Origin: Candidatus Saganbacteria bacterium
GTDB taxonomy: Bacteria > Margulisbacteria > WOR-1 > XYC2-FULL-46-14 > WPAF01
DNA length: 58,102 nt
Assembly: GCA_009772965.1 (NCBI GenBank)
Contig: WPAF01000004.1
Span: 1 to 58,102, forward strand
Direction: 5' to 3'
Shown piece by piece: positions 1 through 58,102 of the stretch. The position numbers and the translations under genes are program-made. The notes under the pieces are model-generated. The model did not search any database. It was not told the DNA's origin and was given only the letters and a program-made list of their open reading frames with translations. Each line of letters begins with the position of its first letter. Positions within the stretch are counted from its first letter, which is position 1.

Positions 1-30
1 GCCCATTTTACAGGCGTTTGCGGAGGATCG

Positions 31-1698
31 CTATGTTGAGGAGAACACCCAATCGTGGGAACAGCTTGAATTACAGGGGATATCACTGGGACAGTAGTGG
101 GCAATCATAAATATAGGCATTTTTTTAGCAAGCAAGTCTTTAGTCTTTAAGTGGAATCCGGAAATGCCTTTTCTTGCCCTGGATTGGCCATGCTTTTTCC
201 TGGAAAGATCACCCGGAGCAATATCCTTTTCTCTCGCAAAACTATTTATAATACTTAAAAAGGAGGCGCCGTATTGTTCCAGTTTTTTTGCTCCCACACC
301 GGTAATATTCGAAAAATCTTCACTGTTAAGCGGCAGATAATGGGACATTTCCCTAAGCGCGGTATCCGCAAAAACAACAAATGGAGGGACATTTGCTTCA
401 TACGCTAATTTCCTTCTCAATGCTCTCAACCTCTCAAACAATTCCCTATTATAACCAAGCTCATCTTTTGCCTGAATGGCTTCAAAAGAAGCGCCCGAAC
501 CAGCCAGGTTTTTGGTAGGGCAGCAAATATCGCAGCCGCGGCAAGTTGTCCCTGTTAATTCTTCTCCAAAATAATTGAGCAGATATTTTTTTCGGCAAGT
601 TGCAAGTTTGGCATAATTTGATACCAGATTCAATTTTTTGTGAGCCCGCGATCGTAACTTTTCATCTTCAATTTGATTTATAAAAAATTCATGCTTCCTG
701 GTATCCGCGTATGTATAAAACATAACGCATTCGCTTGCGAGCCCGTCCCTGCCGGCACGGCCAATTTCCTGGTAATATCCCTCCAAAGTTTTGGGATAAG
801 TGTAATGCACCACAAGCCTAACATCCGGCTTGTCTATCCCCATGCCAAAAGCAATGGTGGCAACAATAATATTCACCTCATCTTTAATAAAAAGATCCTG
901 CACCAAGGTTCTTTCGCCAGGATCCATGCCGGCATGATAAGCACGCACATTGAATTTTTTTAATTTTAAATTTTCAGCAACCATCTCGGTCTCTTTGCGT
1001 GAAAAACAATAGATAATCACCGATTCGTCCCTGTATTTCTGCAAAATATTCACAAGCTTTGGGGAAGCTTGTTTTTTTTCTATGACCCTTATGTGTAAAT
1101 TCTCGCGGTTAAAACTTGAAATAAAAACCCGTGCTTTTTGCAGTTGCAGCTGATTAATGATATCCTCGCGCACTTGCCTGGTCGCGGTAGCGGTTAAGGC
1201 CATCAAGGGAGTTGAAGGGAAAAGTTCCTTTAATAAGCTTAAATTGCGGTAACTTGGGCGAAAATCATGCCCCCATTCAGAAATACAGTGCGCTTCATCC
1301 ACCACAACCAGGCTGACGGTTAAGGTTTTTAAGAATTCTTGGAAATCCTTTAATGCAAATCGCTCCGGCGCTATATATAAGATTTTAACTTCGCCATTTT
1401 TAGCAGACAAGCAAATCTTATCAATTTGCATGGGCGCCAAAGTAGAATTTATAAGCTCTGCCTTAATTCCGCATGCCCGAAGAGCATCAACCTGATCTTT
1501 CATTAAGGAAATCAAAGGGGAAACAACAACCGTAATACCGTCGAATTTTAGCGCCGGCAATTGATAGCAAAGCGATTTGCCTCCCCCTGTCGGCATCAAG
1601 ACAAAACAATCTTTTCCCGAAACAACATGATTAACAATCTCCTCTTGCAAAGGCCGGAATTCGTCATAACCGAAATACTGCTTTAATAAATGTTTCAT
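31..1698 (-). CDS. recQ: ATP-dependent DNA helicase RecQ (HRDC domain; non-homologous-looking C-terminal tail)
   Basis: FGYDEFRPLQEEIV, MPTGGGKSLCYQLPAL, VVDEAHCISEWGHDFRPSY, IGRAGRDG, zinc-binding Cys cluster and HRDC-like segment. Confidence 0.93.
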   Translation of the reverse strand: MKHLLKQYFGYDEFRPLQEEIVNHVVSGKDCFVLMPTGGGKSLCYQLPALKFDGITVVVSPLISLMKDQVDALRACGIKAELINSTLAPMQIDKICLSAKNGEVKILYIAPERFALKDFQEFLKTLTVSLVVVDEAHCISEWGHDFRPSYRNLSLLKELFPSTPLMALTATATRQVREDIINQLQLQKARVFISSFNRENLHIRVIEKKQASPKLVNILQKYRDESVIIYCFSRKETEMVAENLKLKKFNVRAYHAGMDPGERTLVQDLFIKDEVNIIVATIAFGMGIDKPDVRLVVHYTYPKTLEGYYQEIGRAGRDGLASECVMFYTYADTRKHEFFINQIEDEKLRSRAHKKLNLVSNYAKLATCRKKYLLNYFGEELTGTTCRGCDICCPTKNLAGSGASFEAIQAKDELGYNRELFERLRALRRKLAYEANVPPFVVFADTALREMSHYLPLNSEDFSNITGVGAKKLEQYGASFLSIINSFAREKDIAPGDLSRKKHGQSRARKGISGFHLKTKDLLAKKMPIFMIAHYCPSDIPCNSSCSHDWVFSST

Positions 1699-4590
1699 TT
1701 ATAGTGTCCCCAATAATTCACTGGCAATCTCATAGCTTTCTAAGCGCATTATGCTTTCATCCGCATTGCCAAAACTCAAGAAATTTACGCTGCCATACCA
1801 TACAATGTTTTGGTCAATAAGTGTGAATTTTTGATGTATATTTGATTTATGTATAACTTTGATTCCGGCATTTTTTAAGTATTCCGCCAGGCTTTCAAAG
1901 GCTTGCCGATTGTCAGGCCTGAAATCTTCAGGACTCCTTGTCACTACGGTAATATCCACGTTATTTATTATTTTCGGCGATAATAACTGTATCATTTGTA
2001 TTAGCCTATTTTTTCTCATGAAAGGGCAAACAATAATAATTTCTTTGCCGGACATAGCGATGTCATTGGAGAATACGCCCATGAAACTCTTGCCGTCAAA
2101 GATTATGTTGGTTTTTCCCAATTGCGCGGTTTCTGTTTTTGATTTGTATCCTATCTGGGCATACCCTTTAACCCTCTTGTGATACATGCGCTCTAAGACG
2201 GGAACATGGATGTCCACATAGTCATAAATAAGCACTTCTTTTTTGTTTTCATAAATACGATGTAAACGCCCGGCGTATTGGGCAATTGTGCCTTTCCATG
2301 CAATTGGCATAACCAAAAATAGGGTGTCCAAGCGGGGATAATCAAAACCCTCTCCAACATATTTTCCTGTAGCCACAATAATTAACGGGTCTTCTTTGGC
2401 AATAGAACCCAATCTCTGCATTATTTCTCGCTTTTCTTTTTGAGAGGCGCTGCCGACAAGAGTAATTACATTTGGGCATTTCTTTTCCAGCATATTTACC
2501 AAGGTGGATACATGGCTTGCCCTTTCGGTCAAAATAAGTGGCGTCCTGCTGGCTTCCAGGCATTTTTGGATATCATCAACTATCTGGCGATTGCGCAATT
2601 CGTCATCAGATATTGATTTGTAAATCTGGGTAATATGCCAATTCTTCTCGTCTTGCGATAGCGGCTTTTTGAAACTGGTAAATTTGGGGATTATAAAATG
2701 ATCGAACGGCCGTTTTTCAGCCTGGGCTTTGGCGTCTACGGTGTAACAGATTGGTCCGCATTGCATAAAAATAATTGGATGATGACCATCTTGCCTTGTT
2801 GGAGTCGCGGTAAGCCCGTAAACATATTTGGCATTAATGGTTTTTAATATCTTCTCAAAATTAAAAGCCGGCACATGATGGCATTCATCAATGATTACCA
2901 TGCCATAATTTTTGACCAGGTCTTTTACTTCTTGCCCTTTAATGAGTGATTGCATGATGGCAACATCTACAATGCCCGTTAATGTATTTTTCCCCGCACC
3001 CAGTTGCCCAATGATAGGACGCTGTTTTTTGCGGCCTTGCTTCCCGATAAGCTTAGGCAATGGCTCATTAATAGATAGGAATTGGAGCAGTGTTTTTTGC
3101 CATTGAGCCAATAGTGCTTGCGTGTGCACAAGTATAAGCGTATTTACTTTCCGGTTGGCAATCAAGTTTGCGCCAATAATCGTTTTTCCGAAAGCAGTTG
3201 TCGCGGCCAATACCCCGAAAGCATGTTTCAATAGTGCCGCAACAACAGGTTTTTGATCAGCATTGAGATTGCCGTTAAATTTAACTTTTATCTTTTTCCC
3301 TTGATTAGTTTTATCGTCAATGGCATATGCGACATCCGCATTATCAAGTAATCGTAGCAGCCCTTCTTCGCAGCCGCGAGGAATGCCCAAATACTTTTCA
3401 GTTTCATCAATAGTGGAAATAATTCTTGGCTTATCATAAATCGGCAAGCGCATAGCCTGTGCCTTATAAAATTCTGGGTTCTTGAACGCGGCCAGCCGTT
3501 TGATCCTGGTTAATGCTTTTTGTGTAATGGCCGCTTTTTCTAAATAGAGCATATTTGCTTTTACAATGGCAACTATTTTCGGAAAATCAGTTTTTGCCAA
3601 GTTTTGCTCCGGCTTTGTTTTTTCCCATGGCTTTGCATCTTCTTCGTCTTTTATTAAAACTCCAAGTTCATTGCCATTATTCAGCGTTTCAATTTTTTCC
3701 CGGACTTCAGCAAGCGGCATTTTCTTAATTCCGGACAAATAAGCCCATTGATCCATATAGGGGACAAATTGTTCATCAATAAAAGCACTATTGCCAAACT
3801 TGCGGGCATATCCTTGGAGAGGCAAGGCAATTAAATTGCCGAAACCGCCTTTTGGCATTATGTCCTGGCTTGGAAATAAGCGATCATACGACTTAAAGCT
3901 TATTTCATGGCGGTTATTCATGGCACAAGTTAATAAGGCGCTTCCCAATTTGCGCGCAGTCGCCGCAGGAATGGCCTCTTCAAAAAAGATCCAAACGTGG
4001 GCGCCATTGCCTGAACGGGACCGCTCGACCGTTATTGGAATATTATTCGTAGCACAAATCAGCCTGAAAGCGGTAATATCTTGAGGCCATTCAGCTCCAT
4101 CAAAATCAATAGCCAATAAATAGCAGTTTTCATCCATTAACAATGGATATATTCCAATAATATCTTTTCCTTGGCCATTTGTACCTTTCAAATGAGCTTC
4201 AATCACAAAATCATTAATACAGGAAAACTTACGATTTGGACAAGACGCACAACGATACTTCTTTTTATTGCACAGGGCGGCATGCCATTCGTTTTCACAA
4301 ACCGGCTGATAGCCGCCTCTTTTTGTTGCTTCGCTATACCAACGCTTTGCGTATACATCATCTCTCCCTCGAAAGATAGACCTAAAAAGAGCTATTTTCT
4401 CTTCGGGCAAACTGTTGTTGTGGACTTTTGGCAATATTGTAGGTGTTTCATCCGGAATATTCATAGCGGGAGAAACTGTAATCGGCTGTTGTGGATTTAG
4501 TTGTTTCCGGAGGCTTTCATTTTCCGCTTTTAATAAAAGATTTTCCGTCTTTAGCGCATTATAGGCTTTTAGCAATTCTTCATAATTCAT
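1699..4590 (-). CDS. AEP-type primase domain (TOTE conflict-system-like) + SF2 helicase + C-terminal PLD-type domain
   Basis: N-terminal coiled coil, Cys cluster CNKKKYRCASCPNRKFSC, primase-like LLAIDFDGAEW / VERSRSGNGAHVWIFFE, helicase TTAFGKTIIGANLI / IIDECHH / GLTATPTRQDG, C-terminal HQKFTLIDQNIVWYGSVNF; TAA stop directly followed by recQ ATG. Confidence 0.85.
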   Translation of the reverse strand: MNYEELLKAYNALKTENLLLKAENESLRKQLNPQQPITVSPAMNIPDETPTILPKVHNNSLPEEKIALFRSIFRGRDDVYAKRWYSEATKRGGYQPVCENEWHAALCNKKKYRCASCPNRKFSCINDFVIEAHLKGTNGQGKDIIGIYPLLMDENCYLLAIDFDGAEWPQDITAFRLICATNNIPITVERSRSGNGAHVWIFFEEAIPAATARKLGSALLTCAMNNRHEISFKSYDRLFPSQDIMPKGGFGNLIALPLQGYARKFGNSAFIDEQFVPYMDQWAYLSGIKKMPLAEVREKIETLNNGNELGVLIKDEEDAKPWEKTKPEQNLAKTDFPKIVAIVKANMLYLEKAAITQKALTRIKRLAAFKNPEFYKAQAMRLPIYDKPRIISTIDETEKYLGIPRGCEEGLLRLLDNADVAYAIDDKTNQGKKIKVKFNGNLNADQKPVVAALLKHAFGVLAATTAFGKTIIGANLIANRKVNTLILVHTQALLAQWQKTLLQFLSINEPLPKLIGKQGRKKQRPIIGQLGAGKNTLTGIVDVAIMQSLIKGQEVKDLVKNYGMVIIDECHHVPAFNFEKILKTINAKYVYGLTATPTRQDGHHPIIFMQCGPICYTVDAKAQAEKRPFDHFIIPKFTSFKKPLSQDEKNWHITQIYKSISDDELRNRQIVDDIQKCLEASRTPLILTERASHVSTLVNMLEKKCPNVITLVGSASQKEKREIMQRLGSIAKEDPLIIVATGKYVGEGFDYPRLDTLFLVMPIAWKGTIAQYAGRLHRIYENKKEVLIYDYVDIHVPVLERMYHKRVKGYAQIGYKSKTETAQLGKTNIIFDGKSFMGVFSNDIAMSGKEIIIVCPFMRKNRLIQMIQLLSPKIINNVDITVVTRSPEDFRPDNRQAFESLAEYLKNAGIKVIHKSNIHQKFTLIDQNIVWYGSVNFLSFGNADESIMRLESYEIASELLGTL

Positions 4591-4688
4591 ATCTCAAGAT
4601 ATCCCTCAATGGTTTCCCTTATTAGGTCTTATTATATCACAGTGTATATTTCACTTGTTTTGCGTATATTAGCATGCTATTATAACCC

Positions 4689-4714
4689 TACTATTATTAC
4701 ATGTAATTATAGTA
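4689..4714. promoter_or_regulatory. 26-bp near-perfect palindrome (one mismatched pair) abutting the ATPase start codon
   Basis: TACTATTATTACATGTAATTATAGTA immediately before ATG at 4715. Confidence 0.7.
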
Positions 4715-6019
4715 ATGATTATGGGATCAATTAAAAAGAAAAAAGAATTGGAGGCGGCTGGAGCTATCCTCCCCAAAAGGGCGGTCGAGCGCGCCTTAAA
4801 AACCGAGATCCTTCCCTGGCTAAAAAGAGATGAGATAATAATCATTACCGGCGCTCGCCAGACAGGGAAAAGCGTGCTTCTTTCCCAGCTTATACACTAC
4901 CATCTGCTCCCCTGGACAAAAAACGTCCATTATTTCAACCTTGATATTCCTGGTCATTTTGAGTTCATAAATAATCAGGATAACCTTATCGCTTTGGCGA
5001 CAAAAGCCGGGGCCCGATCATTTGTCATTATCGATGAAATACAACGCCTGAAAGAACCAGGGCTTTTTCTTAAAGGCATCTATGATCTCCACCTGCCGCT
5101 TAAATTGATCGTTTCCGGCTCCAGCTCCCTGGAAATAAAGAGCAAAGTCCATGAGGCTCTTACCGGTCGTAAAGTTATCTTTCACCTTGTCCCATTTAAT
5201 ATCAAGGAGCTTGCCGGTGCTCTTTTTCCGAAAAATTCTTTTAATGAGATTATAAAAAATAAGGCTGTTCTTAATGTCGTTCTTGACCATTATTTCACTT
5301 TTGGAAGTTATCCGGCAGTTGCTATGGCCAAAGGCCATAAATTAAAACATGCCTTATTAAAGGAAATATTTCATAGTTATATGGAAAAAGATATTAAATC
5401 ATTTCTTAAAATAGAAAATGAAACTGCTTTTCGAAACCTAATCAAGCTACTCGCGTCCCAAATCGGTAATTTAATCAACAAAGATGAACTTTCAAATAGT
5501 TTAGGAATACATAAAAACACTCTCGACCATTATTTGTGGTATTTGGAAGAGACTTTTATTCTTGATTTCGCGCGGCCATATTATAAAAACCCAAGAAAAG
5601 AACTACTTAAAAGCCCAAAGGTTTATTTCCTCGATCTTGGCATCAGGAATTTCGCTGTTAGCAGTTTTGGAGAATTTGAATTTCGCCCTGACAAAGGGGC
5701 TATTTTTGAGAATTTCGCTTATCTCGGTCTGAAGGAAAAGATCGATCCGCTTACTCCGATCAATTTCTGGCGGACAAAAGCTGGCGCTGAAGTTGATTTT
5801 GTTATATCATCGAAGCTAAAACCGGTTCCCTTTGAAGCAAAGGCCGTTTCTTTAAAAAACTATAAAGTGGGGAAATCCTTTAGGAGCTTTCTTCGAAGTT
5901 ATCAGCCTGATAAGGCGTATTTTCTGAATCTTTCCCTGAACGGAAAGCGTAAAATTGACGGTTCCGAAGTTGCCTTTCTGACCCCTTCGGAATTTATTAA
6001 AATTAAACAAATCGATTAA
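4715..6019 (+). CDS. AAA+ ATPase with DUF4143 (AAA_14 family)
   Basis: ITGARQTGKSVLLSQL Walker A, FVIIDEIQRL Walker B, C-terminal GAIFENFAYLGLKE / INFWRTKAGAEVDFVI typical of DUF4143. Confidence 0.9.
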   Translation: MIMGSIKKKKELEAAGAILPKRAVERALKTEILPWLKRDEIIIITGARQTGKSVLLSQLIHYHLLPWTKNVHYFNLDIPGHFEFINNQDNLIALATKAGARSFVIIDEIQRLKEPGLFLKGIYDLHLPLKLIVSGSSSLEIKSKVHEALTGRKVIFHLVPFNIKELAGALFPKNSFNEIIKNKAVLNVVLDHYFTFGSYPAVAMAKGHKLKHALLKEIFHSYMEKDIKSFLKIENETAFRNLIKLLASQIGNLINKDELSNSLGIHKNTLDHYLWYLEETFILDFARPYYKNPRKELLKSPKVYFLDLGIRNFAVSSFGEFEFRPDKGAIFENFAYLGLKEKIDPLTPINFWRTKAGAEVDFVISSKLKPVPFEAKAVSLKNYKVGKSFRSFLRSYQPDKAYFLNLSLNGKRKIDGSEVAFLTPSEFIKIKQID

Positions 6020-6109
6020 TCGTGTGTTTCTCGGGATAAAATACTATTACCGTAGTAGTTTCTTTCGGGTAGCTCCCCGTGGGGCTAGACTTTTTATGAG
6101 ATATACTGC

Positions 6110-6361
6110 TTGTTTGAGTTTTATCGAGACATAATCAGACAAAGCAAAAAACATTCACTAGATCAGGAAAGAAAGTTGATTGCGCTTGCCAAAAATGGCA
6201 ACAAGGCAGCAAAAGACGAACTTTTACTGGGCCATATTAGCTTTTTCATCTTTAGAATTAACAAGGTCTTTTACCCGATATTAGTAAAACAACATGGTGA
6301 AGACATTCTTCAGGAATGCTTGCTCATGGCTGGCGAGAAAATACCTCTTGACGGCAGATAA
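6110..6361 (+). pseudogene. Sigma-70-like fragment (ends around region 2.1/2.2)
   Basis: LIALAKNGNKAAKDELLLGHISFFIFRI...HGEDILQECLL resembles sigma-70 region 1.2-2.2; stops at 83 aa. Confidence 0.5.
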
Positions 6362-6413
6362 AATATGTCCTAAGATATAAGACAGTTGTCTTGTTAAAAA
6401 GGACAGTGTTTTG

Positions 6414-7049
6414 ATGCTCTTGCCAACCAGAAGAAAAAAAATACTAGAAGTCTTTATGGCGGATCCTTTTCATGAAGTGCATCTTCGTGAAGTGGCTCGC
6501 ATGGCGCAGGTTTCGCGGGGCAATGTTGACCTTTCCCTGCGGCAGTTTGTCCAGGAGGGGATGTTTAAAAGACGCAATGTTTCGAATATGACCTTTTTCC
6601 ACCCCGACTTATCCAATGAACGACTGCTTAAATTATTCGAATACCTGGAAGTTGAAAAAAAAGAATTATTCTTTAAAAATAGTAGAAAAATAGCCCGGTT
6701 GCTACGGCAATACGCGGAAGCCCTGCTTAATTTGTCCGAGATGAAGATTCAAATGATCATCCTTTTTGGCTCGGTTGCGAGAGGCGATTGGACGAAAGGT
6801 AGCGACATTGATATTCTCACGGTTTCCGCCGAAAAGAGCGAAGAACTGTCGGGCGTTTTTAGCAAAGCGAGAAAGGATGTCAGTCCGCTGCTTGATATCA
6901 GGCCAATTGGCACGACTATAGATAAATTTATAGCCGGTTTAAAAAACAAATCCGAATTTTACGAAGAGCTCTGGAGAGATAGGATCGTTTTATACAATGA
7001 ATTTCTTTTCTGGCGGCTAATTGGAAAGGGGAGAGAGTTTAGTGCCTAA
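6414..7049 (+). CDS. wHTH-MNT nucleotidyltransferase domain protein
   Basis: N-terminal wHTH; IILFGSVARGDWTKGSDIDILTV nucleotidyltransferase motif. Confidence 0.85.
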   Translation: MLLPTRRKKILEVFMADPFHEVHLREVARMAQVSRGNVDLSLRQFVQEGMFKRRNVSNMTFFHPDLSNERLLKLFEYLEVEKKELFFKNSRKIARLLRQYAEALLNLSEMKIQMIILFGSVARGDWTKGSDIDILTVSAEKSEELSGVFSKARKDVSPLLDIRPIGTTIDKFIAGLKNKSEFYEELWRDRIVLYNEFLFWRLIGKGREFSA

Positions 7050-7299
7050 AGACATGGAAAAAACTTTGCGGGAATGTTTCCACCCTAGGCAGGGGAAGCC
7101 GAATCTTAGAAGATGCTCTCCCGATCCAGGCCGAGCTAAGCAACTTGAGCGTAAATATGCCGATACACTGGAAAAAGCGCAGGAAACCAGGGTCATTGAA
7201 CAGTATGGCGTTGAAATCATCACCAATGAAGATGTCGAGTGGATCATCGAAGACGCTAAAGACTTCGTCCTAAAAATTGAAGAAGTGTTGGCGGAGTAG
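7042..7299 (+). CDS. Small protein overlapping the MNT gene; possible reduced HEPN-like partner
   Basis: GTG start overlapping 8 nt with upstream gene; C-terminus EDVEWIIEDAKDFVLKIEEVL resembles HEPN C-terminal helix. Confidence 0.5.
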   Translation: MPKDMEKTLRECFHPRQGKPNLRRCSPDPGRAKQLERKYADTLEKAQETRVIEQYGVEIITNEDVEWIIEDAKDFVLKIEEVLAE

Positions 7300-7302
7300 C
7301 GG

Positions 7303-7836
7303 ATGGAAAGGGCTGTTCTAGAAGATAAGCTAAAAACAATTTTAATTTACTTCTTATCACTATTGTTCTTTTTGGCTATTCTGCCCGCGGCCATTGTTGT
7401 TTCGGGCTTATTTCTAGATAAATTATTTGAGCTTTCTCAAGTAATTTATCATCCCTATAATTTGATCTTCGCCTCAGTTTTTGTAATCTTTGGTTTATTC
7501 TGGATGGCTTGGTCTTTATATTCTCTGATTATTATTGGCAAAGGAAATCCTCAAGAAGCTTTTGGTAAAGAGATTCTGCCTGCCTCCAAGAAGCTTGTTA
7601 TTATCGGGCCGTATCGTTACACCAGAAACCCAATGGGCTTTGGATGGTTTATGGTTATGGTTGGAGTAGGCCTCTCTTTGGGTTCGCTTTCCTTACTGCT
7701 GATTATTTTGCCGCTCTTTCTTGCCGCGGTAATTATTTACTTAAAAAGTTTTGAAGAGAAAAAGTTGCTTATAAGATTTGGCGCTGATTATATGCTCTAT
7801 CGGAATAAAGTGCCAATGATATTGCCGAGGTTGTAA
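7303..7836 (+). CDS. Isoprenylcysteine/phospholipid methyltransferase family membrane protein
   Basis: GPYRYTRNPMGFGWFMVMVG motif, multiple TM segments. Confidence 0.7.
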   Translation: MERAVLEDKLKTILIYFLSLLFFLAILPAAIVVSGLFLDKLFELSQVIYHPYNLIFASVFVIFGLFWMAWSLYSLIIIGKGNPQEAFGKEILPASKKLVIIGPYRYTRNPMGFGWFMVMVGVGLSLGSLSLLLIILPLFLAAVIIYLKSFEEKKLLIRFGADYMLYRNKVPMILPRL

Positions 7837-7858
7837 GATTGGGAGGGTTAGACAGCAA

Positions 7859-8455
7859 ATGAATGAAAAATTATTTATATTTGTTTTATTAATTATTATT
7901 TTTATTATCGTTAAACAAGGATTTTCTCTTGCTGAAACCAAGCCAGTAACGGGGAATATGGATCGGTCGATTATATGCACGGCTGTTGTAAACGCAGGTA
8001 AACAGCCCGCCGATAAGATATTTTACTTTTTCAGTCACTTGGATAAGTATTATCTTGAATTAAGTCCCGGCCATAAAAAATTCCAAATACTGGATGCCCA
8101 AGTCCTTGCTAAAGGAGTCCATATCGCTGTAGAGGAAAATGCCGGGGGCCAATATGTCATACATAAATATGAAGTCACGGAATTTATTCTTAATAAACAA
8201 ATTCGATTGATGTCAAGCCCCTCTATTGTCAAGGTTGGGCCTTTTAACATTGAGGTATTAACTATTGTGGAATTCAATATAACTTCAGATATAGACAAAG
8301 AAGTTACATTGGTATCATCAACGCTTACTCTTGAATTTAAAAGCATTGCTTCCTATTATTTCGCAAAATTATTTCGAGTTAAAGATGTTTGGGAAAGCCA
8401 TCTTAAGGAAGAAATGTCAAATGGAATGAAAATAGTTGAGTCCGAAAAGTTTTAA
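7859..8455 (+). CDS. Exported SRPBCC/START-like protein
   Basis: N-terminal hydrophobic segment; IFYFFSHLDKYYLELSPGHKKFQIL and C-terminal long helix pattern. Confidence 0.5.
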   Translation: MNEKLFIFVLLIIIFIIVKQGFSLAETKPVTGNMDRSIICTAVVNAGKQPADKIFYFFSHLDKYYLELSPGHKKFQILDAQVLAKGVHIAVEENAGGQYVIHKYEVTEFILNKQIRLMSSPSIVKVGPFNIEVLTIVEFNITSDIDKEVTLVSSTLTLEFKSIASYYFAKLFRVKDVWESHLKEEMSNGMKIVESEKF

Positions 8456-8456
8456 C

Positions 8457-8549
8457 ATGAGATTTAAAATCGGCTTCTTATTATACTTTATCATTGTATT
8501 TTCAAGCTTGAATCTTTGTTATGCTTTGACAATAGAGAGCATAAAATGA
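8457..8549 (+). pseudogene. Signal-peptide-only ORF remnant (MRFKIGFLLYFIIVFSSLNLCYALTIESIK)
   Basis: 30-aa ORF consisting of a signal peptide; ATGA overlap with next ORF. Confidence 0.4.
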
Positions 8550-8785
8550 ATTATTTAATTGCCCTTATGGTGTTGTTGTCGGGTTTTAATCTGTTTGTGG
8601 AGCCACAGATAGAAGATAGTATGATTTATTTTCCTACAAAAGAAATAGCAGAAACACCTGCCTCAATTGGTATCCAGTATGAGGACATAATTATTAAAAC
8701 ACCGGATGGCAGGAATATCTATGGCTGGTTTATGGGCAGAGGTTAATTCTGAAGAAGTTGTTTTATGTTTTCACGGCAATGCCGA
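8546..8785 (+). pseudogene. alpha/beta hydrolase remnant, frameshifted and truncated
   Basis: IYFPTKEIAETPASIGIQYEDIIIKTPDGRNIYGWFMGRG* then, in another frame, SEEVVLCFHGNAEH. Confidence 0.65.
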
Positions 8786-8863
8786 GCACAGTCGAGGCAA
8801 GCGAGTCGAAGTATCCCTAGCCCTTGACAACTTGGCCAAATATAGTTTACAATATACGCAACT

Positions 8864-9181
8864 ATGCAACAAGTATATGAAATGCACGCCGAGATCTGTA
8901 AGGTTTTGTCCAATCCTAAACGAATTGAGATTATCAATACCTTGCGGGATAAGGAGCTCTCGGTAGGAGATCTGTTGGACAAGCTTAGAATCAAAAAGGC
9001 CAATCTTTCCCAGCACTTGGCTGTGATGCGTTCAAAGGGGATCGTTAAAACCAGAAGGAATGGAGTGAATATATATTATCGGATTGCCAATCGGAAAGTG
9101 ATCAAGGCCTGCGACATTATGAGGGAAGTATTGCTGGAACAGTTGTCCGAAGCCAATAAAGTAATCAAGAAAATTAGATAA
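8864..9181 (+). CDS. ArsR-family HTH transcriptional regulator
   Basis: LSNPKRIEIINTLRDKELSVGDLLDKLRIKKANLSQHLAVMRSKGIVKTRRNG. Confidence 0.9.
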   Translation: MQQVYEMHAEICKVLSNPKRIEIINTLRDKELSVGDLLDKLRIKKANLSQHLAVMRSKGIVKTRRNGVNIYYRIANRKVIKACDIMREVLLEQLSEANKVIKKIR

Positions 9182-9280
9182 TGGGAGGCACTGTATGGTT
9201 GGGTCTGGAATGATGGGCGGTAATTGGTTTGGAGGAGGCGCATTATTTATGATCATGTCTGAGGAGGGAAAAAGGATCAT

Positions 9281-9853
9281 ATGAAAGTCAGAGACAGCGG
9301 AATGCCCGATGAAGAGATGTGGGAGAAATTCTTTGATCCAGAGAAGACGCTTAAAACGCTTGGCGTGGGCAACAAAACAGGAGATGTCGCTGAATTCGGC
9401 TGTGGATATGGAACTTTCACAATTCCCGCGGCAAAGATGATCAAGGGGAAAATATTTGCTATCGATATCGAGCCAGAAATGATATCGATCACCGAAAAGA
9501 AAAAGAAGGGAGCCGGCTTGGATAATATTATCCCTGTATTGCGGGATTTCATATCTGAAGGATCGGGGCTTAAGGATAATAGTGTAGATTATGTGATGCT
9601 GTTTAATATTCTTCACCTTGAAAATCCGGTCGATTTATTGCTTGAAGCCAAAAGAATATTGAAAATAGGTGGAAAGATTGGAATAATCCACTGGAATTAT
9701 GACCAAACGACACCGAGAGGCCCGGCTATGGGAATAAGGCCAAAACCACAAGATTGTTTGAATTGGGCCCTGGAAGCGGGATTTGTCGAACCTACAAAGT
9801 ATGACTTGAAACCCTATCATTACGGGATCGTACTATCAAAAAAGGAGAATTGA
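9281..9853 (+). CDS. Class I SAM-dependent methyltransferase
   Basis: VAEFGCGYGTFTIPAAKMIKGKIFAIDIE; KRILKIGGKIGIIHW. Confidence 0.85.
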   Translation: MKVRDSGMPDEEMWEKFFDPEKTLKTLGVGNKTGDVAEFGCGYGTFTIPAAKMIKGKIFAIDIEPEMISITEKKKKGAGLDNIIPVLRDFISEGSGLKDNSVDYVMLFNILHLENPVDLLLEAKRILKIGGKIGIIHWNYDQTTPRGPAMGIRPKPQDCLNWALEAGFVEPTKYDLKPYHYGIVLSKKEN

Positions 9854-10176
9854 AAATGAAAATCGGATTAATAATATCAAGTAACGACGCTGAAACCTGC
9901 TGGAATGCTCTTCGATATGCTAATTATTCACTGGAACAAAAGGACGAAGTTAAGGTGTTTCTTATGGGGAAAGGCGTGGAGTATCAGAAAGTCAGCACTG
10001 ACAAGTTCAACACTATTGAGCAAGCAGATAAGTTCCTTCAATCCGGAGGTAAGATTTATGCCTGCGGCACCTGTATCAAAGCTCGAGAACAGGAAGGATC
10101 TGAGATGTGCCCAATTTCAACACTAAAAGATATGTACGAAATTGTCAGAGAAAGCGATAAAGTTGTTACATTTTAG
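9850..10176 (+). CDS. DsrE/DsrF-like sulfur-relay family protein
   Basis: IGLIISSNDAETCWNALRYANYSL...GGKIYACGTCIKAR...SDKVVTF. Confidence 0.8.
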   Translation: MKMKIGLIISSNDAETCWNALRYANYSLEQKDEVKVFLMGKGVEYQKVSTDKFNTIEQADKFLQSGGKIYACGTCIKAREQEGSEMCPISTLKDMYEIVRESDKVVTF

Positions 10177-10180
10177 CTGT

Positions 10181-10346
10181 TGGAACTGTTGCATAATGCA
10201 CCCCAGACTAAAGACTTCGACGAGCTCAGTCGAGTCGTCTGGGGAATATTTAAGAAGTTTTCCTTCGTAAATTCCCCACACTTTAGCCTTGCCTGCCGGC
10301 AGGCAGGTGTGGGGTTTCCAAGAAATCTCATTTTGCAACAGTTCCA
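10181..10346. repeat. Inverted-repeat element with 13-bp arms TGGAACTGTTGCA and two internal hairpins
   Basis: TGGAACTGTTGCA (10181-10193) / TGCAACAGTTCCA (10334-10346); internal CCCCAGAC...GTCTGGGG and CCCCACA...GCCTGCCGGCAGGC...TGTGGGG. Confidence 0.7.
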
Positions 10347-10579
10347 TTATCTAAACGAATTAATCCCGTTCACTTGTAAGTTATTACCAAACCCCGCGGA
10401 ATCGTGTACAGATTGAACTTGAGGCTCTTTGTATCTCGCGAATCTAAAAATGGAATAAGTTGCCTGATGGCAAAAAAATACTCTGCCATGAAGCGCGCCA
10501 ATGTATTTTCTTATAGTTCCAGCAATAGCCATCTTATTAACATATCGTTAATATTTATGATAAATTGCACCAAAAGCGC

Positions 10580-10609
10580 TTGACTGCGATAGTATCACAT
10601 GATACTATC
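10580..10609 (+). promoter_or_regulatory. Promoter/operator of fic: TTGACT-N17-TACTAT overlapped by perfect palindrome GATAGTATCACATGATACTATC (10588-10609)
   Basis: 10-bp arms with 2-bp centre; ATG at 10615 roughly where transcription would start. Confidence 0.65.
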
Positions 10610-10614
10610 AAAAC

Positions 10615-11580
10615 ATGTATCCGCCTTTTCAAATTAATACCGAAAGCTTGAATCTTTGCGCGGAAATTAACCGCCTCCTGGGTCAGTTTGAGGGCTTAAA
10701 GATTCCTGTGCCACAGCCTCAATTAAGGCGGCAAAGCCGGATAAAAACTATATTTTCATCTTTGGCGATCGAAGGGAACAGATTGACCGAACAACAAGTA
10801 ACAGACCTTATAAACAATAAAAAAGTCGTCGGGCCGCAAAAAGATATTCTCGAAGTAAAAAATGCTATTAAGGCCTATGATTTAATCCATACTTATAAAA
10901 TTGACCGGCTCGATTCCCTGCTTAAAGCGCATCAGGCCATGATGCGCGGCCTGGCCGAAGATGTTGGTTCCCTGCGCGTCAGGAATGTCGGTATTTTTAA
11001 GGGGGAGGAGGTTGCGCATCTGGCGCCAAAGTATCAGCTGGTTCCGAAATTAATGGGCGGTCTTTTTAATTTTTTAAAAAGAAAAGATAATTTAAATCCA
11101 TTGATAAAATCGAGCGTTTTTCATTACGAACTTGAATTTATCCACCCTTTTTCGGATGGCAATGGACGAATGGGGCGCCTCTGGCAAACCGTTATTTTAA
11201 TTAAATACCATCCGCTTTTTGAATATATCCCGATGGAATCAATAATCAGGGAGAAGCAAAAGGAATATTATAAAGTTCTGGCGCAAGCGGACAAGGCGGG
11301 AGATTCTACCCGGTTTATTGAATTTATGCTGAAAATTATTTTTCGGGCGGCGCAGGATTTTTTGGTTAACGTTAAACCGCAAACCGAGACCGCAAAAACC
11401 AGGCTAAAACTGGCAGGGGATCATTTTCAAAATAATCCTTTTTCCAGAAAAGATTACCTAATTTTCCATAAAAACATTTCAACCGCGACTGCCAGCCGCG
11501 ACCTGCTCTTTGGGGTAAAGCAAAAAAATCTTAAAAGAAGCGGGGCAAGAGCTTTAACCTTGTATAGGTTTATAACTTAA
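10615..11580 (+). CDS. Fic family protein with C-terminal wHTH-like segment
   Basis: Fic motif HPFSDGNGRMGRLWQ; inhibitory-type SSLAIEGNRL near N-terminus. Confidence 0.92.
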   Translation: MYPPFQINTESLNLCAEINRLLGQFEGLKIPVPQPQLRRQSRIKTIFSSLAIEGNRLTEQQVTDLINNKKVVGPQKDILEVKNAIKAYDLIHTYKIDRLDSLLKAHQAMMRGLAEDVGSLRVRNVGIFKGEEVAHLAPKYQLVPKLMGGLFNFLKRKDNLNPLIKSSVFHYELEFIHPFSDGNGRMGRLWQTVILIKYHPLFEYIPMESIIREKQKEYYKVLAQADKAGDSTRFIEFMLKIIFRAAQDFLVNVKPQTETAKTRLKLAGDHFQNNPFSRKDYLIFHKNISTATASRDLLFGVKQKNLKRSGARALTLYRFIT

Positions 11581-11583
11581 AAA

Positions 11584-12420
11584 ATGAAACAAGAAAAAAC
11601 AAAAGTCCAAGTTCAGCCGGTTCTTAAGCTGTATCTTGACCTTTCAAAAACCAACTACCTGCATTTTGGCTTATGGAAAGACGGGGATGAGCTTAACCTC
11701 AAGAATTTCCAAGCCGCCCAAGAAAGATATATTGAACATTTAATCTCTCTGATCCCAAAAAATATAAAGACCATTCTGGATGTGGGATGCGGGGTGGGGG
11801 GCAATGCCGCAAAACTGAAATCGCTTGGTTATGATGTTTCAGGTATTTGCCCTGATCCATATCAAGAGCAGTTGTTTAAAAAGAATACAGATGCCAAGTT
11901 TTATCTTTCAACGATTGAAGATTTTAACACAGAAGATAAGTATGACATGATCCTTATGAGCGAAAGCGTGCAATATATTAATCCTGACGCCGCCCTCATC
12001 AAAGCGCAAAAACTGTTAAAGACAGGCGGATATCTTTTGGCTTCCGACTATTTTAAAAATGAAGAAGCAAAAAATATCCCAAATTTGCCATCCTTCCCGC
12101 TTAGCGAATATAAAGACGCGATAAAAAGAAACAGCTTTTCTATTGAAAAAGAAGTTGAAATAACAAAAAATATCCTTCCAACCTTAAAATACGGCAGCCA
12201 GGTTTATTATGATTATATTAAGCCGACATTGAATTGCATTTTAACAACCTTGGAAGTGCACTTAAAGCCAATCCACTTCTTAGTGGAGATGTTTTTTAAG
12301 TTTAAAATTGGCGGCAAAAGCATCAAGCAGATAATAAAAAATAACATTGCGCCGCTTCCGGCCGAAACCTTTGAAAAATACCTGACCTACAGGGCGCTAC
12401 TGCTAAAAAAGATTTCTTAG
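11584..12420 (+). CDS. Class I SAM-dependent methyltransferase (UbiE/CFA-like)
   Basis: [48 protein letters not shown]. Confidence 0.8.
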
Positions 12421-13463
12421 CTCTTTAAATATTCCCGCAGTTTTTTTGCCCTAGTTGGGTGCTTTAATTTTCTAAGAGCTTTTGACTCTATCTGCCTTAT
12501 TCGCTCCCTGGTCACATGGAATTCCTTGCCGACTTCTTCCAAGGTTCTTGGATGTCCGTCGTCAAGGCCAAAGCGCATCTTAAGCACGGTGCGCTCGCGG
12601 TCGGTAAGCGATTTCATTACTTCTTCAATATCTTCCCTTAAGAGGCCGTGCATTACAATATCATCAGGGCCGGCAATTCCGCAGTCTTCTACAAAATCCC
12701 CAAGGCGGGAGGTTTCTTCGTCCCCAACCGGCATTTCAAGCGATAATGGAACTTGCGAAACCTTGATAATTTCACGGACTTTATCAACTGAAATATGGGA
12801 GCTTCGGGCAATTTCCAGCTCTGTTGGCTTGCGGCCAAACCTTTGCAAAAGCTGGCGGCTGGTTTTGCGCAGGCGATTAATTGTTTCTACCATGTGCACG
12901 GGAATGCGGATGGTGCGAGCCTGGTCCGCGATGGCGCGGGTTATTGCCTGCCTAATCCACCATGTGGCATAAGTGGAAAATTTATATCCTTTGCGGTGGT
13001 CGAATTTTTCAACCGCGCGGATAAGCCCCAAATTTCCTTCCTGTACCAGATCCAAAAATAAGAGCCCCCGGCCGGTGTATTTTTTGGCAATTGAAACCAC
13101 AAGCCGCAGGTTTGAATTAACCAGCTTATGCTTGGCTTTTATTTCCCCGGCTTTTATCCGTTTGGCGAGAGCAACTTCTTCTTGAAAATTGAGCAGGTGG
13201 TGCCTTCCGATTTCCCTCAGGTACATCCTGACGGTGTCGTCAACGCCCATTCCGCGCACAGCCGATAATTCCCCTGTAAGCTCCTCTTCTTTAAGCAAGG
13301 GCTTTTTCTTTTCTTCCGCTATTTCAAACCCCTGGCTTAAAAGATCCTCAATCGCATCAATGTTTTTTTCGGGTTCGGGGTAAACGGCAAGTATTTCTTC
13401 AGGGGTAATGTACCCCTTATTGCCGGCGCGAAACTGTTCAATTATTCCTTTCTTATCAATCAC
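12417..13463 (-). CDS. rpoD: RNA polymerase primary sigma factor RpoD
   Basis: [61 protein letters not shown]; region 4 [29 protein letters not shown]. Confidence 0.97.
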
Positions 13464-13482
13464 AGAAGATACCTCCTATTAA

Positions 13483-15228
13483 CTATCGGGTCTTGGCCCG
13501 TAGAATTTCACTCAGATTCGAATATTCTGAATGAAGTTTTTTTACCGCGTCAAAATTGCCCAATTTTTCTTCTTTTGTCAGCTCCTTGCGGATTTCTTCA
13601 ATTTGGTTTTTTATATGGTGCCCTTTTATGGCATTGATATAGTCGTTTGCGATTTCATTTATGCTTTCGGGCACAGAGTCATCAAGCAAGGCTTCCCTGA
13701 TAAGCTTTTTTTGGCTTTCTTTTTCAAGCACTGAAAAAATATCCTGGCCGTAGCATTCAATTAATTTAATAAAGATTTCTTTTACGTCCTGATTGGTAAG
13801 CTCATCGGGAGATATACTTTCTTTTACCTTGTTAAATATTTCTTCGGATTCAATGGCCAGCCGCAAAAGGTTTTTTTCGGCCTCAAATATTTTATCCGGC
13901 GGCTTTGAGGTGACTTTTCTTTGCGCGCGGCTTGAAAAATTGTTGTAATTTTTATTAACCTCGGCCAATAAAATGTTTTCGTCAACCCTTAAAAGGATTG
14001 AAGCAAGCTTAATGTATTCCCTTTGTATGATTTTATCTTTTTCTTTTGAGAGCAGGGTTGCTGTTTCATGCGCGGCGCGGGACTTTGCTTCCGGCTCAAA
14101 AAGGTTGAATCGGGAAAGTATCCTTTTTATTTTATATTCAAGCGCGGGCGCGGATTTTTTTAGCTGATCCAAAAAAGCCGAAGCCCCTTTGGCCTTAATA
14201 AACTCATCCGGATCCTTAAAACCGGCAAGATCCAAAACGCGGGTTGTAATTTTTGTCTCAGATAAAATCTCATACGCCCGCTCCATAGCGGAAAGCCCTG
14301 CGGGATCGGAGTCAAAAGCCAAAACAACGGTTTCGCAAAACCTGGCAAGAATGTTTGCCTGGGAAGTGGTTAGCGCGGTGCCAAGCGGGGCAACGGTATT
14401 TTTAAATCCCGCTTCATGGCAGGAGACAACATCAATATTTCCTTCGGCCAAAATGGCGTATTTACTTTTCTTTATATCTTCTTTGGCAAAATTCATCGCA
14501 AAAAGACATTCCCCTTTGTTGAAAACTACCGTATCCGGCGAATTCATATATTTTGGTTCATTATTTCCTAATGCCCTTCCGCTAAAACCGATAATCCTTC
14601 CCCTGATGTCAAAAATAGGGAACATCAGGCGGTTGCGGAAGCGGTCATAATATCCCGATTTTTCCTGGCGAGGTATAATTAAGCCCGCGGCCTCAATTTC
14701 TTTTTCCTTCGCGCCTTTTGACAGCAAATGATTTATAAGACTGCTAAAGCTGTCTTCTGCGAAACCAAGGCGGAATTTTTTTGCCGATTTAATTTGCCTT
14801 TTTTCTATGTATTCGCGCGCCGGCGCTCCAGAATCTTTTTCGAGTTCAGTTTCATAAAACTTGCAGGCAAGCTCTAAAAGATTAAAAATCTTGTCCTTAT
14901 AATCTTTAAATTCCCCTGAGCCTTTGCTTTTTTCTATGTGGATGCCGGATTTTTCTCCAGCCAGTTCTACTGCTTCAACAAAATCTAATTTTTCCATTTT
15001 CATCAAAAATGCAAAAACATTGCCGCCTTCGCCGCAGCCGAAACAATGGAAAATTTGTTTATCCTGGGAAACCGTAAAAGAAGGCGTCTTTTCTGAATGG
15101 AAAGGGCAGAGAGCCAAAAAATTCTTCCCTCTTTTTTTCAATTGGAGATATTCAGAAACCAGGGCGACAATATCGGATTTTTCCCTGATTTCCTCGATTT
15201 TTTCTTTTGGGATCAAGCAGGCCTCCAC
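13483..15228 (-). CDS. dnaG: DNA primase DnaG
   Basis: Zn finger CPFHSEKTPSFTVSQDKQIFHCFGCGEGGNVFAF; TOPRIM ILAEGNIDVVSCHEAGFKNTVAPLGTALT. Confidence 0.96.
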   Translation of the reverse strand: MEACLIPKEKIEEIREKSDIVALVSEYLQLKKRGKNFLALCPFHSEKTPSFTVSQDKQIFHCFGCGEGGNVFAFLMKMEKLDFVEAVELAGEKSGIHIEKSKGSGEFKDYKDKIFNLLELACKFYETELEKDSGAPAREYIEKRQIKSAKKFRLGFAEDSFSSLINHLLSKGAKEKEIEAAGLIIPRQEKSGYYDRFRNRLMFPIFDIRGRIIGFSGRALGNNEPKYMNSPDTVVFNKGECLFAMNFAKEDIKKSKYAILAEGNIDVVSCHEAGFKNTVAPLGTALTTSQANILARFCETVVLAFDSDPAGLSAMERAYEILSETKITTRVLDLAGFKDPDEFIKAKGASAFLDQLKKSAPALEYKIKRILSRFNLFEPEAKSRAAHETATLLSKEKDKIIQREYIKLASILLRVDENILLAEVNKNYNNFSSRAQRKVTSKPPDKIFEAEKNLLRLAIESEEIFNKVKESISPDELTNQDVKEIFIKLIECYGQDIFSVLEKESQKKLIREALLDDSVPESINEIANDYINAIKGHHIKNQIEEIRKELTKEEKLGNFDAVKKLHSEYSNLSEILRAKTR

Positions 15229-16205
15229 TCGCGCGGCACAAATAGATCCATAAATTTATTTATGGCAAACCTATCAGTCATACCTGCGATAAAATCGACT
15301 GTGTGCTGGAGCTGGTCTGTCTCAGATTGCTGGAAATCCTTGTTGTAATGGTAATAAAGGAATAATTGGTGGATCATGTAAGGGATTTTATTTTCTTCCC
15401 TCTTCGCGAAAGGATTAAAATAAACATTCTGGTACATAAAGTCATACAACCCGTTCATGGCAGTAATAATTTCATCGCTCATTTTAATATCCGGCTTATC
15501 AATACTGCATCGGATCAAATCCATAGTAAAAGTATCAAGAATGTTTTCTCCTAAGACTGCCATGTGTTTTTGGGGAAGGTCATCTTTTTTAAGCACTTTC
15601 GCGTTTATCGCGTCTTCTATATCATGCCTTAAATAAGCAAAGCGGTCTGAGTATCTTACCAGTTTTCCTTCGAGCGTTTTTGGCCAGGGCTCATGGGTTG
15701 GATGGTTTTTTATGCCGTCAAGCACCTCAGCGGTTAAATTTAATCCCCGCCCGTCTTTTTCTAAAACTTCAACCACCCTTATGCTTTGGAAGTTATGAAA
15801 AAACCTCTCTCCAAAGTTTTTTTGAAGAAGATTGTCAAGCGCTTCCTCGCCCGCGTGTCCAAACGGGGTATGCCCAAGATCGTGTCCCAGCGCGATTGCT
15901 TCAGTCAAATCCTCGTTTAAATTTAAAGCCCTGGCAAGGGTTCTTGCGATTTGTGAAACCTCCAGCGTGTGGGTGAGCCGAGTCCGGTAATGGTCTTCCG
16001 CGGGAGAAATAAAAACCTGGGTTTTGTGCTTTAGCCGGCGAAACGCTTTGCAATGGATGATACGATCCCTGTCCCTCTGAAAATCGGTGCGGATGGAGTC
16101 GGGGCTTTCGGGATTTTTTCTTCCCTGTGATTTTGAAGATAAGGCAGAGAACGGAGAGAGAAAAGATTCCTCTCTCCGCTCGATTTCTTCTCTAATGTTT
16201 TTCAA
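15213..16205 (-). CDS. dgt: Deoxyguanosinetriphosphate triphosphohydrolase-like protein
   Basis: [71 protein letters not shown] motif. Confidence 0.95.
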
Positions 16206-18894
16206 TAATTGCTGCCTGTGCTGCGGCGAGCCGTGCGATGGGCACCCTATAAGGCGAACAACTGACGTAATTCAATCCGACTTTATGGCAGAATACAATG
16301 GAAGACGGGTCTCCTCCGTGTTCTCCGCAAATCCCGACTTTTAGGTTTTTGCGGGTAGAGCGTCCTTTTTTTACTCCCATTTCTACCAATTGCCCAACGC
16401 CAATTTGGTCAAGAGCCTGGAAAGGATCTTCTTTATAAAATCCTAAGTCCACATAAGCCGGCAAAAATTTTCCGGCGTCATCGCGGGAAAGCCCCATGGT
16501 CATCTGGGTCAAGTCGTTGGTGCCGAAAGAAAAGAATTCCGCGGCTTCAGCTATTTTATCTGCGGTGAGAGCTGCGCGCGGGATTTCGATCATGGTGCCG
16601 ACTTTGTAATCAACCTTAATGCCGTATTTTTTTTGCGTTTCGCTGGCCACGCGGCGGATAATTTCTTCCTGGTGCTTAAACTCGCCGACATCTCCAACCA
16701 GCGGAACCATAATTTCCGGAAGGACTTTAACTCCTTTTTTCTTTAACTCGCAGGCGGCTTCCATGATGGCTCGCGACTGCATTTCAGTAATTTCGGGATA
16801 AATAATCCCCAGGCGGCAGCCGCGGTGCCCGAGCATGGGGTTAAATTCATGGAGTGAATCTACTTTTTGTTTTATTTTTTCAACGCTCACGCCCATGTCA
16901 TCAGCCATTTCTTTTTGCGAGGCCTCTTCGTGGGGTACAAATTCATGGAGCGGCGGGTCAAGCAAGCGGATGGTTACCGGCAATCCGTTCATAACTTCAA
17001 AGATGCCGATAAAATCGCCTTTTTGCATGGGCAGCAATTTTAAAAGAGCCTTGCGCCGGCCTTCTAAATCATCTGCCAAAATCATTTCCCTTACGGCTTT
17101 AATGCGGTCTCCCTCAAAAAACATATGCTCGGTGCGGCAAAGGCCGATTCCTTCCGCGCCAAATCCTTTGGCAACTTGGGAATCTTTGGGGGTATCAGCA
17201 TTAGTTCTGATATTTAGAGTTCTAAAGCTGTCAGCCCATTGCATAATAGTGCCAAAATTACCGGAAAGTTCAGGATTAATAGTTGGAACTTGGCCTTTCA
17301 TGACTTGGCCGGTAGAACCATCCAAAGAAATCCACTCGCCTTCTTTAATTACTACGCCTTTGGATTCGAACTGTTTGGCTTTGTAATCAATCAGAATATC
17401 TCCGCAGCCTGCCACGCAGCATTTTCCCATTCCGCGGGCAACCACTGCGGCGTGGGAGGTCATGCCTCCGCGAGCTGTTAAAATTCCCTGAGCCGCGTTC
17501 ATTCCGCCAATATCTTCTGGTGAAGTTTCGATGCGCACTAAAATAACTTTTTTGCCATCCTTAGCCCATTCTTCTGCTTCATCGGCGTGAAAAACGGCTT
17601 GTCCGCTGGCGGCTCCCGGAGAAGCAGGCAAACCCTTGCCAATAACTTCTTTTTTGGCTTTAGGATCAAACATAGGGTGAAGCAACTGGTCTAGCTGTGA
17701 AGGCGCAATGCGCATGATGGCGGTTTTTTTATCGATTAATTTTTCATTAACCATATCGCAGGCGATTTTTAAAGCCGCGGCGGCGGTTCTTTTGCCGGTT
17801 CTGGTTTGCAGCATCCAGAGCCGTCCTTTTTGAATGGTGAATTCGATATCCTGCATGTCGGTATAATGTTTCTCCAGTTTTTTATAAATAGCTTCCAAAG
17901 TTTTGTAGGCTGCTGGCATTACTTCTTCCAAAGTTTTTTGGCTTTTTTCTGACTTGGTAGAAGTATTGATAGGCTGGGGGGTGCGGATACCAGCAACAAC
18001 ATCTTCTCCCTGGGCATTGATCAAATATTCCCCGTAAAATTTACGCTCGCCGGTCGCGGGGTTGCGGGTAAAGGCAACTCCGGTTCCGGAATCATCGCCC
18101 ATGTTGCCGTAAACCATAGCTTGAACATTAACAGCAGTTCCCCAATCATGCGGAACTTTATTAATCTGGCGGTATTTTATAGCGCGGTCTCCCATCCAGG
18201 AGCCAAAAACAGCTTCCACTGCGCCCCAGAGTTGTTTCCATGGATCTTCCGGGAAATCAATGCCTTTGCGCTTTTTTATAACTGTTTTGAATCTTTTGAC
18301 TAATTCTTTTAAATCCGCGGTTTTTAAATCTACGTCCAGCTTAACGCCTTTTTCTTTTTTGACTTCATCCATGATTTCTTCAAAAGGATCGATGTCAGTT
18401 TTGCTTTGCGGTTTTAATCCCAAAACCACGTCTCCGTACATCTGCACAAATCTGCGGTAAGCATCCCAGGCAAATCTTTCATTGCCCGATTGTTCCGCCA
18501 GCCCTTTGACGGTGATATCGTTTAATCCCAGGTTAAGGACGGTATCCATCATGCCGGGCATAGAAACGCGCGCTCCGGAGCGGACAGATACCAGGAGAGG
18601 GTTTTTGGCATCCCCGAATTTTCCTCCCATAATTTTTTCAATGCTATTGATGCCGTTTCGGATTTGTTTATCCAATTCTTTTGGATATTTGCGGTTTAAT
18701 TTATAATAAACCGTGCACATTTCAGTTGTAATGGTAAACCCAGCCGGAACCGGAATGCCTATATTGGTCATCTCTGCCAAGTTGGCGCCTTTTCCTCCTA
18801 GTAGATTTTTCATCTCCGCCTTGCCGTCCGCTTTTTTCCCGCCGAAACTGTAAACATACTTCTTGCTTTTTGCCATTTTACTATCTCCTTTCAA
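16192..18894 (-). CDS. ppdK: Pyruvate, phosphate dikinase
   Basis: [62 protein letters not shown]; likely true start MAKSKKY a few codons in. Confidence 0.97.
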
Positions 18895-18909
18895 AACTTT
18901 TCAAAAAAC

Positions 18910-18982
18910 TGGAGCCGAGGGGATTTGAACCCCTGACCTCTTGACTGCCAGTCAAGCATTCTACCAGCTGAACTACGGCCCC
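18910..18982 (-). tRNA. tRNA-Ala (anticodon GGC), CCA not encoded
   Basis: GGGGCCGTAGTTCAGCTGGTAGAATGCTTGACTGGCAGTCAAGAGGTCAGGGGTTCAAATCCCCTCGGCTCCA on minus strand; cloverleaf folds by eye, with the G3-U70 identity pair of tRNA-Ala. Confidence 0.95.
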
Positions 18983-19003
18983 ATGAATTATTTTTACTAC
19001 TAT

Positions 19004-19174
19004 TTATTTGTCAGCCACGGATCCGGTAACTGCCTTTAATTGCGGACGGGATTCAGCTGACATGATTATAATAAAATCAACGCACCTTGAGGCCTTGCGT
19101 ATATTTAATACTATTATATCCTCTGCGTGCTTTTCTTCAGCCGCCTTAACAATGTCTTCAAGAAGTTTTTTCAA
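19004..19174 (-). pseudogene. rsfS: Truncated ribosomal silencing factor RsfS (N-terminal ~56 aa only)
   Basis: Not in ORF track; TTG start overlapping LCP stop (TTGA); LKKLLEDIVKAAEEKHAEDIIVLNIRKASRCVDFIIIMSAESRPQLKAVTGSVADK* matches the RsfS N-terminal half; yqeK-LCP-rsfS order is conserved. Confidence 0.65.
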
Positions 19175-20139
19175 TTCGCATCCTTTAAATAGTCATTTAC
19201 CTGTTTTTTAATTTGTTCCATATCGGGCTGCATATAATAAACACCATTTATTTGCATGTCGCTGCCGGAAATGGAGTACATGTTTATTTGACCATAGTCA
19301 AAAATCTTGCGCATATTTATCGCCAAGCCCAATATTTCACGAGAATTAAGATTGGTGTCAAGGTAAGAAAACAATTTTAGCACAATTTGCGGGGATTTTA
19401 TAATGTTTTCCCTGCTTGTGATTTGCGAGGATAAGGCCTTAATGAATTTTTGCTGCCGCATAATGCGATGCAGATCCCCGCCATCCTGCCTGTATCTAAG
19501 GTATGAAAGCGCTTTAACTCCGGAAAGTCTTTGCCTTCCCGGATTCAAATCAACAAAGAGATTTTGGGAATGGTCTATATAAAACATCTTTTTTTCAACA
19601 TCAATTGTTATGCCGCCTATCTCATCTATTAATTCTGCCAAATTACCCGTATCAACGCTTACATAAAAAGGTATTTTGATGCCAAAAAGATTTTCAACTG
19701 TTGCTTTTGAAAGCTCCGGTCCGCCAAAAGCGTAAGCATGGTTAATTTTATCCATGCCAAATCCGGGAATTGCGACATAAGTATCTCGCGGGATTGAAAT
19801 GACATTGGCTGTGCTTTTTTTGGGATTAATATGCACAACCATAATGGTGTCTGAACGGTGGATTTCCTCCCCTTGGTCAAGCCCCATCACCAAAATATTG
19901 GTTTCTTTTAAAAGTTTTTCCCCGGGCATGATTGTTAAAAGGGTTTCAAACAACAAAAACCTTGAAAAAATGGCAACCACAAATCCCATTAAAGCCGAAA
20001 CAATAATTAAAGAAATAAGTCCGCATATAATGAGCAGGGGAGGCCGCTTTTTGGGTTTAACATCCAGTATAACCGGAGCGGGCTCCTCAATTTTTGAATA
20101 TATCTTTTTTAAATATTCTTTATTCCATGAATCTGTCAT
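19171..20139 (-). CDS. LytR-CpsA-Psr (LCP) family protein
   Basis: ILVMGLDQGEEIHRSDTIMVVHINPKKSTANVISIPRDTYVAIPGFGMDKINHAYAFGG. Confidence 0.93.
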   Translation of the reverse strand: MTDSWNKEYLKKIYSKIEEPAPVILDVKPKKRPPLLIICGLISLIIVSALMGFVVAIFSRFLLFETLLTIMPGEKLLKETNILVMGLDQGEEIHRSDTIMVVHINPKKSTANVISIPRDTYVAIPGFGMDKINHAYAFGGPELSKATVENLFGIKIPFYVSVDTGNLAELIDEIGGITIDVEKKMFYIDHSQNLFVDLNPGRQRLSGVKALSYLRYRQDGGDLHRIMRQQKFIKALSSQITSRENIIKSPQIVLKLFSYLDTNLNSREILGLAINMRKIFDYGQINMYSISGSDMQINGVYYMQPDMEQIKKQVNDYLKDAN

Positions 20140-20678
20140 AAGTGCGCGTTTCTCGTTTTAACGGTTTCTAAAAAAATCGGCAAATCCTTTTTGACCAATT
20201 CGACTATCATTGATCCTGCCGAAGCCGCGATCGCGGCGTTTAAATCTTTATATGCCAGCATTCTTACTTTTTTTACGCCGTTAAAACGGCGATTTATTTC
20301 TATGTGGTCGGCAAGGTAAATTATTTTTTCGAGCAATGTCATTTTTTCAGACCCTGTTGTGTGTTTTTCTATTGCCGATAAAACCTGCCGGTCATTAATT
20401 TTAAATTTTCTTTTAGCGATTTCCCTGCTCAATTTAGCGTGGAGAAGTTTTGGCTCTTTCTTTTCCAATTCGCTTATCTTAAGCTTATAAAATTTAGCGG
20501 CCTCAAGCATTTGCCCTCTATCCATGTATCTTGAACAGTCATGGAAAATTGCAGCAATTTTTGCTTTTTCTTCCGGAGCCCCGTAATACCGAGCGAGTTT
20601 TACCGCTTCATGGGCTACCCTTAGGGAATGTTTGAAGCGCTCTTTTGGCAGGAGCTTTTCAAGCTCCCCGTTAAGCAC
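20136..20678 (-). CDS. yqeK: HD-domain hydrolase YqeK-like
   Basis: RFKHSLRVAHEAVKLARYYG, AAIFHDCSRY, IEKHTTGSEKMTLLEKIIYLADHIE. Confidence 0.88.
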   Translation of the reverse strand: MLNGELEKLLPKERFKHSLRVAHEAVKLARYYGAPEEKAKIAAIFHDCSRYMDRGQMLEAAKFYKLKISELEKKEPKLLHAKLSREIAKRKFKINDRQVLSAIEKHTTGSEKMTLLEKIIYLADHIEINRRFNGVKKVRMLAYKDLNAAIAASAGSMIVELVKKDLPIFLETVKTRNAHL

Positions 20679-20925
20679 GGTTTTGTTTTTGGCGAGCCTC
20701 GCTTACGATGAGTGACCTCCCGTTAAAAGAAAAGCCATTCATTTCTTTAATCGCTTTTTCCGGCTCCCCTTCAATTTCAATAAAGCCAAATCCTTTTGAG
20801 CGGCCGCTTTCGTTTTCTGTAATTATCCTGGCGGAAACCACCTGGCAGTGCGGCTCAAAGGCGGAGGCCAGCTGTTCGGAGGTTGTCGTCCAGGCCAGAT
20901 TACCGACATATAGAGTCTTTCCCAT
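20671..20925 (-). CDS. RRM-type RNA-binding protein
   Basis: KTLYVGNLAWTTTSEQLASAF RNP2, RSKGFGFIEIE RNP1. Confidence 0.95.
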   Translation of the reverse strand: MGKTLYVGNLAWTTTSEQLASAFEPHCQVVSARIITENESGRSKGFGFIEIEGEPEKAIKEMNGFSFNGRSLIVSEARQKQNRA

Positions 20926-21097
20926 TTTTTATCACCCCTCGATTTAGGCACAAAAAAACCAAAGCAGAAAACCCGCCTTGGTATATAAATTTATAAATAT
21001 GCAGCGCCCAAAATCTCTCCTTTGATGCCTTGCGAATTATAATATGCCGAGGAATTGCTTGTCAATATCTTTTTGTTATTATATTATGTTAAAAATA

Positions 21098-21832
21098 ATG
21101 AAAAATACATGCGCAGTAGTGTTGGCGGCAGGAAAGGGAGTTAGGATGAAATCCGAACTCCCAAAAGTTTTTAACCCCATTTTAGGCAAGCCGATGCTTG
21201 AATATGTTGTTAATACCCTAAAAGAGTTGAAAGTTGACCAGATATTTGTTGTAGTCGGGCATAAAAAAGAAATGATAATAGAGTATTTTAAAAATCAGGA
21301 AATTGTTTTTGTTGAGCAAAAAGAACAATTAGGCACCGGCCATGCGGTAATGCAAGTTGAGCCATATCTTAAAAATTACGATGGAAAAGTTTTAGTTTTA
21401 GCGGGGGATGTCCCAATGCTTCGGGCTAAGACATTAAGCGATTTATATGATTTTCATGTTGAAAAGCATTCTTCGGCAACGGTACTAACAGCCGAGCTCC
21501 CGGATGCTTTAAATTATGGAAGGATTATCAGGAATCAAGACGGCCTGATTTTAAAAATTGTTGAAAAAAAAGACGCATCCTCCGGCGAGCTTCTAGTTCG
21601 CGAGATTAACACCGGCACTTTTTGTTTTGAGGCAAAGCAGATGTTTTATGCCTTGTCGCAGGTTAAAGCAGAAAACGCCCAAAAGGAATATTATTTGACC
21701 GATACCATAGAAATCCTAAAAGAGCGGGGGTATCCTGTTTTTGCTTATCAAGCCAAAGATTATAAAGAAACACTGGGAATTAATACCCCGGAAGAATTAA
21801 AAGAAATAGAGAAGCGTTTAGTAAACTATTAA
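21098..21832 (+). CDS. Nucleotidyltransferase, GlmU N-terminal-like (no LbH acetyltransferase domain)
   Basis: CAVVLAAGKGVRMKSELPKVFNPILGKPMLEYVV; LGTGHAVMQ; LAGDVPML. Confidence 0.88.
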   Translation: MKNTCAVVLAAGKGVRMKSELPKVFNPILGKPMLEYVVNTLKELKVDQIFVVVGHKKEMIIEYFKNQEIVFVEQKEQLGTGHAVMQVEPYLKNYDGKVLVLAGDVPMLRAKTLSDLYDFHVEKHSSATVLTAELPDALNYGRIIRNQDGLILKIVEKKDASSGELLVREINTGTFCFEAKQMFYALSQVKAENAQKEYYLTDTIEILKERGYPVFAYQAKDYKETLGINTPEELKEIEKRLVNY

Positions 21833-21894
21833 AAGAATTGCAAAAAAGAAAACCAAAAAGCGCGAATATGCTGGGACTTTTGTGTTAAATATTT

Positions 21895-22302
21895 TTAATG
21901 GGAATAGATAATAATTTTCACTTTAGAGATGACATTACTGACAAAATCTATAAATTCGCAGCATTCCTTTTCTGTAATTTCTATACCACCAGAATACATG
22001 CCGATATTCCTCTTTAAACGCATTGCATTTCCAATGTCGTTAATTGAATCATCATTTAATATCTCAGCCAATTTTTCAATTATTTTAACATGGTGGCCAG
22101 GAATACTCTTTGCCTTGATTTGATGATGGCTTAATAATGCTATCCCAGTTTTAAGCAGAGCGGAATAAGCATAGGTGAATTTTACATCTAATATTTTATC
22201 GGTTTTTGCGATTTGGATATCTTTTAAGGCATTTGCTAAATGTTTTTTTGTTTGGCTCTTGTCAAAATTAAAACGATTGAAATATCTTTCTTCGAAATTC
22301 AT
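21895..22302 (-). CDS. HEPN domain protein (partner of adjacent MNT)
   Basis: All-helical HEPN-like protein, SIPGHHVKIIEKLAE, RLKRNIGMYSGG; 4-nt overlap with MNT gene. Confidence 0.75.
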   Translation of the reverse strand: MNFEERYFNRFNFDKSQTKKHLANALKDIQIAKTDKILDVKFTYAYSALLKTGIALLSHHQIKAKSIPGHHVKIIEKLAEILNDDSINDIGNAMRLKRNIGMYSGGIEITEKECCEFIDFVSNVISKVKIIIYSH

Positions 22303-22847
22303 TTTATGAGTTCTATTAGTTTCTTTTTGAAAATATTGAGAATAAAAGGATCTTTGTGCTTTCTGCGCTTTAAGAGTTCTTTTGAATCCATATTGACTAC
22401 ATTTATTTCTCGGTCCAGCTCTTGCTGAAGTTGAGAAATATTTTTTTGTAAAACAACGATTCTATGGCTGCCTATTACGAGTAAATCTATATCACTATGG
22501 GCTTCCATTTTATTTTCGGCATAAGAGCCATAAATATAGGCTTGTTCTATCCCTGGAATACCTTTTAATATTTTTTTTAGTTTTTCTTCAAATCCTAAAG
22601 TTTTTAATACGATGTTCCTGTATTCTTTATATAAAGGAAACCTATTATTAATGGAATAGAGCTTTAAGTTGCCCCTTGGTTGGCTAATTAAAAGCCCTTC
22701 TTTTTCTAATTCTCTTAATTTTTTTATCAAGTTTCTTTTATCTAGAGATAATTTTCTAGACAATTCGTTTATATACAAACTTTCATGAGGATTCAAAAAG
22801 AAGTAGTTTAGTACTTTTTGCGCAACTTCTGATTTTAATGAAAACAT
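22299..22847 (-). CDS. wHTH-MNT nucleotidyltransferase
   Basis: HTH then AYIYGSYAENKMEAHSDIDLLVIG; GGGGAGG RBS supports ATG at 22847. Confidence 0.85.
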   Translation of the reverse strand: MFSLKSEVAQKVLNYFFLNPHESLYINELSRKLSLDKRNLIKKLRELEKEGLLISQPRGNLKLYSINNRFPLYKEYRNIVLKTLGFEEKLKKILKGIPGIEQAYIYGSYAENKMEAHSDIDLLVIGSHRIVVLQKNISQLQQELDREINVVNMDSKELLKRRKHKDPFILNIFKKKLIELIK

Positions 22848-22860
22848 AAACCTCCCCTTA

Positions 22861-22899
22861 TACACCAAGGAGTGTAAAATATTACACCGATAATGTCAA
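22861..22899 (-). promoter_or_regulatory. Promoter TTGACA-N17-TACACT with overlapping inverted repeat GTGTAA-N4-TTACAC plus third half-site
   Basis: -35 at 22894-22899, -10 at 22871-22876; arms 22872-22877 / 22882-22887; TACACC at 22861. Confidence 0.7.
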
Positions 22900-22982
22900 G
22901 AAGAATTACATAACAATAATCTGAAGTTCCTGCAATTCTCCAATTTCCCTGAAATTTTTATAAGATTCTTCTGAAAAAGAAT

Positions 22983-24053
22983 TTAAGCGATCTTTCGATA
23001 GCGGGTACTGCGGCCTAATCCGATTCGTTCAATTTTTTTGAATGACAATAATTTATCTAGCGCTTGATTAACGGTTGGCCTGGCGACTTTTGCCTTTTTT
23101 GATATTTCTAAGGGAGCTGCTTCGCTGACGCTTTGTAAGTATTCCCAGACGGCCAGTTGCTTTGGCGATAATAATTTTTCAATGTTTTCGGCAGAAAGCA
23201 AATCAATTGCCATTTTTGATTGCTGGTGAAAAATTGATAAAAAGAAATCCAGCCAGGGAATAATGGTTTCGTTTTTACCCTTAAATGTTTTTTGGCTTTT
23301 ACGCAGCGCCATATAGTATTCCGGCTTATTCTCCTCAACTAGTTTTTCATGAGAAACGCAGGGTATATATAAATAACCCTCTTTCAGCAAAAGTAAATTG
23401 GTTAAAATCCTGGAAAGCCGGCCATTGCCATCTTCAAAGGGGTGAATATTCAAAAATTCAACCACAAAATTAGCTGCGATCAAGAGCGGATGATATTTCT
23501 TTTCCTTACTGGTGTTTTGCGTCCATTCAACCAGCTCCAGCATTTCTTTTGGAGTCAGATAGGCAGGGGTTGTGTCAAAAAGAGTTCCAACGGCTTTACC
23601 CGACGCGTCAATCATCACAACTTTGTTTTCTTTTTTTTTGTATTCGCCCCTATGCCTCTCGTCTTTTTCGGCATATTTAAGCAATTCTTTGTGAAAATGT
23701 TTGATAGCGCTTTCAGAAAAGCGAAGACCTTCCCAAGCATCAAAAATATTTCGGAGCAATTCAAAATAACCTTTAACCTCTTGTTTATCCCGGTTAGAAA
23801 ATTTTTGTAACGAGATGCCGTTCATCAATTTCTCAACATCATTGTCAGATAGGCGGGCGCCTTCTATGCGAGTAGAAGATCCGGTAGAAGTAATTAAAAC
23901 AGAACGCTTGAGCCGGCCAAGAACCTGCGGGCTTAATTTTGCGCCGGCAATCCATTGTCCCTTAAGTTCATCTATCTTTGTAATTTTGTTCCAGATTTCA
24001 GCTGGCAGATTATTTAGGCGTTTATCAAAGCGTTTGTACAGCACAAAAACCAC
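22983..24053 (-). CDS. Fic family protein with C-terminal wHTH (Fic_N type)
   Basis: HPFEDGNGRLSRILTNLLL; SSTRIEGARLSDNDVEKL; C-terminal LEISKKAKVARPTVNQALDKLLSFKKIERIGLGRSTRYR. Confidence 0.92.
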   Translation of the reverse strand: MVFVLYKRFDKRLNNLPAEIWNKITKIDELKGQWIAGAKLSPQVLGRLKRSVLITSTGSSTRIEGARLSDNDVEKLMNGISLQKFSNRDKQEVKGYFELLRNIFDAWEGLRFSESAIKHFHKELLKYAEKDERHRGEYKKKENKVVMIDASGKAVGTLFDTTPAYLTPKEMLELVEWTQNTSKEKKYHPLLIAANFVVEFLNIHPFEDGNGRLSRILTNLLLLKEGYLYIPCVSHEKLVEENKPEYYMALRKSQKTFKGKNETIIPWLDFFLSIFHQQSKMAIDLLSAENIEKLLSPKQLAVWEYLQSVSEAAPLEISKKAKVARPTVNQALDKLLSFKKIERIGLGRSTRYRKIA

Positions 24054-24084
24054 CTTATATTTTAACTATATAAGATTATATAAG
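24054..24084 (-). promoter_or_regulatory. Inverted repeat CTTATAT-N7-ATATAAG plus tandem ATATAAGATT units containing a TATAAT -10-like box on the minus strand
   Basis: Directly upstream of the GTG start region of the second Fic gene. Confidence 0.5.
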
Positions 24085-24406
24085 ATTAGCAAAATAAAAA
24101 CAAGCTGATTTCCCTATGGTAGTGATGAGTACAAAGCCCTGATGCCGAGCAAAGGTTCCTAATTCCCCTGAAATTTTCTGGAAAGTACCAATAATAATAT
24201 AACAGGTTGAATATTCCGAGATAAAGCAAAAAAACAGGAGGAAAATAAAATGGCAATGAATAGAATTGGTCCAAGGTTGACTGCCCGTTTTCCATCAAAC
24301 TATCAAACGGCCTATTTCTTTTTCCAACGCCCTAATGTATACCTTATTTTTACCTTTTCAGCGGGCTCGTGGCCCCCTGCCGGCAAAATACCGGCAAAAT
24401 AATATA

Positions 24407-24435
24407 TTGACAAAACCCATGAAAAGCTTGATAAT
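24407..24435 (+). promoter_or_regulatory. Sigma-70-type promoter TTGACA-N17-GATAAT upstream of coiled-coil gene
   Basis: Near-consensus boxes, 17-nt spacing, gene start at 24466 with GGGGTAAGG upstream. Confidence 0.7.
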
Positions 24436-24465
24436 AAAGGCATTATAGGGGTAAGGAGTAAAAAT

Positions 24466-25461
24466 ATGCCAGAAGAAAAGAAACCAGTCCTTAGTGGAAG
24501 AAGCGCAAAAGGAGAAATATTCAAAGCTTATAAAGAGCTCCTGGATATAATCAAGGAACAAAAATATAAATCTCCTCAAGAAGAAAAAAAAGAAAACGAA
24601 AAAAAAGAAATTATTAAAACTGTCGCCCAGATTTCGCAAGAAAAAATTGTCAATAACATTTCCAGCCTCAAATTAGAATTGAGCCGGTCGCTCGATACTC
24701 TTGGAGAAAACTTAAGCCTGGAATATGAAAAATTGAGCGAATTCCAACAGGCAATTGAAATTGAAAAAAATAACCTTAATAATATCCATCAAATTGAAGT
24801 CGAGGCTGAAAGCTTATCCGCTTTATTACAGGCGCAATCCGAAAAAAAAGCGGCGTTTGAAGCAGATATTCAAGAAAATAAATTGAAGTTTGAAGAAGAA
24901 ATGGACCAGTTAAAAAAACAATGGGAAAAAGACCAGGAAGAATACGAGTTGCTGCAAAAGGAAAAAGACATTCAATCAAAAAAGGATCGGAAAAGGGAAG
25001 AAGACGAATATAATTATAATTTGCAATTACAAAGGAAAAAAGAAAAAGATAATTATGAGGAAGCCAAAGAAGCCCTGGAAAAAGAACTGCAGGAAAAAGA
25101 AAAAGCTTTTGCGGCAAAAGAAGAAGAGTATAATCTGCTTAAAACCAAAGCCGAGAATTTTCCAAAAGAAATGGATAAAGCAATTAAAGAAGCTGAAAAA
25201 ACATTGATGGACAAGCTTTCCCTTCAATACAAGCATGAATCTGCATTGTTGGATAGAGAGCTTGAAGGGGAAAGAAAATTGGCAAAACAAACCATTTTTA
25301 ACCTTGAATTAAAAATAAGCGAACAAGCGGAACAAATCAGGCAATTGTCTCAAAAATTAAGCGATACTAATAAGCAAATGCAGGATATGGCGCTTAAAGC
25401 ATTGGAAGGCGCGTCTATTAATCAACAGCGCATATTCAGCGGAGAAAAGAATAAAGAATAA
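24466..25461 (+). CDS. Long coiled-coil protein (E/K/Q-rich)
   Basis: Heptad-rich sequence across ~300 aa; own promoter and RBS. Confidence 0.75.
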   Translation: MPEEKKPVLSGRSAKGEIFKAYKELLDIIKEQKYKSPQEEKKENEKKEIIKTVAQISQEKIVNNISSLKLELSRSLDTLGENLSLEYEKLSEFQQAIEIEKNNLNNIHQIEVEAESLSALLQAQSEKKAAFEADIQENKLKFEEEMDQLKKQWEKDQEEYELLQKEKDIQSKKDRKREEDEYNYNLQLQRKKEKDNYEEAKEALEKELQEKEKAFAAKEEEYNLLKTKAENFPKEMDKAIKEAEKTLMDKLSLQYKHESALLDRELEGERKLAKQTIFNLELKISEQAEQIRQLSQKLSDTNKQMQDMALKALEGASINQQRIFSGEKNKE

Positions 25462-25469
25462 CTGCCCTA

Positions 25470-25541
25470 TTAGTAAAGCCTGGCTATGCCCCGGAACTCA
25501 ACCCCATCGTGTACGCTCTTTCTTTCGTGCGTCAAATGTAG
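25470..25541 (+). pseudogene. IS630-family transposase C-terminal relic
   Basis: Open frame LVKPGYAPELNPIVYALSFVRQM*; cf. the LPPYSPELNPIE DDE-domain signature of IS630/Tc1 transposases. Confidence 0.6.
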
Positions 25542-25642
25542 CCTATACTATGGACTAGGTAGTATCTTCATTTAATAAAAAAACTGCCGAAATCACCTGA
25601 AATATTTACCAAGGTTTATCGATACATATATAGGAAGAGGGG

Positions 25643-25834
25643 ATGTTTGTGGATAGTAATCAAAAAAGTTTCGATACCTACAAAATTGGAAGCATGACCT
25701 ACATTAAAGACACGCAATTAGGGCCTAAAGCATTAAAAGCGATTTCATTGCTAGCTCCCGGGAAATTTGTCGATATATTAGAAGCGGCTTTTGCCAAACA
25801 CGAATTAACGACTAAAGTTGACATAAACAAGTAG
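25643..25834 (+). CDS. Small hypothetical protein (63 aa)
   Basis: ORF preceded by AGGAAGAGGGG. Confidence 0.45.
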   Translation: MFVDSNQKSFDTYKIGSMTYIKDTQLGPKALKAISLLAPGKFVDILEAAFAKHELTTKVDINK

Positions 25835-25843
25835 GAAAATAAA

Positions 25844-26050
25844 ATGGATAAAGCGAAAGTAATTGAAAGTTTAAACAAGGCTCAGGCGGTAGATTTTATT
25901 AATAAGTTGTTAAAATCAAAACTAAAAATACTCGTTCTTTTTGCCGCTTTCCCTATTACCGCGGCGGCAAATATTTCCGACCCCAGGCAATTTTTGATGG
26001 TTAAAAACCTTGAAGCGCTTTTGGACTTAAAAAAAGCCGACCTTAACTAA
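25844..26050 (+). CDS. Small hypothetical protein (68 aa)
   Basis: ORF 9 nt downstream of preceding small ORF, RBS AGGAAAA. Confidence 0.45.
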   Translation: MDKAKVIESLNKAQAVDFINKLLKSKLKILVLFAAFPITAAANISDPRQFLMVKNLEALLDLKKADLN

Positions 26051-26844
26051 ATCCACCCAAGCTTATTTTTTAAAAGCTCCCAGATGTTGTATTCTTTTAA
26101 GCGGATAAAATTTGTCTTATATTCTGATTTGCCGATTGTGATTACGTCGCCTTTTTTTAAATAAAACGTTTCCTGCCCATCCGCGGTAAGGAGCAAATCC
26201 TCGCCCTTTACGATTTTAATGTTTATTGAATCCTCCAGGATAATACTGCGATTCGCGCCGCGATGCGGGCAGATCGGGGAGAGTATAAAAGATTTGGAAT
26301 CCGGCGGCAGGATGGGACCGTTGACCGCGAAATTATATGCGGTTGATCCGGTAGCGGTTGAAATTATCAGCCCGTCGCCAATATAGCTTGCAATGCTTTT
26401 ATCTTTTAAAAATGCTTCAAGCTTTATTGTCCGCGCGATTGAGCTTTTGCCGATAACAATATCATTTAAGGCGGGCGTGCTTTTAATCTTTTTGCCGTTT
26501 CTTATTACGCCGGCATCAAGCATCATCCTTGAGTCTAAATGGTATTTTTTGCTTTTAACCAGCTCTACAGAGCCTATTATTTCCAAATGGGAAATTTCGC
26601 TTAATATCCCAAGGCCTCCTAAGTGAGCCGTCAGCAGGGGGATTTTGTTTTTTGCGGTAATCCTTGCCGCCCTGAGTATGGTGCCGTCCCCTCCAAAGGT
26701 AATTATAAAATCAATCCCCTTCAGAGCGTGATTTTTAGTAATATTAATGGCTTTGTGTCCGGCGGCCGCAAGCTCCGCCATAACCTTTTTTGCGGTTCCC
26801 GCAACTATCGCGTCCTCTTCTTTATATATAATTCCTATTTTCAT
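26047..26844 (-). CDS. nadK: NAD kinase
   Basis: DFIITFGGDGTILRAAR; DGLIISTATGSTAYNFAVNGPIL. Confidence 0.95.
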   Translation of the reverse strand: MKIGIIYKEEDAIVAGTAKKVMAELAAAGHKAINITKNHALKGIDFIITFGGDGTILRAARITAKNKIPLLTAHLGGLGILSEISHLEIIGSVELVKSKKYHLDSRMMLDAGVIRNGKKIKSTPALNDIVIGKSSIARTIKLEAFLKDKSIASYIGDGLIISTATGSTAYNFAVNGPILPPDSKSFILSPICPHRGANRSIILEDSINIKIVKGEDLLLTADGQETFYLKKGDVITIGKSEYKTNFIRLKEYNIWELLKNKLGWI

Positions 26845-26846
26845 GC

Positions 26847-27365
26847 TTAAAATAATTTTAATTGAATAAGTATGGCTATTATACCAATAACGACTGAAAT
26901 AATAAATATCGGCAGGAAAAGGGCGAGGAATAAATCCTTTTCCATAGAGGGAAGTTTAAATGAAATGTTTAGTAGTTCCTTTTTGCCCGCGTTTACCAGC
27001 AGCAAGCTATGGGATTTAGAAATATAAGCTAGTTCAACCATCTGCTGGCGTGTCAATAAATCGGTTGGTTCCGGGTTTTCTAAAACTTTGACCAAATACT
27101 TTTTATTGTTTTTCTCCGCTTCAAAATCAACTATGACATTGCCAAAATGGGATTTATCCCCGACCATTGTAATTATGGGGAGTTGCTTGCGCCTGCCGGT
27201 TATTTTATACCCGTTGTCATTTAACAGCTTTATTATTTCAGCTTCAGTAAAAGGGGACGCCTCTGCCTGTAAAACATTTGATTTGTTGAGATAGCTTCTA
27301 TTAATTATAAGAACCGCCAAAATCCCGATTATTGTCCCTGCAATAAAAACAGCTAGAAGAGCCAT
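26847..27365 (-). CDS. Membrane protein, hypothetical
   Basis: N- and C-terminal TM segments; tightly between nadK and galT. Confidence 0.6.
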   Translation of the reverse strand: MALLAVFIAGTIIGILAVLIINRSYLNKSNVLQAEASPFTEAEIIKLLNDNGYKITGRRKQLPIITMVGDKSHFGNVIVDFEAEKNNKKYLVKVLENPEPTDLLTRQQMVELAYISKSHSLLLVNAGKKELLNISFKLPSMEKDLFLALFLPIFIISVVIGIIAILIQLKLF

Positions 27366-28369
27366 CAGGCCTCTCTCAAAAACTTGGCGGCGCTTTCGGG
27401 AATAACGGTATTGATAAAAATGCCTGAGCCGAGCTCAAAGCCGGCAACGGCCGCCACCCTGGGAATAATCTGGATATGCCAGTGGTAATACTCCAGGTCT
27501 TTTTCGCGGCAGGGGGATGAATAAATAACAAAATTATAATCCGGATTGTGGAGCGACTTATATATTTTGTTTAAAGTTGTTTTCATTACATAGGCGAGTT
27601 CTTTTGTATGCTCGGGAGTGGTGGACTGAAAAGACGCGTTATGTTTTTTTGGGAGCACCCAGGTTTCAAAAGGGGAGCTTGCGGCAAAAGGCACAAAAAC
27701 CACAAAATCATCTGTTTCAAAAATAATCCTTTCTTTGAAAGCGAGTTCTTTTTTCATTATCACGCAAAAAACGCATTCCCCGTTGTCGTCAAAAAAGCGC
27801 ATTGCCTCTTCCAGGCGGTTGCGGATGTGCATTGGGGTGATTGGAGTCGCGATTACCTGGGAGTGGGGGTGCTTTACGGAGGTTCCTGCTGATGCCCCAT
27901 GGTTTTTAAAAATTGTGATGAGCTCAAAGCGGGGATCCTGGCTTAAGGTAATATATCTTTCGCGGTAAGCGAGAAAAACTTCCTCAACTTGTTTTTGCTC
28001 CATGATGGGCATAAATTGGTCGTGTTTGGGAGATTCAATTATTACTTCATGTTCACCCATCCCGTCCATGTACCTGAAAAAATCTTCCTGTTTGCTTCTT
28101 TGTATGTTTCCTTGCGGGACAAGCGCCGGGAATTTGTTTGGGATAATCCTAATCCACCAGCCGGGAGTATTGGGCTTAGTTCCATAAGTCCGGTATGCCA
28201 AAATTTCAGGTGGGGTTAAATCCTCGTTCCCTTCACAAAAAGGGCAAATGCCTAAAGCCTCCGGTTTTTCTTCTGAGCCGGGGGATGAAAAATCTTCCGG
28301 CCGCTTTGCCCTTTCAGTCGCAATAATAACCCATTCCTTGGTCGCGGGATTTTGTCTTAGCTCAGGCAT
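27365..28369 (-). CDS. galT: Galactose-1-phosphate uridylyltransferase family
   Basis: HPHSQVIATP active-site motif; YHWHIQIIPR. Confidence 0.93.
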   Translation of the reverse strand: MPELRQNPATKEWVIIATERAKRPEDFSSPGSEEKPEALGICPFCEGNEDLTPPEILAYRTYGTKPNTPGWWIRIIPNKFPALVPQGNIQRSKQEDFFRYMDGMGEHEVIIESPKHDQFMPIMEQKQVEEVFLAYRERYITLSQDPRFELITIFKNHGASAGTSVKHPHSQVIATPITPMHIRNRLEEAMRFFDDNGECVFCVIMKKELAFKERIIFETDDFVVFVPFAASSPFETWVLPKKHNASFQSTTPEHTKELAYVMKTTLNKIYKSLHNPDYNFVIYSSPCREKDLEYYHWHIQIIPRVAAVAGFELGSGIFINTVIPESAAKFLREA

Positions 28370-28404
28370 AGGCGAATTTTAGCATATTGTGGTAAAATGT
28401 GTAA

Positions 28405-30453
28405 GTGAAATACAAGAAGCTTTTTACAATAGTTGCAATTCTGCTGATTTCCATTTCTGTCGCATTTGCCGACGCGAAATCCGATTTTTTAAACGGACAC
28501 AAAAAACTGCAGGAAGGCGTCCTTCCAGAAGCGCTTTATTACTTCCAGTCAGCCCTGTCAGATAAAAGCTTTATTCTAAGCGATTATGTCCAGTTTGAAA
28601 TCGGCCAGGTTTATTACAAAAACGGCAATTATCTTCTTGCCGCCCAAGAATACCGCAAAGTAAAAGCCGACAGCAATATTTACAAAAATGCCCTTTATAA
28701 TTTTGCCCGCTGTTTGGAATTCGCGAGGGATTATGAAGGCGCGGCATATGCCTACAAGCTTTATTTTGCAAGCTTTGAGGAAGAAAGCAAAGCGGCGGAA
28801 GCCGGATTCAGGCTTGCCTGCATGTATGAAAAGCTGGAAAATTTTAAATCGGCTTATTCTGCTTATAACCAGGTTGACCTATATTTTCCGACGACTTCAT
28901 TTGCGAAACAATCAAGGCAAAAGGCCAGGGAATTGGCGTCGTTGTACAATTTACCGGTTTACAAGGCAAAACCCGATGAGCTTTTTAATAAAGGGGTATT
29001 AAGCTATAAAGCCGGTGATTACAACGCGGCCGAAGCAATCTTTTTTAAGCTTGCAAGGGTTTATCCAAAAAGCAAATACATCGGCAAGGCCTTTTTAATG
29101 ATAGGCAAATCAGAATTTTCAAGCGGCAAAGTAAGCGAAGCGATTTCAAACCTTGAAAAGAGCTTGGGCTATGCGGAAGAAAATGATAAAGGGGAAAACC
29201 TGTATTATCTGGGCAGGTCGTATGGAAGAAGGGGAAAATACATACAGGCCATAAGGTATATGAAAAAAGTTTTGGATTATTATCCGCGAAGCGGTTTTGC
29301 TGATGATGCCTGCTATTATCTGGGCCAATATTATGAGTTTGAAAACAGCAAGCAGGCGGCTCTTACTGCTTACCTCTATCTTTTAGAAAAATATCCCAAC
29401 AGCTCATTTATCGATGACACAATATTTAAAGCGGGAATGCTTTCATACAAAGCCTATGATTTTGATTTTGCTTATAAAATATTCAGCCTTTCAAAAATTA
29501 AAAAAGTCGGGGACGAAACGCCAAAATGCCTTTTGTGGTGGGGAAAGCTGGCAGAAAGAATCGGTAAAAACGATAACGCGGCTGGAATTTATTATTTTCT
29601 TGCCGATAGGTTTGACCATAGCTATGCGGGATACAGGGCAAGGGAAAGATTAAGGGCTTTGGGATATGCCGAGCCAAACAGCAAAAAGCTTCCTTCTGCC
29701 AATTCGTTACGCGTAATGCGTAATTCGTTGCCAGTTGCAGTTGAAAAATACGATATTTTGGTAGAACTGGGGCTTAGCGAATACGCGGCGATTGAAGGGA
29801 AAGAAATCCTTGATGACGAAAACGATAAGACGCCGGCCCAAATAACAATGGGAAAAATACTTCAGAATGCCGGAGAATTTAGGACGCCGATAAAATTGAC
29901 CGAGGCAAAAGTTAAAAGCGCGATAATTGGGGGAGTCCCGGATAAGCTTCCCCTTGAAATGTGGCAATTAGCATATCCGCTGGGCTTTTGGCAAAAAGTT
30001 TTTCGGTATTCAAAAGCCAACAATGTTGACCCATACCTAACACTTGCGGTGATCAGGGAAGAAAGCCGGTTTAATCCCCGGGCGCTTTCAAGTTCGCGGG
30101 CGCACGGGCTAATGCAAATTATCCCATCAACCGGAAAACTATTGGCAAAAGAGATGGGGATAGAAGATTATCGCCGCTCAAAAATGTATAATTCCGAAAC
30201 AAATATCATGATGGGGACGTATTATCTGAAAAGCCTGATCGACAGGTTCAAAGGAAACATCGCGCTTGCGCTGGCCGGCTATAACGGCGGTCCGAGCAGG
30301 GTAAAAAAATGGGTCAACAATTGGTATAGCGGCGATTACGCGGGCTTGGATGTGGATGAATTTATCGAATATATACCTTTGCGCGAGACTAAAAATTATG
30401 TCCAGAAGGTAATGGGCAGTTATTATGAATACAAAAGAATTTATGGAAACTAA
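28405..30453 (+). CDS. slt: Soluble lytic murein transglycosylase with TPR repeats
   Basis: TPR repeats, C-terminal SLT domain [30 protein letters not shown]...[12 protein letters not shown]. Confidence 0.92.
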
Positions 30454-31471
30454 TATAATTAATCTCAAAGAAGACGACCTGGATCTTTCATCAATCAGGC
30501 CTAAAAAGCTGGATTCGTTTGTCGGGCAGGAAAAATTAAAAGAAAATCTAAAAATTATAATGCGTGCGGCGGTTGAAAGGAAAGAACCGCTTGAACACCT
30601 TTTATTTTACGGGCCGCCAGGACTTGGGAAAACCACGCTGGCCAATATTATGGCGGGGGAGATGGGTGTAAATGTTAAAATTACATCCGGCCCGGCAATT
30701 GAAAGGCCGGGAGATTTAGCTTCAATACTTACCAACCTGAAAGAAAACGATGTTTTATTTATTGACGAGATACACAGGTTAAACAGGGTAATAGAAGAAG
30801 TCCTTTATCCGGCGATGGAAGATTTTGGGCTTGATATTATTATAGGCAAAGGCCCCAGCGCGAGAAGCATCCGGCTGGATTTGCCGCATTTTACATTAAT
30901 TGGCGCCACCACCAGGGTTGGCCTTTTAACTTCGCCTTTGCGCGATCGGTTTGGAATGATTTTGCGGCTGGAATTTTACAGCTTTAAAGAGCTTGAGCAA
31001 ATATTATTCCGTGCGGCGCAGGTTTTTCAAATACAACTAAAAGACGACGGCGCGCTTGAGATTGCAAAAAGGTCAAGGGGCACTCCCAGGATTGCCAACC
31101 GGCTGTTAAGAAGAGTGCGCGACTTTGCCCAGGTCAAAGCGCAGGGAAAAATAACAAAGGATGTGGCAAGGGAGGCTTTAAACGGCTTGGGGATTGATGA
31201 AATAGGGCTTGATTTGGTTGACAGGAAGTATTTAAATGCAATAATTAAAAAATACAGCGGGGGACCGGTAGGAATAGACACGATATCCGCGTCAATCTCT
31301 GAAGAGGTTGATACAATAGAAGATGTATACGAGCCGTATCTGTTACAGCTTGGTTTTATAGAAAGGACGCCAAGGGGAAGGGTAGTGGCTAAGGCGGCGT
31401 ACGACCATTTAGGGATAAAATATATTAATAAGGATCTAGAGCCGGCGGGGCAAAGGAATTTATTTCAATGA
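30425..31471 (+). CDS. ruvB: Holliday junction helicase RuvB
   Basis: [46 protein letters not shown]. Confidence 0.97.
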
Positions 31472-32088
31472 GAAAAATAAAAATATCCAGAAAAACAAAA
31501 GAAACGGAAATAAGCATTTCGTTAAATATTGACGGCAGCGGTAAAAGTAAAATCAAGTATCCAATCCCGTTTATGTCACACATGTTAACCCTGTTTTCAA
31601 AACACGGATTGTTTGATCTGGAAATTTATGCTAAGGGAGACCTCGAAGTTGACCTTCATCACTTGATTGAAGATACGGGCATAACTCTTGGAGAGGCATT
31701 TAGCAAGGCGCTTGGCGAAAAAATGAAAATTGAGCGTTATGGCCACGCGATTGTGCCGATGGATGAATCGCTTGCAGAGGTTAAAGCGGCGATTGATATA
31801 TCCGGCCGGCCGCACTTTACGTTTAAAGCTTCTTTTGAAAAAGAGCTTATTTATGCGGATATTAAAAAACAAAAAGTAAAACTTTACCTTGATTCCGAGA
31901 TGCTCAGGGAATTTTTTGAATCATTTGTCTATAAGGCGGGTATTTCCCTGCACATAGACTTGATCAGAGGGAAAAATACCCATCATAAAATTGAGGCGGT
32001 TTTTAAAGCTTTTGGGATCGCGTTGTCCAAGGCCTGCGAAATTAACCCCCGAAAAAATGGCATCCCATCCACCAAGGGCATCCTTTAA
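31468..32088 (+). CDS. hisB: Imidazoleglycerol-phosphate dehydratase
   Basis: [51 protein letters not shown]. Confidence 0.95.
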
Positions 32089-32090
32089 CC

Positions 32091-32258
32091 CGGAGTGCGC
32101 GGCTTGCTGATGTCGCCGGCTTTAATGCCGCAAGGGAAATAATTAAAATCAGCCGGCGTCATTCCGGCGACAACATAACTGTTTCGGTTGAAGTTGTAAG
32201 GCGATTTTTTACTCCGCTCAAATGCTTTGCAGAAGTCTGGAAAATCCTGCAGTGTTAA
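32091..32258 (+). pseudogene. C-terminal relic, possibly PP2C-type phosphatase
   Basis: Frame without a start: RSARLADVAGFNAAREIIKISRRHSGDNITVSVEVVRRFFTP; cf. the RDNITVVVV C-terminus of PP2C. Confidence 0.35.
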
Positions 32259-33153
32259 CAAAATAATTATTTTTATTTATTTTTAGATATTTGTAAATAT
32301 CCTTTTTTGCTTTTGACATTTTTGTGTCGCTTGAAGCATTTATTAGTTCGTTAAACAAAATGCCATCTAAAAAGGCCACATATGATACATTCTTTTCCGT
32401 GTATTTCAGAAAATCCACAATCTCTACGATTTGACTGTATTGGCCTCCGCCGCCGCCTTTTTTATGCTTATGCTCAATGATCCACGCATTTGGAGCCTTT
32501 TGAATATAGCAATCCGGCATCTTCCCTTGCTTTGATCTACTCCATTTAAAATTAATATTATGTTCTTTGCAAATATCTTTAAAATATTTTTTGCCTCCCT
32601 TGTCAGGCAATAAATAAAATGAATCCTTATCAATGTCATTGTCTTCGTGATATTTTTTAATGCCTGCCCGCTCAACAAACATAATGATTTTATTTGCCCC
32701 AGTTGAGCCGCCTCTTTTGTGCGAATAATTATCGGCTAATACTTGCAATACAATATTTGAATAGCCATGAGATGTATACATTTGATGCCTATCTTTAATA
32801 TATTTTTTTATCAATTTGCGCAGCAGCTGCTTTCTTTCTTTTTCATCACGCAGCGCTGAATATGGCATATCCCATACCATTAAATATTGCGAAAAAGCGG
32901 TATAATTCATGTGTTCATTATTGAAAAGTATAGAATCTATTTCCCCGATAAGCTCATCGTCTTGTATCTTAGTCAATTTGCCATACATAGTATGATAAGT
33001 TGTTATTAAGTTGATAAGGCTTTCATTATTTCTGATTGGTTCGTTTTTTTTCTTTGAGCTTTTTGTTATTACGAGCTTCTCTTTTTTATTAGCGGCATCA
33101 AATATCTGTTCTATATTTTTTAATGAGTATTCGAATAGGTCGATATTGTCCAT
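32218..33153 (-). CDS. Type II restriction endonuclease (PD-(D/E)XK-like)
   Basis: PDCYIQKAPNAWIIEHKHKKGGGG; overlap with the methyltransferase gene. Confidence 0.75.
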   Translation of the reverse strand: MDNIDLFEYSLKNIEQIFDAANKKEKLVITKSSKKKNEPIRNNESLINLITTYHTMYGKLTKIQDDELIGEIDSILFNNEHMNYTAFSQYLMVWDMPYSALRDEKERKQLLRKLIKKYIKDRHQMYTSHGYSNIVLQVLADNYSHKRGGSTGANKIIMFVERAGIKKYHEDNDIDKDSFYLLPDKGGKKYFKDICKEHNINFKWSRSKQGKMPDCYIQKAPNAWIIEHKHKKGGGGGQYSQIVEIVDFLKYTEKNVSYVAFLDGILFNELINASSDTKMSKAKKDIYKYLKINKNNYFVNTAGFSRLLQSI

Positions 33154-34154
33154 AAAGTATCCCCTTTGTAAATATTGTTATACGCGATTTCAAGCATAGC
33201 CCGCGCAGTTTCATAATCCAAGCGTCTCCTCCTTCGGCCATTCTTCATATTCCCCTTAAAAGGAGATAGTAGCACATCCTGTGTTCTATCCCTAAAACTA
33301 ATAAGTATCCTGTTGCATTCTTCCAAAAACAGATCCAGCTCATTATGATTCAAACTATTAATATTATTAATATTGATTATGGTGATAAGCCTGGAGCTCT
33401 CTTTAATATTTTTCAAATCATAATCCAGTTCGTCTTTTTTCATGAATCTTATCATGGAATTAGGGTCAGTAGTGTCAACCGCCCTCAAGGCAATACTTCC
33501 AGTCGCGTCATTAAACAATATATTAATGTTTTTTGAAGGTTTTAATCTCAACTCCTCATAATGTCCCAGAGTATCCAGATAGTCATCATTTTTAAATACT
33601 TTAATATCCTCGGTTTTTTTTATTATTCCGTCAAAACAAAGAACACACACAGGGGTTTCTGTGTCGTCAAAGCAATTCTCTTCGATTATAGTAATGGAAT
33701 TAAGCTTATGCTTTTGCTTGAAATTGCTGTTTATAAAAGTCTCGGGAACAATTGCCACAACATGTTCTTGCGCTTGTGTCATTTTTTCAAGCGCAATTAA
33801 ATAAAGATCGTCATACTCAGAATTGCTATAATATTTTTCTACTTTTTCACAAATGCCTTTTCTTTTAGCGCTATAATTAGTTAAATAAGGGGGGTTTGTT
33901 ATTATTATTGAATTTTCGATAGTAGGAATATGTAGTAAGCTGTCATTTTTTGCCCACTCGAGCTTTTCATCAATATCAAGTCCTTTTATTTTTCGAAAAC
34001 CGATGTTTCGCGCAACTTCTAATAAATCGCCATTGCCAGCAAATGGATCATAAGCAATTATTGCTTTAGTGTCAATAATAAATTCTCTAATGTGATTTTT
34101 AAGCCAGACATTTTTCTTTGTGTTGAATTGTCCAAGAATTAGTTTTTTTGCCAT
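33120..34154 (-). CDS. N6-adenine DNA methyltransferase
   Basis: AYDPFAGNGDLLEVA (motif I), IITNPPYLTNYSAKRK (motif IV NPPY). Confidence 0.88.
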   Translation of the reverse strand: MAKKLILGQFNTKKNVWLKNHIREFIIDTKAIIAYDPFAGNGDLLEVARNIGFRKIKGLDIDEKLEWAKNDSLLHIPTIENSIIITNPPYLTNYSAKRKGICEKVEKYYSNSEYDDLYLIALEKMTQAQEHVVAIVPETFINSNFKQKHKLNSITIIEENCFDDTETPVCVLCFDGIIKKTEDIKVFKNDDYLDTLGHYEELRLKPSKNINILFNDATGSIALRAVDTTDPNSMIRFMKKDELDYDLKNIKESSRLITIININNINSLNHNELDLFLEECNRILISFRDRTQDVLLSPFKGNMKNGRRRRRLDYETARAMLEIAYNNIYKGDTLWTISTYSNTH

Positions 34155-34156
34155 AT

Positions 34157-34543
34157 CTAATTATCCCGTTTATCCATTTTCTTATAACTTATGGCAATGA
34201 TATTTTTTAATTTTATGTTTATATCTTTAGAATCATCTACTCTAACACACTTGGTAATCCCAGGATATTTCATATAATCGGCGCTCTTAACTCCTTTGTA
34301 TTTCTGTTTTTCATCTAGTGAAATGCCAATATTAAGAAAATCCCTATTAAGATATATTACGACAAATACTTTGTCGGTTTTAATGTTGTAATATGTGATA
34401 TAAATCGGATAAATATCATAATTAATATTTCGCTTGGATACATTTACTATTAGTTTGTGTAATTTTTTGTAAAGTTCCCTAATTTCACCAGAACACTTCT
34501 TCTCTAATTTATTTGTTAATAATATATTGTCAGAATTAGCCAT
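34157..34543 (-). CDS. RM-associated protein, DUF5655-like
   Basis: First gene of the RM operon, 2 nt from MTase; basic 128-aa protein of DUF5655 appearance. Confidence 0.5.
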   Translation of the reverse strand: MANSDNILLTNKLEKKCSGEIRELYKKLHKLIVNVSKRNINYDIYPIYITYYNIKTDKVFVVIYLNRDFLNIGISLDEKQKYKGVKSADYMKYPGITKCVRVDDSKDINIKLKNIIAISYKKMDKRDN

Positions 34544-34628
34544 AAATTCAATTAATTTTACGCTTCTTTAGAAGGTAGCGCAAGTTAAGACGCGGGTATC
34601 CTGGCATCCTAATTGCTTTTATATCTTC

Positions 34629-34985
34629 ATGAAATATATGTTTCTGTTCTGCTTATGTTTATTTTTATCCTCCTGCTCCATGCAGGATCAGCAATTAACA
34701 ACTAAAACAAATCCAATAAATGTTGAAACCTCAAAAGAATCTTCTGCGCTATATGTTTATGGGGGCATTGTGAATTCAAAAACGATATTCCTTAGGTTTG
34801 GAGAAGACCCAATCCCTCTTTCCTGCGGTTATGTCAAATTAGTTGGCGCCGTTAATTCAGATTTTCCTGAGGCCTTGATAGAAGTAGGGGGGAAGGGAGT
34901 AAGAATTGAAGAGGGAAATGCCATAGGCGATTATAAAATAGCCGACATAAATGAAAGGGAGGTCAAGCTGTGCTTAAAAAAATAA
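34629..34985 (+). CDS. PilP/GspC-like lipoprotein
   Basis: Lipobox FLSSCS; C-terminal EEGNAIGDYKIADINEREVKLCLKK like HR/PilP domain; overlaps secretin. Confidence 0.6.
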   Translation: MKYMFLFCLCLFLSSCSMQDQQLTTKTNPINVETSKESSALYVYGGIVNSKTIFLRFGEDPIPLSCGYVKLVGAVNSDFPEALIEVGGKGVRIEEGNAIGDYKIADINEREVKLCLKK

Positions 34986-36076
34986 TTCCTTTGCTGATCC
35001 TGCTGTCTATCCCCGTGTTAGCCGGCGAAATCAATTTTCAAGACGCGAATATCTCTGATGTAGCGCAAATATTGGCAAAACAGGCGGGGTTGAATATTGT
35101 CATGAACTGCGATTCCCCCAAAAAAACCTCAATCCATTTAACAGATATGCAGCCGGAAGAAGCGCTTGAATATATCTTAAGGGCAAATGGATATAACTAT
35201 GAAAAAAAAGGAAATGTTGTTTTAGTCTCAACTCTTCCTCAAGATATTTCGCAAACAGCGTATAAAGGGATTTCGCGCATTGTTAAGTTGAAATATATCT
35301 CCGCGGAAAAAGCTTCGGCTCTGATGGCAAAAATATTCACCGGCATTACGGCAATTTCAGGCGCGAGATCAAATAATTTAGTAATTCGGGGAAAAGAAAG
35401 TGATATTGATGAAGCGGAAAAATTGTTATCTGATATTGACCAACCGATTCCGCAAGTGTTAATTGAGGCAAAAGTAGTTGAAATGTCAGAGTCGGATACA
35501 ATCAGGTTTGGGATTGACCATAATTCCGGTATTTTTAAATTTATCAACGGCAAAAAGCAGGACATAGATTCAACGTTAAACACATTGCTGGGCAATGGCA
35601 AGGCCAATTTGCTGGCAACTCCCAGGATTTCAACTTTAGACAACAGCGAAGCAACGATTAACATTGGCAGCCGCATACCTTACGCTGTCCCAGTATCTTC
35701 CGGCTCCGCTTCTACCCAATGGACGGTTGATTATATTGACGCGGGAGTAAAGCTAAAAATTACACCGCAAATAGGGCAGGGCAACCAAATTACAACTTTT
35801 ATCCAGCCGGAAGTTTCATCAATTTCAGAATGGAGGACAACATCAGCGGGAGAGTTCCCCGTTATTTCAACCCGCAATGCGTCTGCCACGGTAAAGGTAA
35901 AAACAGGGGAAACAATTGTTGTCGGCGGGCTGATGTCCGAATCTGACAGGGTAAATGTCACACGAATCCCGATTTTAGGGCATATACCAATTTTGAATTT
36001 TTTCTTCCAGAATCGGACGGTTGAAAAAGCTAAAACAGAAATTGTTTTTTTAATTACGCCGTATGTAGTTAACTAG
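34970..36076 (+). CDS. Short secretin (PilQ/GspD family)
   Basis: STN-like INFQDANISDVAQILAKQAGLNIV; VPQVLIEAKVVEM-like; secretin core VKTGETIVVGGLMSE...PILGHIPILNFFF. Confidence 0.9.
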   Translation: MLKKIIPLLILLSIPVLAGEINFQDANISDVAQILAKQAGLNIVMNCDSPKKTSIHLTDMQPEEALEYILRANGYNYEKKGNVVLVSTLPQDISQTAYKGISRIVKLKYISAEKASALMAKIFTGITAISGARSNNLVIRGKESDIDEAEKLLSDIDQPIPQVLIEAKVVEMSESDTIRFGIDHNSGIFKFINGKKQDIDSTLNTLLGNGKANLLATPRISTLDNSEATINIGSRIPYAVPVSSGSASTQWTVDYIDAGVKLKITPQIGQGNQITTFIQPEVSSISEWRTTSAGEFPVISTRNASATVKVKTGETIVVGGLMSESDRVNVTRIPILGHIPILNFFFQNRTVEKAKTEIVFLITPYVVN

Positions 36077-36794
36077 GGACAATTTTTATCCTGCCAAGGA
36101 CGCCCATCCTGTCATCTTTTATTATTAGCACGCCCATCAGGCCGCGGATTTTTTTTGCTATTTCTATCCCTTTATCAATTGTTTCAATGCTTTCCACCAC
36201 ATTGCCAATAGCAGAAGCCGCGGCATCGGCTAGGGCGGCTGATTTAGCGATAACACACACCGCGTCTGCCTTGCCAAAAGAAAAAGAAGGGCCGATTGTG
36301 CCGGAAGATGTGCAAACCCCGCAGGGAGTATCTTTGGGATCGATTTCTAAAGCGATTTTTTCAGAAAAAGGGGAACTGCCGGAAAAAATGCCAACCTTCC
36401 TGGTTTTATTTATTTTTAAGAAAATATCCCCGCCGTTTTCAATTATTATTTCATTTGTAAATTTTAATAATTCTTTCCCCACTAATTCTGCCATTGCGCC
36501 GGCCACTGCCGCCATAGGCCCAACTTTGGCGCGTTTTGCCGCCCAGGCCATATTTTTTATAATTTGCTTTGAAAAAAATGGGACATTCAGCGGGCTGTAC
36601 GCTTCCTGGAATTCCGGATGCTCGGAAATATATTTTGAAATATCGCCGCGGTATTTTGCAATTGAAAGCTGGGCGGAGTCGTTTAAATATTTGTCGGCCA
36701 TAATTAATAAATCGGTTTCGCCTTCAATCACTTCAAACTTAACAAGACCCTCGGCGTTTGTGTATTCGCGGTATTTTCTTAATTCAAATGACAT
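36069..36794 (-). CDS. UPF0280 family protein (ApbE-like fold)
   Basis: GPMAAVAGAMAELVGKELL; NGGDIFLK; GVCTSSGTIGPSFSFGKADAVCVIAKSAALADAAASAIGN. Confidence 0.85.
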   Translation of the reverse strand: MSFELRKYREYTNAEGLVKFEVIEGETDLLIMADKYLNDSAQLSIAKYRGDISKYISEHPEFQEAYSPLNVPFFSKQIIKNMAWAAKRAKVGPMAAVAGAMAELVGKELLKFTNEIIIENGGDIFLKINKTRKVGIFSGSSPFSEKIALEIDPKDTPCGVCTSSGTIGPSFSFGKADAVCVIAKSAALADAAASAIGNVVESIETIDKGIEIAKKIRGLMGVLIIKDDRMGVLGRIKIVPS

Positions 36795-36797
36795 AAA

Positions 36798-37613
36798 TCA
36801 AGCCAGTAAAGCTTCTTTTGCGGCTTTTAGCATAACATTTGTTGGCGCCGGTTTCCCGGTAAAAATAGTAAAAGCGAGCGCTCCCTGCCTTACCAGCATC
36901 CCTAAGCCTGAAATTGCCTTAGCTTTAAAGTTTTTTGCCAGCTTTAGCAGTTTTGTTTCATAGGGATTATATACAAGATCATAAAGTACAATTTTATTGT
37001 GCAGTTTTATATTATCAGGCAGAGGGCAATCATTAATATTTGGATGCATGCCAATGGGAGAGGCGTTAACCAATAAATCTGCGGTGCTGATTTCTTTTTG
37101 CAAGTTGTTTGAAATATTCCCTTCCACAAAAGAGGCTAAACTTTTTGCTTTTTCTGCAATTGCGTCATGGATTGTTATTTTTTTTGCGTTGTTTTTCTTC
37201 AACATCACTGCGACAGCCCTGCCTGCTCCTCCCGCCCCCAGGATAACGCAGTTTTTCCCTTTGGGATTAAATTTTGCGTCTTCTTTGAGCGATTCAATAA
37301 ATCCCGGGCCGTCGGTATTATATCCGACAAGTTTTCCACCCTGGTTGCAAACGGCATTTACCGCCCCAATTTCTCGGGCGAGATCTGTAATTTCATCAAG
37401 CAAGGGCAATATTGCTTCTTTATGGGGAATAGTCACATTAAAGCCGGCAAAATTTGCGGCGCGCAAACCGTCAATTTTTTTTGTTAGGTTTTCAGGAGAA
37501 ACTTCAAGAAGCACATATTCAAAATCAATGTTTAAATGCTTATACGCGGCGTTGTGCATGGCTGGGGAAATTGAGTGGCCCAGGGGATATCCAATCAGCG
37601 CGACCGTTTTCAT
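36798..37613 (-). CDS. aroE: Shikimate dehydrogenase
   Basis: LIGYPLGHSISPAMHNAAYKHL; GFNVTIPHK; NTDGPGF; VILGAGGAGRAV. Confidence 0.96.
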   Translation of the reverse strand: MKTVALIGYPLGHSISPAMHNAAYKHLNIDFEYVLLEVSPENLTKKIDGLRAANFAGFNVTIPHKEAILPLLDEITDLAREIGAVNAVCNQGGKLVGYNTDGPGFIESLKEDAKFNPKGKNCVILGAGGAGRAVAVMLKKNNAKKITIHDAIAEKAKSLASFVEGNISNNLQKEISTADLLVNASPIGMHPNINDCPLPDNIKLHNKIVLYDLVYNPYETKLLKLAKNFKAKAISGLGMLVRQGALAFTIFTGKPAPTNVMLKAAKEALLA

Positions 37614-37677
37614 GGTTTTATTCTATCATACTTGCGAAAACGGTCAATGTAATGTAAAATAATTTAAGAGGTAAAAA

Positions 37678-38913
37678 ATGGCAAGAATATATATTATAGA
37701 TGTGACCAACAGGGATGGAGTGCAAACTTCGCGTATTGGGTTGGCAAAACTCCAAAAAACCCTTATCAATTGGTATCTTAACGAAATGGGAGTTTTTCAA
37801 TCTGAATTTGGCTTTCCTTTTACCCATCATGAAACAAATTATTTAAATGCCAACATTGAGCTTGCGGAAATGGGAGCTTTATCCCCAATACGCCTTGAAG
37901 GCTGGGCTAGGGCAATTAAAAAAGATGTTGAGCTTTCATTTAAGCTGGTTCCAAACATAAAACATCTTAATTTGTCGATTTCAACCTCGCAGGTAATGCT
38001 TGATGGGAAGTTTATGGGAAAGATGAGCGAGAATGATGTAATCAAAGTGATGGTGGAAGCGACAGAAACAGCTTATAAAATGGGGGCGCAAACGGTTGGC
38101 GTAAACGCGGAAGATGCTTCACGCACAGACATTGAATATTTAATTAAGTTTGGCTTGGCGGCAAAAAATGCCGGGGCAAAGCGCTTGAGATATTGCGACA
38201 CCCTTGGCGCGGACGATCCGATGACAATTTATGAGAGAATAAAACATATTGCCAAAAAAGTTGAAATTCCAATCGAACTGCATTGCCACAATGATTTAGG
38301 CATGGCGGCGGCGTGTTCAGTGCTTGGGGCGCTAGGAGCTTTAGATGCGGGACAGGACGCTTACATCAATACCACAATAAATGCTGTTGGAGAAAGAGCC
38401 GGGAACGCGGATCTTTTATCCGTTTTGCTTGCTTTAAAATACGGAAGCGGATTTAAGGACAAAAATCTTTTATCACCTGAAATAAAACTTGATAAAATAT
38501 GGGCGTTTGCAAAATATGCTTCATACGCTTTTGGGATTCCAATCCCGGTAAACCAGGTTGGGGTTGGGGCTAATGCGTTTGCGCACGAGTCGGGAATACA
38601 CGCGGACGGCGCCCTAAAGAACCGCAGGAATTATGAGCTTTATGATTATGAAGAACTGGGAAGAGGGGAGCCGGAATTGGTTGAAACCGGAAGGATGATT
38701 ACGGTTGGAGAATATTCCGGGATCAAGGGCTTCCGCAATGTTTTTGGAAATTTAGAAGTTGAATTTAAAAACGATGAAGAAGCGGCCAATGTGTTAGAAC
38801 TTGTCCGTTATGCCAATGTGCACACCCAAAAACCGTTAACCAAAGAAGAATTGTTGTTTGTAGCCAAGCATCCGGATCAAGCAAGAAAAATAATGACAGT
38901 AATACCCACATGA
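37678..38913 (+). CDS. Homocitrate/isopropylmalate synthase superfamily; proposed (Re)-citrate synthase
   Basis: IDVTNRDGVQTSRIGLAKLQKTLINWYLNEMGVFQSEFGFP; LHCHNDLGMAAACSVLGAL; INAVGERAGNADL. Confidence 0.8.
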   Translation: MARIYIIDVTNRDGVQTSRIGLAKLQKTLINWYLNEMGVFQSEFGFPFTHHETNYLNANIELAEMGALSPIRLEGWARAIKKDVELSFKLVPNIKHLNLSISTSQVMLDGKFMGKMSENDVIKVMVEATETAYKMGAQTVGVNAEDASRTDIEYLIKFGLAAKNAGAKRLRYCDTLGADDPMTIYERIKHIAKKVEIPIELHCHNDLGMAAACSVLGALGALDAGQDAYINTTINAVGERAGNADLLSVLLALKYGSGFKDKNLLSPEIKLDKIWAFAKYASYAFGIPIPVNQVGVGANAFAHESGIHADGALKNRRNYELYDYEELGRGEPELVETGRMITVGEYSGIKGFRNVFGNLEVEFKNDEEAANVLELVRYANVHTQKPLTKEELLFVAKHPDQARKIMTVIPT

Positions 38914-39350
38914 AGCCAAAAGTTGGGATTATCATTGGTTCACAATCTGACCTTCCGATAATTGAAAAGGCCACAAAACTTTTGATGGAAATGGGAATTG
39001 ACTATGAGTTGACAGTTTCTTCCGCCCATCGCAACCCCAAACAAGTTGCGCAATTCGCGAAAACCGCAGAAAAAAAATACGACCTGATTATTGCCGGCGC
39101 CGGTTTAGCGGCGGCGCTGCCGGGGGTTGTGGCGGCGCATACGTATCTTCCGGTTATTGGGATTCCCATAGCATCAAAAGCGCTGATGGGGCATGACGCC
39201 CTTTTTTCAATAGTACAAATGCCTCCCGGCGTGCCTGTTGCCTGCGTGGCGATTGACGGCGCAAAAAACGCGGCGATTTTAGCGGCAGAGATCCTTTCTT
39301 TAAAATATCCCAAATTGAAAGTTAAACTTAAAAAATTCAAAGGGAGATAA
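38910..39350 (+). CDS. purE: N5-carboxyaminoimidazole ribonucleotide mutase
   Basis: GIIIGSQSDLPIIEKA; VSSAHRNPKQV; AGLAAALPGVVAAHT. Confidence 0.96.
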   Translation: MKPKVGIIIGSQSDLPIIEKATKLLMEMGIDYELTVSSAHRNPKQVAQFAKTAEKKYDLIIAGAGLAAALPGVVAAHTYLPVIGIPIASKALMGHDALFSIVQMPPGVPVACVAIDGAKNAAILAAEILSLKYPKLKVKLKKFKGR

Positions 39351-39353
39351 ACA

Positions 39354-39935
39354 GTGAACTCACTGGATATGTACATTGGAGCCGCAATGCTGGTTCTTTT
39401 TGCATATGGCATCCAGTCGGGAATAATAAGATCGCTAATTTCGGTTTTTGGGGTTTATCTTGCGGTTTATCTTTCACAAAATTTAACTGACGGAATAATC
39501 AAAATGGCGTCCATTTTATCTGCGGAAGAATCAAAAATCGGGCATATTGTTGTTTTGATTGTGACATTTATTGTTTTGTGTATAATTGTCGAATTTTTCC
39601 TTTACATGTTAAAAAATGTAATAAATATTTCTATCCTTGGATCGATTGATAAAATCCTAGGCGGGATAATTGGCGCATCTAAGGCTCTTGTTATTGCCGG
39701 GTTTATTATTGAGGCAGTTATGCTTTTGCCGCCTTCAAAGGATCAGTTAAATACTCTTAACCATTCGTTTCTAAAAGACTGGGCAGATAAAGCATTTAAA
39801 AATACATATCCGTTAACTATTTCCGCGGTGCCAAAAATCCGCGATTTTTTTACAGAAAGGGTTGAGGTTAGAATTAATAGCATAAATTTTGTTTCTGCAG
39901 AAGCGGAAAAAATAAAGAAAGCGATCCTAGAATGA
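39354..39935 (+). CDS. CvpA family membrane protein
   Basis: Four TM segments, IQSGIIRSLISVFGVYLAVYLSQNL, LGSIDKILGGIIGASKALVIAGF. Confidence 0.85.
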   Translation: MNSLDMYIGAAMLVLFAYGIQSGIIRSLISVFGVYLAVYLSQNLTDGIIKMASILSAEESKIGHIVVLIVTFIVLCIIVEFFLYMLKNVINISILGSIDKILGGIIGASKALVIAGFIIEAVMLLPPSKDQLNTLNHSFLKDWADKAFKNTYPLTISAVPKIRDFFTERVEVRINSINFVSAEAEKIKKAILE

Positions 39936-40855
39936 AAATTACTGTAGTTGGCGCGGGCAACGTAGGCGCGCAATGCGCTTACAGGCTTGCCCAAAAACAA
40001 GCCGGAGAAGTTGTCCTTATTGACGTAGTAGCGGGCCTGCCCCAGGGAAAAGCTTTGGACATGATGCAGGCAGGTTTTATCGAGGGCTTTTCAACTAAAA
40101 TCAAGGGAACAAATGATTATAAGGACACAAAAGATTCAAATGTTGTTGTAATTACGGCTGGGCTGGCAAGAAAACCCGGCATGTCCAGGGATGATTTGAT
40201 TTCAAAGAATGCGGAAATAATTGCTTCGATTGTAAAAAATATTGTCCAATATTCTCCAAAGGCCATATTGATTATTGTCACAAATCCGCTTGATGTTATG
40301 ACATATTTTGCGTATAAGTTGTCCGGTTTTGACCACAGGAGGGTTTTTGGGATGGCGCCTTTGCTTGATGCCGCCAGGATGCAGTATTTTATTGCTGAGG
40401 CATGCGGAGACGCGAATAATATTTATGCCGAGGTTTTAGGCAGCCATGGCGACCTTATGGTTCCTGTCCCAAGATTTTCTACAGTAAAAGGAAAACCAAT
40501 TACTGAAATATTAAATCCAGAGCAGGTAAATAATATTGAGCAAAAAACAAAAAACGGCGGCGCGGAAATTGTCGGCCTATTAAAAACAGGCTCCGCTTAT
40601 TATGCCCCGGGCTCAGCCGCGGCCCACATGGCTGAGGCAGTAGCAAAAGATAAAAAAGAAGTGATAGGAACCTGCTGTTATCTAACCGGCGAATACGGGC
40701 TGAGCGATGTTTATATCGGGGTTCCTGCGAAAATTGGCAGGGGAGGGGTAGAAGAAGTGATCGAGCTTGACCTTTTAGCGCCAGAAAAAAAAGCCCTCCA
40801 TGATTCTGCGAATGCAGTAAAAGAAATATGCGAGAAATTAACACTTCCCAAATAA
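39932..40855 (+). CDS. mdh: Malate dehydrogenase
   Basis: VVGAGNVGAQCAYRLA; ITAGLARKPGMSRDDL; VTNPLDVMTYFAYKLSGFDHRRVFGM. Confidence 0.95.
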   Translation: MKITVVGAGNVGAQCAYRLAQKQAGEVVLIDVVAGLPQGKALDMMQAGFIEGFSTKIKGTNDYKDTKDSNVVVITAGLARKPGMSRDDLISKNAEIIASIVKNIVQYSPKAILIIVTNPLDVMTYFAYKLSGFDHRRVFGMAPLLDAARMQYFIAEACGDANNIYAEVLGSHGDLMVPVPRFSTVKGKPITEILNPEQVNNIEQKTKNGGAEIVGLLKTGSAYYAPGSAAAHMAEAVAKDKKEVIGTCCYLTGEYGLSDVYIGVPAKIGRGGVEEVIELDLLAPEKKALHDSANAVKEICEKLTLPK

Positions 40856-41658
40856 AACAAGCCGTTTCTGATCTTTGCCAAAAATCGAGCTATACATTGG
40901 CGGATGGAGTTATGGATTTATTGCGCGGCGCGTTAAAAAATGAAGAATCAAAAACCGGCAAAGAAATTATTACTCAAATTATTGGCAATGCGGAAATCGC
41001 GCAGAAAGAAAAATTGCCATTATGCCAGGACACAGGAATTGCGGTTGTCTTTATTGAAATCGGGCAGGAAGCAATAATTGTCGGCGGGGAAATTAAAGAA
41101 GCGGTAAATGAAGGGGTAAGCCAAGGGTATAAAAATTTAAGAAAATCGGTAGTTTTAAATCCAATCGATAGAATAAATACCAAGGACAACACTCCCGCGA
41201 TAATACATGAAGAAATTGTTGACGGCTACAATATAAAAATTGGGATTTTGCCAAAAGGCGGAGGGGCAGAAAACATGAGTGCGATAAAAATGTTTCTACC
41301 AACCGCAAAAAAAGAAGACTTAATTAAATTTATTGTTGAAACTGTGGTTTCTAACGGCGCAAAAGCTTGTCCCCCGCTTATTTTAGGTATAGGAATTGGG
41401 GGAACTTTTGACTATGCCGCTTATTTGGCCAAAAAAGCTTTAACCAGAAAGATAGGCGCGAAAAATAAGGACACTGTTGAACTTGAAAAAGAAATTTTAA
41501 GCCAAGTTAACAAGACTGGCCTTGGGCCAATGGGACTTGGGGGAAGGGTTACTGCTTTAGCTGTCCATATTGAAACGCATCCATGCCATATAACCAGCTT
41601 GCCGGTGGCAATTAATTTTGAATGCCATGCCCACCGCTACCAGGAAATTATTTTATGA
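40828..41658 (+). CDS. Fumarate hydratase class I, alpha subunit
   Basis: LPLCQDTGIAVVFIEIG; PKGGGAENMSAIKMFLPT; LGIGIGGTFDYAAYLAKKAL. Confidence 0.95.
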   Translation: MREINTSQIKQAVSDLCQKSSYTLADGVMDLLRGALKNEESKTGKEIITQIIGNAEIAQKEKLPLCQDTGIAVVFIEIGQEAIIVGGEIKEAVNEGVSQGYKNLRKSVVLNPIDRINTKDNTPAIIHEEIVDGYNIKIGILPKGGGAENMSAIKMFLPTAKKEDLIKFIVETVVSNGAKACPPLILGIGIGGTFDYAAYLAKKALTRKIGAKNKDTVELEKEILSQVNKTGLGPMGLGGRVTALAVHIETHPCHITSLPVAINFECHAHRYQEIIL

Positions 41659-42257
41659 AGGAAATATCCACCCCCTTAGATGATAAGACGATAAAATCCC
41701 TAAAAGCCGGCGACCAGGTGCTGATTTCAGGGATTGTTTACGTTGCCAGGGATGCCGCGCACCAAAAGGGAATTCCTTTTGATGTTAAAGGACAAATCAT
41801 ATTTTATGCCGGGCCCACGCCGGGGGATCCGATCGGTTCAATTGGGCCAACCACCGCATCCCGAATGGATCCTTTTATCCTGCCATTATTAAAAAAGGGG
41901 CTTAAAGCAACAATTGGCAAAGGCCCGCGTTCAGAAGGAGTAAAAAAAGCCCACAAAAAATATAAAGCGGTATATTTTACTGCAACCGGCGGGGCGGCCG
42001 CCTTGCTTAGCAAAACGGTTGTTCGCTCGGAAGTTATTGCCTATCCAGAATTAGGCGCTGAAGCAATCTTAAAACTTGAAGTAGTAAAATTCCCCGCGAT
42101 TGTGGCTTATGATTCACATGGCGGCGACCTCTTTCAAAAGGGCAGGAAAAAGTATTCGAAATTGGTTACAATCCGTCATTCCCGCGGAAGCGGGAATCCA
42201 TTTAATTCTCTGGATGCCGCATCAAGCCTGCCTGCCGGTCAGGCAGGTGCGGCATGA
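41655..42257 (+). CDS. Fumarate hydratase class I, beta subunit with repeat-derived C-terminal tail
   Basis: LKAGDQVLISGIVYVARDAAHQK; YAGPTPG; GPTTASRMD; tail RHSRGSGNPFNSLDAASSLPAGQAGAA is encoded by a repeat. Confidence 0.93.
   Translation: MKEISTPLDDKTIKSLKAGDQVLISGIVYVARDAAHQKGIPFDVKGQIIFYAGPTPGDPIGSIGPTTASRMDPFILPLLKKGLKATIGKGPRSEGVKKAHKKYKAVYFTATGGAAALLSKTVVRSEVIAYPELGAEAILKLEVVKFPAIVAYDSHGGDLFQKGRKKYSKLVTIRHSRGSGNPFNSLDAASSLPAGQAGAA
42178..42256. repeat. REP-like double hairpin inserted in fumarase beta 3' end
   Basis: ATTCCCGC-GGAA-GCGGGAAT (42178-42197); ATGCCGCA/TGCGGCAT (42214-42221/42248-42255) enclosing CCTGCCTG-CCGGT-CAGGCAGG. Confidence 0.85.
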
Positions 42258-43018
42258 CACACAAAATGAGTCCTTTAAAATTTAGCAAAACGGCCTGCTT
42301 ATTCTTTGTTTTTATTCTTTTATTATCCCCAATCGCATTGGCAAAAGATTATGACGGCCTTTTCTTTATGGGCCTAAACCTTCAAAAAGATGTTTTTAAT
42401 GATGTTAAAGTAAGAAGGGCGATAAATTACGCGATTGACAGGAAATATATCGCTACAAAAATAATGAGTGAAGAAGTTGTGCCGTCGGGAATTATCCCGC
42501 CCCAAATGGTAGGATATAATCCTTCGTTTGAATCATACAAATATAATCCTACGCTGGCGAAAAAAGGTATAAAAGAGAAGATGGAACTTATACTTTTGCA
42601 TACAGACGGGGTTAAAACCATTGCTATAGCTGAAAAAATAAAAAAAGACCTTAGTAATGTCGGGGTAAAAGTAAAATTAAAACAAGTAAACTACAGCGAT
42701 CAGGATAAATGGGAAGCCGAGCTTAAATCAGGTCGGCATCACTTGTTTCTTATGGGATATAAATCTGGGTTTATCAGCGCTTCAAATGAAGCGCTTTCAA
42801 AACCCAATCCCATTGAGCTTATCAGGGCGCTTTTTGGGCTCAATGGCGAGGCAAACTTTACTTTTTTCTATGACCGCAGGGTTGAAAATTTGCTTAACCA
42901 GTTAAGCGAAACAAATGAAAGCATGAAAAGCCTGAGGGAAGCTAAGTTAAATGAAATAAATAAGATAATTCAAGACGAATCGCCGACAGTCAATTTATTT
43001 TATATCCCCAAGCTATGA
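42254..43018 (+). CDS. Exported half-length SBP_bac_5-like (peptide/nickel-binding) protein
   Basis: Signal peptide; NLQKDVFNDVKVRRAINYAIDRKYI is the C-terminal-lobe motif of family 5 SBPs; start may be the second ATG at 42266. Confidence 0.75.
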   Translation: MTHKMSPLKFSKTACLFFVFILLLSPIALAKDYDGLFFMGLNLQKDVFNDVKVRRAINYAIDRKYIATKIMSEEVVPSGIIPPQMVGYNPSFESYKYNPTLAKKGIKEKMELILLHTDGVKTIAIAEKIKKDLSNVGVKVKLKQVNYSDQDKWEAELKSGRHHLFLMGYKSGFISASNEALSKPNPIELIRALFGLNGEANFTFFYDRRVENLLNQLSETNESMKSLREAKLNEINKIIQDESPTVNLFYIPKL

Positions 43019-43230
43019 AAAACAGTATAGATTATTACATAAAAGTCCCGGCAAAAGACATCCATTTTTGGTGCCCGTTTTTTGAGGCTTTTGAGGGTAT
43101 GCTTGTTTTAAGGACGCCCAATCCTCCAGAAGGAGAAATCGGAATTTTGCATATATCAGTATCGCCGGATTTTAAAGAACAGTTTGAGGGAGAAGTAAAA
43201 AAACATGGATTGGAATTTACAAATATTTAG
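43015..43230 (+). CDS. DUF4911-like small protein
   Basis: KNSIDYYIKVPAKDIHFWCPFFEAFEGMLVLRTPNP. Confidence 0.6.
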   Translation: MKNSIDYYIKVPAKDIHFWCPFFEAFEGMLVLRTPNPPEGEIGILHISVSPDFKEQFEGEVKKHGLEFTNI

Positions 43231-43717
43231 GCCGGATGAGTGCCGCAACTCAATCGCGGAAATCGATTTTAGGCAAATAAAAGCAAATGGCTTTAAGGCA
43301 ATTATATTTGATTTGGACGAAACTCTTCTCCCAAGGCATGTCCATGGCATTACTCCCAAACTTTACTCTTTTATAGAAGAGCTAAAAGACCTGGGCTTTA
43401 AGCTTTGTTTGGTGTCAAATAATTTTAGCCCGGCAAGAGTGCAGTATATTTCTGATTATCTAAAGATCCCTTGTCTTACCCTGGCGTTTAAACCATTGCC
43501 TTTTTCATTCAACAAAGCGGTTGAATTATTAGGAATTAAAAGTTCTGAGGCAGTGATTGTAGGCGACCAGCTTTTTATGGACATTCTTGGAGGAAAGCTT
43601 GCGGGCCTTTATACGATTCTGGTAAAGCCCATTTCAGGGGAAACGTTTTGGGTTAGAAAACTAATGAGATGGGCGGAAGATATTGTGTTAAAAAGGATTA
43701 ACTCAGGTAATTTTTGA
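43205..43717 (+). CDS. YqeG-family HAD-type phosphatase
   Basis: AIIFDLDETLLPRHV; LVSNNFSPARV; VIVGDQLFMDILGGKLAGLYTILVKP. Confidence 0.92.
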   Translation: MDWNLQIFRPDECRNSIAEIDFRQIKANGFKAIIFDLDETLLPRHVHGITPKLYSFIEELKDLGFKLCLVSNNFSPARVQYISDYLKIPCLTLAFKPLPFSFNKAVELLGIKSSEAVIVGDQLFMDILGGKLAGLYTILVKPISGETFWVRKLMRWAEDIVLKRINSGNF

Positions 43718-43735
43718 ATTGGTGTTGAAATTTAT

Positions 43736-43804
43736 GTAGGGCAACGGCTCGTCCGTTGCCGGCAAGGGATAAACCGTTCGGCCGAGCTCACGGCCGAGGC
43801 CCTT
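43736..43804. repeat. Copy 1 (truncated) of 76-bp inverted-repeat element
   Basis: Reverse complement of 54818-54893 with one visible mismatch over ~69 bp. Confidence 0.95.
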
Positions 43805-44399
43805 AACTTAAATTCTTTAGCGCGACTTTTATTATTTCTTCAACCGATTTGTTTTTTTCAAGATCGATTTTCATTATAACTTCCCTTGCTTCTCTGGGGG
43901 AATACCCAAGCGTCACAAGCGCGGAAAGCGCATCCGATATTAAAGAGGTATCTCCATGTATGCCTTCAATCATTTGAGCTGTTCTTCCAGCGTACTGCTT
44001 GGCAATTTTTTCTTTAAGGTCAATTATTATCTTTTGCGCGGTTTTTGAACCGACGCCCGGGACTGAGGTTATAAGGCCGGCATTGCCTTGCGTTATTGCC
44101 GAGACCAATTTACTAAGGGGAATGTTTGAAATTATTGCCATGGCGCTTTTTGGCCCAACTCCATTGACACTGATGAGGTTATTAAAAAGATTCCTTTCCT
44201 CTTTGCTCAAAAAGCCATAGAGAGAAACAGAATCTTCCCTGACAACCTGTTCTGTGTAAATTTTAATTTTTTCTCCAATCGCGGGGATTTGGCTCTGGGA
44301 TGCGGCGGGAATAAAGGTCTTGTACCCTACGCCGTTAACATCAATTACGATAAAATCTTTATCTTTTTGGTCAATAATTCCAATAATATGGGATATCAT
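43803..44399 (-). CDS. ruvA: Holliday junction DNA helicase RuvA
   Basis: MISHIIGIIDQKDKDFIVIDVNGVGYKTFIP; LISVNGVGPKSAMAIIS. Confidence 0.95.
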   Translation of the reverse strand: MISHIIGIIDQKDKDFIVIDVNGVGYKTFIPAASQSQIPAIGEKIKIYTEQVVREDSVSLYGFLSKEERNLFNNLISVNGVGPKSAMAIISNIPLSKLVSAITQGNAGLITSVPGVGSKTAQKIIIDLKEKIAKQYAGRTAQMIEGIHGDTSLISDALSALVTLGYSPREAREVIMKIDLEKNKSVEEIIKVALKNLS

Positions 44400-44854
44400 T
44401 TTATCATCTCCTTTATGCGGTAAGAATTTTCATGGCAAATAGCAACTGCCAGGGCATCTGCGGCGTCATCCGGCTTTGGGATCTCTTTAAGTCCAAGTAA
44501 ACTTTTTACCATCTGCTGTACTTGCTGTTTGTCCGCCTTGCCATAGCCCGTTACCGCCATTTTTACTTCAAGCGGGGTATATTCAGCAATGGTTAATTCC
44601 GCGAATGCCGCGCAAAGAAGCAATACGCCCCTTGCTTCTCCAACCCTAAGCGCGGTTTTTGTGTTTTGTGAAAAAAACAGTTTTTCTATTGCCATCGCGT
44701 TTGGCTTATGTTTTTCAATTATTTCTTTTGTTTGGTAAAAAAGCGAAGTAAGCTTATTCTCTGTCCTAATGCATCCGTATTCGACAAATTTTCCGTCTTC
44801 CAAAATGCCGAATCCGGTGAGGCTGGAGCCGGGGTCGATGCCCAGAATCTTCAT
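44396..44854 (-). CDS. ruvC: Holliday junction resolvase RuvC
   Basis: ILGIDPGSSLTGFGIL; IEKLFFSQNTKTALRVGEARGVLLL; DDAADALAVAICH. Confidence 0.95.
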   Translation of the reverse strand: MKILGIDPGSSLTGFGILEDGKFVEYGCIRTENKLTSLFYQTKEIIEKHKPNAMAIEKLFFSQNTKTALRVGEARGVLLLCAAFAELTIAEYTPLEVKMAVTGYGKADKQQVQQMVKSLLGLKEIPKPDDAADALAVAICHENSYRIKEMIK

Positions 44855-45033
44855 GGAATAATTATAACACTACCTCCGCCTGAAATCGCTGTTCCATACA
44901 GAAAACTCAAATAAATTCAAAAAATATGGGGAAGCAGTTCCAAGGGGAGCAGTAATAGCATTGTCGGGAGCAACAGGGACTGTGTATATGGATTCTTCTA
45001 CTGGAAAAACAAGCGAGCGTTCTATAATTTATA

Positions 45034-45062
45034 TTGCAACCTATTTGTCTAACTGATATAAT
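45034..45062 (+). promoter_or_regulatory. Promoter TTGCAA-N17-TATAAT of mntA-hepT-like pair
   Basis: Consensus -10, 17-nt spacer, start codon at 45076. Confidence 0.7.
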
Positions 45063-45075
45063 TTTCATAGGAAAC

Positions 45076-45366
45076 ATGAATTCAAAATTAATAATAAAAC
45101 ATCTGAAAGAGCAAAAAAACAATATCAAAAACACATATCAAGCTAATATCCTTGGTTTATTTGGTTCTTTTGCCCGTAGAGAACAAAAGTCCGGCAGCGA
45201 TATTGATATTTTGGTTGAATTTGATCAAGGCGCTGATTTATTCAATTTTATTTCCTTATCCAATTATCTAGAAAAGATATTGGGTAAAAAGATTGATCTC
45301 GTTTCTTATCCGTTTTTAAGGCCTGAAATAAAATCTTCGGTAATGAAAGATTTGAAAAAAATATGA
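45076..45366 (+). CDS. MntA-like nucleotidyltransferase antitoxin
   Basis: ILGLFGSFARREQKSGSDIDILVEF. Confidence 0.9.
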   Translation: MNSKLIIKHLKEQKNNIKNTYQANILGLFGSFARREQKSGSDIDILVEFDQGADLFNFISLSNYLEKILGKKIDLVSYPFLRPEIKSSVMKDLKKI

Positions 45367-45701
45367 GAAATTATAAGATACTTCTAGAAGATATTTTACG
45401 GTCAATTGACGCTATTGAAGATTTTGTTAGAGATATTACATTAGATAGGTTTATTGCAGATGACAAAACTTCGAGCGCAGTTTTAAGAAAATTGGAAGTC
45501 ATTGGCGAAGCTGTTAAAAATGTTCCTGATAACATCAAAAAGAAAAAGCCAAATATTCCCTGGAAAGAAATGGCCGGCATGAGAGATAAACTAATCCATT
45601 TTTATTTCGGGGTAGACTATAATCTTGTTTGGCAAACGATTAAAAATCGTCTCCCGGAAATAAAAAAGGAATTACTTTCAATTATTGAGGGAGATGCATA
45701 A
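45363..45701 (+). CDS. HepT-like HEPN ribonuclease toxin (DUF86)
   Basis: RKLEVIGEAVKNVP; IPWKEMAGMRDKLIHFYFGVDYNLVW with RX4HXY motif. Confidence 0.93.
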   Translation: MRNYKILLEDILRSIDAIEDFVRDITLDRFIADDKTSSAVLRKLEVIGEAVKNVPDNIKKKKPNIPWKEMAGMRDKLIHFYFGVDYNLVWQTIKNRLPEIKKELLSIIEGDA

Positions 45702-45780
45702 TTCCCAAACCGCCTATTGGACATTGATGAGCCCTTTGATTGATGTTCTCAGTTGAGTCGATTTCGGATTTAGGATTACT

Positions 45781-46016
45781 TATAGGTTTATCTCAACATA
45801 CCCTGTAAAGTCTGATGTCCTGTAGTCGGGTTGTTTGCTTATTTCCTGTTCGTGGCGCAGGGAAATGTGCACATATTCTGATAAATCATATTTTGCCCGC
45901 AAGCTTATAATCCCCACCAATCCTGAGCCCCTTAGCGATCCGGTCATGGTTTGGGAATTTGTCGAATTGTCCAGCATTTCTTTGAGTAGCTTGAGTCAAT
46001 TGCAAACCCACTTCAG
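45781..46016 (-). pseudogene. Deletion-riddled relic of the 3' end of the 1031-aa gene
   Basis: Four blocks collinear with 47283-47406, 47455-47482, ~47609-47660 and ~47687-47715. Confidence 0.9.
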
Positions 46017-46074
46017 GGCTGACTTACAATTTTCTCTAATGATTTTATTTATTTCTTATGATAAAATTTACTTA

Positions 46075-46839
46075 ATGACAAAAAAACAAATCAGCTTAAT
46101 AATTTTATCTCCAAAAAATAACGATTTTTTTTCACTTGAATCGTCTTTACCAATTAAGGCAACCCCAATTATTTTAAAAGCACAAGTCCTCAAAAATAGC
46201 ATTGATATGCCTATTTCTTTTATTAACTGGCGCGTTAAATTAGTTTGGTGCGGAACATATCAAACTTATCAAACGAACACTAATATTTCAGGAAACGCAG
46301 CCACGATTCAGTCTTTTACTGGCGGCAAATTATATATTCGAGCAAGTACAATCATTGATAAAAAAGAATATTCAAGTTTAAATAAAGCAGTAATTATAGC
46401 GAATAATCCGACCAGAGAACTATTAAAAAAAACTTTACCTAGTGACATATTAAAAGCTATTGCTTGGCAAGAAAGCAGTTGGAGGCAATTTGATGCAAAG
46501 GGAAATCCCTTGAAAAATCCTTCTTCTTCTATGATTGGGATTATGCAAATAAGCGAACGATGGTGGGGAAATGAAAAGTCATCTATCAAATCAAATGATT
46601 TTAATAAAATGGCTTGGAATTGGAGTTATAATATCCAGGCCGCTAAAGAAATTTTAGAATACTATTTTCAACGAGTCATAAATAAATTTCCAAATGAAAC
46701 CGAAGAATCTAAATGGAATAGAACAGTAAAAGCTTATCATGTTGGCGAATCCTCCATAAACACAAAAGAATCTGCTGATGATTTCTGGTATGTTAAAAAG
46801 ATCAGAAGCCATATTAAAGAAAAATCATGGGAAAAGTAA
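46075..46839 (+). CDS. Lytic-transglycosylase (SLT)-like protein
   Basis: LPSDILKAIAWQESSWRQFDAKGNPL...SMIGIMQISERWWG...WNWSYNIQAAKEILEYYF. Confidence 0.7.
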   Translation: MTKKQISLIILSPKNNDFFSLESSLPIKATPIILKAQVLKNSIDMPISFINWRVKLVWCGTYQTYQTNTNISGNAATIQSFTGGKLYIRASTIIDKKEYSSLNKAVIIANNPTRELLKKTLPSDILKAIAWQESSWRQFDAKGNPLKNPSSSMIGIMQISERWWGNEKSSIKSNDFNKMAWNWSYNIQAAKEILEYYFQRVINKFPNETEESKWNRTVKAYHVGESSINTKESADDFWYVKKIRSHIKEKSWEK

Positions 46840-47237
46840 TAGTAATATTCTTTCATACTATTCTTTTTTTTGTTTTTCCGGTTTTAGCAAAAGATGTGAT
46901 AATGGAAAAATATTCAACAGATATTAATAATGATGGAAAAGTAGAATATTTGATTCATGAATTTTTTGGCGGAACTGGAGCATATGGTATTCTGACTATT
47001 TATGCGGATAAAGGGGAAGTAATTTTAAAAGAAAAAACTCAAGGAGACCCTTTCTTTAAAGACCCGAATAAACATATTTATACTTTAAACCCTCAATTTT
47101 TTAAAGATGTTGATAAAGATGGTATCCTAGAAATCCTAATTGGGCATCAGGAATATCAAAACAATACTCCAAATTTTTCTGCTCCTTGGGTATTCAAAAC
47201 ATATAAATGGAATGGCAAAAAATATATTTCTTCTTGA
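46827..47237 (+). CDS. Exported VCBS/FG-GAP-like protein
   Basis: Signal peptide; STDINNDGKVEYLIHEFFGG and KDVDKDGILEILIGHQE Ca-binding-like repeats. Confidence 0.6.
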   Translation: MGKVIVIFFHTILFFVFPVLAKDVIMEKYSTDINNDGKVEYLIHEFFGGTGAYGILTIYADKGEVILKEKTQGDPFFKDPNKHIYTLNPQFFKDVDKDGILEILIGHQEYQNNTPNFSAPWVFKTYKWNGKKYISS

Positions 47238-47281
47238 TCCGGCAGATATGAGCCGAGAGTTTTTTCTATATTGGTCAGTAG

Positions 47282-50200
47282 TTATAGATTTATCTCAACA
47301 TACCCTGTAAAGTCTGATGTCCTGTAGTCGGGTTGTTTGCTTATTTCCTGTTCGTGGCGCAAAGAAATGTGCACATATTCCGACAAATCATATTTTGCCC
47401 GCAAGCTGATGTTTGTTTTTTCAGTTGAAAGCGACTGGTAAAATTTTGAATAAGTATAATCCCCATCTATCCTAAGCCCTTCATAAAAGCGGAAAATAAA
47501 TCCAGCCCCAGGTGTAATAGAATATGATTCCTGGATTGATAAGAAATCTTTGCTTTGCGAGAAAGAATAAGAAAGAGAAAACGCCCAAAAATCATTTAAA
47601 TTCAATGTGCCTTTCAATGATCCAGTCATTGTCTGCGAATTTGTTGAATTGTCCAGCATTTCGGCAGTCCCGGATTTTGTGAATTTATTTGAGTAGCTTG
47701 AGTCAACCGCAAACCTTTCAGAAAGGGAAGTCCTGATATTCGCGCTAAATTCGCGGTTTTGTCCGTTTGTCCGCTGGAAGGTTTCTGAGGTGGCGGGGGA
47801 TTGGAGATTATTAGCAATCGCGTCATCCATTAAATAATTTAATTCAAGCGAGATAAATCTCAAGGGAGCGGATTTTAATGTGTAGATGTATGATTTTGAA
47901 TTTTGGTCCGAGCTTATGCGCTTGTAGTTGGGATAATCCGTCTTATCTATTGATAGGTTGTTATTTGTTTTATACACTCCCCCCAGCATTAAAGAATTTG
48001 ACGGCAGAAGGTTTATTTCATACTGCTGTGTTTCATCGTTGTATGTTTTTCCTTGAGTCCTGTTTAATATCGTAAAATTCGGCTTGAAATAATATTTCAG
48101 GCGCAAAGCTTGAACCGGGCGCAGGTCAAGCCTAAAAGACCCGACTGTTTTTGTCACAACTTCATTGGTTGAGCCGAATAATTCATTGACAGAAGTTACG
48201 TTGTATTTGCCATCTGTTGAAATTTTCTCAGTCGGGTCTGCCTTGTAAGCAATATCTGTCACATTGGTTTTTCCGTCGATGCTGTCATCAATGTAGTCGA
48301 GCGCGATTGAAGCCATATATTCTTTTCTGGGAGAGGCGGATAAATTTAAGCTGTACGTTTTGGTAAACGGCTTGATCCCGCCCGGCAAATCAGAATCTTT
48401 TAATTCAAGGTTGGCGGCGAGGGAAAATTTTTCAATACCCGTTGTTGAAAGCCCGAAGCCGGCGATTTTATAAATGGTTGCTTCTTCGGTGGGATAGCGG
48501 TTTAATCTTTTTTCATGAGTGTATTTTGATGAAAAATTTAAACGGCCGATTGTATGGTTTAAATCATAATAATTCCTGGTTGTCAGGCGGTTAATCTGGG
48601 TATAGGGCGGCACCGGGTCGTTATTTTCTTCAAGCTCATCCAAGCTAAAGCCCAAAGAAGGCAATTTTTGTGGAGAAAGCATGATTTTCGCGTTTCTGGT
48701 TAAAGTATTGAAATCAACACCCGCCTGGGAAAACTTTTCATTATTATAATTTGCCGATGCGTTGACAACATCGTTTGGCCTAAATGTAAAAAGCCCTCCG
48801 TATTCCAATAAGTTTTGTTTTGGCAGGGCGTCCGAGATAAGCTCAAATTTGGCGCCTATTTTCTTGTATCGTGTCCCAAGATAAAAAGGGCCAAGCATTG
48901 AAGATGTTTCAATTTTTCCCGCTTTACCGATTGACTTAGGGTTTTGCGGATCAAGTATATTTAAATTCTTTTCTGAATATGCAAATTCTCCTTTTGCGGA
49001 AAGCAGGCTTCCCAGGTTTAATTCTCCGTCAGTCCCTAAAATATAATGGCTTTTAGGGGCTTCAGCAGAGCTGGTCGAGGTGTATATTGCATCTGCCCCG
49101 TTTTTAAGGTCTGAATCATCAATCCAGCTGGCGCCCAATTTTAAATTTGGATTTAGATTTCCATTTGCCCTTAGGGCATAGGTTGAATGCTTATAGGTTG
49201 TTTCCCGCCAATCAAAATATATCTCAATTATCTGGGTTTTGATTATAATTTTGTTTTTAAAAGTGACAGTCCCTGCAATATAGTCAATTTCATAATCTTC
49301 TCCGCGTTTTTGGAGAGCTCCGTCAACATAAACCCGTTCGCTGTTAACAACCGTTTTATACCCAAGAGTATAGGGTCCTTGCGTCCCGTTGCCGTACATT
49401 TTTACCGCTTTTGATTGGCCCTGCGGGGTAGAAGCAATTGCCTTAAACGAAAACTTTTCATAATCTCCTGAAAGTTTAACGCCCGACAATACTTTATTTA
49501 GGCGGGAAAATTCAGTATCTGCTAAATCAGCAGTAAAATCGCCAAAATAGGCTTCGGTTGAAGCTCTTTTTAATAATATGCTGATTTTTTCTTCGCGGGA
49601 GGCAACCTGGGTTGTTCCAATGGACGAAGTTGAAAAGAAGTTAGCATTAATATCAGTATCCGATACTTTACCCGAAATATTTAATCTCAATGATTCTTCG
49701 CGTGCGATGCCAGCGAGATATCCTTCTTTTGATCCCTCAATATTCCTGCTTTGAAATGAAAAGATTCTGGATCCTTTGATCGCAATTGGAGATGCCTCAA
49801 TCGATATTGCTTCAGCGGTTGGAGAAATTTCAATTGCCATTGATTCCTGGGTGGCATCCAGGCCTTTGGATATCCGATCAAACTCTTTTGGCGCGAATTG
49901 TTTAATTTCGAGCTTGGCTTTGCCGCCTTTTTTAAGCGGGGTAAAAGCCCTTATCCAAAATCTTTTGCCGATTACTTCATATTTATATTTTGGCTCGGAT
50001 TTTTGCCTGAAGAAATTAAAGATATTATCAAAAATTGTCATAAATCCGATATTTTTTTTATGCTTGATATATATGGTCAGCGGCTGCCAGCCGTCTTTGT
50101 ATTTATCAAAGATATTAACCTTGCCTGACCATGTGTCGCCGCTTTTTACCAGGTTGACTTTTAATGTATCTTTAAACTGCACGATTATCCCAACAGCATT

Positions 50201-50377
50201 CAAAGGGGTTTTTATGTATATGTTTGTTTCTTTGCCGATTACAAGAGGATAGGTTGGAGAGAATTTTATTGAAAATTCCGGAGTGTCATAGGTTTCTTTA
50301 AAAGGCAAATCGCGTAAAGTTGCTCCCGCTCCTCCGTAAAACAATATTAGGAAAATTACAACCAGGCGGCAAATCAT
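47282..50377 (-). CDS. Large exported envelope protein, predicted outer-membrane beta-barrel-rich
   Basis: Signal peptide; alternating amphipathic strands throughout; overlaps upstream NHL gene by 4 nt. Confidence 0.75.
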   Translation of the reverse strand: MICRLVVIFLILFYGGAGATLRDLPFKETYDTPEFSIKFSPTYPLVIGKETNIYIKTPLNAVGIIVQFKDTLKVNLVKSGDTWSGKVNIFDKYKDGWQPLTIYIKHKKNIGFMTIFDNIFNFFRQKSEPKYKYEVIGKRFWIRAFTPLKKGGKAKLEIKQFAPKEFDRISKGLDATQESMAIEISPTAEAISIEASPIAIKGSRIFSFQSRNIEGSKEGYLAGIAREESLRLNISGKVSDTDINANFFSTSSIGTTQVASREEKISILLKRASTEAYFGDFTADLADTEFSRLNKVLSGVKLSGDYEKFSFKAIASTPQGQSKAVKMYGNGTQGPYTLGYKTVVNSERVYVDGALQKRGEDYEIDYIAGTVTFKNKIIIKTQIIEIYFDWRETTYKHSTYALRANGNLNPNLKLGASWIDDSDLKNGADAIYTSTSSAEAPKSHYILGTDGELNLGSLLSAKGEFAYSEKNLNILDPQNPKSIGKAGKIETSSMLGPFYLGTRYKKIGAKFELISDALPKQNLLEYGGLFTFRPNDVVNASANYNNEKFSQAGVDFNTLTRNAKIMLSPQKLPSLGFSLDELEENNDPVPPYTQINRLTTRNYYDLNHTIGRLNFSSKYTHEKRLNRYPTEEATIYKIAGFGLSTTGIEKFSLAANLELKDSDLPGGIKPFTKTYSLNLSASPRKEYMASIALDYIDDSIDGKTNVTDIAYKADPTEKISTDGKYNVTSVNELFGSTNEVVTKTVGSFRLDLRPVQALRLKYYFKPNFTILNRTQGKTYNDETQQYEINLLPSNSLMLGGVYKTNNNLSIDKTDYPNYKRISSDQNSKSYIYTLKSAPLRFISLELNYLMDDAIANNLQSPATSETFQRTNGQNREFSANIRTSLSERFAVDSSYSNKFTKSGTAEMLDNSTNSQTMTGSLKGTLNLNDFWAFSLSYSFSQSKDFLSIQESYSITPGAGFIFRFYEGLRIDGDYTYSKFYQSLSTEKTNISLRAKYDLSEYVHISLRHEQEISKQPDYRTSDFTGYVEINL

Positions 50378-51339
50378 TTATATATGGTTTTTAATTTTAC
50401 AATTCGATGGTTGTTGGTATCGGCAATAAATATATCGCCGTTTTTTCCAGTTGAAATGCCCATGGGGTTATTAAATTCTCCTTCCTGATAGCCCTTTTTG
50501 CCAAAGGTAGAAAGGAGATTTCCTTTTTTATCAAATATTTGGAGGCGGTTATTGCCGGAGTCGGCAACATAAATATAATTATAATCAACCGCAATACCTG
50601 AAGGCTTTGAAAATTGGCCAAACCCTCCGATGCTTAAAATTGGCTTCCCATATTCATCCAGCTTTTGGATGCGATTGTTGTTTGTGTCGGCAATATAGAT
50701 ATTTTTTTCCCGGTCAACGGCAATATCCATCGGGTTGTCAAAAAATCCATCCCCAATGCCAAATCCGCCGATAGTTGAGAGGTAATTTCCCTCGCCGTCA
50801 AATTTTTGGATCCGGTCGTTGCCGGAGTCGGCCACATAAATGTTTCCTGCATAGTCAATAGTTATGCCTTTAGGGTTTTCAAATTTCCCGGTTTCTTTGC
50901 CAAACGAGCCCCAGGATTTTACAAAATTTCCCCTGATATCAAATTTTTGAACTCGGCTGTTTTCTTGATCCACAACATATATATAGTAATTAAAATCAAC
51001 CGCGATGGAGGAGGGGGTGTTAAACTGCCCCGAGCCGCTGCCAAACTTGCCGAATTGGTATTGAAAAGACCCGTCCTTATCGATTCTTTGGATGCGGTTG
51101 TTGCCGGTATCGGCGATAAAAATATTTCCCAGGCTTGTTGAAATGTCTCCGATAGTTGATATGCATACATCCTGGGGAAAATAAAACTGCCCTCCGCCCG
51201 ACCCGGAAAAACCAAAATCATTTACATATGTTAAGTTTGGGACGCCCACCTCAAAGGTTTGAGGCGGGGCAACTCCCATAGCAAACAAACTAGAATTAAG
51301 CGAGGATATTAGTAAAAAGGCCAATAATACCAATCTCAT
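50374..51339 (-). CDS. Exported NHL-repeat beta-propeller protein
   Basis: Repeated NIYVADSGNDRIQKFDGEGNYL / FDNPMDIAVDREKNIYIADTNNNRIQK. Confidence 0.93.
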   Translation of the reverse strand: MRLVLLAFLLISSLNSSLFAMGVAPPQTFEVGVPNLTYVNDFGFSGSGGGQFYFPQDVCISTIGDISTSLGNIFIADTGNNRIQRIDKDGSFQYQFGKFGSGSGQFNTPSSIAVDFNYYIYVVDQENSRVQKFDIRGNFVKSWGSFGKETGKFENPKGITIDYAGNIYVADSGNDRIQKFDGEGNYLSTIGGFGIGDGFFDNPMDIAVDREKNIYIADTNNNRIQKLDEYGKPILSIGGFGQFSKPSGIAVDYNYIYVADSGNNRLQIFDKKGNLLSTFGKKGYQEGEFNNPMGISTGKNGDIFIADTNNHRIVKLKTIYK

Positions 51340-51487
51340 GTTGTAATATTATCACCAAATCGCTAGAATGTTAAGGGGTTTTATGTTACCATATGCAAAT
51401 AACGTGAAATTTCTGATGTGGATTGACGATAACAAATAGTACGCTAATTGGTGTATAATTAAGCAGTTCGAGGAAAAGGAGAAAGTT

Positions 51488-53005
51488 ATGAAAAAAGCAA
51501 TCTGGATGGGTTCTATTGTAGTTATGTTGTTTGCGGTGGTCGTCATTTCAGGGTGCGGGCAGGAGATCAAGCCGGAGGTTAGCATGGGCCAGCCAGGAGG
51601 AATAATTATCCAGGGAGTGGTAAGAAATAGCACGTCAGCTTCAAAGGAAGCCTTGGCAGGAGCTATTGTAAAATTACTTGGCCCCACAGATATTAATACC
51701 ACAACTGATTCGAATGGATATTTTAAATTTGAAGGAGTTGTAATAGGGGAGCATACATTAATTATCTCAAAAGAAAGTTTTCAAGAGGGAAGACTCATCG
51801 TAAGCATTGCTGCGTTGACTCCAACCAACTCAGTTTTTACCAAAGATGTTAATTTATCAGATAATCCAGCCATATTATCAGTAGTAAGAGATAAAACTGC
51901 TTCTCCAGAAGCCCTGATAATAACCTTTAGCGAACCAATGGATACTTCAACAGTAATCCCTTATATTTCATACAATGGAGTAAGCGCAATGTCGGTCTCA
52001 GCCAAGGGAATAGTTTCTGTTAGTAAATCCTGGGATAGCGACAAAAAAATATTAACCGTTTATCCTCAGGGCAATTTTGCGCAAGGAGCAAAATATATAA
52101 TTATTTTAACTGGACCAAGCGGATCATATTCCAGCATTAGGGATACAGCAGGCAATAATCTAACTTATAATTACGGTGGGATTTTTTATTCATCTTCTTC
52201 TTATACAAACGGCACCGCTATTTGTGCTGATTTATTTACTGAATATTCAGGCAGTGCGCCTATTGATCCGCCAATAAATCTAAATATTAAAACTGTTAAG
52301 AGTAATTCAAGTGAAGTTGATTATTATGATGTTTATAATATCAATAACAATAGTAATAATAATGGTAATAATAATGTATTTGTTTTATCCTGGGATAAAG
52401 TGAAAGATGCATTAGGCTATAAAGTACTTTGCAGTATTAATGGCGGATTGTACCAACTTTATCAGCTCTATGATGATACTTACTATTGGACATACAAGCT
52501 TACAACATCAAATAATAATATCATAATTGATCTAAAGGCGTTGGATGAAAGCCTTTCTGATTATTCAAGAACTGAGTTGAATAATTATCCAGTGGATTAC
52601 GGAAATGGAATAAATTGGCCATTTATTGGCGCGAATTCTGTTAATTTTAAAGTAGTTGCGGTTAATCCCTCGGGCGAAGGGCCTGCATCTGCAGTTATTA
52701 CAGTAAAAGATACTAAAAAACCTATAGTTAGATATGCCAGTGATTACGGCTCTTATGCTCAGGTTTATTTTAGCGAACCCTTGGAAAAAGCCGGCGCAGA
52801 GGATATAAAGAATTATAGTATTCCTGGATATACGATTACTAAAGCAGTATTAACAAATTATTATTCCAGCCCAAGCTCAACCAATGTTTACCTATACGTA
52901 TCTCCTAATTTTACAGGGACTCCAAGCCTTGAGGTTGGTTCAGGGGTTAAAGATTTGACAGGCAACGAAATTGATCCAAGCGTGAAGAAAGCATTTATTT
53001 ATTAA
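51488..53005 (+). CDS. Lipoprotein with carboxypeptidase-regulatory-like and Ig-like (SbsA/Big_5) domains
   Basis: Lipobox VISGC; GAIVKLLGPTDINTTTDSNGYFKFEGVVIGEHTLIIS; ALIITFSEPMDTSTV. Confidence 0.8.
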   Translation: MKKAIWMGSIVVMLFAVVVISGCGQEIKPEVSMGQPGGIIIQGVVRNSTSASKEALAGAIVKLLGPTDINTTTDSNGYFKFEGVVIGEHTLIISKESFQEGRLIVSIAALTPTNSVFTKDVNLSDNPAILSVVRDKTASPEALIITFSEPMDTSTVIPYISYNGVSAMSVSAKGIVSVSKSWDSDKKILTVYPQGNFAQGAKYIIILTGPSGSYSSIRDTAGNNLTYNYGGIFYSSSSYTNGTAICADLFTEYSGSAPIDPPINLNIKTVKSNSSEVDYYDVYNINNNSNNNGNNNVFVLSWDKVKDALGYKVLCSINGGLYQLYQLYDDTYYWTYKLTTSNNNIIIDLKALDESLSDYSRTELNNYPVDYGNGINWPFIGANSVNFKVVAVNPSGEGPASAVITVKDTKKPIVRYASDYGSYAQVYFSEPLEKAGAEDIKNYSIPGYTITKAVLTNYYSSPSSTNVYLYVSPNFTGTPSLEVGSGVKDLTGNEIDPSVKKAFIY

Positions 53006-53009
53006 TTTA

Positions 53010-54248
53010 ATGAAAAGAATAATTTTTGCAGTAATTATTGGCATTTTCTTAACTTTGCCATCCTGGGCTCTGAAAACGGATATTCCAAAGGATCATTGGG
53101 CCTACAAATCCCTTAATCAAGCGGCATCTTTTGAAATAACCTGCCCCTGGTTTGAAAATGCCGCCAAAGAAGCGACCCGATTAAATATTGCCGAGATATT
53201 TTCAAAATACATCAAATATCTTGATAAAAGCGGATTGATAAACCCGAAACCGGCGGCAATTGATGAGGAGTATGCAGACATTCCTGAAGATAGCCCATAT
53301 TTGGGCAGTATAAAAAGGGTTGTTTCTCAATATAAAATCATGCAGACATCTTCCGGGAATGAATTTAATATAGACCTTAATATGCCAATTGGGCAATTCG
53401 CGATTTCACTTTCAAAAATATTGTCATTAAGCAAAGATCTAAATATAGACAGGGCAGAGCTTGTCAGGATTACAAAGCGCCAATTTATGAGCAATTTCCC
53501 TGACTCAGCTTACAAAAGAAACAATTCTATCAAAAGATACGAGGTTGTTGCCGCGTTGGTAAAAGCGGTTGAATATTTAAAAGAAAAAAAACAGGCGCTT
53601 AAAACTGAAGAAATTGTCGCACCATCCAATTTAAAAGATAATATCTCCTTTGGCGGCATGATGGGGCATATTTATGAAAAATCATCTTCTACCAGCTCCC
53701 TCTCAATGTTTGGAGGAAAAATGGCTTACGAGCATCCTTTTGCCAAGGATTCCGCGGTAGAAGTGGCAGGATTGGGCTGTACTTATGATTTACAGAGCAT
53801 AACCCCAATGTTTCCCGCGGGAGTTAAAACCCAAACAGTTAAAGAGTCAATGCTTGACGCGCAGGTCAGCTATAAAAATGCCATTCCTTTTTACGTAGGC
53901 GGCGGCAAGCTTTCTTCGTTAGTAGGAGTTAGGAGTTTTTGGCTGGCAAATGAAGCGGCAAAAAGTTCGCTTTTGGGATTAAGGGGCGGTCTTGAGTATT
54001 TGACCAAAATTCAGGAGAAATTGGATGGCAAAATTAGGCTCGGAGTTACGGCAAAAATATTGGGAGAGCAGGGATCTTCAATTATAGGCGAGCCAAGCTC
54101 TGTGGTTGACTATGAATTGGGGTTGGCTTATTCAATTTTACCGGATGCATTCTTGAGCTTAAATTACGCGGGCGACGCGCTGGTGTTTAGCCGCTCATTT
54201 GTCAGGTATTTTAATACTCTTACCTTAAAAAGCGGGTGGAAAATATAA
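53010..54248 (+). CDS. SLH-domain protein with C-terminal beta-barrel-like region
   Basis: DIPKDHWAYKSLNQAASFEI, YADIPEDSPYLGSIKRVVSQYKI SLH-like; C-terminal aromatic-ended strands. Confidence 0.7.
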   Translation: MKRIIFAVIIGIFLTLPSWALKTDIPKDHWAYKSLNQAASFEITCPWFENAAKEATRLNIAEIFSKYIKYLDKSGLINPKPAAIDEEYADIPEDSPYLGSIKRVVSQYKIMQTSSGNEFNIDLNMPIGQFAISLSKILSLSKDLNIDRAELVRITKRQFMSNFPDSAYKRNNSIKRYEVVAALVKAVEYLKEKKQALKTEEIVAPSNLKDNISFGGMMGHIYEKSSSTSSLSMFGGKMAYEHPFAKDSAVEVAGLGCTYDLQSITPMFPAGVKTQTVKESMLDAQVSYKNAIPFYVGGGKLSSLVGVRSFWLANEAAKSSLLGLRGGLEYLTKIQEKLDGKIRLGVTAKILGEQGSSIIGEPSSVVDYELGLAYSILPDAFLSLNYAGDALVFSRSFVRYFNTLTLKSGWKI

Positions 54249-54817
54249 TGAAATTATTTTTATCGGTTTTAACAATAATTGTTTTAAGCGTGACAGGCAA
54301 TGCTTATATGCTGGATAATTTTGAAGATGGGCTTATTAAAAAAGATCCCGCCTGGTTTGAATTTGACGGGGTTAAATTGGAGGTTTGTGAAAACGCGCTT
54401 TCTGTTTCCGGCTTTGCCAAAAACTGGTATATTGGCGGTATTGGAACCGATCTGGCAAAAGATTTATCAAGGTTTAAAACTTTTGAAATGGATGTTTACG
54501 GCTACGGGGATGCCAGCGGCAAGATAAAAGTTGAGTTATATGATGATGATAACGGCAATGATAAAATTGAAACAGATAAGAAATGGAAGCCGACCAATGA
54601 TGATTTATGGACGTCCGAAATAAACATTGATTGGTACGGCGCTAAGCATGTTTCAATCCCTTTTTCTGAATTTAAATGTGAAGGGAAGGGCAATAAAATT
54701 TGGGATCCCAATTTTGAAAACAATTCCAAAGGCATTATCAAGCTCCAGCTGATATTTTTATCCAGCACCAAGGTTGGAGACATTAACTGCAGTATAGATA
54801 ATATTCAGTTTAATTGA
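54236..54817 (+). CDS. Exported carbohydrate-binding-like beta-sandwich protein
   Basis: MLDNFEDGLIKKDPAWFEF...FKTFEMDVYGYGDASGKIKVELYDDDNG...DINCSIDNIQFN. Confidence 0.6.
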   Translation: MENIMKLFLSVLTIIVLSVTGNAYMLDNFEDGLIKKDPAWFEFDGVKLEVCENALSVSGFAKNWYIGGIGTDLAKDLSRFKTFEMDVYGYGDASGKIKVELYDDDNGNDKIETDKKWKPTNDDLWTSEINIDWYGAKHVSIPFSEFKCEGKGNKIWDPNFENNSKGIIKLQLIFLSSTKVGDINCSIDNIQFN

Positions 54818-54893
54818 GTAGGGCAAGGGCCTCGGCCGTGAGCTCGGCCGAACGGTTTATCCCTTGCCGGCAACGGACAAGCCGTTGCCCTAC
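54818..54893. repeat. Copy 2 (complete) of 76-bp inverted-repeat element
   Basis: 9-bp termini GTAGGGCAA/TTGCCCTAC; internal GGCAACGG-ACAAG-CCGTTGCC hairpin; abuts preceding TGA. Confidence 0.95.
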
Positions 54894-54961
54894 ATTTATT
54901 TTCTTGGGTTTCCATTAAATCCATTTCCCTCTCCCAAAATTTATGCTAAAATTGATAAATT

Positions 54962-56248
54962 GTGTTTTGGTTAAAATCATTTAAGGGTGGAATTCATCCC
55001 AAATATCATAAGGAATTAACAAACTTCAAACCTATTGAAGAAGCGGAATACCCCTCAAAAGTTGTCATCCCTCTTTTACAGCATACTGGCGCGTTATGCG
55101 AACCACTGGTTAAGCCGGGGGATTATGTAAAAGTCGGGCAAAAGATTGGCGATTCTAATAAATATATTTCTGCTCCAGTCCATGCTTCAATTTCCGGCAC
55201 AGTAAAAGCGGTTGAACCGCGTTTGTGCTTTACCGGCGCAATGGTTAATTCTGTTGAAATTGAATCCGATTCAAAAAAAGAAATACTTGACGGCATTTCT
55301 CCGCCCAAAGGCGACGTAATCTCCGCGATTAAAGAGGCCGGGATTGTGGGGATGGGCGGCGCCGCGTTTCCAACACATGTTAAATTGTCCCTTCCAAAAG
55401 ATAAAAAAATCGATGCGTTAATCATTAATGGGGCTGAGTGCGAGCCATATCTTACTTGCGACCACAGAACAATGCTAGAGGATGCCTACCTGATTGTTTA
55501 TGGGATAGAAACTGCGAAGAAAGTGCTTTCTGTTTCAAATATATTTTTTGGGATAGAGAGCAACAAAAAAGACGCCATTAAATTTTTCCGCGAAAGAATA
55601 CCTGGGATTAAACTAGTTAAGCTTGAAACAAAATATCCCCAAGGGGGAGAAAGACAACTGATTAAAGCAGTTCTTGGAAGAGAAGTGCCGTCCGGCGGCC
55701 TGCCTTATGAAGTTGGCGCGGTAGTGCTCAATGTTGGCACCTGCGCCCAAATTGCCAAAACCATGAAAACCGGAATGCCTGTGGTTGACAGGGTAGTTAC
55801 GGTCACTGGTAAATATCTAAAAGAGCCAAAAAACCTTCGCGTGCGGATCGGGACATCCTTTACGGAGTTGATTAATCAGTGCGGCGGAGTGACAAAAGGA
55901 GAAATTAAAAAAGTAATTGCAGGCGGCCCGATGATGGGATTTGCCGTGCCAAGCCTGGATGTGCCTGTGGTAAAAGGGACATCTGGGATATTGGTTATGA
56001 CAGAAGAAGAAGCCAAAGTTCCAGATCCCGAGTCCTGCGTTAGGTGCGGAAAATGTGTTGATATTTGTCCGCAGTATTTAATGCCCAACTTTCTAGGGGA
56101 TTACGCGGAAAACGGAAAATTCGATAAAGCGCAAAAATATGGGGCTTTGGACTGCATTGAATGCGGCGCCTGTTCCTATGTCTGTGCCAGCAAGAGGCAT
56201 TTAGTCCAGTTAATTAAATTGGCAAAAACGGAGATTGCAAAGAAATGA
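54962..56248 (+). CDS. rnfC: Rnf complex subunit RnfC
   Basis: FKGGIHPKYHKELT; GMGGAAFPTHVKL; CVRCGKCVDICPQYLMP, CIECGACSYVCASKR. Confidence 0.96.
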   Translation: MFWLKSFKGGIHPKYHKELTNFKPIEEAEYPSKVVIPLLQHTGALCEPLVKPGDYVKVGQKIGDSNKYISAPVHASISGTVKAVEPRLCFTGAMVNSVEIESDSKKEILDGISPPKGDVISAIKEAGIVGMGGAAFPTHVKLSLPKDKKIDALIINGAECEPYLTCDHRTMLEDAYLIVYGIETAKKVLSVSNIFFGIESNKKDAIKFFRERIPGIKLVKLETKYPQGGERQLIKAVLGREVPSGGLPYEVGAVVLNVGTCAQIAKTMKTGMPVVDRVVTVTGKYLKEPKNLRVRIGTSFTELINQCGGVTKGEIKKVIAGGPMMGFAVPSLDVPVVKGTSGILVMTEEEAKVPDPESCVRCGKCVDICPQYLMPNFLGDYAENGKFDKAQKYGALDCIECGACSYVCASKRHLVQLIKLAKTEIAKK

Positions 56249-57171
56249 GCAAATTGATAGTAACGCCTGCCCCTCATATCAAAGACTCCGATACAGTTTC
56301 AAAGCAAATGCGCAATGTTTTTATTGCCCTAATCCCTGCGCTTATCGCAAGCGTCATATTTTTTGGAACCAATGCTTTGGTTGTAATTATCACAACTGTT
56401 TTATCTTCGGTATTGTTTGAAGTAATTATTTTAAAAATACGCAAGAAGGCGATAAAAAAATCTGATATTTCAAGTTCGGCTCTTACAGGACTGCTTTTGG
56501 CTTTTTGCGTATCCTCATTTATGCCCTGGTGGATTATGATTTTAGCTTCGTTTATCGCGATTGCGGTGGCCAAGCACGCGTTTGGCGGCCTGGGATTTAA
56601 CATTTTTAACCCGGCGCTTGCGGCTAGGGCATTTATTTTAGCTTCCTGGCCGGTGCTGATGACAACTTGGCTTGCCCCGTATGCCGCCATTACTTCTGCC
56701 ACGCCTCTGGAGCTATTGAAAGAAAATGGGATTTCTGCAGATTATTTAACTATGTTTATTGGCAACCATGCCGGGTCAATAGGCGAAACTTCAGCTATAG
56801 CCCTGTTAATTGGGGCATTATACCTCTTGGTTACACGAACTATTGATTTTAGGGTTCCTGCTTCATATCTGATTACAGTTGTTGCTATGTCGCTTGTAAT
56901 GGGGCAGGATATAGTTTTTCAGCTTTTAGCCGGAGGGTTGATCCTTGGGGCGTTTTTTATGGCAACCGATCCCGTCACTTCGCCGGTTACAAAGCCGGGC
57001 AGATGGGTTTTTGGCGCTGGCTGCGGCTTTATTACAATGATAATCAGGGTTTGGGGAGGATATCCGGAGGGAGTTTGTTATTCAATTTTAATAATGAATG
57101 CAGTTGTGCCGCTGCTGGACAGATATTTACAGGGCAGGATATTCGGCTGTAAAAGGTGGAATGTCGTATGA
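56245..57171 (+). CDS. rnfD: Rnf complex subunit RnfD
   Basis: Polytopic; GGLGFNIFNPALAARAFIL; FFMATDPVTSPVTKPGRWVFG. Confidence 0.95.
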   Translation: MSKLIVTPAPHIKDSDTVSKQMRNVFIALIPALIASVIFFGTNALVVIITTVLSSVLFEVIILKIRKKAIKKSDISSSALTGLLLAFCVSSFMPWWIMILASFIAIAVAKHAFGGLGFNIFNPALAARAFILASWPVLMTTWLAPYAAITSATPLELLKENGISADYLTMFIGNHAGSIGETSAIALLIGALYLLVTRTIDFRVPASYLITVVAMSLVMGQDIVFQLLAGGLILGAFFMATDPVTSPVTKPGRWVFGAGCGFITMIIRVWGGYPEGVCYSILIMNAVVPLLDRYLQGRIFGCKRWNVV

Positions 57172-57626
57172 AAGAAATTATATCCCTTGGCTTATTTTTA
57201 GCTTTTGCTTCAGCCATTGCCGCGGGAATGCTGGCGTTTACCTACACTTCCACATATGACAGGATTGTGATGGAAAAGCAAAAAGAAATTGAAAGCGCGA
57301 AAACTGAAATATTAGCTGGCCAAAAAGGTAAAGTCGTAGAAGCTTTGCCAAAGGGCTATGCCGGAAATATTAATATGCTTGTTGGCATTGACGAAAATAA
57401 TAAAGTTACCGGTGTTAAAATTATTACAATGAATGAAACCCCGGGTTTAGGCGCTAATGCGGCAGATGCTAATTTTTTAAGACAGTTTATTGGCAAGTCA
57501 CAATCTGATAGATTTGTCCCAAAAGAAGATATTCAGGCATTAACAGGGGCAACAATCACTTCTAGAGCGGTTTGCAATGGAGTAAAAGAAGCTTTTATTA
57601 AAGGCAGTCAAGCGCCACAGAAATAG
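57156..57626 (+). CDS. rnfG: Rnf complex subunit RnfG (FMN-binding)
   Basis: N-terminal TM; ETPGLGANAADANFLRQFIGK; flavinylation motif ALTGATITSRAVCNGV. Confidence 0.94.
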   Translation: MECRMKEIISLGLFLAFASAIAAGMLAFTYTSTYDRIVMEKQKEIESAKTEILAGQKGKVVEALPKGYAGNINMLVGIDENNKVTGVKIITMNETPGLGANAADANFLRQFIGKSQSDRFVPKEDIQALTGATITSRAVCNGVKEAFIKGSQAPQK

Positions 57627-57882
57627 CCGCGTTCATTGAACTTTGAAAGCTTCTTAAAATTGTCCTTACATGAGGTTGTGAATCTATCTTTACCAATACC
57701 GCGCTTTTAATCTTTAAAATCTCTTCTTTTGCTTTTTCTTTTCCATGCGTATTCATTATTAAGGCAATTTCGCAGATTATTTTGTCTTCTAAATCAAATA
57801 AATACTGGGGCTTGTTTGTCTTTTCAATTATTGATATAAATTCTTCAAAACTGTCTATTGTAAAACTTTTTAAGGGACTCAT
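57598..57882 (-). CDS. Hypothetical protein (94 aa)
   Basis: ORF convergent with and overlapping rnfG 3' end. Confidence 0.45.
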   Translation of the reverse strand: MSPLKSFTIDSFEEFISIIEKTNKPQYLFDLEDKIICEIALIMNTHGKEKAKEEILKIKSAVLVKIDSQPHVRTILRSFQSSMNAAISVALDCL

Positions 57883-57976
57883 AAATCCTCTCTTTCAAGA
57901 AGTCAAGCTTCTCTGTATATATATCGGGTAAAAGAGAGGATAATTTCAGCTTATTTAGAATTACTCGTATACTGAA

Positions 57977-57998
57977 ACCCCACACTGAAGTGTGGGGT
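57977..57998. repeat. Perfect hairpin ACCCCACACT-GA-AGTGTGGGGT next to GGGGACTGTTGCG; same family as 10181-10346
   Basis: 10-bp stem, followed by TATTATT; CCCCACA and ACTGTTGC words shared with the 10.2-kb element. Confidence 0.65.
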
Positions 57999-58102
57999 AT
58001 TATTGGGGACTGTTGCGAAATAAAGGGGATGAGCAGGGGCTGAGATTAGCGTTAGTTTTTTTGCGCGATAAACCAACATAAGCATCAAACTTATCTGACT
58101 TA

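Follow-up and report, generated by a model that had tools for sequence, protein, structure and literature searches.

The stretch of DNA analysed here, referred to as the window, comprises 58,102 nucleotides of contig WPAF01000004.1 from Candidatus Saganbacteria (positions 1 to 58,102, forward strand). Close to its first base lies a gene for a 963-aa protein that joins a Prim-Pol domain to a helicase and a PLD domain, followed without a gap by recQ. This raises the question of whether the two genes form a dedicated two-helicase system which acts on the replication intermediates of invading DNA, as proposed in the first-pass annotation, or whether the fusion protein has to be understood without RecQ.

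Architecture and catalytic residues of the fusion protein

The 963-aa frame described initially stands, with an ATG start on the minus strand; its end had been set at position 4690, which is too far by 100 bases, and the coding sequence spans 1699-4590. The features of this part of the window are:

1..99, plus strand: contig edge, occupied by the 3' end of an IS4-family transposase repeat (identical to contig C17:1-99; homologous to the open reading frame L180:1222-1587)
31..1698, minus strand: recQ frame, 555 aa, with helicase, zinc-binding and HRDC domains, abutting the TAA of the upstream Prim-Pol gene
1699..4590, minus strand: fusion of coiled coil, zinc knuckle, AEP Prim-Pol, XPB-like SF2 helicase and PLD domain, a homologue of the CAPP_A helicase type (frame, Pfam, motifs in 32 homologues, AlphaFold2 model, relatives XPB, RadD, MpCAPP and NucT)
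1714..2064, minus strand: C-terminal single-HKD PLD domain, residues 843-959
2254..3267, minus strand: SF2 helicase, residues 442-779 (Pfam, profile search, conserved motifs)
3700..4401, minus strand: AEP/Prim-Pol domain, residues 64-297
4492..4584, minus strand: N-terminal coiled-coil helix, residues 3-33
4715..6019, plus strand: divergent AAA_14-DUF4143 ATPase, PADLOC candidate PDC-S01 (Pfam, PADLOC), a recurrent but not constant type of neighbour

All three enzymatic domains expected for this protein were found by Pfam with their catalytic motifs intact: AEP-TOTE (PF22548) at residues 64-297 (E 1.1e-95), ResIII/DEAD at 442-599 together with Helicase_C at 679-779, and PLDc_2 (PF13091) at 843-959 (E 2.1e-9). 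The coiled coil and the zinc cluster claimed beforehand also hold, as the N-terminal pattern of L/E heptads is conserved in an alignment of 32 relatives and is modelled as a single helix (residues 3-30), and the four cysteines of the zinc knuckle (Cys98, Cys107, Cys114 and Cys117) are nearly invariant, each being kept in 30-31 of the 32 homologues. The AlphaFold2 model of the whole protein is confident (mean pLDDT 87, pTM 0.78). Conservation is complete, with 32 of 32 aligned homologues, for the AEP acids D162 and D164 (DxD) and D236 (the third acid), for the SGxGxH motif at residues 193-198 and for the helicase motifs GKT (468-470), DECHH (568-572) and QxxGRxxR (771-778). With catalytic residues invariant across the homologues, the frame is not a product of chance.

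Relatives of known structure exist for each enzymatic part. For the primase these are two structures of the Marinitoga CAPP protein MpCAPP (7nqd, E 1.6e-27; 7nqf, E 4.5e-27), for the motor XPB (with Bax1), RadD and UvsW, and for the C-terminal domain NucT (6ehi, profile search). The protein also matches NF040561 with E 7.8e-23, yet stays under the full-length cut-off of that model.

The PLD domain is the most variable part with regard to catalysis. The window protein carries the HKD motif HQKFTLID (919-926) and GSVN (933-936), which match HxK(x4)D plus GSxN. Of the 28 relatives scored as possessing the domain, 13 carry the HKD histidine with K or R at +2, and D926 is present in all 27 aligned rows with a letter at that column. 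Roughly half of the family thus has a degenerate HxK, which is lost or moved while the aspartate and a GSxN-like motif persist, a pattern that suggests repeated loss of catalysis with retention of the fold. Cleavage by the PLD domain is possible in the subclade of the window protein; since about half of the family no longer has the HKD histidine, nuclease action cannot, going by the alignment, be its general function.

Distribution, mobility and possible roles

Members of this widespread family retain every catalytic residue of primase and helicase, and they are located on plasmids and transposon-like elements, where the neighbours of conflict type keep changing. The occurrence of the gene within the phylum is scattered (6 of the 57 genomes searched), and 24 of the 391 genomes of a Clostridia sample contain it. 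In addition, 98 plasmids carry the family at E<=1e-60. Chromosomal copies lie next to genes for SLFN_AlbA_2, DUF4143, ATPase_2/DUF234, SNF2 and YhcG proteins, and some plasmid copies adjoin AbiEii, PDDEXK nuclease or toxin-antitoxin genes. Split or stop-bearing copies occur in five Clostridia genomes (G179, G202, G234, G277 and G358), so the gene decays often. Given the plasmid carriage, the changing neighbours and the frequent broken copies, the profile is that of a mobile, dispensable and self-sufficient accessory gene. A phage origin was considered and rejected, since phage matches cover only the helicase part, at <30% identity; scans of viral contigs returned helicase-only relatives for the Prim-Pol protein and none for RecQ. 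A foreign base composition was likewise dismissed, as the GC content of recQ and of the Prim-Pol gene is near the window average.

Several other genes of the window deserve mention. The DUF4143 type of gene which diverges from the fusion gene also neighbours the Prim-Pol gene in locus L013 and probably in L058. Further along the same stretch, a nucleotidyltransferase-domain gene (6411-7299) may form an MNT-type pair with the 92-aa frame that comes after it, a Fic-domain gene occupies 10615-11580, and a 1031-aa frame at 47282-50377 has no Pfam match at E<=0.001.

Taking these data together, we read the protein as a probably solitary, partner-promiscuous and mobile PrimPol-helicase of conflict type. 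In its full form, this reading, to which we give a probability of roughly 0.55, describes a free-standing, horizontally mobile, non-CRISPR Prim-Pol/SF2 protein of the CAPP_A helicase type with a C-terminal PLD domain, for which RecQ is incidental. From the earlier idea of a conflict system, the mobile conflict-type gene is retained, while the two-helicase TOTE/RecQ system is given up. In the most likely mechanism, the coiled coil would multimerise the protein, and the XPB/RadD/UvsW-like motor would load on DNA that is branched or partly single-stranded and open it. The Prim-Pol domain could then prime or fill in where a strand has been exposed. In the subclade of the window protein the HKD module, for which dimerisation is required, may nick or bind DNA. 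Replication intermediates of competing mobile DNA would be disturbed or processed as a result. Against a role in conflict, the association with conflict genes in the neighbourhood is loose and might stem from nothing more than their common location on accessory islands. Apart from studies of the Prim-Pol in CRISPR-linked relatives, no function of the family was found in the literature consulted, nor any phage, plasmid or biochemical test of it.

The main rival is that the protein serves the replication or recombination of its own element, priming and unwinding element DNA during transposition or transfer, and is not antiviral. We consider this possible, though we favour conflict between mobile elements. 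It gains from the PLD-less AEP-helicase genes of plasmids, which directly flank recombination machinery: on alphaproteobacterial plasmids (L219, L221, L222 and L226) they stand tail-to-tail with a cassette of three consecutive tyrosine recombinase genes, and at three other plasmid loci (L224, L225 and L227) they lie beside TniA/TniB/TniQ. In line with this, 43 of the 98 plasmid carriers are conjugative, and one Clostridia copy (L239) comes after several integrase-like frames. However, these recombination systems are of unrelated types and are absent in the window and around most chromosomal relatives, which indicates that the PrimPol-helicase is not tied to the replication cycle of one element.

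A host enzyme for DNA repair or replication restart, combining a RadD/XPB-like motor with a gap-filling Prim-Pol, is unlikely. The closest solved helicases, namely XPB-Bax1, UvsW and RadD, and the gap filling by Prim-Pols in other bacteria (PMC8211822) would fit such an enzyme, but the patchy occurrence even within the phylum, the carriage on plasmids and the broken copies are unlike a core repair function. The family itself offers natural contrasts, as members with and without the PLD domain, and with an intact or a lost HKD histidine, would allow the roles of the motor and of the Prim-Pol to be seen by themselves.

The recQ gene and its link to the fusion gene

The direct abutment of the two genes, reported at the outset, was confirmed: the TAA of the Prim-Pol gene is followed immediately by the ATG of recQ (TAAATG), and a GGGGA lies 8 nt upstream of this ATG. 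On account of both features a translational coupling of recQ to the Prim-Pol gene is plausible, and in this genome recQ probably shares a transcript with that gene and is coupled to it in translation.

The recQ gene itself deviates from the usual form in two respects, neither of which is mentioned in the first-pass annotation. Its product has the helicase, RecQ zinc-binding and HRDC domains in Pfam and scores 627 against TIGR01389 (cut-off 640), but no match to the RQC winged-helix domain was obtained at E<1, and the alignment shows a gap between the zinc-binding and HRDC domains. In addition, the 3' end is broken. The last ~27 aa of the frame are read-through into a repeat and not RecQ sequence, and the HTH-like tail of other RecQs stops in the alignment at the repeat boundary. 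Positions 1-99 of the window also make up, without a mismatch, the start of contig C17. They recur at several contig ends of a relative (G015), and their counterpart in an open reading frame (L180:1222-1587) which matches annotated IS4-family transposases is its 3' end. The edge of the contig thus falls within a repeated element located either in recQ or at its end. RQC is also missing, independently, in RecQs of two Clostridia genomes (G403 and G413); as these RecQs sit elsewhere in their genomes and belong to a different clade, RQC loss was rejected as a mark of TOTE-linked RecQs.

Whether RecQ might simply be the sole housekeeping copy had been left as the alternative to a partnership. It is indeed the only RecQ of the host genome and its position is not conserved, but it is not a housekeeping gene of the lineage: RecQ is missing from the genomes of its family and order, where the matches are otherwise to generic DEAD-box helicases (identity about 25%), and within the class nearly all genomes lack RecQ, with one member (G014) having a RecQ-like gene of 39% identity. 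Because of this absence the window RecQ is probably an acquired gene. In the trees it forms a long branch that lies away from the other RecQs of the phylum, save for one group that is open and poorly resolved.

A genuine two-helicase module, in which coupled translation yields equal amounts of both proteins and RecQ resolves or rewinds the structures made by the PrimPol-helicase, would find support in the TAAATG abutment with the GGGGA before recQ and in the presence of RecQ solely beside the Prim-Pol gene in a lineage that otherwise lacks it. A second case is genome G065 (L013/L241:7226-13468), where recQ, a DUF4143 ATPase gene and the PrimPol-helicase gene follow each other in one direction, with recQ upstream, and where the linked RecQ is again the only one of the genome. 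The comparison across carriers makes this module very improbable. Among the loci with flanks, G065 is the only other one with recQ within a few kb of the Prim-Pol gene, which amounts to 1 of ~65 other carrier genomes (the 42-genome set and 22 further Clostridia carriers combined, the latter with no RecQ gene near the Prim-Pol gene); many flanks are cut by contig ends and a few neighbours may be missed, yet a conserved RecQ partner would have been obvious despite the short flanks. Moreover, 16 of the 42 carrier genomes, which span many phyla, have no RecQ at all. The same holds for the genomes of the closest Prim-Pol relatives, which belong to the same phylum and are 83% and 73% identical. Next to these two copies (L005:3002-5380 and L125:10721-13117, respectively) lies a gene for an SNF2-family helicase and not recQ, in differing orientations. 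A RecQ sub-clade common to the window and G065 loci was rejected by two trees: the two linked RecQs are not sisters, and that of G065 falls into an ordinary Clostridia clade. Together with the broken 3' end of the window recQ, these results speak against the dedicated RecQ partner that had been proposed. RecQ is an incidental operon neighbour and not an obligate partner, and its tight linkage to the fusion gene is peculiar to this genome and does not reflect a conserved two-helicase system. Also very improbable is a newly assembled pair, in which the PrimPol-helicase-PLD protein would have recruited an RQC-less RecQ by coupling to act jointly on invading replication intermediates, with G065 as an independent recruitment.

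Comparison with known systems

The label TOTE calls for caution. The acronym denotes TPR, OB, TBP and Effector, as cited in PMC12458937, and the PF22548 model, which the window protein matches, is named after these systems; "AEP-TOTE" is a domain name only and no proof of a TOTE system. TBP (PF00352) is absent from the host genome and from the 42 carrier genomes in a search with positive archaeal controls, which a TBP of very divergent sequence might escape. Among the scanned neighbours, neither a TPR nor an OB domain was matched: the adjoining genes encode RecQ and the DUF4143 ATPase, and the downstream side ends at the contig edge. Membership in TOTE was rejected after the TBP searches, and the TOTE-like reading could not be upheld at the level of a system. 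With the RecQ and TOTE labels removed, experimenters are pointed to the protein alone.

Among defence systems in PADLOC, Mokosh MkoC, DISARM DrmC and Dpd DpdK show weak similarity that is confined to the C-terminal PLD region; their companion proteins are not seen beside the window gene, and those systems do not include the primase. When the neighbouring RecQ is compared with TIGR01389, it shares the helicase, zinc-binding and HRDC parts and differs by the lack of RQC and the broken 3' end.

An architecture of this kind is already described among the CAPP proteins. The third type of CAPP_A is a Prim-Pol followed by a helicase, and this is the commonest architecture among the non-CRISPR CAPP homologues, which are typically found on mobile or transposable elements (PMC8211822). 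The window protein shares the catalytic domain homologous to MpCAPP with the helicase C-terminal to it; in contrast to this type, it adds the N-terminal coiled coil and the C-terminal PLD domain. CRISPR-associated CAPP proper would lie in an operon with cas1/cas2. The host genome, which is 94% complete, contains no cas1, and direct repeats of 24 or more bases at close spacing are absent from the window, for which reasons a CRISPR association was rejected. The fusion is thus a well-preserved member of an already described kind of protein on mobile DNA.
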